37,592 nucleotides of DNA from Chitinophagaceae bacterium (GTDB lineage: Bacteria > Bacteroidota > Bacteroidia > Chitinophagales > Chitinophagaceae). Numbering within the stretch: position 1 is the first letter of the stretch; each line of letters opens with the position of its first letter. Shown piece by piece: positions 1 through 37,592 of the stretch. The stretch is taken from contig SCQT01000079.1 in the NCBI GenBank assembly GCA_004322015.1, forward strand, positions 1-37,592, in the 5' to 3' direction. Position numbers and translations under genes: made by a program. The notes beneath the pieces are model-generated. The model saw nothing but the letters and a program-made list of their open reading frames with translations. It searched no databases and was not told the DNA's origin.

Positions 1-1
1 G

Positions 2-85
2 AATGCATCGCAGGTAAAAGTATATCTGCACCGTGCGAGGTTAAAAATGAAAGAATATCTGGTAAAAATGGAGAATGTGCTATGA
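2..85 (+). CDS. ECF-type RNA polymerase sigma factor, C-terminal end only
   Basis: Only the last 27 codons lie inside the window, read in frame 2 and ending at a TGA at 83-85. The residues (SQVKVYLHRARLKMKEYL) match the end of region 4 in ECF sigma-70 factors, where the recognition helix of the -35-binding helix-turn-helix is followed by an LHRAR.K...YL tail. The stop overlaps the start of the next gene in an ATGA junction, the usual arrangement of an ECF sigma factor translationally coupled to its anti-sigma factor. The family call is good; the subgroup and target promoters cannot be told from this fragment. Confidence 0.75.
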   Translation, partial: NASQVKVYLHRARLKMKEYLVKMENVL

Positions 86-939
86 AGATCAATATGAATA
101 ATTACGAGGAGTTTATGCTCAGCTTCGTGGATAACGAGCTGAGTGAGGAGGATACAGGGAAATTAATGCAATTTTTAGAACAGCATCAAGATTTGCAGCG
201 TGAGTTGAGAGTATTACAGGCTACTAAATTGCCTTCCGATGAAAAGATCATTTTCCCGGATAAAGATTTGCTCTACAGGAAAGAAGCAGTATCTCCGAAA
301 AAAGCATTTTTTACCCTCCGCAGCCCCTGGGTCCCGGCTGCTGCGGCCGCCTGCCTGGCGTTATTATTACTTTTTTCTCTTCATCCGTGGAAACGACAGG
401 TTGTTTCCAATGCAACGTCATTCAATGCATCGCCTAAACGAGAGGTTTTTTTTCCCTCCGGTTCACCGCTAACCGAGTCCCTTCATGAAGAAAAAAAAGT
501 AAAACAATCAGAAGGAATTGCACTTCGTCCCGCGGAGATCAAAAAGAAAAATAACCCGGTTCCTCCATCAAAAAAGGAAAGCAATTTAATAGCTAAAGGT
601 CCCGAAGCAAAGAAAGCCGGGCTTGCCGTGATGCCCGCATTGCCGGACATTCCTTCATCGGTGAATGAAAATAAGGAAATAGCGCTGAACGGGAATGATC
701 TTCCAAAGCAATTGCCTTTGGAAAATACCATGCATGCCGGTTCCCTTAAAAAGACGGATGCTCCCGAAAGTAATAAGTATTATGATGGCCACCTGTTAGC
801 ATCCGATAATGGATCAACGAAGGATATATCCGTTACAGAAAAAATAGACGAATGGAGAAAAAAGCCGGGAGAAATACTTGAAAACATTCATCAAAAAGGA
901 ATTAAAATCGGGAAAATAACTTTTGCAGTTAATAATTAA
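82..939 (+). CDS. Membrane-anchored anti-sigma-factor-like protein
   Basis: This 285-residue protein starts with a short acidic helical region (YEEFMLSFVDNELSEED, residues 8-24) that resembles the cytoplasmic sigma-binding head of Bacteroidota anti-sigma factors. It lacks the HxxxCxxC zinc motif of classical ZAS proteins. One transmembrane segment follows at about residues 83-101 (an Ala/Leu-rich stretch after PWVP), then a Lys/Pro/Asn-rich periplasmic tail with no recognised fold and a short helical end. It overlaps the sigma gene by four bases (ATGA), and the next gene starts 8 bases downstream, so all three probably share a transcript. Function is inferred from position and topology; the tail is unusually low in complexity. 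Confidence 0.6.
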   Translation: MKINMNNYEEFMLSFVDNELSEEDTGKLMQFLEQHQDLQRELRVLQATKLPSDEKIIFPDKDLLYRKEAVSPKKAFFTLRSPWVPAAAAACLALLLLFSLHPWKRQVVSNATSFNASPKREVFFPSGSPLTESLHEEKKVKQSEGIALRPAEIKKKNNPVPPSKKESNLIAKGPEAKKAGLAVMPALPDIPSSVNENKEIALNGNDLPKQLPLENTMHAGSLKKTDAPESNKYYDGHLLASDNGSTKDISVTEKIDEWRKKPGEILENIHQKGIKIGKITFAVNN

Positions 940-947
940 AGATTACT

Positions 948-1853
948 ATGATAAATTTAAAGAACGCCTTCTTTTTTCTGCTGGCGACACCATTCTTGGC
1001 AAATGCTGCCAATGCGCAAGACACTGCTGTCAATAAGGCGAGGGATACAACAGTTCAGAAACCATGCGATCACCCTTCCTCAGACACAGCTCACATTGGT
1101 CCGATAGTGTGGGTAGAAAAAAAATGTAATGGTAAAGTGAAGAATCAGGTGATTATCTGGGGCCCGACTACCATTTCCAGAAATAAAAATACCAATCTGA
1201 AAAATGTATATCTTTCCTGGCTTGGGTTTGATATCGGATTTGATAATTATATAGATAAGAGCGCTTACGGGACTTCTGAAGTAAATAATTTTGTAAAACA
1301 GTCTCCGGGACAACAACAGGCGACTGCTGGTATGTTTACACTTCGCCAGGGGAAATCAGTCAATGTCAATATCTGGCCTGTGTTATTAAAGGCAAACCTG
1401 GTAGATCATGCCTTGTGGTTCAAGACAGGTATTGGTATTGACATGAACAATTACCGTTATACCCAGCACATCACCTATGCCAATTCTATTGATAAGACCT
1501 ATATTTTCCAGGATTCCGTTAATTTCAAAAAGAATAAATTATTTACCGAATACCTGACTATTCCTGTAATGCTGGATTTTGAACCGGGTATAAAGAGTGG
1601 AAGGAGTACTTTCCATTTGGCGGCAGGCGCGACCTTTGGTTATTTGGTGAAGTCACGTACTAAACAGGTAAGTGCTGCCAGAGGGAAAGTGAAAGATAAT
1701 AATCCGTTTAATCTGGAAAAATTTCGTACCGGATTACGTGCGGAAGTGGGATATGAAAATATTACGCTCTATGGCGCTTACTATCTGACGCCTATTCATC
1801 AGTATGGATTAAAGCAATATCCTTTTGCTATCGGAATATCGTTGATCAGATGA
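948..1853 (+). CDS. Outer-membrane beta-barrel protein (PorT/OmpA-barrel-like), exported
   Basis: This 301-residue protein has a cleavable signal peptide (residues 1-23, FFFLLATPFLANAANAQ). The rest alternates polar and aromatic residues in strand-length blocks. It ends with a typical barrel C-terminus (a run of strands with GLRAEVGYENITLYGAYY and a last strand FAIGISLIR). It fits the outer-membrane beta-barrel families common in Bacteroidota, with about 8-10 strands expected at this size. It lies 8 bases behind the anti-sigma gene, so it may be a product of, or a surface sensor for, the ECF regulon. No ligand or enzyme motif is visible. Confidence 0.6.
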   Translation: MINLKNAFFFLLATPFLANAANAQDTAVNKARDTTVQKPCDHPSSDTAHIGPIVWVEKKCNGKVKNQVIIWGPTTISRNKNTNLKNVYLSWLGFDIGFDNYIDKSAYGTSEVNNFVKQSPGQQQATAGMFTLRQGKSVNVNIWPVLLKANLVDHALWFKTGIGIDMNNYRYTQHITYANSIDKTYIFQDSVNFKKNKLFTEYLTIPVMLDFEPGIKSGRSTFHLAAGATFGYLVKSRTKQVSAARGKVKDNNPFNLEKFRTGLRAEVGYENITLYGAYYLTPIHQYGLKQYPFAIGISLIR

Positions 1854-1948
1854 TGTTCCCTGATGAATATTTCTGCCGGATGTGAGGACGGCAAATTCTT
1901 TTTATCATTTGACAATGTAATATATAATATTACACAATACAAATGTTA

Positions 1949-1956
1949 TATCTTTG
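1949..1956 (+). promoter_or_regulatory. Bacteroidota -7 promoter element TATCTTTG for the IMPase gene
   Basis: TATCTTTG matches the TAnnTTTG -7 consensus. Only five bases separate it from the ATG at 1962, so the expected transcription start lies on or next to the start codon. This supports a leaderless or near-leaderless mRNA and argues against the longer reading frame that begins at 1863. No TTTG -33 partner at a normal distance is clear. Confidence 0.55.
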
Positions 1957-1961
1957 CTTCC

Positions 1962-2750
1962 ATGTTAAAAGAAACACTGATCAGGTCAGCATTAGATGTA
2001 GGAAAGATCATGCAGCAGCATTTTAACGGAACATATAAGATCAGCAGCAAAAGCTCCATCAACGATTTGGTTACCGAAGTGGATAAGCTTTCGGAAGCGG
2101 CTATCGTTAAAAATATCCGGTCACAATTTCCCGATCACGATATTCTTAGTGAAGAAGCGGGCGAATTGGCCGGAAATTCAAAATTCAAATGGATCATAGA
2201 CCCGATAGACGGTACGGTCAATTTTGCTCATGGAATTTCCGTCTGTTGTGTTTCTATCGCTTTGGAAAAGGAAGGCGCAATGCTGATGGGAGTTGTCTAT
2301 AATCCTTTTATGAATGAATTTTATTTCGCCAAAAAAGGAGCAGGCGCCACTTTGAATGATAAGAGAATTTCAGTGTCAGGCAATGAAAATATTGACAGCG
2401 CTTTTTTAGTTACGGGCTTTCCTTATCAATGGGAAGAGATGAAAAATGACCCGATGGATATTTTTTCTTATTTTGTAAAAAAAGGACTGCCGGTAAGAAG
2501 AATGGGGTCTGCTGCCATAGATCTTTGTTGGGTGGCCTGCGGAAGATTTGACGGGTTCTGGGAGCATAACCTGAATGCATGGGATACGGCAGCCGGCTAT
2601 CTTATTGTAGAAGAAGCGGGAGGAGAAGTAACCGATTTTAAGGGAGAAACCTATTCACCTTATCAGAAACGATTGATCGCTACCAACGGGAAGATTCACA
2701 GGGATATTTTGAAGGTGGTCAATGGTTCTTTTGAAAATAAAGTACTGTGA
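1962..2750 (+). CDS. suhB: Inositol-1-monophosphatase family phosphatase
   Basis: A 262-residue cytoplasmic Mg-dependent sugar/inositol phosphatase. The metal-binding motifs are intact: SEEAGE (residues 63-68), DPIDGT (80-85) and WDTAAG (207-212), in the usual order and spacing of the IMPase fold, and the length is typical. The frame is open 33 codons further upstream, but that extension has no family similarity and contains the promoter element, so the ATG at 1962 is chosen. It is likely to dephosphorylate myo-inositol-1-phosphate or related sugar phosphates. The exact substrate is not set by sequence, since SuhB, CysQ and histidinol-phosphatase-type paralogs share these motifs. thiL follows 72 bases downstream. 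Confidence 0.88.
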   Translation: MLKETLIRSALDVGKIMQQHFNGTYKISSKSSINDLVTEVDKLSEAAIVKNIRSQFPDHDILSEEAGELAGNSKFKWIIDPIDGTVNFAHGISVCCVSIALEKEGAMLMGVVYNPFMNEFYFAKKGAGATLNDKRISVSGNENIDSAFLVTGFPYQWEEMKNDPMDIFSYFVKKGLPVRRMGSAAIDLCWVACGRFDGFWEHNLNAWDTAAGYLIVEEAGGEVTDFKGETYSPYQKRLIATNGKIHRDILKVVNGSFENKVL

Positions 2751-2822
2751 GATACAGGTGTGGAGATTGCGCAGCCGAGCGTCTCAGCATTAAAAAAATA
2801 ACAGATGAAACCATGATGATCT

Positions 2823-3854
2823 ATGGATAATCAACGCACGGAGATCAGTACGTTAGGAGAATTTGGACTAATAGATTTCCTCACTAAAAATATTGAACTG
2901 CAAAATGCGGGAACGATTGTGGGGGCAGGTGATGATGCGGCCGTACTTGATCATTTCGGGAAGCAAATAGTGGTGACAACGGATCTGTTAGTGGAAGGGG
3001 TTCATTTTGATCTGGCTTATATGCCGTTAAAGCATATAGGTTATAAATCCGTTGTAGTGAATCTGTCGGATGTGTATGCCATGAATGCTCAACCTGATCA
3101 ATTCCTGATGAGCATGGCTGTCTCCAATCGTTTTTCAGTAGAAGCGGTGAACGAAATTTATGAAGGTATTTATCTTGCATGCAAGAAATATGTAGTTGAT
3201 CTGGTGGGTGGAGATACTACTTCTTCCTTGTCAGGACTGATCCTTAGCGGAACTGCCATCGGTGAAGTAACACCGGATAAATTTGTGTTGAGGAGTACTG
3301 CGAGGAAAGGTGATCTTTTGTGTGTAACCGGAGATCTGGGAGCTGCCTATCTTGGACTGCAGTTATTGGAACGTGAAAAGAAAATTTATATTGAAAATCC
3401 GGATCTGAAACCGGAGCTGGAGAATAAAACTTATATCCTTGAACGCTTCTTAAAGCCGGAAGCCAGGAGAGATATGATTGATTTTTTTGAGCAACATTCC
3501 ATTCAGCCTACTTCCATGATGGATATAAGTGACGGATTAAGTTCCGAAGTTTTGCATATTTGTAAGCAAAGCGGGGTTGGTTGTATTATCTATGAAGAAA
3601 AGATACCTATTCATCCGCAATCTTTTGATACTGCGTTGGAGTTTGGTATTGATCCGGTTACCTGTGCCCTGCATGGTGGCGAGGATTATGAGTTATTATT
3701 CACCCTGTCACCTGAAGATTATGATAAGATTGCCTTCTCTGAGCAGATCAGTGTGATAGGATATATGACGGATATTGCGGAAGGCACTCATCTCCTGACC
3801 AAAAGTGGCAACCGGCATCCGTTAACTGCCCAGGGATGGAATGCATTCAGGTAA
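2823..3854 (+). CDS. thiL: Thiamine-monophosphate kinase ThiL
   Basis: 343 residues. ThiL phosphorylates thiamine monophosphate to thiamine diphosphate with ATP, the last step of cofactor biosynthesis. Family motifs in order are GDDAAVLD (36-43, metal/ATP), the VEGVHFD substrate-loop region (57-63), LSDVYAMNAQP (81-91), VGGDTTSS, VTGDLGAA, MDISDGLSSE and HGGEDYELLFT near the C-terminus, all characteristic of the AIR-synthase-like ThiL fold. Length is slightly above the E. coli enzyme. No thiamine pathway genes are adjacent, which is common for thiL. No TPP riboswitch was seen in the 72-base gap upstream. Confidence 0.93.
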   Translation: MDNQRTEISTLGEFGLIDFLTKNIELQNAGTIVGAGDDAAVLDHFGKQIVVTTDLLVEGVHFDLAYMPLKHIGYKSVVVNLSDVYAMNAQPDQFLMSMAVSNRFSVEAVNEIYEGIYLACKKYVVDLVGGDTTSSLSGLILSGTAIGEVTPDKFVLRSTARKGDLLCVTGDLGAAYLGLQLLEREKKIYIENPDLKPELENKTYILERFLKPEARRDMIDFFEQHSIQPTSMMDISDGLSSEVLHICKQSGVGCIIYEEKIPIHPQSFDTALEFGIDPVTCALHGGEDYELLFTLSPEDYDKIAFSEQISVIGYMTDIAEGTHLLTKSGNRHPLTAQGWNAFR

Positions 3855-3958
3855 GAATAATATTTTTAAATAAATAATGAGTCTTTAAGTGAGAGTTACT
3901 TATTTCTTCGGTATTCATTGTGTAGTATTCAAAATTCTCCCCGTTTCCAGTCCTTTCC

Positions 3959-3966
3959 TACCTTTG
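3959..3966 (+). promoter_or_regulatory. Bacteroidota -7 promoter element TACCTTTG for the cation transporter
   Basis: TACCTTTG fits TAnnTTTG and lies 19 bases before the ATG at 3986. It implies a leader of only about a dozen bases. No convincing TTTG -33 partner is present. Confidence 0.5.
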
Positions 3967-3985
3967 TACAAATAAATATCATCAA

Positions 3986-4951
3986 ATGCCACATGTTCAT
4001 GATCATGCACATGACCATTTAAATCAGCTTCAAGGCAGTAATAAAATACACAGGGCTTTGTGGTTGGGCATTTTATTAAATACTGCTTTCGTTATTATAG
4101 AAGCCGGCGCGGGCTTTTGGCAGGGTTCTATGGCCTTGCTTTCCGATGCCGGACATAATTTGTTTGATGTGGCAAGTCTTGCTATGGCTTTATTAGCTTT
4201 TCGCCTGGCCAAAGTAAAGCCTAATGATAATTTTACTTATGGCTACAGGAAAACGACTATTTTAGTAGCCTTGCTGAATGCGGTTATTCTTCTTATCGGA
4301 ATAGGCGGCATCGGTTTTGAGGCTGTAAGAAGATTGATACAGCCGGAACCTATCCGGGGGGGCGTGATGGCTATCGTGGCTGCTGCCGGTATTATAATCA
4401 ATGGCTTTACAGCGTTCCTTTTCATCAAAGATAAAGATAAGGATCTGAACCTGAAAGGAGCATACCTGCACATGGCTGCAGATGCTTTGGTATCGCTTGG
4501 AGTGGTGATTGCCGGGCTCGTTATCATGTGGACAAAATGGTATCCGTTAGATCCTGTTGTCAGTTTTATTATTATGATCGTGATCCTCGTCAGCACATGG
4601 GGCCTGCTAAAAGACAGTCTGCGCCTGAGCCTGGATGGAGTGCCTAAAGAGGTGGACCTGGAAGCTGTACGTTGCGCTGCTTTAGAGACTAAGGGGGTAT
4701 TGGATATTCATCATATTCATGTTTGGGCTATGAGTACCACACAAAACGCCCTGACAGCACATTTGGTTGTTCCCCCCGATTTGAATGTGGCGGATACGGA
4801 GAGCATTAAAGACTCTTTGAAACATAAACTGGAACATCTGCATATCAATCACAGCACCTTTGAAGTGGAAACGCAAGATGAGATATGTGGGGAAAAAATT
4901 TGTCCTCCCGCAGAAATGGCAGTGCCACATTCTCATCCTCATGCACATTAG
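3986..4951 (+). CDS. Cation diffusion facilitator (CzcD/ZitB-like Zn2+ exporter)
   Basis: A 321-residue inner-membrane antiporter exporting Zn2+ or related divalent cations against protons. Six hydrophobic segments precede a cytoplasmic domain. The two transport-site motifs are present: SDAGHNLFD in TM2 (residues 53-61) and HMAAD in TM5 (162-166), giving the HD/HD set typical of Zn-transporting CDFs. Both ends are His-rich (HVHDHAHDH at the start, HSHPHAH at the end), as in zinc members. The cytoplasmic domain carries the usual HHIHVWAMS region. It converges on batE, with one base between the two stop codons. Metal specificity (Zn, Cd or Co) is inferred. Confidence 0.9.
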   Translation: MPHVHDHAHDHLNQLQGSNKIHRALWLGILLNTAFVIIEAGAGFWQGSMALLSDAGHNLFDVASLAMALLAFRLAKVKPNDNFTYGYRKTTILVALLNAVILLIGIGGIGFEAVRRLIQPEPIRGGVMAIVAAAGIIINGFTAFLFIKDKDKDLNLKGAYLHMAADALVSLGVVIAGLVIMWTKWYPLDPVVSFIIMIVILVSTWGLLKDSLRLSLDGVPKEVDLEAVRCAALETKGVLDIHHIHVWAMSTTQNALTAHLVVPPDLNVADTESIKDSLKHKLEHLHINHSTFEVETQDEICGEKICPPAEMAVPHSHPHAH

Positions 4952-4952
4952 C

Positions 4953-5813
4953 TTATAAAGTGAGCATACAATTGGCAAGGACCCAGCCTTCTCTGCCATC
5001 GGAAAGCTTTATTTTTCGCCATTCTCCCACTTCATCCGTAATCTTTACTTTCAGTCCTTCATGAATGACCAACAGGTCAGCGCTGCCGGAATCGGGTGCA
5101 GTCTTCACCTGTTCTTCTGGAAGGATGATAACGGCCAGATCATGATGGCTTCTGTGATACCAGGAACCTATAGCACCTGACAAATAGATACAAAACAGGA
5201 CAGCAAAAATATAAACTAACCATTTAGTCCATCGAGGTGCAGGCTTCCTTAATGTGCGCCAGCCTGTTACGATGATCAGCAACCAGAAAAAAGTAATGCT
5301 TCCCGCCATCCATCCGTTGGGATGATGAAGCCGAAGCATGTGGTGCCACCAGCGAATGAAAAATAAAGTGGGTATTTGTTCGATCTTGTCGGCAGCTTTT
5401 TGTTTGGCAAGCGAAAGATTATTCTCGATCACTTCATTCCCGGGTGATTGTTGCAATGCTTTCTCAAAATAATAAACGGCATATCCCAAATGATTAGCCT
5501 GATAATTAGCATTCCCCGCATTATAATATAATTCTGGATTTACATAGCCTTCATCCGTCAATTGTTGATAAAGCTTTGACGCAGAATCGTATTCCTGTTC
5601 CTGATAAAGCTGATTGGCTTTGTCAAAAATCTGTTGTGCAGTGGCGACATTTATCTTTTCTGTTGATTGAGAAAATCCCGATCTGTAAAAAAATAAAATG
5701 CCGGTTAATGCTATACCGGTAGCTGATAATATAAAGTTTTTAATTCTCAAATGATTTATTTTAAGCGAATGATTTCCCAAAGGCTTTTTAAGATCAGGGA
5801 ATGATTCGATCAT
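4953..5813 (-). CDS. batE: BatE-like protein: TPR plus C-terminal SH3 domain
   Basis: 286 residues. An N-terminal hydrophobic segment (about 25-45) is followed by two or three TPR-like helices (about 55-130, with LYYNAGNANYQANHLGYAVY and YFEKALQQSPGN). Two transmembrane segments follow (about 165-182 and 198-218), then a bacterial SH3 domain (about 225-285, ending in REGWVLANC). This is the architecture of BatE in Bacteroidota Bat (aerotolerance-related) operons. It overlaps batD by four bases (ATGA), so the two are translationally coupled. The biochemical role of BatE is not established; TPR and SH3 parts suggest a scaffold facing the periplasm. batA, batB and moxR are not in this window. 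Confidence 0.75.
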   Translation of the reverse strand: MIESFPDLKKPLGNHSLKINHLRIKNFILSATGIALTGILFFYRSGFSQSTEKINVATAQQIFDKANQLYQEQEYDSASKLYQQLTDEGYVNPELYYNAGNANYQANHLGYAVYYFEKALQQSPGNEVIENNLSLAKQKAADKIEQIPTLFFIRWWHHMLRLHHPNGWMAGSITFFWLLIIVTGWRTLRKPAPRWTKWLVYIFAVLFCIYLSGAIGSWYHRSHHDLAVIILPEEQVKTAPDSGSADLLVIHEGLKVKITDEVGEWRKIKLSDGREGWVLANCMLTL

Positions 5814-7777
5814 GATTTTTTAAATTGTTCTTCCAGATGGGTGATAACCGTGACCGCGTCCCGATAAGTTGTCTTCATTTGTTCATGCCCTTCCGATCCC
5901 GCATATAAAGCCACTTCGCAATTATCCAATAATTCAAAAAGCTTTTCGGGTGTGTGACCATTCACCTGTTTTTCAAAAAGCTTTTCCTGTGCTTTTTGTT
6001 TACTTAATTCTGCATAAGGGATATCGAACTTATCGCAGAGGTACCCCCATACGGCCTGGGATACTTCATTGTAGAATTCTTTGGGTTTATTCTGTTGTAA
6101 AAACTGGTTTGCCTGGCTTAGGCGTTTTAGCGCTATGCGGTTTGCCCGTTTATTTTTTAATAATACCGTATTGGATTGCAATGAATCATTTCTTCTTTTC
6201 AGCAAATACAGCAAAACCAGTATTACCAGGGGAATAATCAGCAGAAGCCAGTACCACCATGTGCCAAAGCCTAATAATCCAGCTTTACTCCATACCAGCC
6301 TGCCATTACGAATCGGCTGGAGCACATTGTTTCCTTCCGGAGTATAATTAATGCTGTTGCCGTTTTTATTGCCGCCGGGCGTAACATCTAAAGTAAATGC
6401 AGACGTTTCAATGGTTTTATATTCTTCCTTTGCCGGGTCAAAGTATGCGAATTTGACGGGCGGTATGGTAAAGTTCCCCGCCACTTTTGGCATGAGCACA
6501 TAGGTAAAGGTTCTGCTTCCGCCGTAAGGATTACTGTTCGCATTTATTTTGTCGGTGATGGTAGGCGTATAATTATCGAAATCACTTGACAGATCTACCT
6601 GAGGCGCTGATAATAAAGAAATATTACCTGTACCGCTAATGGTAACTTTTAATGTCGCAGCATCGCTGGCGCTCAATTTCGTTTTATCCACTGAGGCATT
6701 AATGGTATAGTTACCGACTGCCCCTGTGAAGTCTGCCGGCTTTCCTGCTTCAGGTAATGGTTTTACGTGAATCATCACAGGCGGACTGGAAGTATTGTAG
6801 TCATAATCGTGATAAGTCACATCACTGCCTCCGAAAGCCTGTTGAAAGAATGGATCATTTCCAATAGCGCTTTTGAAGAACGGATCATTCATAATATCCT
6901 CGAACGGGTCACTACTGTTAGTCTTTTGCCTCTCCACCGTATATAACCTCACCGTATTGTCCACCTCCGCGGGATCCAGTTCTAAGGTGCCCGACTGTAA
7001 GGGAAACAGCATCGTTTTACGGATGATGAATACTTTAAAAGGTATACCATTTACATCTTCTACAGAAGGCTGTATGGGATAAGACAGTTTAATGTCATGA
7101 GACGAAAATCCTGTAAAAGAAGGAACTTTAGTCACCTGAGACGAGGTAGGGAGGCGGGTGAAAAGCTTATAAGTGGCTGTTATTTGTTGTCCCGCATATA
7201 CGTTTGTTTTATCCACATTCACTTTTACAAAAACATTTTTTTTAATCTTTTCCATTGGGCTCTCTCCGTTGCGGAGAATGCCTGGTTGTGACTGGAGTTG
7301 TCTTTGTAAAGCAGGGGGCGCGAACCCAAAAGGATTGGGGGCTTGTGGAGCAGGGTTATTGCGGCTTTGGTTATTATTAGAGTTAGCATATCCTTTCTCA
7401 ACACTGACAGAAATCGGATTAGACTGCATCTGGTCACCGTCAATACGGGCTTTGGCGCCGGCGATAGTATATCTTCCCTGGGCGTTGGCCTGAAGGATAA
7501 ATTCAAAGGTGACGCTCTGGCTTACTTTACCATTGATCATGCTGGTGGACTGACTTTGAGAACGGGATAATATTTCAAAACCACGAAATGCAGGCGCCTG
7601 GAAGCCGGAGATATTGGAAGCATTATTAATAGTGAACTGTACCCGGAAGGGTTCCCCCACTCCCACCTGCGTGCTGCTGACAGCAGTTGTAAATTGCACT
7701 CCCTGTGCCCATAGGATACCCATGCCCTGGAGCATAAAGGATATTGTTAATAACCACTTTTTTATCACCTTTTCCAT
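5810..7777 (-). CDS. batD: BatD-like membrane protein (Bat system)
   Basis: 655 residues from the ATG at 7777. A GTG three codons upstream is in frame, but the -7 promoter element makes the ATG more likely. A signal peptide (about 1-25, ending near LWAQG) is followed by long beta-sandwich repeats of the BatD type. Examples are QFTTAVSSTQVGVGEPFRV at the start, VNVDKTNVYAGQQITATYKL in the middle and INASVDKTKLSASDAATLKV later. One transmembrane helix lies at about 505-526 (WYWLLLIIPLVILVLLYLL), then a helical cytoplasmic tail. BatD proteins work with the VWA proteins BatA/BatB and a MoxR ATPase in the envelope; the exact task is unknown. It leads its own two-gene unit here. Confidence 0.85.
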   Translation of the reverse strand: MEKVIKKWLLTISFMLQGMGILWAQGVQFTTAVSSTQVGVGEPFRVQFTINNASNISGFQAPAFRGFEILSRSQSQSTSMINGKVSQSVTFEFILQANAQGRYTIAGAKARIDGDQMQSNPISVSVEKGYANSNNNQSRNNPAPQAPNPFGFAPPALQRQLQSQPGILRNGESPMEKIKKNVFVKVNVDKTNVYAGQQITATYKLFTRLPTSSQVTKVPSFTGFSSHDIKLSYPIQPSVEDVNGIPFKVFIIRKTMLFPLQSGTLELDPAEVDNTVRLYTVERQKTNSSDPFEDIMNDPFFKSAIGNDPFFQQAFGGSDVTYHDYDYNTSSPPVMIHVKPLPEAGKPADFTGAVGNYTINASVDKTKLSASDAATLKVTISGTGNISLLSAPQVDLSSDFDNYTPTITDKINANSNPYGGSRTFTYVLMPKVAGNFTIPPVKFAYFDPAKEEYKTIETSAFTLDVTPGGNKNGNSINYTPEGNNVLQPIRNGRLVWSKAGLLGFGTWWYWLLLIIPLVILVLLYLLKRRNDSLQSNTVLLKNKRANRIALKRLSQANQFLQQNKPKEFYNEVSQAVWGYLCDKFDIPYAELSKQKAQEKLFEKQVNGHTPEKLFELLDNCEVALYAGSEGHEQMKTTYRDAVTVITHLEEQFKKS

Positions 7778-7787
7778 AAAACACACG

Positions 7788-7795
7788 CAAATTTA
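7788..7795 (-). promoter_or_regulatory. Bacteroidota -7 promoter element TAAATTTG for batD
   Basis: On the minus strand TAAATTTG matches TAnnTTTG and ends 10 bases before the batD ATG at 7777. That places transcription start almost at the start codon, so batDE has its own promoter even though batA and batB are not adjacent. Confidence 0.5.
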
Positions 7796-7889
7796 TCCAA
7801 AGTTGTACCAGATTTACGTAAGAAGCGGGTTAAAAGTTAGTTAAAAAAGCGGGCTGGAAACGGCTATGAGCGATGTGAATCAAAGGTTG

Positions 7890-8591
7890 TTAAATATCTC
7901 CTAATATGGGTCTCAATATAATATCTTCTGTTACGGTCTGCGGCGATAAATGATATGAAGCCCAAATGACATCTGCAATATCTTCGGGCCTCATCATACG
8001 GTTCTCCGGACCTTCAAAACCCGACCATGAATCGGTAAGCGTTGGGCCCGGGCAAACTGCCGTCACCTTTATTCCAAAAGGTTTCATTTCTTCCCGGAGG
8101 TTTTTGGAAAATCCAAGCAAGGCAAATTTGCTGATGCTGTATGAACCTCCGTTGGGATAAGCACGAAGGCTGGCGGTTGAGCATATATTAAAGATATGTC
8201 CCGATTGACGCCTGATCATTTCAGGAAGCAATGCCTTGGTAAGGTGATAAGCGCCATAAACATTTACCGCCATGGTATTCTCCAAAACATCTTCCTTTTC
8301 TTCATAAATACTGCCGGGAACAAAAATGCCGGCATTATTGATTAATACATCTACTTTATCGAAGTTATCTTTTATTTTTTGTGCAAAAGCAAGCACGTCA
8401 GATTTGTTTCCTGCGTTAAAAGCTTCTGCTAAGATAAAAGCCTGGAGATTTAAAGCGGATAGCTTTTCTTTTGCTTCATTTATTCTGTCAGCATTTAAAG
8501 AACAAATAGCCGCATTCCACCCCGCTGCAATAAATTTAGCTGCAATAGCTTTTCCGATGCCCCGGCTGGCGCCGGTGATAACGATATTCAT
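7890..8591 (-). CDS. Short-chain dehydrogenase/reductase (SDR) family oxidoreductase
   Basis: 233 residues from the ATG at 8591; an in-frame GTG at 8600 would add three residues. It is a classical cytoplasmic Rossmann-fold SDR, with the NAD(P)-binding TGASRGIG (residues 6-13), structural NNAG (85-88), catalytic Ser138 (in CSTASL) and the YSISK motif with Tyr151/Lys155. The length is typical. There is no acidic residue clearly marking NAD preference. Substrate cannot be predicted; it resembles the 3-ketoacyl/sepiapterin-reductase-like general SDRs. It sits alone between batD and the dipeptidase, with gaps of about 110-130 bases on each side. Confidence 0.87.
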   Translation of the reverse strand: MNIVITGASRGIGKAIAAKFIAAGWNAAICSLNADRINEAKEKLSALNLQAFILAEAFNAGNKSDVLAFAQKIKDNFDKVDVLINNAGIFVPGSIYEEKEDVLENTMAVNVYGAYHLTKALLPEMIRRQSGHIFNICSTASLRAYPNGGSYSISKFALLGFSKNLREEMKPFGIKVTAVCPGPTLTDSWSGFEGPENRMMRPEDIADVIWASYHLSPQTVTEDIILRPILGDI

Positions 8592-8724
8592 ATCAAACAC
8601 TTTTGTGAAACACTATTTCTATTTATGAAATCTCCTTTAGATTGAGGTGCTAATTTTATGAATCTACCTTTTAATAATGAAAATAAATCTCAAACCTCAA
8701 ACAATAAACCTTAAACGGTTTAAG

Positions 8725-9813
8725 TTACTTCCACGCTTTTTCCAAAAACCTGATCCAGTTTTTATACATAATATTTTCAATATCTTTTTCAGCATAACCG
8801 TGTTTTTTTAAAATATCCGGTATTTTTTGAAGGTCGGCAATAGTACTTAAATCTTTGGGGCATTGCTCTTTACCATATCCTCCATCCAAATCCGTTCCGA
8901 GTGCGCTGTGCAAGGAATTGCCGGCAAGCTGGCAAACATGATCAATATGATCAACTACATTTTCAAGGGAGACACCGGTATCTTCAGGAGTGCTTTTGCC
9001 GCGCTTCCATCCGGGGATAAGCATCCATGCATCGAAAGCAGCGCCGATGACTGCTTCTCTTTCAAGGAGGGCCCTGATCTGATCATCTGAAAACTGCCGG
9101 TTATGCGGAACCAGTGCACGGCAATTATTATGACTTGCCCATACAGGACCGTTAAAGCTTTTTAATGCCTCCCAAAAACTTTCATCACAAAGATGAGTGG
9201 CGTCCAGGATAATATTTAATTTCTCCATTTCTTTCAACAGTTCCTTCCCTTTCTGTCCGATACCACCGGTTGAATCTGTTCCATAAGCATACACTCCCGG
9301 CCCGTAATGAGCGGGGCCGATAGCTCTTAAACCTTCGTGATAATTCTTTTCCAGATAATGCATATTGATAATAGAATCTGCGCCTTCCAGACTAAGAATA
9401 TATCCGATGGGCAACTCTGCCGTTTCTTTGGCATTATCCCATAGAGAAATATGTTTGTGCAATTCATCTTTTGTTTTTATCTGCTTCATTTCACCTTTAT
9501 CTTCCATAGCGCGGTACCATGCCAATTGTCCGCGCGTTTGTGCCCACGCTTGTTCCTGAGAATGCCAGCCCGCCCTTGCCCCCCCCACGGGGGGGGATGG
9601 GGGGGCGTAACGTGCGATCATCGTAGCCACACAAATGCCTATTCTTCCTTTGCGCATTTCAGCCAAAGAAATAGTTCCTTTTCCCCGGTCGGGCTGATCA
9701 GCTAAATGTTTTTCACGTTCACGGATCTGTTCAATAGATTGGGTCAGATCGCGATTCCATTCCATCGCATTCATACTTAAATCGAGATGGGCGTCAAAAA
9801 TGAGTTGAGTCAT
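8725..9813 (-). CDS. Membrane-dipeptidase-like metallopeptidase (peptidase M19 family)
   Basis: 362 residues. M19 enzymes are zinc dipeptidases that accept dipeptides with D- or beta-amino acids at the C-terminal position. Family features are His9/Asp11 (FDAHLDLSM), LSLEGADSI (bridging Glu), LDATHLCDESFW, WASHNNCRAL and LGTDLDGG, which supply the zinc ligands and active-site acid. There is no signal peptide, so this copy looks cytoplasmic. Residues 70-82 (APPSPPVGGARAG) are encoded by a near-perfect GC-rich palindrome at 9568-9606 and look like an in-frame insertion or replacement in a loop. An amidase lies upstream on the same strand. Confidence 0.82.
   Translation of the reverse strand: MTQLIFDAHLDLSMNAMEWNRDLTQSIEQIREREKHLADQPDRGKGTISLAEMRKGRIGICVATMIARYAPPSPPVGGARAGWHSQEQAWAQTRGQLAWYRAMEDKGEMKQIKTKDELHKHISLWDNAKETAELPIGYILSLEGADSIINMHYLEKNYHEGLRAIGPAHYGPGVYAYGTDSTGGIGQKGKELLKEMEKLNIILDATHLCDESFWEALKSFNGPVWASHNNCRALVPHNRQFSDDQIRALLEREAVIGAAFDAWMLIPGWKRGKSTPEDTGVSLENVVDHIDHVCQLAGNSLHSALGTDLDGGYGKEQCPKDLSTIADLQKIPDILKKHGYAEKDIENIMYKNWIRFLEKAWK
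9568..9606. repeat. GC-rich palindromic element inside a coding sequence
   Basis: A left arm at 9568-9586 (ending in eight C) and a right arm at 9589-9606 (eight G, AT, seven G, C) are near-perfect reverse complements around a two-base centre. Base composition is wholly unlike the surrounding gene. The element is read through in frame as a Pro/Gly-rich loop. It looks like a small mobile palindromic repeat, similar in style to intragenic palindromic elements in other bacteria. Other copies would have to lie outside this window. Confidence 0.7.
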
Positions 9814-9869
9814 GTTGAAAAATTGTCTGGTCAGAAAGTTTATGATCTGTTTGTATGTATATTTTTATT

Positions 9870-11495
9870 TTATCCCATGATGAAAGCAGGCTCTTGTCTT
9901 TTGAGAGTAGCTTGTTCGAATGCATAAGCCATTCCGATTAATGCCGGTTCACTAAAGGCAGTTCCGAAAAAGGAGAAACCAACAGGAAGATCATGAATAA
10001 ACCCCATAGGGACCGTAATATGCGGATAACCTGCCATAGCCGCCGGAGATGAAAATGAAAAGCCTGTATCATAATCCCCATTGATCAGGTCAATACAGCA
10101 GGCTAATCCGTTGGTAGCGCCGCAGACCGCATCTAAATCATTTTGCTTTAAAATATTATCAATGACCAGTCTGGAAGAAGTGGATTTTTTCCATGCTTCT
10201 TTATATTCTTTGCTGTCTAAATTATCTTTTTGGTTTGATCCGATCAGGATGTCCTGCTTAAAATATGGCATGACCTTTTCCTGATTTTTTATATTGAATT
10301 CAATGATCTCAGCAAGTGATCTTATACCGGCATTAGAAGTGGAAAGATACTTATTGATTCCTTCTTTAAATTCGTATTGAAGCAGGGTAAATTCCGGTTT
10401 GGCTAAAGGATTTATATTTTTTAAAAGATCCACTTTTACAAGAGTAGCCCCGTTATCCTTTAATATTTGCATGGTCTTTTTTAATAATACAACCACGTCA
10501 GGATTTCCTCCCTGTAAGCCTTCTGTCAAAAAGGACTTTTCTATTCCCAGCCGTTTTCCTGCCAATCCTGCTTTATTCAGGAACTTAGTATAATCAGGAT
10601 GTGTTCTCCCTCTGCTTTTTAAAGTGGTTTTATCTTCAGGATCAATCCCGGTCAGATGTGATAATAATATGGCAGCATCTGTAACCGTTCTTGCCATTGG
10701 ACCTGCTGTATCCTGTGTAAAGGAGATGGGGATAATTCCGGAACGGCTCCATAGTCCGACAGTGGGTTTAATGCCTACGATGCCATTTACGGAAGAGGGG
10801 CTTACAATGGATCCGTCGGTTTCTGTACCGATGGCAATGACGCACAGATTTGCAGACACCGCAGATCCTGATCCTGCGCTTGATCCTGAAGGGTTACGGT
10901 GCAGTATATACGGATTTTTTGTTTGTCCGCCCCGGCTGCTCCATCCGCTGCAGGAATGTGTGGAACGGAAATTTGCAAACTCGCTCAGGTTGGTCTTCCC
11001 TAACAGTACGGCTCCTGACTCCCTTAATTTTTTGATAATAAAAGCATCTTTAGAAGCAACATTTCCTGCCAGCGCTAAGGAACCGGCTGTAGTCATCATC
11101 TTGTCGCCGGAGTTAATATTGTCTTTTATTAAAACGGGAATGCCATGCAATGAACTTCTTATTTTCCCCAGCTTTCTTTCAACATCCATAGATTCAGCAA
11201 TGCTCATGGCATCCGGATTGATCTCAATGACACTATTTAATGCCGGGCCGTTTTTATCAATTTGCTGAATTCTGTCCAAATACCATTGGGTTATAGATCG
11301 GGAACTCAGAGCGCCACTGCTCATTTTTTCCTGCAATTCTGCGATAGTTGATTCTTCCAGATGAATATCTTTATTCGTATTTTTTTTCTTTTTAGCTTCA
11401 TCATTTTTTAATGAAGCAGGGATGGAGGAAGAAATAAAGACGGGTATGCCCATACCGGCGAGCGTTCCGTTTCTGATAAAATTCCTCCTGTTCAT
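9870..11495 (-). CDS. Exported amidase (amidase signature family)
   Basis: 541 residues. The N-terminus (MNRRNFIRNGTLAGMGIPVF) has a twin-arginine-like signal, so export by Tat to the periplasm is likely. The amidase-signature Ser-cisSer-Lys triad is visible: Lys124 in GIPVLIKDN, cis-Ser205 in PSGSSAGSGSA and nucleophile Ser229 in TETDGSIVSP. The length is usual for exported Bacteroidota amidases, which tend to be annotated by homology to GatA. GatA itself lacks such a signal and sits with GatB/C, so a tRNA-amidotransferase role is unlikely here. It probably hydrolyses an amide or peptide amide in the periplasm; substrate unknown. It precedes the dipeptidase on the same strand with a 56-base gap. 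Confidence 0.87.
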   Translation of the reverse strand: MNRRNFIRNGTLAGMGIPVFISSSIPASLKNDEAKKKKNTNKDIHLEESTIAELQEKMSSGALSSRSITQWYLDRIQQIDKNGPALNSVIEINPDAMSIAESMDVERKLGKIRSSLHGIPVLIKDNINSGDKMMTTAGSLALAGNVASKDAFIIKKLRESGAVLLGKTNLSEFANFRSTHSCSGWSSRGGQTKNPYILHRNPSGSSAGSGSAVSANLCVIAIGTETDGSIVSPSSVNGIVGIKPTVGLWSRSGIIPISFTQDTAGPMARTVTDAAILLSHLTGIDPEDKTTLKSRGRTHPDYTKFLNKAGLAGKRLGIEKSFLTEGLQGGNPDVVVLLKKTMQILKDNGATLVKVDLLKNINPLAKPEFTLLQYEFKEGINKYLSTSNAGIRSLAEIIEFNIKNQEKVMPYFKQDILIGSNQKDNLDSKEYKEAWKKSTSSRLVIDNILKQNDLDAVCGATNGLACCIDLINGDYDTGFSFSSPAAMAGYPHITVPMGFIHDLPVGFSFFGTAFSEPALIGMAYAFEQATLKRQEPAFIMG

Positions 11496-11528
11496 AAATA
11501 AGATTGCAGCTTTTAACTAATTGCATGT

Positions 11529-11536
11529 CAAAGTTA
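11529..11536 (-). promoter_or_regulatory. Bacteroidota -7 promoter element TAACTTTG for the amidase
   Basis: On the minus strand TAACTTTG matches TAnnTTTG and lies 33 bases before the amidase ATG at 11495, giving a leader of roughly 25 bases. No clear -33 partner was found. Confidence 0.45.
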
Positions 11537-11594
11537 AGTATAACAATGCATATAATACTTTATGTCGAATATACAATATACATGGTGGATGTGT

Positions 11595-11602
11595 TACTTT
11601 TG
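11595..11602 (+). promoter_or_regulatory. Possible -7 promoter element TACTTTTG for the PAS/DHp sensor
   Basis: TACTTTTG matches TAnnTTTG about 111 bases upstream of the ATG at 11714. If used, the mRNA would carry a leader of about 100 bases. Nothing else recognisable lies in the 218-base divergent gap 11496-11713, apart from the amidase promoter word on the other strand. Confidence 0.35.
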
Positions 11603-11713
11603 CCTTTTATGCATTCTTTCAGTATAACAGGGTCATAATAGAACCTGTTGTATAAATTTCGCCGGATAAAAGCGAAGGAGAATAGTATAACAATATTTAA
11701 TTAGTTCATACCT

Positions 11714-12898
11714 ATGAAATCAACCCCTGGCAAAATTGCCTTGATCTACCTGTTTGCAGGTGTATGCTGGATCGTGGCCAGTGATATAGCGCTTGCAAGT
11801 CTGTCAGGAGAACATGTGACCTCCAGTCCGGTGATAACGGGGGAAATGATCAAAGGGTTAGCTTACGTATTGGTCACTTCATTGTTGTTATATTTTTTGA
11901 TCCGTTATTATTTCAGGCGGCTGCACCGTTCACGGGCAGCATTCCACGACTTGTTTGAAGACAATCCCAGTCCTATGCTGGCTTTTGATCCCGATACGCT
12001 CAAGGTGCTGGCGGTTAATAATGCTTCTTTGTATTTATATGGTTATAATAAAAAAGAGTTTTTGGCAATGACAATTGATCAGATCAAGCCTAAAGAAGAT
12101 ATTCCCAGGTTTTTAGAAGTGGTCCGGTCCGGGGTCGCCAGTTTTGATAAAACGAAAATACAACGTCATCTTACTAAAGACAAGAAGCTGATTTATGTCA
12201 ATGTATTGGTTCAGGACGGGTTATTGAACAATGGAAAAGTGAGATGGGTATTAATACGCGATATGACGGAAGTAAAAGAAAATGAAAGACTGTTGAAAGA
12301 AGCTTTGGAAAGATATGATCTCACGATGAAGGCAACTAAAGACTTAATTTGGGACTGGTCTTCAAATAAAGGATTAACAGAGATTCGCGGTCAGTTAAAT
12401 GAGCTTTTCGGATATGATCAATCCTCCGTGGATCAGAATTGGTTCAATAGTAAAATACATCCGGATGATAAAGAGAGGATTTTTCTCGGTATTCAGGCGG
12501 CTAATGCATCGCTTAATTCCATTTGGTCCGATCAGTTCAGGTTTCAGTGTGCGGATGGCAGCTATAAATATGTCAACGTCAGAGGATATTTCCTGTATAA
12601 TGAAGATAAAAAGCCCTGCCGTTCCATAGGGACAGTGCAGGTGATTCAAAAACAAAAGGAATATGAACAGAAGATCGAGCGCCAAAATAAATTACTCAAA
12701 GAAATAGCCCATAAAGTCTCTCATGATCTGAGGGGACCTGTCGCATCCATGAAAGGGATATTATCTCTCATGGCAGAATCCAAAAATATTCCTTCCGGTA
12801 TGGATCAGGAATTTCAATGTTTAATCCGTTGCGCAGATGAATTAGATGATGTGATTCACGATGTGATGGATAAAGCCAATAAAGTATATCAGGTATGA
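11714..12898 (+). CDS. PAS-domain sensor with DHp (HisKA) helix but no ATPase domain
   Basis: 394 residues. Two N-terminal transmembrane segments (about 7-30 and 45-67) enclose a short periplasmic loop. They are followed by PAS-1 (about 75-190, DLFEDNPSPMLAFDP), a coiled linker, PAS-2 of the PAS_3 type (about 200-315, HPDDKERIF and DGSYKYVNVRGYF), and a dimerisation/phosphoacceptor helix with His337 in VSHDLRGPVASMKG. The protein stops at residue 394, right after the second DHp helix. No N, G1 or G2 box follows, and the DSD1 gene ends on the opposite strand one base later, so no room exists for a HATPase domain. It may act as a phosphoacceptor for another kinase or as a heterodimer partner. 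Confidence 0.8.
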   Translation: MKSTPGKIALIYLFAGVCWIVASDIALASLSGEHVTSSPVITGEMIKGLAYVLVTSLLLYFLIRYYFRRLHRSRAAFHDLFEDNPSPMLAFDPDTLKVLAVNNASLYLYGYNKKEFLAMTIDQIKPKEDIPRFLEVVRSGVASFDKTKIQRHLTKDKKLIYVNVLVQDGLLNNGKVRWVLIRDMTEVKENERLLKEALERYDLTMKATKDLIWDWSSNKGLTEIRGQLNELFGYDQSSVDQNWFNSKIHPDDKERIFLGIQAANASLNSIWSDQFRFQCADGSYKYVNVRGYFLYNEDKKPCRSIGTVQVIQKQKEYEQKIERQNKLLKEIAHKVSHDLRGPVASMKGILSLMAESKNIPSGMDQEFQCLIRCADELDDVIHDVMDKANKVYQV

Positions 12899-12899
12899 A

Positions 12900-14021
12900 T
12901 CAAATGCTTATCTTTTTTTTTCTTGCCTCTACGTTCCATTGCGTAATCACATCTCCGTCTTTCACTACCTGCACTTCATCATATAGGGCCACAGTCGGAC
13001 AAATATGATAGGGGATGCCATATAAAACATCCCCGATTTTCAATTTATTCCATTCTTCCCTGCCAGTCTGTACAACCAAATGTTCTTCACTTTCTGAAAT
13101 GACTTCATAATCATTCAAGTTCAGGAAGAAAACTCTTTTTCCAATAGGATTTTCTGCTGCTACGGATTTATGCCCGAGATCGGTCGTAATTCTTCCTTCA
13201 AGAGGTTTTGAAATAATTCGTGTGAGCAGGACTGCTGCATGTAAAAAATGTTGCTCGGTCAGCAAATCACTGTAACCTCTGTCCCATAGTACATTAGTAC
13301 CCGGACTGCATAATATTTCCGGATCCAGTGCATGTACCGTAAAGGTCGGGCTGCCTCCGGCGATGATCTCCGGCTTGGGAAATCCGGAAGAAATAATTCT
13401 TTTTACCGCCTCCCTGACCGGCCTGAAATCATTTTGGCAGTGGATTTTTCTCTGATCAAAATCTTTATCGCGAATATGTCCGTCATAGACATGTAATCCG
13501 GCGCAACGCAGGTGCGGCATTCCGGCAAGCTGTTTATAAAACCCGGAGATCTCTTTATCAGCGGCAAAACCCGTGCGGTGCATGCCATTATCTATATCTA
13601 TGTAAACCGTTGCTGTCAGATTATTTTTTGCAAAAAGATCATTTAGCAGTTGAGCGCTTTCTGTATTATCAATCAAAGAGGCAAAATGTATATGAGGGAA
13701 TTGTTCTATTAATTGAATAAAACGCATAGCTTTCGGTTCATTCAACTGATAAGCTATTAGAATACTTTTTACGTTGGATGTTGCTAACATTTCTGCTTCA
13801 GCAATAGTGGCGCATTTAAAGCGCGTAATGCCGGCTTCCAATTGCATTTTTATCACCTCGCTCATTTTATGTGTTTTCACATGCGGTACCAAGTGGCCGG
13901 CGCTTCCGGCAATACGGATCATTTCCCCGATATTATGCCGTATGCGGTCAGGATAAACCAGTAAAGCAGGTGAGTCTGTCTGATCGGGATTGTGTAAGGC
14001 GTACCACCCTTGATTTGCCAT
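12900..14021 (-). CDS. DSD1/D-threonine aldolase family PLP enzyme (alanine racemase fold)
   Basis: 373 residues with the alanine-racemase N-terminal barrel and the D-serine dehydratase-like C-terminal domain. The PLP Schiff-base lysine is Lys49 in PHVKTHK (46-52). DNGMHRTGF, AGLHVYDGH and AGGSPTF line the cofactor pocket. The C-terminal HxC metal site is His339/Cys341 in PYHICPTVALYD. Members are metal- and PLP-dependent D-threonine aldolases or D-serine dehydratases; sequence alone does not separate them. It converges with the sensor gene. The nearby M19 dipeptidase makes a role in D-amino-acid use plausible but unproven. Confidence 0.85.
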   Translation of the reverse strand: MANQGWYALHNPDQTDSPALLVYPDRIRHNIGEMIRIAGSAGHLVPHVKTHKMSEVIKMQLEAGITRFKCATIAEAEMLATSNVKSILIAYQLNEPKAMRFIQLIEQFPHIHFASLIDNTESAQLLNDLFAKNNLTATVYIDIDNGMHRTGFAADKEISGFYKQLAGMPHLRCAGLHVYDGHIRDKDFDQRKIHCQNDFRPVREAVKRIISSGFPKPEIIAGGSPTFTVHALDPEILCSPGTNVLWDRGYSDLLTEQHFLHAAVLLTRIISKPLEGRITTDLGHKSVAAENPIGKRVFFLNLNDYEVISESEEHLVVQTGREEWNKLKIGDVLYGIPYHICPTVALYDEVQVVKDGDVITQWNVEARKKKISI

Positions 14022-14092
14022 GATAGAATTGTGAGGTTTAATTATTGAATGAGTTCAGGCGCAATAAAATTTTCGAATATCAAAATAATAAG

Positions 14093-14698
14093 CTACTTCC
14101 ATCGCAAGGTTTCTAACAAATGCCACATATCCTGCTGCACGAAATGCACTACAGGTTTAATTGAATCTGCATTAGGGACAGCGTAAAAATACAAGGCGCC
14201 ACGCAGAAAATGAGCAGTGCTGTCTGTGGCAAAGAATTGCCTGGCAGTGGCAGCGTCTCCGCTGATATTATAAAAAATACCGCTGACATGATAGGGCGTC
14301 TCAAATTCTTCCGGAATAATGGCATCCGCTTTTTCCGCGTTCTTGTATGTCATTTCGTAACAGTCATTAATCAGCTTATTCAATGAATATTTTTTGCCGA
14401 TGATTTTATAGCTGATATAAATTTTTCCATGAAATTGAGGGAATTCTACATTGATCCACCAGGGATTTTCTGTTTTTTCATTAAAAAAAGAGGTGTCTTT
14501 TTCTATTTTGGCATATACCGGATATTGAAAAGTATAAGGATATCCCGGTTCGTTAAAGACCTGATATTTTCTTTCAGGAAATTTTATTCTGAAATAACCT
14601 CTTGGTCTGGGTGTATAGGAAGACTGGCAGGCGTATAAAAAAGTACCCGCTAAAATCATCACCACAATGACAAGAATAATCTCTTTTATAGTTTGCAT
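14093..14698 (-). CDS. gldD: Gliding-motility lipoprotein GldD
   Basis: 201 residues from the ATG at 14698; an in-frame GTG at 14704 would add two residues and overlap the gldE stop as GTGA. A lipoprotein signal (hydrophobic stretch, then LYAC with lipid-accepting Cys24) is followed by the characteristic TPRPRGYFRIKFPERKYQ segment (about 29-46) and a conserved globular domain. GldD is an essential accessory of the Bacteroidota gliding/type 9 secretion apparatus, but it is also kept in non-gliding species, so motility is not implied. It is directly downstream of gldE and almost certainly cotranscribed with it. Confidence 0.9.
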   Translation of the reverse strand: MQTIKEIILVIVVMILAGTFLYACQSSYTPRPRGYFRIKFPERKYQVFNEPGYPYTFQYPVYAKIEKDTSFFNEKTENPWWINVEFPQFHGKIYISYKIIGKKYSLNKLINDCYEMTYKNAEKADAIIPEEFETPYHVSGIFYNISGDAATARQFFATDSTAHFLRGALYFYAVPNADSIKPVVHFVQQDMWHLLETLRWK

Positions 14699-14700
14699 TT

Positions 14701-16083
14701 TCACAGATCCCCCGTCTCAGGCTTTATGGTTATCTTCACTTTTTGGATTCTCATCTTATTTACTTCCAACACTGTAAAGTCAAAGTTTTTATATGTGATT
14801 ACCTGGTTAACTTCGGGAAATGCACCTGCAATTTCCAGGATCAGTCCTCCCAATGAATTACTTTCTCCTATCGCATCTTCAAACGTTAAGGGGGAGATAT
14901 CCAATATCCGGCACACGTCATTTAACATTGTTTTTCCCTCAAAGATATAATCGTTGTCGTCTATTTTCCGGTAATAGAATTCCTCTTTATCAAATTCGTC
15001 TTTAATATCGCCGATGACTTCTTCCATAATATCTTCCAAAGTAACGATTCCGCTCGTCCCGCCGAACTCATCCACTACAATGGCAAAATGAATATGTTGA
15101 GATTGAAATTCCCTTAAAAGGTCTTCTATCAGCTTATGTTCATGAATGTAATAAGGCTGGTGCATGATTTCATGCCAGTCGAAATTTTCCTTTTTATTCA
15201 GATGCGGCAGCAAATCCTTGGTGTGGATCATTCCGGCGATATTGTCAAGATTACCTTTATAAACAGGCAATCTCGAATAATGCAATTCACCCACTTTGGC
15301 GATGAGTGTTTTAAAGGAGATATTATATTCTATTCCCGAGACATCTAACCGGGTACGCATAATCTGCCTGGCAGTGATATTCCCGAAGCTGATAATGCTG
15401 CGCAGCATGTTTTTTTCTTCCGTACTGGCAGATTCTTTTACGGAAAGCTCGATGGCTTCATCAATATCTGCGGAACTGATCGGAGAATGGCTTCTCCTGA
15501 ATATTTTGTTACTGAGCCAGTCGGAGGCTATCAGAGAAGCATTGCATACCGGTTCAAGCATATTGAGCAGCCAGCTGACAACAGGTGTTGCAAAAAGGGC
15601 CATGCGCAGGTTGTTTTGCATCGCATAAACTTTTGGAAGGATTTCGCAACATAACAGGAGTATAAAGGCGATGATGACTATTTTTAAGAAAACAGATAAG
15701 GCGAAATGCTGCTCTGCGCTGACTATTTGTTCCAGCAGTTCATTGAGAATGAAGATAATGGCCAGATCTGTAACGGTGGCAGTGGTTACCAGTGCAGACA
15801 TCAACAGGCGCGGCCTTTCCAGCAGCACCGGAATAAGCCTGGCATTATTATTTTCTTTTATCTTCAGCATGTCCAGGTCTTTGGTGGTTAAAGAAAAATA
15901 AGCCACTTCGGAACCTGAGACGACGGCTGAGAGGATCATCAGCAGCAGGCAGATGATAATCAATATGGTGACGTCTGTTGCGTTAAAAGCTGCAGGAGCC
16001 TGAAGTAAAAATACACTTGCTGAATGGTAATCCAATGACTGATATTTTGATGAAAAAACAATAAGAAAGGGAAAGTAATTCAT
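14701..16083 (-). CDS. gldE: GldE: DUF21/CBS/CorC membrane protein
   Basis: 460 residues. After an N-terminal hydrophobic stretch come the DUF21 (CNNM) membrane segments (about 37-200, with SGSEVAYFSLT near residue 58). A CBS pair follows (about 225-350, with RTRLDVSGI, YSRLPVYKGN and HIHFAIVVDEFGGTSGIVTLED), and then a CorC_HlyC domain at the C-terminus. This is the GldE architecture, related to HlyC/CorC/CNNM transport proteins. GldE and GldD work together in gliding and type 9 secretion. The gene order mutY-ssb-gldE-gldD is conserved in Bacteroidota. A -7 promoter word lies just upstream, so gldE may also start its own transcript downstream of ssb. Confidence 0.9.
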   Translation of the reverse strand: MNYFPFLIVFSSKYQSLDYHSASVFLLQAPAAFNATDVTILIIICLLLMILSAVVSGSEVAYFSLTTKDLDMLKIKENNNARLIPVLLERPRLLMSALVTTATVTDLAIIFILNELLEQIVSAEQHFALSVFLKIVIIAFILLLCCEILPKVYAMQNNLRMALFATPVVSWLLNMLEPVCNASLIASDWLSNKIFRRSHSPISSADIDEAIELSVKESASTEEKNMLRSIISFGNITARQIMRTRLDVSGIEYNISFKTLIAKVGELHYSRLPVYKGNLDNIAGMIHTKDLLPHLNKKENFDWHEIMHQPYYIHEHKLIEDLLREFQSQHIHFAIVVDEFGGTSGIVTLEDIMEEVIGDIKDEFDKEEFYYRKIDDNDYIFEGKTMLNDVCRILDISPLTFEDAIGESNSLGGLILEIAGAFPEVNQVITYKNFDFTVLEVNKMRIQKVKITIKPETGDL

Positions 16084-16105
16084 GACTTAAATTGCTTTCC
16101 CTTTA

Positions 16106-16113
16106 CAAATTTA
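16106..16113 (-). promoter_or_regulatory. Bacteroidota -7 promoter element TAAATTTG for gldED
   Basis: On the minus strand TAAATTTG matches TAnnTTTG and sits 22 bases before the gldE ATG at 16083. It follows the ssb-side palindrome, consistent with an end of the ssb transcript and a fresh start for gldED. Confidence 0.5.
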
Positions 16114-16146
16114 CGTAACTCATCATAATTTGAATGATGATTTTAG

Positions 16147-16174
16147 GGTATCCGGTTATAAATAAGCGGATACC
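16147..16174. terminator. Long inverted repeat between ssb and gldE, possible terminator
   Basis: Arms GGTATCCG (16147-16154) and CGGATACC (16167-16174) pair perfectly. The inner bases TTAT/ATAA extend the symmetry, so that only a G/G pair and the AA centre break a 28-base palindrome. It lies 10 bases past the ssb stop. There is no proper U-tract on either strand, so it is either a weak terminator, an mRNA 3'-stabilising hairpin, or a protein-binding site upstream of the gldE promoter. Confidence 0.45.
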
Positions 16175-16183
16175 GGCCTTGTA

Positions 16184-16675
16184 TTAAAACGGCAAATCGT
16201 CATTTGCCGGTCTTCCCGTTGTCTTGTCCGCCGGGTGATCTTTTGTTTCAGGGTTGCCTCCCGCTTCATCAGGACCGGATTCATGATGCGGTATTTCCTG
16301 CTCATGATGCCCTTCAGAAAAACTATCCGGCGAGTACAAATCGGAACGTTTATCTAACATTACCAGATTGTCTGCTACGATCTCAGTAGCATGTTTCTTG
16401 TTATGATCTTTGTCCTCCCATGTGCGTGTCCTCAATCTTCCTTCAATATAAACTAAACTGCCTTTATGTAAATATTTTTGTGATAATTCTGCCAGGCCTC
16501 TCCACAATACTACGGTGTGCCATTCCGTCTGGGAGATCTGTTTCCCGTTTTTGTCCTTAAAAGATTCCGTGGTAGCTAATGAAAACTTGGAAACAGCTAT
16601 ATTGCCTTCAATAAATTGTATATCGGGGTCCTTTCCAAGATTTCCTATCAAAATAACTTTATTAACGCCGCGCAT
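16184..16675 (-). CDS. ssb: Single-stranded DNA-binding protein
   Basis: 163 residues. The N-terminal OB fold (about 1-110) begins with the standard GVNKVILIGNLGKDPD, followed by the WHTVVLWRGLAE and GSLVYIEGRLRTRTWEDKD strands. A flexible Glu/His/Pro-rich linker leads to the acidic tip DDLPF, which recruits replication and repair partners in bacterial SSBs. Length and layout are normal for a replicative SSB. It lies downstream of mutY on the same strand with a 129-base gap that is A/T-rich and shows no convincing promoter. Confidence 0.95.
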   Translation of the reverse strand: MRGVNKVILIGNLGKDPDIQFIEGNIAVSKFSLATTESFKDKNGKQISQTEWHTVVLWRGLAELSQKYLHKGSLVYIEGRLRTRTWEDKDHNKKHATEIVADNLVMLDKRSDLYSPDSFSEGHHEQEIPHHESGPDEAGGNPETKDHPADKTTGRPANDDLPF

Positions 16676-16804
16676 AGGTATTCATTTTATGGCCTGTTCT
16701 CTTGTTCCGTATATGAACTTATCATTTCATGCAGAATAATAAATTCTTTCTTTTTTCCTTTCCCGTTTTGCCAAGTTAGCACTTTTTTACAAAAACAAAA
16801 AATT

Positions 16805-17902
16805 CTATTTTAAAATTTTAAGAGAATCAACGCCGCTTATATATTGCAAAATAATTTTCGGGAAAGGATATTGATCTAAATCACTCATGGCTACAGGGAA
16901 AAAACCTTTTTCTCCGCCTCCTGAAAATGCTTTGCTGATTTTAACATGCAAGAACCTCGCATAAATAGTCTGATGCGTCAACTGTTGTTTGTATGTCCCG
17001 GACGGTAAGAGGTTTTTTGTTGAATTTCCTTTGAGCAAACTCTGCACAACCTTTTTTTTGAAAAACTGCCGTATCTCCGTAAATCCGCTCTCTTCAACTA
17101 AAGGAAATTCATATAGATTTTGCCAGATATCACCGCCGGAACGTTTGTGAATATATGTTTTGCCCCGCCATGAAAGCAGGATGTATGTAAAATAACGATT
17201 GGAAGGTTTTGTTCTTGTAATTTTTACAGGTAACCGGCTGATCATTTTATGTTGAAAAGCAAAGCAGTCTTTTTGCAACGGACAAATCCTGCAATCCGGC
17301 TTCTGAGGGGTACAGACCGTTGCGCCGAAATCCATGATAGCCTGGTTCCATACAGCAGGTTTTTTCTCTTCAAGAACATGTTGTGCCAGGGCCCTAAAAA
17401 ACTTTTTCCCCGCGGTGCTGTTTATCTCTTTTTCGATACCAAAGTAACGTGCCAATACACGCTGCACATTTCCATCTGCCACTGCATACGGGAGCCCGAA
17501 GGCGAAAGATGCAATGGCAGCGGCTGTATATTCTCCCACACCGGGCAAGTCCAGTATTTGTTCGTAAGTGTCCGGAAACCTGCCCCGGTGTTCATTCATT
17601 ATTTTTTTCGCAGCGGCCAGCATGTTTTTACACCGGTTATAATATCCCAATCCCTGCCATAACCTGAAAACTTCCCTTTCATCTGCCTTTGCCAGGTCCG
17701 TGGCTGTCGGATATTGCCGGATAAAACGTTCATAATAAGGTTTGCCCTGTTCCACCCTGGTCTGCTGCAGGATAATTTCGGAAAGCCATATTTTATAAGG
17801 GTCTTTTTCTCCCTTCCACGGCATGGTGCGGGTATTTTTTTTCTCCCAACGCATCAGGGAGGCGGTAAATAAGCGGCTTTTTTCACCCGGTTTTTTTGCC
17901 AT
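16805..17902 (-). CDS. mutY: Adenine DNA glycosylase MutY
   Basis: 365 residues. MutY removes adenine mispaired with 8-oxoguanine. The catalytic Glu42 lies in SEIILQQTRV, the helix-hairpin-helix is at about 116-125 (ILDLPGVGEY), and the catalytic Asp143 lies in VADGNVQRVL. The 4Fe-4S ligands are Cys197, Cys204, Cys207 and Cys213 (C-x6-C-x2-C-x5-C). The C-terminal NUDIX-like domain that reads 8-oxoG begins near residue 230, with YFTYILLSWRGKTYIHKR. Full length. It is divergent from the HU gene and heads the mutY-ssb-gldE-gldD cluster. Confidence 0.95.
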   Translation of the reverse strand: MAKKPGEKSRLFTASLMRWEKKNTRTMPWKGEKDPYKIWLSEIILQQTRVEQGKPYYERFIRQYPTATDLAKADEREVFRLWQGLGYYNRCKNMLAAAKKIMNEHRGRFPDTYEQILDLPGVGEYTAAAIASFAFGLPYAVADGNVQRVLARYFGIEKEINSTAGKKFFRALAQHVLEEKKPAVWNQAIMDFGATVCTPQKPDCRICPLQKDCFAFQHKMISRLPVKITRTKPSNRYFTYILLSWRGKTYIHKRSGGDIWQNLYEFPLVEESGFTEIRQFFKKKVVQSLLKGNSTKNLLPSGTYKQQLTHQTIYARFLHVKISKAFSGGGEKGFFPVAMSDLDQYPFPKIILQYISGVDSLKILK

Positions 17903-18084
17903 GAAATGAGATCAAAATTTGCTGGTAAAGGTAGTACCATTGGTATCATAAAGCGTAAAAAATGCCGTTTGTTAAATAAGTTTTAAAAATAAAAGAAATA
18001 AATTCAATAATTCTGATAAAAGAAATCGGTTTTAAAAAAATACAAAAATATTTCCCTAAATGCCTGAGTTTGAGTTTTTTAGCA

Positions 18085-18092
18085 TACTTTTG
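18085..18092 (+). promoter_or_regulatory. Bacteroidota -7 promoter element TACTTTTG for the HU gene
   Basis: TACTTTTG matches TAnnTTTG 26 bases before the ATG at 18118. A TTTG at 18069-18072 is nearer than the usual -33 distance. The whole 215-base mutY/HU gap (17903-18117) is strongly A/T-rich and contains nothing else recognisable; an imperfect TACCTTTA facing mutY lies at 17926-17933. Confidence 0.5.
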
Positions 18093-18117
18093 AAATAAGT
18101 TTAAAACCCCTGCCGCT

Positions 18118-18408
18118 ATGAGAAAGTCAGACTTGATTAACAACATCTCCGATAAAACGGGTATTCCCAAAGTGGATGTACTGGTCACTTTAGAAGCTTT
18201 GTTCAAGGAAGTAAAAGAAAACCTGGGACGAGGCGAGCATATCTATATACGTGGCTTTGGCAGTTTCATTACCAAAAAAAGAGCTGCAAAAGTAGGACGC
18301 AACATTAAGAAAAATATAGCGGTGAATATCCCGGAACATTACATTCCTGCCTTTAAGCCTTCCAAAGAGTTCGTGGCCGAGGTGAAAAAGCTGGCTGTCA
18401 CGGAATAG
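18118..18408 (+). CDS. HU/IHF family nucleoid DNA-binding protein
   Basis: 96 residues. The HU fold is clear: the N-terminal helices MRKSDLINNISDKTGIPK, dimer-core GRGEHIYIRGFGSFITKKR (the GFGSF strand at about 47-51), then the DNA-binding arm and the conserved FKPSKEF at the C-terminus. The arm reads GRNIKKNIAVNIPEHYIPAF instead of the common GRNPxTG, but it keeps the intercalating proline. The protein bends and compacts DNA as a dimer. A HU-type gene next to mutY is a recurrent Bacteroidota neighbourhood. Confidence 0.92.
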   Translation: MRKSDLINNISDKTGIPKVDVLVTLEALFKEVKENLGRGEHIYIRGFGSFITKKRAAKVGRNIKKNIAVNIPEHYIPAFKPSKEFVAEVKKLAVTE

Positions 18409-18439
18409 TGAGGCCTTTGCGTGTCATTCTTATACCGGA

Positions 18440-18916
18440 TTAATTGACAGGCAATTTGGTACCAAGGAAGATCCTTTCAAAGAGAGGTGTCATGAGGGTA
18501 AATAATACCAGAAGTATGGAGCCAAATACCGGGCTGTATAATCCGCAATCTGCACAGGAGGCACTATGGCAATTACATAAGACAGCCTTCAGCAAAATAT
18601 TGCCGATAGCATAAACCCATATTATAAATGCAACAGTGGCAATGGCAGCGTGGAAAATAGCTCTTTTCTTTTGATTGCCATGCGGCGACTGGCTGTCTAT
18701 TACAGCGAAATAGGTCCAGACGGGGGTGATGGCTATCAAAACAAGGAGTAAAATAATGTAGTAGGTCTTGTAATGAGGTGGTAACTCCGCATTCGAACCT
18801 ACGGTCAGATAACCCACCAGAGCGGTATAACCTGCTATGATTTCTGCAGGAATATACTTAATGATCTTTTGGATATAACCGTCGCTTTCCCTGACAGCGG
18901 GCCTGAAAGATGCCAT
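18440..18916 (-). CDS. Small four-helix membrane protein of unknown function
   Basis: 158 residues, not assigned to a characterised family. An amphipathic start (YIQKIIKYIPAEIIAGYTALVGYL) runs into four hydrophobic segments at about 20-40, 52-72, 85-108 and 130-148. Between the last two is a cysteine cluster, CNCHSASCADC (about 113-123), which could bind a metal or form disulfides. The PAEI(I/V)A.YTAL start recurs in small bacterial membrane proteins of unknown role (from memory, not checked). It converges on the HU gene with a 31-base gap, and its stop is clean. Confidence 0.7.
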   Translation of the reverse strand: MASFRPAVRESDGYIQKIIKYIPAEIIAGYTALVGYLTVGSNAELPPHYKTYYIILLLVLIAITPVWTYFAVIDSQSPHGNQKKRAIFHAAIATVAFIIWVYAIGNILLKAVLCNCHSASCADCGLYSPVFGSILLVLFTLMTPLFERIFLGTKLPVN

Positions 18917-19217
18917 TTCATTAGAGATTTAAAAGTGAGCATATGTTAAAAACATAATAAAGATAATATTAAAAATAAATTTGGATGGCGGGGTTTGTGA
19001 TTGAAGAAAGATTTTTCTCAATGAGAATACCGGCTATTTATGGAACAAATTTGCTGAAATTATCAGATATTTTTTCTTAGCTCCCAATCAGAAATCTTCA
19101 AATCACCGACTGCTTCTGGCACTTCACAATTGCTTCTGCTATTATCAAGTAACCATTACCGGCGCTCACCCTGCTCACTGCCACTGCTACTGCCAACTGC
19201 TCTTTTCCCATTGCCCA
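18917..19217. repeat. Non-coding gap with degenerate short tandem repeats
   Basis: This 301-base gap contains no gene. Its first half is A/T-rich. From about 19109 to 19228 the plus strand is a pyrimidine-rich run of imperfect units such as ctgcttctg, ctgctcactgcc, actgctactgcc, aactgctc and ttgcccatt. Read on the minus strand these are GGCAGT/GAGCAG/GGGCAAT-type words of 6-7 bases. The run extends through the stop codon of the binding-protein gene (19218-19220). It has no palindromic structure strong enough to call a terminator. Confidence 0.55.
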
Positions 19218-20858
19218 TTACTCTTTCACTATCCTCACTCTTTTCAGGTCCAGCAATTCCATGGCATTATTGGTTAATCCTTTCACCCATGGATGAATGA
19301 AAAATACGCTTTCATCGTAATAAACGGGTACAACGGGCGCATTCGCGAGAATGATGCTGTCCATACGCTGATAGAGTATGTATCTGGTAGAGTCATTATT
19401 TTCAGTCAGCGCCTTTTCATATAAGCGATCGAAAACAGGATTGGAAAAACGGGAGTAATTGGGGGGGGCAGGATTTTTTCCATAAAAGCATGCGAGAAAA
19501 CTTTCTCCATCCGGATAATCCGCCATCCAGTCGGCGCGGAAAAAAGGCGCCTGCGATTTGGCTGCCATTTCACGCAACATCCCGATTTGCTGAATATTTA
19601 CATTAGCCGTAATGCCTATTTGCTGCAACTGATTGGCCACATAGTTACTGATATCTGCATATTCTTCCGTCGAATAAAGCGTGATCGGCGGTAATCCTTT
19701 CCCTTCGGGGAAACCGGCTTCCGCCAGGTATTTACGGGCCAATACCGGATCATAACGATAGCCATGCACTTTGGAAGTATCATAAGAAGGCAATCCCGCC
19801 GGAATGAAACCTCCGTAAGCCGGAATGACCGTATTATTTTTCAGGTACATGGCAATTTTTGACCTGTCGAAACCGTAATTAACAGCCAGCCGGAAATCTT
19901 TTAAACGGATCGGCGAGTTTTTAATCAGCGCATTATTGGTATCCACTAAGAACCCTAGATATTCAGTATTCAGAAATGGCTTTTTCATCAAAATAACCTT
20001 ACCTTCAAAATCCTTTTGCAGCTTACCGCTTTTAGTTAAAATTTCATCTTTATAAGAGGCATTCAGGTCCTTCATGAAATCCAGCTCATTTTGTACAAAC
20101 AATAAAAACTCAGTGGCTTTGCTGGCGATGAAAGTGATCTTAATGGCATCTAAATAAGGCAGGCGATGGCCGGCGCTGTCAAATTCCCAGTAATGCGGGT
20201 TTTTTACCAATATCATAGCCTGACCTTCATCCCAGTATTTATATTCAAAAGGGCCGGTGCCACAGGGATGACGGCGAAAATCCTTACCCCATTTTTCCAC
20301 TACTTCATGTGGGACAATAGAACAATAAGGCATAGTAAGAATGCCCAGAATGGGATGGAACGGCTTTATTAGTTTTAATTGAAAAGTGGAATCATTCAAT
20401 GCCACAAAACCTGTATCCGGATATACTTTTCCATTGAATATCCAGGCGCCGGAAGAAGCCGTTGCCGGATTCATAATGCGGCGAAAGCTGTACACCACAT
20501 CCTGTGCCGTCATCTTTCTGCCTTTGCCGCCGGGGAATGCAGGGTTATCCTGGAAATACACACCGGTTCTTAAATGAAAAGTATAAACCAATCCATTGTC
20601 ACTCACCGTCCAGCTTTTAGCCAGGGAAGGAACGATATGCAGGTTGCTGTCGGTACTTATCAGCGTATTATAGATCATGTGATCCACCCAGATGATATTC
20701 TGATTTTTAGAAAATGCAGGATCGGTAGTTTCCAGGCCTTCTGCCATGTTCATACGGAAGACCTGCTTGTGGCTGTCTGCTTTTTTATAGCAACCATAAC
20801 AATATAACAGCAGGAAGACCACTGTCCACTTTATATTCTTTTTCAATATCTTTGGCAT
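19218..20858 (-). CDS. Oligopeptide-binding lipoprotein (SBP_bac_5 family)
   Basis: 546 residues. The N-terminal hydrophobic segment ends in YCYGC, a plausible though non-ideal lipobox, so the mature protein is probably a lipoprotein. The rest matches solute-binding family 5 (DppA/OppA type): MAEGLETTDPAFSKNQNIIW, the signature region VPSLAKSWTVSDNGLVYTFHLR, GTGPFEYKYW, and the DWMADYPDGESFLACFYG segment. It captures peptides or related ligands for an ABC importer. No permease or ATPase gene is adjacent, so it is an orphan binding protein here. It is divergent from the M1 peptidase with a 62-base shared promoter region. A G8 run at 19461-19468 inside the gene could slip. Confidence 0.87.
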   Translation of the reverse strand: MPKILKKNIKWTVVFLLLYCYGCYKKADSHKQVFRMNMAEGLETTDPAFSKNQNIIWVDHMIYNTLISTDSNLHIVPSLAKSWTVSDNGLVYTFHLRTGVYFQDNPAFPGGKGRKMTAQDVVYSFRRIMNPATASSGAWIFNGKVYPDTGFVALNDSTFQLKLIKPFHPILGILTMPYCSIVPHEVVEKWGKDFRRHPCGTGPFEYKYWDEGQAMILVKNPHYWEFDSAGHRLPYLDAIKITFIASKATEFLLFVQNELDFMKDLNASYKDEILTKSGKLQKDFEGKVILMKKPFLNTEYLGFLVDTNNALIKNSPIRLKDFRLAVNYGFDRSKIAMYLKNNTVIPAYGGFIPAGLPSYDTSKVHGYRYDPVLARKYLAEAGFPEGKGLPPITLYSTEEYADISNYVANQLQQIGITANVNIQQIGMLREMAAKSQAPFFRADWMADYPDGESFLACFYGKNPAPPNYSRFSNPVFDRLYEKALTENNDSTRYILYQRMDSIILANAPVVPVYYDESVFFIHPWVKGLTNNAMELLDLKRVRIVKE

Positions 20859-20905
20859 GGATCTTTTGTGCTCTCTCGTGATAAAAATAATTGTAACATC
20901 CGGTT

Positions 20906-20913
20906 CAAAAATA
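20906..20913 (-). promoter_or_regulatory. Bacteroidota -7 promoter element TATTTTTG for the binding protein
   Basis: On the minus strand TATTTTTG matches TAnnTTTG and lies 47 bases before the ATG at 20858, predicting a leader of about 40 bases. The element almost abuts the opposite start codon at 20921, so the two divergent genes cannot have fully separate promoters. Confidence 0.45.
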
Positions 20914-20920
20914 CGACTCC

Positions 20921-22621
20921 ATGCGTAAGATTATATCTTTTGCCTTAATTTTTCTTTTAACAGAAAATGTTTTTGCTCAAAAAAGTCAACATTCATTATT
21001 CCCTCATACTACTCCGGTATTTACGCACGCCGATACCCTGCGCGGTTCCAATACTCCCTGGCGCAGTTGGTGGGATGTGACTTATTATGATCTGCATGTA
21101 AGGATTGATCCTGCTGACAGCAGTATTTCGGGACATAATGGCATTACTTATCGTGTTATAAATATGCCCGGGGCTCGGGTAAAAACCGCAGGCGGAAATG
21201 ATATCATGCAAATAGACCTGATGACGCCTTTGGTAATAGACAGCATGATCCAGGACGGACAATCTTTATCATATCGCAGGGATGGGAATGCTTTTTTTGT
21301 AACCTTACAAAATCCGCAAATGGTCAATTCCTTACAAACCCTTACTGTGTATTATCATGGAAAACCACGAGTGGCTAAGAGGCCACCCTGGGATGGAGGT
21401 TTTATCTGGGATCGCGACAGCCTGGGGAATCTGTGGATAGCTACTGCCTGCCAGGGAGTGGGGGCAAGCATCTGGTGGCCTAATAAAGATTACCAGGGAG
21501 ATGAACCTGATAGTCAGAATATTTGCATAACCGTTCCGGATACGCTGGTGGATGTGTCGAACGGACGCTTGAGAAAAAGAACTATCAATCCGGATGGGAC
21601 GATGACTTACGATTGGTTTGTGGATAATCCGGTCAATAATTATGATGTGGCTGTGAATGCCGGAAAATATGTTCATTTCATGGAGATATACAATGGTTTA
21701 AAAGGTCCGCTGACCCTCGATTATTATGTGATGCCCTATCATTTACGAGAGGCTGAAAGGCAATTTCAACAGGCAAAATCCATGCTGAAATGTTTTGAGT
21801 ACTGGTTCGGGCCTTATCCCTGGTACAAAGACGGATATAAATTGGTGGAAGATCCTTATCTGGGAATGGAACATCAAAGTTGCATAGCTTATGGCAATCA
21901 TTTTGAGAATGGTTATTTAGGAGGAGATCTTTCACATACGGGCTGGGGGCTTAAGTGGGATTTTATCATTGTGCATGAAAGCGCACACGAATGGTTCGGC
22001 AACAGTATTACCTCAAAAGATATTGCTGATATGTGGGTGCATGAGAGTTTTGCTAATTATGCCGAAAGCCTTTACACCGAATGTTTATTTGGTAAAAAAG
22101 CCGGAGAAGAATATTGCATCGGCACACGGGAAAATGTGCGTAATGACAAGCCGATTGTCGGGCATTACGGTGTGAACGACGAAGGCTCCGGTGACATGTA
22201 TTATAAAGGGGGGAATATGCTGCTGACCATTCGGTCTATTATTAATAATGAGGAAAAATTCAGGGATATTTTACATGGATTGAATACCGTTTTTTATCAT
22301 CAGACGGTGACAGGAAAGCAGATTGAAGATTATATCAGCCAGGCGTCGGGCATTGACTTCAGTAAAGTATTTGAACAATATCTGACGACCACCAGGATCC
22401 CCGAATTCGATTATTATATAAGGGGACATCAATTATACTATCACTGGTCAAATGTAGTGCCGGGATTTAATATGCCCTTGAAAGTCACATTAAAAGGAAC
22501 TGATTTTTCGTTTATATATCCTGTCGAAAAATGGAAATCCGAAAAGATCAATTTGACTGATGCAGATCAGTTTAAAGTGAATGACAATTTTTATGTTACC
22601 CTTAAAAGGGTGAAACCGTAA
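20921..22621 (+). CDS. Secreted M1 family metallopeptidase
   Basis: 566 residues. A signal peptide (about 1-20, ending NVFAQ) exports it. The N-terminal beta domain (YYDLHVRIDPADSSISG onward) is followed by the gluzincin catalytic domain. That domain has an exopeptidase-type GMEHQ (315-319), zinc site HESAH with His352, Glu353 and His356, and the third ligand Glu375 in WVHESFANYAES, 19 residues after the second His as expected. It is shorter than PepN because the C-terminal HEAT domain is missing, which is common in Bacteroidota M1 enzymes. It likely trims peptides in the periplasm or outside. The divergent peptide-binding lipoprotein suggests shared peptide use. Confidence 0.92.
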   Translation: MRKIISFALIFLLTENVFAQKSQHSLFPHTTPVFTHADTLRGSNTPWRSWWDVTYYDLHVRIDPADSSISGHNGITYRVINMPGARVKTAGGNDIMQIDLMTPLVIDSMIQDGQSLSYRRDGNAFFVTLQNPQMVNSLQTLTVYYHGKPRVAKRPPWDGGFIWDRDSLGNLWIATACQGVGASIWWPNKDYQGDEPDSQNICITVPDTLVDVSNGRLRKRTINPDGTMTYDWFVDNPVNNYDVAVNAGKYVHFMEIYNGLKGPLTLDYYVMPYHLREAERQFQQAKSMLKCFEYWFGPYPWYKDGYKLVEDPYLGMEHQSCIAYGNHFENGYLGGDLSHTGWGLKWDFIIVHESAHEWFGNSITSKDIADMWVHESFANYAESLYTECLFGKKAGEEYCIGTRENVRNDKPIVGHYGVNDEGSGDMYYKGGNMLLTIRSIINNEEKFRDILHGLNTVFYHQTVTGKQIEDYISQASGIDFSKVFEQYLTTTRIPEFDYYIRGHQLYYHWSNVVPGFNMPLKVTLKGTDFSFIYPVEKWKSEKINLTDADQFKVNDNFYVTLKRVKP

Positions 22622-22638
22622 ATGCAATCCTTTGACGA

Positions 22639-22660
22639 CTGTCATTATGTTTGCTGACAG
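22639..22660. other. Inverted repeat CTGTCA-N10-TGACAG
   Basis: Perfect six-base arms at 22639-22644 and 22655-22660 lie 18 bases after the M1 peptidase stop. A second small repeat (GGAT-N6-ATCC) follows at 22661-22674. No U-tract follows directly, so this is either a weak transcript-end hairpin or an operator for the flavodoxin gene 115 bases downstream. Confidence 0.3.
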
Positions 22661-22774
22661 GGATCATTTTATCCTCCCGTAAAAATTTATTGTTTTGTCA
22701 GTGGAAAATTATTTCGCTGTGATGAAAATATTTTTTTAAAAAGTAATCCTCCAATCTTTTAATCTTCAGGAATC

Positions 22775-23296
22775 ATGAATGGCTTTATTATTTATAAAGG
22801 AAAGTATGGCGCCACTAAGCAATATGCTGAATGGATAGCCGTAGAAACCAATCTAAAAGTTTCAGCATTGGAGGATTTTGATTATTCAAAGCTTAAGAAT
22901 GCCGATGTGTTAATAATTTGCAGTTCGGTATATGTGGGAAAGCTGCTTATCGCTAAATGGGTCAAGAAAAATTATCATGTCTTGGTAAATAAGAAATTAT
23001 TTTTTGTAATCGTTTGTGCCACGCCTTCTTCTGAAAAGAAGAAACAAGAAAAAATCCTCCGGGACAATATACCTGTGGAATTAGTTAAAGGTAATGAAGT
23101 TAACTTTCTTCCTGGAAGACTGACTATTAATAAACTATCGTGGAAAGATGCCATTATTCTCAGAATGGGATCATGGATTATAAAAGACCCGCAGATTAAG
23201 AAATCTATGAGACATGATATAGATGGCGTGAAAAAAGAGAACATCGCCGATATAGTAAATAAAATTAAGGACTATAATGTGTTAACTATTTCATAA
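22775..23296 (+). CDS. Flavodoxin-domain protein (HemG-like)
   Basis: 173 residues. The fold begins with a beta strand and the FMN phosphate loop YKGKYGATKQYAEWIA (residues 7-22), as in the flavodoxin_5 (HemG) family. This is followed by DVLIICSSVYVGKLLIAKWV (about 45-65), which resembles the HemG pattern of a Ser-Val-Tyr flavin loop, and by FFVIVCATP. HemG oxidises protoporphyrinogen, but no haem genes are near and many members are general flavodoxin-like electron carriers, so only the domain is called. It converges with the GerW gene, with one base between stop codons. Confidence 0.75.
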   Translation: MNGFIIYKGKYGATKQYAEWIAVETNLKVSALEDFDYSKLKNADVLIICSSVYVGKLLIAKWVKKNYHVLVNKKLFFVIVCATPSSEKKKQEKILRDNIPVELVKGNEVNFLPGRLTINKLSWKDAIILRMGSWIIKDPQIKKSMRHDIDGVKKENIADIVNKIKDYNVLTIS

Positions 23297-23297
23297 A

Positions 23298-23681
23298 TCA
23301 ATCCATTCCTTTTTGTTTCCCTCTTTTTTTATCCATCCACTTTTCTATCAGATCAGGCACTTTTTCAAATGCGGCGCCAATACCTTTGCGGTTGGTGGCA
23401 GGAATAAAAGAAATCTGGTCCTGCCGGGTAACAAGAAAACCAACGGGCATTAGACCTACACCGCCACCGGCACCAGTACCTATTCCTTCGCCTTTTCCTT
23501 TGTTGGGCGCATCTCCCTGTCCTTCTCCCCCACCATAACCGAGTCCCATTCCAAATTTAATGACCGGCACACAGGTAAATTCTCCCAGTTGAAACTGCTG
23601 TCCGATAATGGTTTCGGACTTCGCTTCTGTTTTCATAAAATCAGTAAGCTGCCTTACTGTTTCTTCTAAATTGATTGCCAT
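23298..23681 (-). CDS. GerW/YtfJ family protein
   Basis: 127 residues. An N-terminal helix (ETVRQLTDFMKTEAKSETIIGQQFQLG) leads to VPVIKFGMGLGYGGG, a Gly/Lys-rich loop (about 48-75), then GVGLMPVGFLVTRQDQISFIPA. This is the YtfJ/GerW layout, a family named for a Bacillus spore germination protein but widespread in bacteria that never sporulate. Its molecular role is unknown. It is downstream of a YtfI-like membrane protein on the same strand with a 28-base gap, the same pairing as ytfI-ytfJ in Bacillus, so the two probably act together. Confidence 0.85.
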   Translation of the reverse strand: MAINLEETVRQLTDFMKTEAKSETIIGQQFQLGEFTCVPVIKFGMGLGYGGGEGQGDAPNKGKGEGIGTGAGGGVGLMPVGFLVTRQDQISFIPATNRKGIGAAFEKVPDLIEKWMDKKRGKQKGMD

Positions 23682-23709
23682 AAAATTTTATTTAAGAATG
23701 AACAATATT

Positions 23710-24276
23710 TTATTTAATAAAGGCATAAATGATCCTCCATAGCCTGTTTTCAATCACCATTACCAGAAAGCTGTCATCCATAAAATTGACATGGAGATAC
23801 TGTTGTGTTAGTGGAAAAAAATTGAGCCAATACCGGCGCGCGTTTAAGGTTTCATCTTCATCGCTAATGACAATTCGGCATTCAACAATCCGGAATGTTT
23901 TCATTAATTTGAACAATCGGGAAACGGTGAATCGCCGACTTTGGTTACTCCTGCTTTTGTTACTTTTTTTCGCTTTTTTCTTTTTCTTCCCGCTTGAAAA
24001 AATCATTGTAATCACATCCCGTTTGCCAGAGAAGAACAGTATTCGAAATTTCAGCCACCATTCTTCATTTTCATATACAAAAACGGCTTTTCCCAACCCT
24101 TGCCACTGCATCATTATTACCGGAACTCTTGTGTCTATCCTGAATTCCAATATTGAAAATAACAGCCACAAGAAAAACAATATGATGACCAATGATGCAA
24201 TCCATAACATACACAAAATTGAAGAATATATGACACTGTTATGATGACGATGGTCAACCTGACTGCTGAACTTCAT
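23710..24276 (-). CDS. Membrane protein, possible YtfI/DUF2953-like partner of GerW
   Basis: 188 residues from the ATG at 24276; the frame opens 14 codons earlier only at a TTG. One strong transmembrane segment lies near the N-terminus (about 17-43, IYSSILCMLWIASLVIILFFLWLLF, quoted in part). It is followed by DTRVPVIMMQW, WWLKFRILFF, a very Lys/Ser-rich linker (about 95-112) and a C-terminal domain. The pattern (one N-terminal helix, a short strand-rich segment, a charged insert, then a second strand-rich part) resembles DUF2953 proteins such as YtfI, but similarity is judged by eye. Operon position ahead of gerW supports the call. Cellular role unknown. Confidence 0.55.
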   Translation of the reverse strand: MKFSSQVDHRHHNSVIYSSILCMLWIASLVIILFFLWLLFSILEFRIDTRVPVIMMQWQGLGKAVFVYENEEWWLKFRILFFSGKRDVITMIFSSGKKKKKAKKSNKSRSNQSRRFTVSRLFKLMKTFRIVECRIVISDEDETLNARRYWLNFFPLTQQYLHVNFMDDSFLVMVIENRLWRIIYAFIK

Positions 24277-24446
24277 CACACCCGGCGCTTTTTCAGAACC
24301 TGCCGGCCATTCACGCAAAACATATCAGTATGAAATGAAAATTTTTTTATGCCGATTGACTAAAAACACCGACATCATTGACGGCAATCATTCTTTTGGA
24401 ATTCATCATAAAATAGCTTTAAATGTAAAATTTAGAACTTAGAGTC

Positions 24447-25532
24447 ATGATAACAGTACGTACTGAATTGCCTGGAAAAAGCCTGCCGGCGCAAAAAAAA
24501 TTTACGACACATGGCTGGCAGCGAATCATTTTACTCGTTGTTTTGGGGTATGAAGCGGCGGGATGTTTCTTAGGGGGCACACTTCTCATACTTGAGCCGG
24601 ATGGCCGGTTAATGAATATGCCTGTTCAGATAATGCACGGATTTTTTACTGATTTCCTGATTCCCGGAATCATCCTTTTTGCATTGGGAGTTTTGAACCT
24701 GATTACTTTTATTTCGGTACTTCGAAAGGCTGCATCCGACTGGTGGTTTTCTTCCCTGGCGCTCGGCGGTCTTTACATTTGGTTTGTTGTTGAAATCATT
24801 ATCCTTCGCGAGTTGCATTGGCTGCATCTGATGTGGGGTGTGCCGGTATTATTGGGTTTGGTAATGGCAATGCCGCTCATTATTGCCAGGAATGAATCTG
24901 CTACAACCGGTAGAATCTTACTGCTTTTTGGCATTTTCTCATCTGTCTGGTATTTAGCTATCAATATTTTTGTCCCAATAATGTACCCCGGTTATAGCAT
25001 CGTTTCCGTCACTGTCAGCGAACTGTCTGCCATCAATGCTCCCACAAGAATACTTTGGGTTTTACTGGTTTTGCCCTATCCTCTGTTTTTTGCGCTATTT
25101 GGATGGGGTGTATTAAGAATATCATCAGGAAGCCGCACATTAAAGATTATGGGAAGTTTGATAATCGCCGATAGTACTTTTAATCTTTACTGGCCTGCAA
25201 TGCATCAACGGCAAATTATTGCATTGGGGAATGGTTCTCTCACCGACAGCCTGCATATTGTATGGGCGATGGTGACCCTTATATTTATGCTTTTAATCAT
25301 AATTTTTGGCGCTGCCGCACTGGGTAAACGCTGCCGCATTTATTCAATTGCAACACTGGCAATTTTTATCGTGTTTGGCACCTTGACGTGGTTAGAGTCG
25401 CCCGGCATTAGTCAAAATCTTCCGACACCATATATCGGGCTTTGGGAACGTATTAATATAGGAGCGTTCCTGCTATGGGTGGCTGTATTTGCAGTGGTGC
25501 TTATACGCAGGGAGAAATCCAAACCGGCTTAA
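24447..25532 (+). CDS. Two-module polytopic membrane protein with DUF998-like C-terminal half
   Basis: 361 residues with nine or ten hydrophobic segments. The N-terminal module (about 25-150) has four helices and short polar loops. The C-terminal module (about 155-355) resembles DUF998 proteins, with MYPGYSIVSVTVSELSAINAPTRILW (quoted over its key part, SVSELSAINAPTR type) after its first helix and further helices following. No transporter or enzyme motif is visible. It is divergent from the GerW pair (128-base gap with no clear promoter word) and is followed by a 281-base gap before ppsA. Function unknown. Confidence 0.7.
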   Translation: MITVRTELPGKSLPAQKKFTTHGWQRIILLVVLGYEAAGCFLGGTLLILEPDGRLMNMPVQIMHGFFTDFLIPGIILFALGVLNLITFISVLRKAASDWWFSSLALGGLYIWFVVEIIILRELHWLHLMWGVPVLLGLVMAMPLIIARNESATTGRILLLFGIFSSVWYLAINIFVPIMYPGYSIVSVTVSELSAINAPTRILWVLLVLPYPLFFALFGWGVLRISSGSRTLKIMGSLIIADSTFNLYWPAMHQRQIIALGNGSLTDSLHIVWAMVTLIFMLLIIIFGAAALGKRCRIYSIATLAIFIVFGTLTWLESPGISQNLPTPYIGLWERINIGAFLLWVAVFAVVLIRREKSKPA

Positions 25533-25813
25533 TTTGGAATAATCCCGATATGCTCTTCTTGTTCAAAATTTACATAAAATCCACAGAGTGCGAGCACAAT
25601 ACTTGTTAGAGCCGATACCTTATTTCAGTTTGATAAATCCTTGCATCTTAGTATGTCATTCAATAAAACACAGCCATATTTCTTTGATTACAATTATTTT
25701 ACCGATGACGGATTCAGTAGTCAATCCATAAGCTGAGGATAATCAATTTCCTTAATGATGGCTGTCGGTGCTATCCTTTTTTATTATAATTAATTTTACA
25801 ACTTTAATAGCTA
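25533..25813. other. Intergenic region upstream of ppsA
   Basis: 281 bases with no supportable gene or RNA. It is A/T-rich near its right end, without an exact TAnnTTTG word close to the ppsA start. A GGATA...TATCC pair followed by six T (25775-25785) could be part of a weak terminator, but the stem is only five bases with a 30-base loop. Confidence 0.4.
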
Positions 25814-28267
25814 ATGATGGGGCCTTATATTAAAAGATTCTCTGAAACAGGCATTGAAGACGTAGCCTCTGTTGGCGGGAAAAATGCTTCTCTAGGGGAG
25901 ATGTATAATAAGCTGTCTGGCAAAGGTATTCGCGTCCCGAATGGCTTTGCAACTACTGCCTTTGCCTTTTCTAAGTTTTTAGAAGTAGATAATCTAAGCG
26001 CTGAACTCAGGCAGGTTTTAGCCTCTCTAAACAGGAAAGATTATTCTAATCTGGATGAAATAAGCGCAAAGGCGAGGGCATTGATATCAAATGCAAAAAT
26101 TCCCGTGAAAATTTCTGAAGAGATCATTCAACATTACCATGATTTATGCGGAGGTACACCTGTGGAAGTGGCGGTAAGGAGTAGCGCGACTGCGGAAGAT
26201 TTACCCAATGCAAGTTTTGCCGGCCAGCATGAGTCTTATTTGAATATTAAAGGTGACGAAGCGGTGGTGGAGGCAGTGCATAAATGTTTCGCCTCCCTCT
26301 ACACGGCCCGTGCCATAAAATACCGTGAAGACAATGGTTTCGCACACGAAAAAGTTTTATTATCGGCAGGCGTGCAAAAAATGGTCAGGTCAGATAAGGC
26401 TTGCTCCGGCGTAGGTTTTACACTGGAGCCTGAATCGGGCTTCCCCGATGTCATTCATCTGGCAGGTGTCTGGGGCCTGGGTGAAAACATCGTACAGGGG
26501 GTAGTTACTCCTGATGAATATTATATTTTTAAGCCGACATTACGGCAGGGGAAAAATCCGGTTATCCAAAAAAAACTTGGTTCCAAGCTACTTACGATGA
26601 AGTATGCGGATGATAAAACAGGCACCTCCACCATCAATGTGGAAACTCCTGCAGAAAAGCGTAACCAGTATGTGTTGAGCAATGAGGAAGCTGCACAGCT
26701 TGCAAGCTGGGCTTTGATAATAGAAGAACATTATCAAGCGCCTATGGATATTGAATGGGCAAAAGACGGAATAACGCATGAATTGTTTATTATACAGGCA
26801 AGGCCCGAAACGGTGCATTCACAAAAGAATGCCGCAGTGATTGAAGAATATGAGTTAAAAGAGAAAGGGACTGTATTAACATCGGGGAGTGCAATAGGGA
26901 GGAAAATTGCCACGGGTATTGCCCGCGTTCTTCAGTCACCTGAGGATGCCTCAAAACTGAACGAACGGGAGATTGTAGTAACTGATATAACCAGTCCTGA
27001 TTGGGATCCCATATTAAAAAAGGCCTCTGCCATTATCACTAATAAAGGCGGCAGGACGAGCCATGCTTCCATAGTGGCACGTGAACAGGGTGTGCCTGCG
27101 ATTGTGGGCTGTAAAAATGCCACTACGGCCGTCAAAGACGGGCAAATGATCACGGCAAGTTGTGGCGAAGGAAGCACCGGTTATGTATATGACGGCCAAT
27201 TAAATTTCGTGAAAAATGAAATTGACGTCAGTAAGATCAAAAGGCCTGGTTCCACAAAAGTAATGCTGATCCTTGCGGATCCAGACAAGGCATTTCAAAC
27301 ATCTTTTTATCCTAATGACGGGGTAGGATTGTTGCGCCTGGAATTTATCATTACACATTTTATACAGGCACATCCAATGGCTTTGGTAAATTTTGATCTG
27401 CTTAAAGACGAAGCGGCAAGACAAAAGATCATGAACCTTACACAAGGGTATGCAGATAAAAAAGATTTTTTTGTGGACAAGCTTTCACAGGGAGTGGCCA
27501 CCATTGCTGCTGCATTTTATCCGAAGGATGTCATTGTTCGTATGAGCGATTTTAAAACCAATGAATATGCAAATTTGATTGGCGGTAAACAGTTTGAGCC
27601 CGAAGAAGAGAACCCTATGCTTGGCTTTCGCGGCGCATCAAGATATTACAGCGATTTATATAAAGATGGGTATAAACTTGAATGTGCAGCCATAAAAAAA
27701 GTGCGGGAGGAAATGGGCCTGACGAATGTAAAAGTGATGATCCCGTTTTGCAGAACAATTGAAGAGGGAAGAAAAGTGATACAAATCATGGAAGAGTTTG
27801 GCTTAAGCAGAAAAAAGGATAGCTCACTTGAAATTTATGTAATGGCTGAAATACCTTCCAATGTGTTATTGGCAGAAGATTTTGCGGAGTTGTTTGATGG
27901 ATTTTCCATTGGCTCAAATGATTTGACACAGTTAACTTTAGGTATAGACAGGGACTCCACTTTAATTTCAAATATTTTCAGCGAGCAAAATGAAGCTTCC
28001 AAGAAGATGATAAGCATGATGATCGGCAAAGCAAAGGCATGCCACAGGCACATCGGTTTATGCGGTCAGGCGCCGAGTGATTTTCCTGAATTTGCGCAGT
28101 TTCTGGTACAGGAGGGTATCAGTAGTATTTCATTTAATGAGGATGCTTTATTGACAGGAATAGAAAATATCAATAAGGCAGAAAGATCATTGCCTTTGCG
28201 CGATTTAAATCCTCTTATGGAGCGTAAAGAGGTAACCGCGATAGCAGAGAATAAAGATCCAAACTGA
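25814..28267 (+). CDS. ppsA: Phosphoenolpyruvate synthase (pyruvate, water dikinase)
   Basis: 817 residues. It converts pyruvate, ATP and water to PEP, AMP and phosphate, the entry step of gluconeogenesis from pyruvate. The ATP-grasp domain is at about 1-345 (SVGGKNASLGEMY; VRSSATAEDLPNASFAGQ; GVVTPDEYY). The swivelling phosphohistidine domain carries His417 in GGRTSHASIVAREQG. The C-terminal PEP/pyruvate TIM barrel has EVYVMAE-type strands, GSNDLTQLTLGIDRDS and catalytic Cys750 in GLCGQAPSD. Length is normal. Two Met codons open the frame; either could be used. It is followed by a PfkB-family kinase gene in the same direction, so both directions of lower/upper glycolysis are encoded side by side. 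Confidence 0.95.
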   Translation: MMGPYIKRFSETGIEDVASVGGKNASLGEMYNKLSGKGIRVPNGFATTAFAFSKFLEVDNLSAELRQVLASLNRKDYSNLDEISAKARALISNAKIPVKISEEIIQHYHDLCGGTPVEVAVRSSATAEDLPNASFAGQHESYLNIKGDEAVVEAVHKCFASLYTARAIKYREDNGFAHEKVLLSAGVQKMVRSDKACSGVGFTLEPESGFPDVIHLAGVWGLGENIVQGVVTPDEYYIFKPTLRQGKNPVIQKKLGSKLLTMKYADDKTGTSTINVETPAEKRNQYVLSNEEAAQLASWALIIEEHYQAPMDIEWAKDGITHELFIIQARPETVHSQKNAAVIEEYELKEKGTVLTSGSAIGRKIATGIARVLQSPEDASKLNEREIVVTDITSPDWDPILKKASAIITNKGGRTSHASIVAREQGVPAIVGCKNATTAVKDGQMITASCGEGSTGYVYDGQLNFVKNEIDVSKIKRPGSTKVMLILADPDKAFQTSFYPNDGVGLLRLEFIITHFIQAHPMALVNFDLLKDEAARQKIMNLTQGYADKKDFFVDKLSQGVATIAAAFYPKDVIVRMSDFKTNEYANLIGGKQFEPEEENPMLGFRGASRYYSDLYKDGYKLECAAIKKVREEMGLTNVKVMIPFCRTIEEGRKVIQIMEEFGLSRKKDSSLEIYVMAEIPSNVLLAEDFAELFDGFSIGSNDLTQLTLGIDRDSTLISNIFSEQNEASKKMISMMIGKAKACHRHIGLCGQAPSDFPEFAQFLVQEGISSISFNEDALLTGIENINKAERSLPLRDLNPLMERKEVTAIAENKDPN

Positions 28268-28338
28268 TCAATAAATTATGATTGAGCAGGTATCCTACGA
28301 TTGTTCCAAAATATTTGAACAATTATAGCCTCGGAAAT

Positions 28339-29277
28339 ATGTCATCCATCGTCACCATAACATTCAATCCATGCATTGATAAAAGCAGTGCCGTTGAAGC
28401 ATTATTGCCGGACAAAAAACTTCGTTGTGCCGCTTTTAAAAATGAAGCCGGCGGTGGCGGTATTAATGTGGCAAAGGCGTTAAAAAGATTAGGCAGTAAT
28501 GATTTGTCGGCGATTTATCTTGCTGGAGGCTATACAGGTATCATTTTAAACTCTTTGTTACAGAAAGAAGGAATCAGGTCAAAGGTGATTGATACCGGTG
28601 TGGATACGCGTGAAAATATTATGATCACGGATAAGGCCACGAATCTTCAATATCGTTTTATCACACCGGGGGACCCTATCAGAGAATTCCACTGGCAACA
28701 ATGTTTAATGGCGGTTGAAGATATGACTGACTGTAAATACCTTGTGGTGAGCGGGAGTATGCAGGCGGGTTATCCTGCAAGTATATTTGAACAGGCGGCT
28801 GCGATAGCCAAACAAAAAGGCGCAAAACTGATCATAGATATTCCCGGAGAAACCCTAAAAACTTATGCGGTAAGAGATGCGTACCTGTTAAAACCTAACC
28901 TTAATGAATTAAGTGTGCTTTCGGGTAAAGAAGAACTGCATGGCAGTCAAATAGCGGATGCGGCAAAAGAGATCATTTCAAAAAATATCAGCGAGGTAGT
29001 AGTGGTATCCATGGGTGCGGCAGGAGCATTGCTTGTTACGAAAGATATTATTGAACAATTTATGGCGCCGCCGGTAAAACGTAAAAGTACTGTCGGTGCA
29101 GGAGACAGCATGGTTGCAGGCATCACAATGTATTTATCAGCAAACAAAAACATTAAAGAGGCTGTCCGGTTTGGGGTTGCCTGTGGCACTGCGGCCACTA
29201 TGAATGAAGGAACACAATTATGCAATCTTACGGACGTCGAAAAGTTGTATAATCTTATGAATAAATACAGGAATTAA
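28339..29277 (+). CDS. pfkB: PfkB-family phosphofructokinase
   Basis: 312 residues from the ATG at 28339. The frame opens 19 codons earlier only at TTG, and the family start pattern ITFNPCIDKS follows the ATG directly. Ribokinase-fold signatures are GGGGINVAKALKRLG (near residues 34-48) and STVGAGDSMVAGI with catalytic Asp256. The TFNP.ID start and RFITPGDP match the 6-phosphofructokinase II/1-phosphofructokinase/tagatose-6-phosphate kinase branch; no fruA or tagatose genes are near, so Pfk-2-like activity is the best guess. It starts 71 bases after ppsA and is probably cotranscribed. Confidence 0.88.
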   Translation: MSSIVTITFNPCIDKSSAVEALLPDKKLRCAAFKNEAGGGGINVAKALKRLGSNDLSAIYLAGGYTGIILNSLLQKEGIRSKVIDTGVDTRENIMITDKATNLQYRFITPGDPIREFHWQQCLMAVEDMTDCKYLVVSGSMQAGYPASIFEQAAAIAKQKGAKLIIDIPGETLKTYAVRDAYLLKPNLNELSVLSGKEELHGSQIADAAKEIISKNISEVVVVSMGAAGALLVTKDIIEQFMAPPVKRKSTVGAGDSMVAGITMYLSANKNIKEAVRFGVACGTAATMNEGTQLCNLTDVEKLYNLMNKYRN

Positions 29278-29320
29278 ATCGAACGACTGAATATTATTCA
29301 CCTATGATACAAATAAGTTT

Positions 29321-29530
29321 ATGGAACTAAGATTTTTTAAGCCGCCTGTTATCGGAGAAGTTTATTTTATTCATCAAATGCTGCTTCAGAGACACCTGTT
29401 AAAATCATTTTATGATAATGATGAAGTGTTTGGTATCGGTGAGCACAAAGGAATAAAAGAGAAAGACAGGTTGTCTCGATTCAAAGCTAAGTATATAGGT
29501 ATTGATATGATTATCATCAATAAAAATTAG
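29321..29530 (+). CDS. Small hypothetical protein (doubtful)
   Basis: 69 residues with an ATG start 43 bases behind pfkB, charged and without a membrane segment or signal peptide. It has no recognised domain. Position in the same direction as ppsA-pfkB and an initial run of plausible protein-like composition (RFFKPPVIGEVYFIHQMLL) argue for a gene. Small size and lack of a visible family argue against. The 132 bases after it contain only short frames and a TGACC-N10-GGTCA inverted repeat (29553-29572). Confidence 0.3.
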   Translation: MELRFFKPPVIGEVYFIHQMLLQRHLLKSFYDNDEVFGIGEHKGIKEKDRLSRFKAKYIGIDMIIINKN

Positions 29531-29662
29531 GGGAGGCAGTTTTGATAAATCATGACCGTGATCATATGGTCAGAAATTTATTCCGGGTCCGGATATTTTT
29601 GAAAAATATGGATTTATCGGAGTCAAACGAATAAGATTCTTAAATACTGACCGGAAATAAAA

Positions 29663-30319
29663 CTATATAATCAGCGACTGGGGTTTTACACCGAGGCTTA
29701 TCAGATCTTTTGTGATGTCTTCAGTAAAACTTTTGGGGCCGCATACATAAAAACGGGTATCAAAATTACCAATGGTTTCAATAAGAAAGCTACGGTCTAT
29801 ACGGCGTTCACGAAAACCAATTACTCCCTGGCGTGTAAATACATTAATATAAGCCGGGCCCAGCATTCGAAATAATTCATCCCTGAGTATAATATCATCT
29901 TCACTTTTATTGGAATAGATAAGCCCGATATTGCGCAAATTACCACTAAAAAATAAAGCCCGGAAAATGGCAATAAATGGTGTAATGCCGGTGCCTCCTG
30001 CCAGGAAGATACCAGGACCTTTATATTCTATTGTTCCAAAAATATCATGCAAAATTAACTCCGTACCACGGTGTAATTTACCTAACTCGTGAGTAATACC
30101 TTTCCTGTCGTCATAAATTTTAATAATGAATTCAAGATAAGGCCAATCGTTGAGCGAAGTGAATGTAAAAGGCCGGATTTCATTATCCAGGCCCGGAAGA
30201 TTAATAGAAATATGTGCGGATTGTCCGGGCCGGTAAACAAATCCCTGAGGCTTTTCTAAAATAAATCTTTTTACATCATGAGTTATAAAATAGGTATTCA
30301 GAATCTTCAGTCTATACAT
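29663..30319 (-). CDS. FAD/NAD(P)-binding flavodoxin/ferredoxin reductase-like protein
   Basis: 218 residues of the ferredoxin-NADP+ reductase superfamily. The FAD domain has a barrel start and the flavin motif RPFTFTS (49-55). The nucleotide domain has AGGTGITPFIAIFRAL (107-122) and the C-terminal FYVCGPKSF. No 2Fe-2S or globin domain is fused, so it is a stand-alone reductase that passes electrons to a separate partner. The HemG-like flavodoxin 7 kb away is one possible partner (inference). It lies downstream of the ABC/LolA operon on the same strand after a 152-base gap, and probably has its own promoter although no exact -7 word was found. Confidence 0.85.
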   Translation of the reverse strand: MYRLKILNTYFITHDVKRFILEKPQGFVYRPGQSAHISINLPGLDNEIRPFTFTSLNDWPYLEFIIKIYDDRKGITHELGKLHRGTELILHDIFGTIEYKGPGIFLAGGTGITPFIAIFRALFFSGNLRNIGLIYSNKSEDDIILRDELFRMLGPAYINVFTRQGVIGFRERRIDRSFLIETIGNFDTRFYVCGPKSFTEDITKDLISLGVKPQSLII

Positions 30320-30471
30320 GTCTTCATTATTTTTTGTTCAAACTATTGTATTCTGCAGCAAATTTATTACAAAACTGCTTTCCCCTCCGCTATACTGTCA
30401 GGAATGGATTTTTCAATCCGGTGGGTGCCATAGTAATGATATCATCAATCCCTCTCTCCGGATATAGCCAG

Positions 30472-31626
30472 TCAGAAATTCCATTTTAATCTTAGAAATC
30501 CTTTATAAGCTGCACCCTGCACCCTGTTTTGCATCTCTAAAAAAAAAGATTGAAAGATCATATCTATATCGAGGTTAGGCGCCAGATTATATTTTAGGGA
30601 CGGGAGAAAAATAAAAAGATTCATACCCGGAGAGTAAACGAAGCTTAATGATCCTGTCAAGAGGGGAGTAAATTCTTTTGAAGCCATTACAATAAAACTC
30701 CATTGAGCCGGCATCAGATTCGTAGGTGAGAATTCGAAGCTTATCTTTGACCAGTTTTCCAGGGGTTTTGAAAGTCCTCTGCTGTTATACAAAAAAGAGC
30801 TACTAAAATACCATCCGTTTTTGAAAGCATAATCAATTTCCATTGTCGTATTAAAAACGGAGACAGAATCATCTGCTTTTGAAAAATATTGTGCTTCACC
30901 TTTGAAGCCGGCATCACCGATACTGCCGGCCCATCATGTTCCTAATGTGAAACGACTTCGATAAATCCCACCTGTAAATTGGAAATCGTAGCCCCATTGG
31001 TTAGTTGCATATTTCGCAGCGATAATTGTTTTTTTATCTCCAACGGAAGAAGCCTCTGCCAGTTCAATGTTAGAAAAGTCGCTGATCATATATTGAAATT
31101 TCACAGCATCGGATCCAGGCCGCTCCTCATAGTCAAAATCGAGGAAATTATAAGTATTGAAAATATCGTTCGGATTCCAGATGGTGGCAACTCCCCAATT
31201 AATGCGTTGTCTTCCTGCCCTCACCTTCCATTTTGTTTCCCGGACTTCCATCCATAAACGTTCAATATTGGAATGCAATATCAAACCGGATTTGTTCAAC
31301 CATACGACCGAAAGGTTCATCCATTCATTCCCGTTGCGAAGATTTTTGGCAAAATCAGGAATGAGTTTGACCTCATCGCCCCAAAACAAACGGTTACGGA
31401 TCTCTACCGCAGCGATATATTGTGTAGAAGGTTTCCATTTGAGATTTATTCTGTTATGGATGAGATTGCCGCTAATGAGATTATCAGAATTTTTATCGAA
31501 ACTTAATGACTGAAGATCTTTTATATAACCATTCAATTCCCATTCTTTTTTTGTTTCTACACTATCCTGCGTTTGGCCTGCCTGGGTTTTAAAAAAAAAT
31601 AATATAATCAACAAGAAATATTTCAT
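30472..31626 (-). pseudogene. Outer-membrane barrel protein interrupted by an in-frame TGA
   Basis: Read from the ATG at 31626, the frame has a signal peptide (MKYFLLIILFFFKTQAGQTQ) and barrel-like strands. One is a conserved-looking RAGRQRINWGVATIWNPND segment, followed by DYEERPGSDAVKFQY. It stops at TGA 30934-30936 (codon 231). The same frame then continues without another stop, from WAGSIGDAGFKGEAQYF to the end at 30472, so a single codon splits a protein of about 384 residues. A GGA-to-TGA change (Gly in a LGTGWAGSIGD context) would explain it. It may be a recent nonsense mutation, a sequencing error or programmed readthrough. It is the last gene of the ABC/LolA-like operon, one base after the ATPase stop, and probably the outer-membrane component. 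Confidence 0.75.
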
Positions 31627-31627
31627 A

Positions 31628-32350
31628 CTACGAGTTAATATGATGCGGTATTGAAGTTTCCACGACTGCTGTATCAGATGAAATTCGTCCATCTACCAGG
31701 GTGATCACCCGTCTCGCTCTCTCTATTACCCGTGGGTCATGAGTGGAAAAAATAAAAGTCATCCCTTCCTCCTTATTCAATTTATCCATAATGTCTAAGA
31801 GATTGGAGGCAGATTTGGAATCGAGATTTGCAGTAGGTTCATCGGCTAATACAAACTGTGGCTTGGATGCTAAAGCTCTCGCTACTGCTACACGTTGTTG
31901 CTGGCCTCCCGAAAGATAAGCCGGCCTGCTGTTAATCCTGTCCTCCAAACCAATCTGCTTAAACAACTGAGTAATTCTATTTTCCCTGTTTCTTTTTTTA
32001 ATCCTCTGCAACAGCATGATGAATTCTACGTTTTCTCTGGCAGTAAGCACCGGAATGAGGTTAAAAGACTGAAACACAAAACCAATATTATGCAGGCGAA
32101 AATTGATCAGTTCATTGGCAGAAAGCCGTGTAATGTCAATTCCATTGATAAAAATATTTCCATTGTCAGGCTTATCCAACCCGCCGATAAGATTTAACAA
32201 TGTTGTTTTTCCTGAACCTGAGGGCCCTACCAGAGCCGTGAACTCTCCTTTCTCCAAATGCAGATGCACATTGTTGATCGCATAGACCGGAATGGTCTCC
32301 GGGTTATACACTTTACTGATATTATGAGCGTCAATCACCGTATTGTTCAT
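31628..32350 (-). CDS. ABC transporter ATP-binding protein (LolD/MacB type)
   Basis: 240 residues from the ATG at 32350; the frame extends upstream without a better start. All ATPase motifs are intact: Walker A GPSGSGKT (42-49), Q-loop FVFQSFNL (91-98), signature LSGGQQQR (146-153), Walker B FVLADEPT (166-173) and H-loop His204 in FSTHD. The sequence belongs to the LolD/MacB/FtsE branch that drives FtsX-like permeases rather than classical importers. It starts 8 bases after the second permease and ends one base before the barrel gene, so it is embedded in the five-gene operon. Confidence 0.93.
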   Translation of the reverse strand: MNNTVIDAHNISKVYNPETIPVYAINNVHLHLEKGEFTALVGPSGSGKTTLLNLIGGLDKPDNGNIFINGIDITRLSANELINFRLHNIGFVFQSFNLIPVLTARENVEFIMLLQRIKKRNRENRITQLFKQIGLEDRINSRPAYLSGGQQQRVAVARALASKPQFVLADEPTANLDSKSASNLLDIMDKLNKEEGMTFIFSTHDPRVIERARRVITLVDGRISSDTAVVETSIPHHINS

Positions 32351-32358
32351 AAAATATT

Positions 32359-33573
32359 TTATCTTCTTAATGCTTCCACCGGTTGTAACCGCAGCGCTTT
32401 CACCGCCGGAAAAATGCATGCGATCAAAGCTGTTCCCGTTACGATCATCATCACTCCAAAAACCCTTTCTGCCGGAAACTCGGGGTAGATCATAGTGCCA
32501 AATCCAAAGCTTGACATCATTTCTTTTCCCGAACCGGAAAAATCCAATCCGTTTTTATTATAATAATTGATAACTATCCATCCGAGGAATAAACCAAAAG
32601 GTGTTCCTGCCAGCGTAAGGAACATTGTTTCCATTAATACCAGAAGAAAAACACGAAGCCTGTTCATTCCCAATGCGACCATCATTCCCACTTCCTTTGT
32701 TCTTTCAATGATCGCCATCAGCATCGTATTGACAATGCCAAAAGCCAGCGCAAGCATGATGATAAACATAATCATGTAGGAATATTGATCTACGGTATTT
32801 ACCAACAATTGAGTCTCGGGTGAAATCTCTTTCCAGGATTCAATAAGCGTTTCCGGAAATTTTTGCTTCAGCCGGTTCTGAACTTTTTCCAGGTCCTTGT
32901 CTTTATTCAGCAATAATGCTATTTCGTGAAAAGAGTTTCCAGTACCTAACAGTATGTTCAGATCGCTCATTCTCACATACGCATTTTTTTCGTCTAAAGG
33001 GGCATTATCTGACTGGTAAATCCCTGTCACCCTGAAAGCTCCTGATACAATATTGCCGCTTGTGTCTGTGAAAGTGAGCACTAACTTAGAGCCGGTTCTT
33101 AATTTCATTTTAACCGCCAATTTCTTTCCGATCAGAATCTCATTTTTTTTATTGCCTGAAAAGCCGGTTCCTTCAATAATCTTTTTCTGTAATTGAGATG
33201 TGCGATATTCCAATTCCGGAATAATTCCATTGATCTGAATTCCCGAACTGCCGGTAGCAGTGGAAAGCATCCCCTGGGTAACGCTCCTGGGTGCAGCATA
33301 TTTTATCTCAGGGATGAGACGGATTGATTTTAAAATTTCATCTCCATTTTTTAAAACAAAAACAGGTTCATAATCCTTTTTAAATTCAGGATGATGGATT
33401 TGAAGATGCCCCACTTCGGCTTCTATCACGGTTCGGATGCGGCTCTTCATCATACCGTTATAAAGAGCCAAGACAGAAATTCCGGCAAATAAACCTATTA
33501 CTACAGACAGCATGATAATGATGCTTCGTATTTTGTTTCGCCAGATATTTCGCCATGCCATCAGGTAGATCAT
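32359..33573 (-). CDS. FtsX/MacB-like ABC permease (second)
   Basis: 404 residues with the MacB/LolC topology: one N-terminal helix (about 17-37, IIIMLSVVIGLFAGISVLAL), a large periplasmic domain (about 38-260) and three C-terminal helices. The FtsX core AIIERTKEVGMMVALGMNRLRVFLLVL follows the second helix (its key part is ERTKEVGMMVALGM). The protein ends in FPAVKALRLQPVEALRR, the usual P.xALR coupling tail. Such permeases move no substrate across the inner membrane but transmit ATPase strokes to the periplasm. It follows the first permease by 7 bases, and the two likely form a heterodimer as in LolC/LolE. Confidence 0.9.
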   Translation of the reverse strand: MIYLMAWRNIWRNKIRSIIIMLSVVIGLFAGISVLALYNGMMKSRIRTVIEAEVGHLQIHHPEFKKDYEPVFVLKNGDEILKSIRLIPEIKYAAPRSVTQGMLSTATGSSGIQINGIIPELEYRTSQLQKKIIEGTGFSGNKKNEILIGKKLAVKMKLRTGSKLVLTFTDTSGNIVSGAFRVTGIYQSDNAPLDEKNAYVRMSDLNILLGTGNSFHEIALLLNKDKDLEKVQNRLKQKFPETLIESWKEISPETQLLVNTVDQYSYMIMFIIMLALAFGIVNTMLMAIIERTKEVGMMVALGMNRLRVFLLVLMETMFLTLAGTPFGLFLGWIVINYYNKNGLDFSGSGKEMMSSFGFGTMIYPEFPAERVFGVMMIVTGTALIACIFPAVKALRLQPVEALRR

Positions 33574-33580
33574 AACAAAT

Positions 33581-34798
33581 TTATTTTTTCATTGCCTTGA
33601 CAGGATTTAACCTGAATGCTTTGTACATGGGATACAGAGACAATACCAAACCGATGATCAACACTATAATTCCCTGATAAATAAAATTGAAAGCTGCGGT
33701 TGAAGCAGGGAAAACCGCTTCGAAACCGAAACGTTCGTATGCTTTTGCAGTCTCGCCGCCAATGCGAAGCGGATGGACATTTAAATAAAACACCAGAGGG
33801 ATACTTAGGATAATTCCTAATATGCATCCGCATAAAACAGTAAATATTGATTCAATTGTCAATAAGGCCGCTAATTTTATCTTCTTCATTCCCACAGCTA
33901 CCAACATCCCCATTTCGAATTTTCTTTCCACCATCATCATCAGTAATGTCCCCAAAATACCGAAGCTGATAAGCAGGTAAAGGATCCAATGGACGACCCG
34001 CATGTTCTTGGAATCGGTCTCGATATGTTGTTTGATGTCCGGTGATATTTCTCCCCATGTCATCACTTCATATTCGTTTCCGATGGCAGATCGTATCAGA
34101 GAAGATGTTGCTTCTAACTCAGAAGGATGATGAAGAGATAATACAAATGAAGTGATATTATCTCCTGCCCCATACATGTCCTGTGCAAGCGGTAAAGGCA
34201 TAAATAAAGAGCGGTCATTCAATTCGGGCGAACCGAATTTCACTATTCCTTTTATAGAATATTTTCCGGCTGCAGTAGTGCCATGATAGCCCTGACCTAT
34301 CAAAATAATGGTATCGCGAGCTTTCAGTTTCAGTCTTTCTGCCAGGCCTTGCGAAAGCAGCACCGCATGATCATTGTTCTCAATATAATTTCCTGAGATC
34401 AGTTTGCTTCTCAGCGAAGTGATCCTGTCTTCTCCCTTGGGGTCAATACCTACCACCATGCTGCCTTTGGTGATATTTCCGGAAGACACCAGAGCGAAAG
34501 ATTCCAGACGCGGGGCAAGGGATACAATATTCTTTTGCTGCAGAATCTTTTGTTCCAGTTCTTTATCGGGACTAAAACTGTTGTCCAGAACTTGTTCATC
34601 CCAATATCCCTTTTTATGAATCTGTATATAGCCTGTATAAAAACTCACGACGTTTTTTACCAGGTTGTCGAATATGCCTTCTTTCAAGCTGCTTGCAGCA
34701 ACCGAAAGAATAACGGCAAAAAAGATTGCCGCCATTGTAATAGCGGTGCGTTGACGATTTCGCCACATATTTTTCCATGCAAACCGGAACAGCCACAT
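33581..34798 (-). CDS. FtsX/MacB-like ABC permease (first)
   Basis: 405 residues with the same layout as its downstream neighbour: N-terminal WKNMWRNRQRTAITMAAIFF, one helix, a large periplasmic domain (about 40-265), then three helices with MVERKFEMGMLVAVGMKKIK and the tail LYPMYKAFRLNPVKAMKK. The two permeases are related but clearly different, which fits a LolC/LolE-style heterodimer. The start codon overlaps the stop of the LolA-like gene by one base (TGATG), indicating translational coupling. Confidence 0.9.
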   Translation of the reverse strand: MWLFRFAWKNMWRNRQRTAITMAAIFFAVILSVAASSLKEGIFDNLVKNVVSFYTGYIQIHKKGYWDEQVLDNSFSPDKELEQKILQQKNIVSLAPRLESFALVSSGNITKGSMVVGIDPKGEDRITSLRSKLISGNYIENNDHAVLLSQGLAERLKLKARDTIILIGQGYHGTTAAGKYSIKGIVKFGSPELNDRSLFMPLPLAQDMYGAGDNITSFVLSLHHPSELEATSSLIRSAIGNEYEVMTWGEISPDIKQHIETDSKNMRVVHWILYLLISFGILGTLLMMMVERKFEMGMLVAVGMKKIKLAALLTIESIFTVLCGCILGIILSIPLVFYLNVHPLRIGGETAKAYERFGFEAVFPASTAAFNFIYQGIIVLIIGLVLSLYPMYKAFRLNPVKAMKK

Positions 34799-35544
34799 CA
34801 GCTTAATGTTTTCATTTTTTCAGTTATAAAAAAATTATCCTCGATCGCTTTATTGAACTGAACATTTTTATATATCATTTCAGTTTTCTGATTCTTTTTA
34901 TCGGCAGGTATCATTTCAAAATGAGTAGGTATCAGCCTTCCGTCCATTAATTTTATGTCATAAGCATTCATTGTATTGATCAGTTTGCCATCTTCATCAT
35001 AAAACAGTGTGTGCAGCTCCAGATAATCCTTCTTATCAATCCAAACGATCACTTTACTCCATACGACTGCCGTTTCCGGTTTAGGGATCATTTGAATGAT
35101 GTAGCAATTACGATTGTCAATTATCGTGTCTCCAATGATGCTGTGATCGTAATCATTCACAATGGATGATTCTTTTACCAGATCATCATTGGTGAAATCA
35201 GTGCCCATCCATGACTGGCTCATCATGGACGGGGGCAGTTTGATTGTTCTTTCCAAAGCGGGCATCCAGTTCCAAACTTCTTTTTTGCGCTTGAGGAAGA
35301 CTATACCTTTATCTTTTGCAGGGGACCGGATCAATATCATTGAATAATCTGTTCCTTTTACCCATGCTTTGATATCCATTTCTCTTGACCATGCGGGGCG
35401 TACAGTCCGGATGGTCATTTCCACTTGTGAAGTATTTCCCCGCATTTTTTCATCCGCTTTTTGGACAATGGATCTTGCATCCTGGGAAAAAACAATCAGT
35501 GGGCTCCATAACAACAGAGTAAAAAGTAATAACCATTTCATCAT
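34798..35544 (-). CDS. LolA-like periplasmic protein (outer-membrane lipoprotein-sorting family)
   Basis: 248 residues with a signal peptide (about 1-21, ending IVFSQ) and no lipobox. The mature part matches the LolA-like family often annotated 'outer membrane lipoprotein-sorting protein'. It shows DARSIVQKADEKMRGNTSQV at the start, then MTIRTVRPAWSRE, GIVFLKRKKEVWNWMPALER, the conserved MSQSWMGTDFTNDDLVKES-type segment (key residues SWMGTDFTNDDL), and ELHTLFYDEDGKLI. The LolA half-barrel binds acyl chains of lipids or lipoproteins in the periplasm. It is the first gene of the operon with two FtsX-like permeases, the ATPase and the barrel. An ATG pair opens the frame. Confidence 0.88.
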   Translation of the reverse strand: MMKWLLLFTLLLWSPLIVFSQDARSIVQKADEKMRGNTSQVEMTIRTVRPAWSREMDIKAWVKGTDYSMILIRSPAKDKGIVFLKRKKEVWNWMPALERTIKLPPSMMSQSWMGTDFTNDDLVKESSIVNDYDHSIIGDTIIDNRNCYIIQMIPKPETAVVWSKVIVWIDKKDYLELHTLFYDEDGKLINTMNAYDIKLMDGRLIPTHFEMIPADKKNQKTEMIYKNVQFNKAIEDNFFITEKMKTLS

Positions 35545-35664
35545 TGTATAAAAATCGCTTCGTTTTCCCTAATGAATCATGACGATTATCATCTCATTCA
35601 TTGATTATCCTCATTGATTTCACATATAATTTTCTATTTTTTTGTTTAGGTTTTGTGCGCCTTA

Positions 35665-37494
35665 ATGCCAAAGAATATGAATCATGCAGTCATTCAACAA
35701 AAAGAGACCCGAACCAACCATAATTCTGAGTTGGCCGGGATCTTTCACCGGATGGCGTCCTGTTATCGTTACAAGGGTAAGGAGGAAAGATTCAGGGCAT
35801 TGGCATACGAGGGCGCCTCACGGACAATGAATAATCTGAAAGAAGACATCAGCGTATATGCTACGGATGTGCAATCCTTAGATAAACTCAGCGGGATTGG
35901 TGAAAGTATTGGGGAGAAGATCATGGAATTCCTTAAAACGGGGAAAATAAAAACTTATGAAAAGTTAAGAAAAGAAGTACCTCAGGATCTGCTCGATCTC
36001 ATGGATATAAACGGATTCGGACCGGCTACTATAAAAACATTGCATGAGGAGTTAAAGGTGGATAACCGTGATACTCTTATTGCAGCTATTCAGGAAGGAA
36101 AAATAGAAAAATTAAAGGGTTTTGGTCCGAGGAAGATAGAGAATATGAAGCGGGGATTGAAATTGTTCAAAGAGTCACGTGAACGGATGTTGCTCTCGGA
36201 AGCATTAATAGCAGGTAATGAGATACTGGATATAGTTTTGAAAATCCCCGGTGTCAAAAAAGCGGCACTGGCCGGAAGCCTTCGCAGAAAGAAAGAAACA
36301 ATTGGCGATATTGATATTATTACAACCGCAGAAAGAAGTAACTGGAAAAAAGTAATAGCTGGTTTTATCTCCATACCGCAGTGTGACAAAGTGTTGGCAA
36401 AGGGGGAAACCAAGGCAAGTATTTTACTCATAAAAAATCATACACAAGTAGATTTACGGCTAGTGAATGACCATGAATACGGATCCGCATTATTATATTT
36501 TACAGGATCCAAAGAACATAATATACAACTTCGCCTGATGGCGAAAGAAAAAGGATGGAAACTAAATGAGTATGGCTTATTAGATGAAAAAACTGATACC
36601 CTGCTTGCGGGAAAAACTGAGGAGGAAGTGTATCATTGTTTGGGCCTGCAATTTATTCCTCCCGAGTTGAGAGAAGACAGGGGAGAAATAGAAATGGCTA
36701 TGAAAAGAAAGCTGCCTGAACTTATTGAAATAAAGGATATCAAAGGGGATATGCAAATGCACAGCACCTGGAGCGATGGTAGTGAAGAGATCGAGGCGAT
36801 TGCGCTATACATTATGAAGGAATTTCCGCAGTATGAATATATTATCATGACGGATCATTCTCCGAGTGAAAGAATTGCCGGAGGACTGAAGCCTGCGGAA
36901 TTCCGAAAACAGTTTGTGGAAATTGACAGAGTGAATAAAAAGATCGGTAAAGAGCTGGTGAAGAAAGGTACTGAGGTAGATATTCTGGCAGATGGTTCTC
37001 TGGATCTTCCGGATGACTTGTTGGAAGAATTTGATTGGGTAGTGGCATCCATTCATACGGGTTTCAATAAAGATAATACGGAGCGATTGTTGAAAGCATG
37101 CGAACATCCTTCGGTTCATTGCATCGGTCATCCCAGCGGGCGACTGATCGGCAGGAGAGAACCATACCCGGTGGATTGGAGAAAGCTTTTTGAAAAAGCT
37201 GCGGCTACCGGCACGGCTATCGAGATCAATGCACAGCCGGAACGCTTAGATTTGAAAGATGATCTGGTAAAGGATGCCATTGATAAAGGCATCATTATCA
37301 CAATCAGCACAGATTCACATGCATTGACACAATTTCATAACATGCAACTGGGTGTAGATGTGGCAAAGAGAGGCTGGTGCAGTAAAGGAGAAATTTTAAA
37401 TACCAATTCATGGAAGGTTGTGAAACAATTCAGGGAGAATAAGGAAAAAAAGCATGCTTTTAAAATAAGTATTTTATCACTATTGTCCGACTAA
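35665..37494 (+). CDS. polX: Bacterial PolX: family X DNA polymerase with PHP nuclease domain
   Basis: 609 residues from the ATG at 35665; the upstream TTG at 35653 and the ATG at 35677 are alternatives. N-terminal helix-hairpin-helix regions (LSGIGESIGEKI about 75-87; INGFGPATIKTL about 115-126; LKGFGPRKIENM) precede the polymerase palm. The palm carries AGSLRRKKETIGDIDI (metal ligands Asp215 and Asp217) and VDLRLV (Asp263). The C-terminal PHP domain has MQMHSTWSDG (His366), MTDHSP (Asp397, His398), EVDIL, ASIHTGF (His464), IGHPSGR and STDSH, enough for a metal-dependent 3'-5' exonuclease. Both sites look intact, so gap filling and end trimming in base-excision or break repair are expected. 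The gene is divergent from the LolA-like operon. Confidence 0.95.
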   Translation: MPKNMNHAVIQQKETRTNHNSELAGIFHRMASCYRYKGKEERFRALAYEGASRTMNNLKEDISVYATDVQSLDKLSGIGESIGEKIMEFLKTGKIKTYEKLRKEVPQDLLDLMDINGFGPATIKTLHEELKVDNRDTLIAAIQEGKIEKLKGFGPRKIENMKRGLKLFKESRERMLLSEALIAGNEILDIVLKIPGVKKAALAGSLRRKKETIGDIDIITTAERSNWKKVIAGFISIPQCDKVLAKGETKASILLIKNHTQVDLRLVNDHEYGSALLYFTGSKEHNIQLRLMAKEKGWKLNEYGLLDEKTDTLLAGKTEEEVYHCLGLQFIPPELREDRGEIEMAMKRKLPELIEIKDIKGDMQMHSTWSDGSEEIEAIALYIMKEFPQYEYIIMTDHSPSERIAGGLKPAEFRKQFVEIDRVNKKIGKELVKKGTEVDILADGSLDLPDDLLEEFDWVVASIHTGFNKDNTERLLKACEHPSVHCIGHPSGRLIGRREPYPVDWRKLFEKAAATGTAIEINAQPERLDLKDDLVKDAIDKGIIITISTDSHALTQFHNMQLGVDVAKRGWCSKGEILNTNSWKVVKQFRENKEKKHAFKISILSLLSD

Positions 37495-37511
37495 AATAAT
37501 TGAAAAAGGAG

Positions 37512-37543
37512 AAAAAAAAAGGATGGCCCAGTAAGAACCATCC
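37512..37543 (-). terminator. Intrinsic terminator of a minus-strand gene to the right of the window
   Basis: On the minus strand a stem GGATGGTTC / GGGCCATCC (nine pairs including two G-U) closes a five-base loop at 37543-37521 and is followed by nine T (37520-37512). The wobbles pair only in the minus-strand RNA, and the U-tract is on that strand too. It therefore ends a transcript entering from the right and converging on polX. Confidence 0.7.
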
Positions 37544-37549
37544 AAAATA

Positions 37550-37582
37550 GTTATGTTTGAGTTACCACACTTAAACAGTAAC
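37550..37582. other. Second long hairpin at the right edge
   Basis: GTTA.TGTTTGAGT (37550-37562) pairs with ACTTAAACAGTAAC (37569-37582) around the loop TACCAC, with one bulge and one G-U pair on the plus strand. GCCCA (37526-37530) and TGGGC (37586-37590) could close an outer stem. All minus-strand frames stop within this edge, one of them at 37551-37553, so it could equally be the last codons of a gene cut by the window. Its identity is not resolved. Confidence 0.3.
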
Positions 37583-37592
37583 TAATGGGCGA

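Follow-up and report, generated by a model that had tools for sequence, protein, structure and literature searches.

A recurrent five-gene set of Bacteroidota joins a Lol-type ABC transporter to a LolA-like carrier and a porin-fold barrel: a putative exporter of hydrophobic molecules

Described systems with related components

The crossing of the periplasm by lipids and other hydrophobic molecules is understood in few cases. The AmeABCD cassette of Castellaniella defragrans, described as an efflux system for apolar monoterpenes, combines a DUF1302 outer-membrane barrel and a LolA-superfamily periplasmic protein with an HAE3 pump, and its deletion is reported to lower monoterpene tolerance (PMC6394551). 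For the BBJ23-29 cluster of Borrelia, a type VII ABC transporter, a LolA-like protein and an outer-membrane barrel have been proposed to move a non-polar ligand (PMC13078400), a role that is predicted there too. The type VII ABC transporter of the YbbAP-TesA system of Escherichia coli has been proposed to extract hydrophobic compounds and supply them to a partner in the periplasm (PMC12646458), and PG1175-81 of Porphyromonas gingivalis is described as a TetR-MMPL-LolA_like operon that is repressed by hemin. Ideas comparable to the one developed here are already published for an RND pump (AmeABCD) and for Borrelia (BBJ23-29, with an Omp85 barrel). Among the listed matches of literature searches, which lay mostly outside subscription journals and bioRxiv, we found no description of the five-gene set presented below.

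The five-gene set and its recurrence

The window, which is the whole stretch of 37,592 nucleotides that was analysed, carries the following features:

34798..35544, minus strand: LolA-like periplasmic carrier, 248 aa (PF17131, LolA_like, 4.1e-57)
33581..34798, minus strand: FtsX1, type VII ABC permease, 405 aa (MacB_PCD and FtsX, Pfam)
32359..33573, minus strand: FtsX2, second type VII ABC permease, 404 aa (MacB_PCD and FtsX, Pfam)
31628..32350, minus strand: LolD-like ATPase, 240 aa (ABC_tran, 5.3e-37, Pfam)
30472..31626, minus strand: outer-membrane barrel gene, 384 codons if read through, ATG at 31626 (intact ortholog modelled)
30934..30936, minus strand: in-frame TGA inside the barrel gene (Gly in this column in 13 of 13 aligned relatives)

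Along the minus strand, the LolA-like and FtsX1 genes overlap by 1 base, and the gaps that follow measure 7, 8 and 1 bases. The first-pass annotation had reported five genes packed in this way, and both the genes and their spacing hold, except that the barrel frame is not open as far as 30472: the TGA splits it into two listed frames, one of 252 aa that begins at an upstream start and one of 123 aa. The stop is absent from the relatives, all of those aligned having glycine in its place, and may be a mutation or an assembly error. With this premature stop the window copy of the exporter may be inactive; no second barrel match was found in the same genome at E 1e-10, with 7 of the 12 candidates scored.

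The set recurs across the phylum. Among 247 Bacteroidota genomes, at least one of the carrier, FtsX2 and barrel genes is found in 60 and all three in 57 (the window's own genome included), and for 52 of the 58 carrier orthologs both FtsX2 and the barrel are found no more than 8 kb away, always in the identical order. Linkage was counted from the 60 best FtsX2 matches (E up to 1.1e-82, in 57 genomes), the lower-ranking matches being FtsX1 genes for the most part, together with paralogs from three genomes (G180, G261 and G288). LolA-like proteins were taken as orthologous at E up to 1e-60, which holds for 58 of 92 places; the 34 weaker ones count as paralogs, of which 26 were read. The complete five-gene order is present in 12 of the 13 loci from named genomes, the remaining locus being cut by a contig end, and Vibrio campbellii likewise has the five genes in this order. 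Because the arrangement recurs so consistently, it is beyond chance, and the five genes form a real unit.

The LolA-like gene and the barrel, which the first-pass annotation had proposed to share one pathway with the ABC genes, do stand beside them in nearly all of these relatives (52 of 58), and they co-occur even where the genes are unlinked. In one genome (G064) the LolA-like and barrel genes are adjacent, with FtsX1 and FtsX2 about 84 kb away; in another (G060) the barrel is on a different contig from the remaining genes, and in a third (G332) it lies apart from them. The layouts of G064 and G060 indicate that the carrier and the barrel are able to stand as a pair by themselves.

It had also been suggested that an ABC pump here takes the place of an MMPL/RND pump, and this is directly supported: a LolA-like gene and a related barrel adjoin MMPL in 10 of the 12 MMPL loci read, and barrels next to MMPL pumps are homologous to the barrel of the five-gene set (hhalign probabilities of 98.9, 98.6 and 95.6%). 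The five-gene unit itself contains no HAE3/MMPL pump, MMPL being found in the related loci only. Other related LolA-like proteins accompany a different ABC set, in a different gene order. Two further neighbours were rejected as barrel relatives for want of a profile link, namely a 426-aa protein in loci L086 and L088 (3.8%) and a 462-aa protein of an E. coli island cluster (0.3%). The island cluster, whose query gave matches in 375 of 5426 genomes, encodes a single permease with an ABC ATPase and a PF17131 protein among fatty-acid/polyketide genes in the one strain read; lacking that link, it is a parallel only.

A TetR or MarR gene lies immediately upstream of the set in 15 of 38 loci, and in 7 of the 38 a TetR gene overlaps the carrier gene or lies within about 25 bases of it; the neighbourhood loci were hand-picked rather than drawn at random, L120 and L043 are one and the same stretch of DNA, two loci share one genome (G133), and the neighbour genes were called by a simple frame finder, which overlooks some of them where the DNA is G+C-rich or genes overlap. 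No constant biosynthetic neighbour gene was found in the loci read. Several Chitinophagales relatives have MlaE-ABC-MlaD genes next door. A link to heme or siderophore uptake, based on a FecCD-type importer in L034, L039, L040, L042 and L044, was abandoned, since Pfam identifies the neighbours in L040 as MlaE, an ABC ATPase and MlaD. A LolA distinct from the carrier and stronger LolC/E matches are found elsewhere in the window's genome, the presence of the set is patchy, and decayed copies exist (L119 and L051); the set is therefore best read as an accessory exporter, often TetR/MarR-linked.

Folds of the parts and their relation to Lol proteins

The transporter has the features of a type VII ABC system, with MacB_PCD and FtsX domains in the permeases, a separate ATPase of the LolD/MacB type and a matching fold. 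FtsX1 and FtsX2 score 109 and 146 bits against the lolCE equivalog cut-off of 362 bits, which the better matches elsewhere in the window's genome (228 and 186 bits) do not reach either, and the best NCBIfam match of the ATPase is LolD, with 226 bits, below the cut-off of 307.75. When sequences are compared, both permeases match LolF best among solved structures and LolE next, and for FtsX2 MacB scores above LolC. The AlphaFold model of FtsX1 (mean pLDDT 77.4) has the LolE/LolC fold, with Z from 20 to 30 against full-length LolC and LolE chains and, for its LolE match, a Z of 29.6 and an rmsd of 3.7 with 372 residues aligned.

The first-pass annotation had named the Hook and Pad of LolC as features on which the permeases should be compared, and the outcome is divided, as the fold of the FtsX1 model agrees but the Pad residues are absent from all 27 sequences. 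We take the Pad to be R163, Q181 and R182 of LolC, and the Hook to be P167-P179; LolE is not known to have a Hook. At the positions so taken, the Arg163 column of the alignment has arginine in none of the 27 FtsX1 and FtsX2 rows (22 Val, 4 Ile, 1 Tyr), and the Q181 and R182 columns are gaps in all of them. The hairpin that carries the Hook in LolC is six residues shorter in the 27 permeases aligned; 11 of the 13 Hook positions are filled in every row, a count that does not discriminate in the alignment alone, as LolE itself fills 12. A fixed hairpin regular expression for FtsX1 matches only 17 of 41 FtsX1 proteins, and no claim is built on it.

The carrier is not among the matches to LolA (PF03548) at E 0.01, and the sole PF03548 match of the window's genome is on contig C117, separate from the carrier, whose nearest solved relatives are 3buu, 9tp6 (P. 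gingivalis LolA3), 3bk5 and 4z48. There is no LolB-like gene among the five, and a barrel is in its place. The DUF1302 match of this barrel is sub-threshold (20.4 bits, with a Pfam cut-off of 23.2), and a profile link of 95.6% (hhalign probability) connects it to a group with a DUF1302 member. An intact ortholog from L034 was modelled as a beta-barrel (mean pLDDT 80.8) that is porin-like, its fold matches including MOMP, chitoporin, OprD/Occ and AlgE; the 50 matches listed are mostly solute porins plus the polysaccharide exporter AlgE, not lipid channels, with no FadL chain among them. The two barrel fragments gave no match to the Omp85 models of Pfam; the best fold matches, though not necessarily the only ones, are porins.

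Proposed export route, alternatives and comparison with known systems

We consider it probable, at roughly 60%, that the five genes specify an accessory exporter that spans the envelope and handles a small lipid or hydrophobic molecule. The machine would lift this molecule from the inner membrane, driven by ATP, in the fashion of LolCDE and LolA; the LolA-like protein would accept it into a hydrophobic groove and ferry it over the periplasm, and the porin-fold barrel in the outer membrane would receive it from the carrier and let it out. Carrier and barrel would constitute a delivery module to which, over evolution, different, interchangeable pumps have been attached. We infer the contacts, the direction and the cargo of this exporter. 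The interpretation, already proposed in similar form in the first-pass annotation, gains from the gene linkage, the pump replacement and the RND counterpart AmeABCD; counting against it are the absent Pad residues, the shorter Hook hairpin and the lack of a constant biosynthetic neighbour, as well as the barrel's fold matches, mostly to solute porins and AlgE, and the stop codon in the window copy.

The genes might instead serve a second, specialised lipoprotein-sorting route, in which FtsX1/2 and LolD would extract particular lipoproteins, the LolA-like protein would carry them and the barrel would help to place or expose them. The permeases are nearest to LolF and then LolE by sequence, FtsX1 is nearest to LolE and LolC by fold and the ATPase, by a small margin, to LolD, and lipoprotein cargo is one option proposed for the Borrelia cluster (PMC13078400). 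We nevertheless regard this route as unlikely, and ranked a lipoprotein-only reading lower, since the LolC Pad residues are absent and no lipoprotein gene was noticed as a constant neighbour when the loci were read, without a dedicated lipoprotein search. As far as published accounts describe, LolA3 of P. gingivalis (9tp6), which is related to the carrier in sequence, binds LolB only weakly, Flavobacterium johnsoniae without a protein named LolA3 (a candidate member of the carrier family) keeps gliding and type IX secretion, and an F. johnsoniae mutant without all LolA and LolB homologs still displays the surface lipoprotein tested. A MacAB-TolC-like tripartite pump was rejected, as neither a membrane-fusion protein nor TolC was matched among the five genes by Pfam.

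It seems improbable that the barrel is no more than a general porin under shared regulation, without a direct part in carrier-borne transport, the ABC transporter and the carrier merely extracting or detoxifying membrane molecules. Its fold matches, mostly solute porins, and its location apart from the rest of the set in G060 and G332 would suit such a role, but it is almost always present where the carrier and FtsX2 are (all three in 57 of the 60 genomes with any of them), it is still adjacent to the carrier without the ABC genes in G064, and related barrels accompany the carrier in MMPL loci. Linkage to a TetR or MarR regulator, a common trait of efflux systems, counts against an inward or retrograde route, in which the barrel would admit a hydrophobic compound and the carrier deliver it to the inner membrane; this route appears to us very improbable. 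The direction of Mla-type systems is debated, and the MlaE-ABC-MlaD genes that adjoin the set in several Chitinophagales relatives speak for this route. So do the MMPL/LolA-domain and porin-like proteins of Thalassolituus, which are reported to rise on a long-chain alkane and for which the authors suggest alkane passage; known type VII ABC transporters, however, are described as extracting toward the periplasm or working there (PMC12646458).

The set may represent a widespread class of Lol-derived exporters, for which we see an even chance. In this class, the LolA-like carrier and porin-fold barrel would be a portable module on a type VII ABC or RND pump, and would provide an ATP-driven route for lipids or hydrophobes from the inner membrane out through a channel in the outer membrane, with neither LolB nor a continuous tunnel. 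Roughly one in four sampled Bacteroidota genomes (60 of 247 with at least one of the three marker genes, 57 with all three) and at least one Vibrio have this compact unit joining a Lol-type motor to an outer-membrane channel. The exporter reading predicts a hand-over from carrier to barrel, for which we know of no characterised precedent, and the same delivery module could be compared under two energy sources.

The set shares with LolCDE-LolA-LolB of E. coli two FtsX/MacB_PCD permeases (the FtsX1 model being nearest to LolE/LolC), a LolD-type ATPase and a LolA-fold carrier. In contrast to that system, it stays under the tested Lol equivalog cut-offs, is without the LolC Pad residues, has a shorter Hook hairpin, a PF17131 carrier and a barrel instead of LolB, and stands in a genome with its own LolA and better LolC/E matches. 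AmeABCD, as described, has an HAE3 RND pump, a DUF1329 carrier and the extra AmeC, whereas here the pump is an ABC transporter and the carrier belongs to PF17131. In its published description, Borrelia BBJ23-29 differs in its homodimeric single permease, its two TPR proteins (TPR has no Pfam match among the five genes) and its location on spirochaete plasmids, and probably in its Omp85-family barrel, while in YbbAP-TesA the partner is a hydrolase, there is no outer-membrane exit and the permease has 10 TM segments (PMC12646458). The TetR-MMPL-LolA_like operons of Bacteroidota differ in having an RND pump rather than an ABC transporter; as in the five-gene set, a sorting protein of the LolA type is described as part of an operon for a regulated pump, and related barrels are present in the similar loci that we read.

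Conservation of the five-gene unit and its interrupted barrel gene

The genome that carries the window (4.5 Mb, 300 contigs; the window lies on contig C46) has Chitinophagaceae and other Bacteroidota as its nearest named relatives. The close spacing that the first-pass annotation gave for the five minus-strand genes was borne out on re-reading the window, where the following features are found:

minus strand, LolA-like carrier (PF17131, Pfam)
minus strand, permeases FtsX1 and FtsX2 (MacB_PCD plus FtsX in each, Pfam)
minus strand, LolD-like ATPase (ABC ATPase family, Pfam)
30934-30936, minus strand, premature in-frame TGA of the barrel gene

Downstream of the TGA the barrel frame keeps aligning with relatives up to the last residue, with 55% identity across the whole alignment row to the intact barrel of a relative (locus L034), and glycine occupies the TGA column in all 13 relatives aligned. 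The interrupted gene is the only barrel match found in this genome (E 1e-10; 7 of 12 candidates scored). Decayed operon copies occur at two other loci, L051 and, in the same family as the window's genome, L119. Elsewhere in the window are genes for a GldD gliding lipoprotein (14096-14704) and a BatD-like protein (5813-7786), both ordinary for Bacteroidota.

The five-gene order, which the annotation had proposed to seek in other genomes, recurs. All five genes are present in the same order in 12 of the 13 named-genome loci found by FtsX2 search, the thirteenth ending at a contig edge, and Vibrio campbellii has the same genes in identical order. Of 19 additional loci from the same taxonomic order, which we picked by hand, 16 are complete, one of these (L120) being the same DNA as L043; the exceptions are the remnant L119, genome G060, with the barrel on a separate contig, and genome G064, where carrier and barrel stand together and FtsX1 and FtsX2 lie about 84 kb off on the same contig. 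In the G064 locus (L125) the carrier adjoins the barrel without ABC genes; about 1 kb upstream there is a second barrel-like sequence, a short fragment.

The unit is accessory and co-inherited. We sampled 247 genomes from the phylum, each with a completeness of at least 90% and the window's own among them. Orthologs of the carrier were found in 58 (E up to 1e-60), of the barrel in 60 (E up to 1e-10) and of FtsX2 in 57 (E up to 1.1e-82); all three occur together in 57 genomes, and at least one of them in 60. For 52 of the 58 carriers, FtsX2 and barrel both lie on the same strand no more than 8 kb away, and the order is carrier, FtsX2, barrel in all 52. Among the remaining six carriers, contig ends interrupt the locus in G246, G264 and probably G336, the barrel is on another contig in G332 and about 5 kb past the ATPase gene in G351, and the ABC genes are reduced to remnants in G359. 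Genome G133 holds two operon copies (L123 and L124), and in both of them FtsX1-like genes stand as a tandem pair; L124 also has a 298-aa gene, CHAD-like by eye, between the ATPase and barrel genes.

Gene neighbours and the housekeeping Lol system

A TetR (9, one divergent) or MarR-type (6) gene, as judged with a Pfam check on one gene of each kind, directly precedes the carrier in 15 of the 38 loci read. No such gene stands directly upstream of the window carrier, and a divergent DNA polymerase X-like gene lies upstream of the operon. MlaE-ABC-MlaD-type lipid-transport genes were present in the fetched flank of 5 of the 13 named-genome loci (L034, L039, L040, L042 and L044; Pfam check in L040), several of which also hold genes for CHAD, DUF2267, universal stress and P-type ATPase proteins. 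Some of these loci are syntenic with each other and hence not independent; the neighbourhood is possibly a stress island.

The unit is distinct from the housekeeping Lol system: a separate LolA (PF03548) is encoded on contig C117, and the LolC/E model has two better matches elsewhere in the genome (228 and 186 bits, versus 146 and 109 for the window permeases), all four scores falling below the model cut-off.

Predicted folds and exchange of the pump

The FtsX1 model (mean pLDDT 77.4, pTM 0.62) matched LolE best (top row Z 29.6, rmsd 3.7, 372 aligned), with LolC (Z 26.4, rmsd 4.4, 365 aligned) also matching; MacB fitted more poorly than LolE and LolC (Z 17.4, rmsd 6.0, 334 aligned). Other type VII permeases, the heme exporter HrtB for example, give scores of up to Z 21.8 (rmsd 7.4, 331 aligned). 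Aligned to E. coli K-12 LolC with its Pad and Hook positions, all 27 FtsX1 and FtsX2 sequences lack the Pad residues; the hairpin corresponding to the one that carries the LolC Hook is six residues shorter in them and may or may not form a Hook.

The barrel of L034 was modelled (mean pLDDT 80.8, pTM 0.75) with a porin-like fold that matches the barrels of MOMP, chitoporin, OprD/Occ and AlgE (Z 21 to 24, rmsd 2.8 to 4.3, 283 to 313 aligned). Its most conserved region, residues about 137-172 (GRQRINWG...WNPND...DFDYEERxG), connects two strands, with low model confidence in the middle, and may form an inward-folding loop. A C-terminal Phe or Tyr closes 41 of the 44 barrel frames counted, both window fragments included.

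Weaker PF17131 matches occur at 34 places in the 247 genomes, and the 26 read contain MMPL (12), LolD/FtsX (11) or neither (3). Ten of the 12 MMPL loci contain a barrel akin to that of the window: L052 and L053 (MMPL, barrel, carrier and TetR; 98.9% by profile comparison with the window-type barrel), one group formed by L068, L069, L079, L080 and L081 (95.6%; L079, the one tested, is DUF1302 by Pfam), and the more distant barrels of L070, L083 and L085 (98.6%). In the two genomes that have a barrel and lack a carrier ortholog, G230 and G153, the barrel stands beside an MMPL gene. Nine of the 11 ABC loci have, next to the ATPase gene, a gene of 284-396 aa that shares the most conserved barrel stretch (profile comparison 87%, 65 columns); the one product tested had no match in Pfam or NCBIfam. 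This gene comes first and the carrier last, the reverse of the window, in 8 of the 9, unlike L071, where the carrier is first. The other two ABC loci have a single permease, and their 426-aa neighbour looks unrelated (3.8% versus the barrel, profile comparison). Carrier and barrel thus turn up repeatedly in company with either of two pump types.

Some further arrangements were observed. L086 and L088 are the one-permease variant (LolD-like, FtsX, LolA-like and the secreted-looking 426-aa protein, that of L086 having no match in Pfam or NCBIfam). L056 (genome G336) has two adjacent PF17131 genes, one closing a reversed-order ABC set and the other opening a window-like set. In E. coli GF66.1 a fatty-acid/polyketide-type cluster (L050:3655-18448) encodes an ABC ATPase, a permease whose annotation notes an internal stop, a LolA-like protein and a 462-aa hypothetical protein; the query used had matches in 375 of 5426 genomes.

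Proposed route and comparison with known systems

As the most likely mechanism, we propose that the ABC pump would use ATP to lift a lipid or hydrophobe out of the inner membrane and hand it to the LolA-like carrier, which would deliver it to the barrel for release outward. The literature bears on such a route through AmeABCD (PMC6394551) and through shown or proposed roles of type VII ABCs in hydrophobic-molecule extraction (PMC12646458). According to other reports, the TetR-MMPL-LolA operon of P. gingivalis is repressed by excess hemin and induced by low iron, and the LolA3 of P. gingivalis binds LolB weakly; in F. johnsoniae, LolA3 deletion leaves gliding and type IX secretion without defect, and a mutant lacking all five LolA/LolB homologs correctly displays the surface lipoprotein tested.

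Every part of the five-gene unit belongs to a known kind. No published description of this set, whose barrel has a porin fold and whose pump can be exchanged, was found among the matches listed in our literature searches. The general idea of a type VII ABC, a LolA-like protein and a barrel appears in a 2026 proposal for Borrelia (PMC13078400); the barrel of the Borrelia cluster differs from the porin-fold barrel of the window type.
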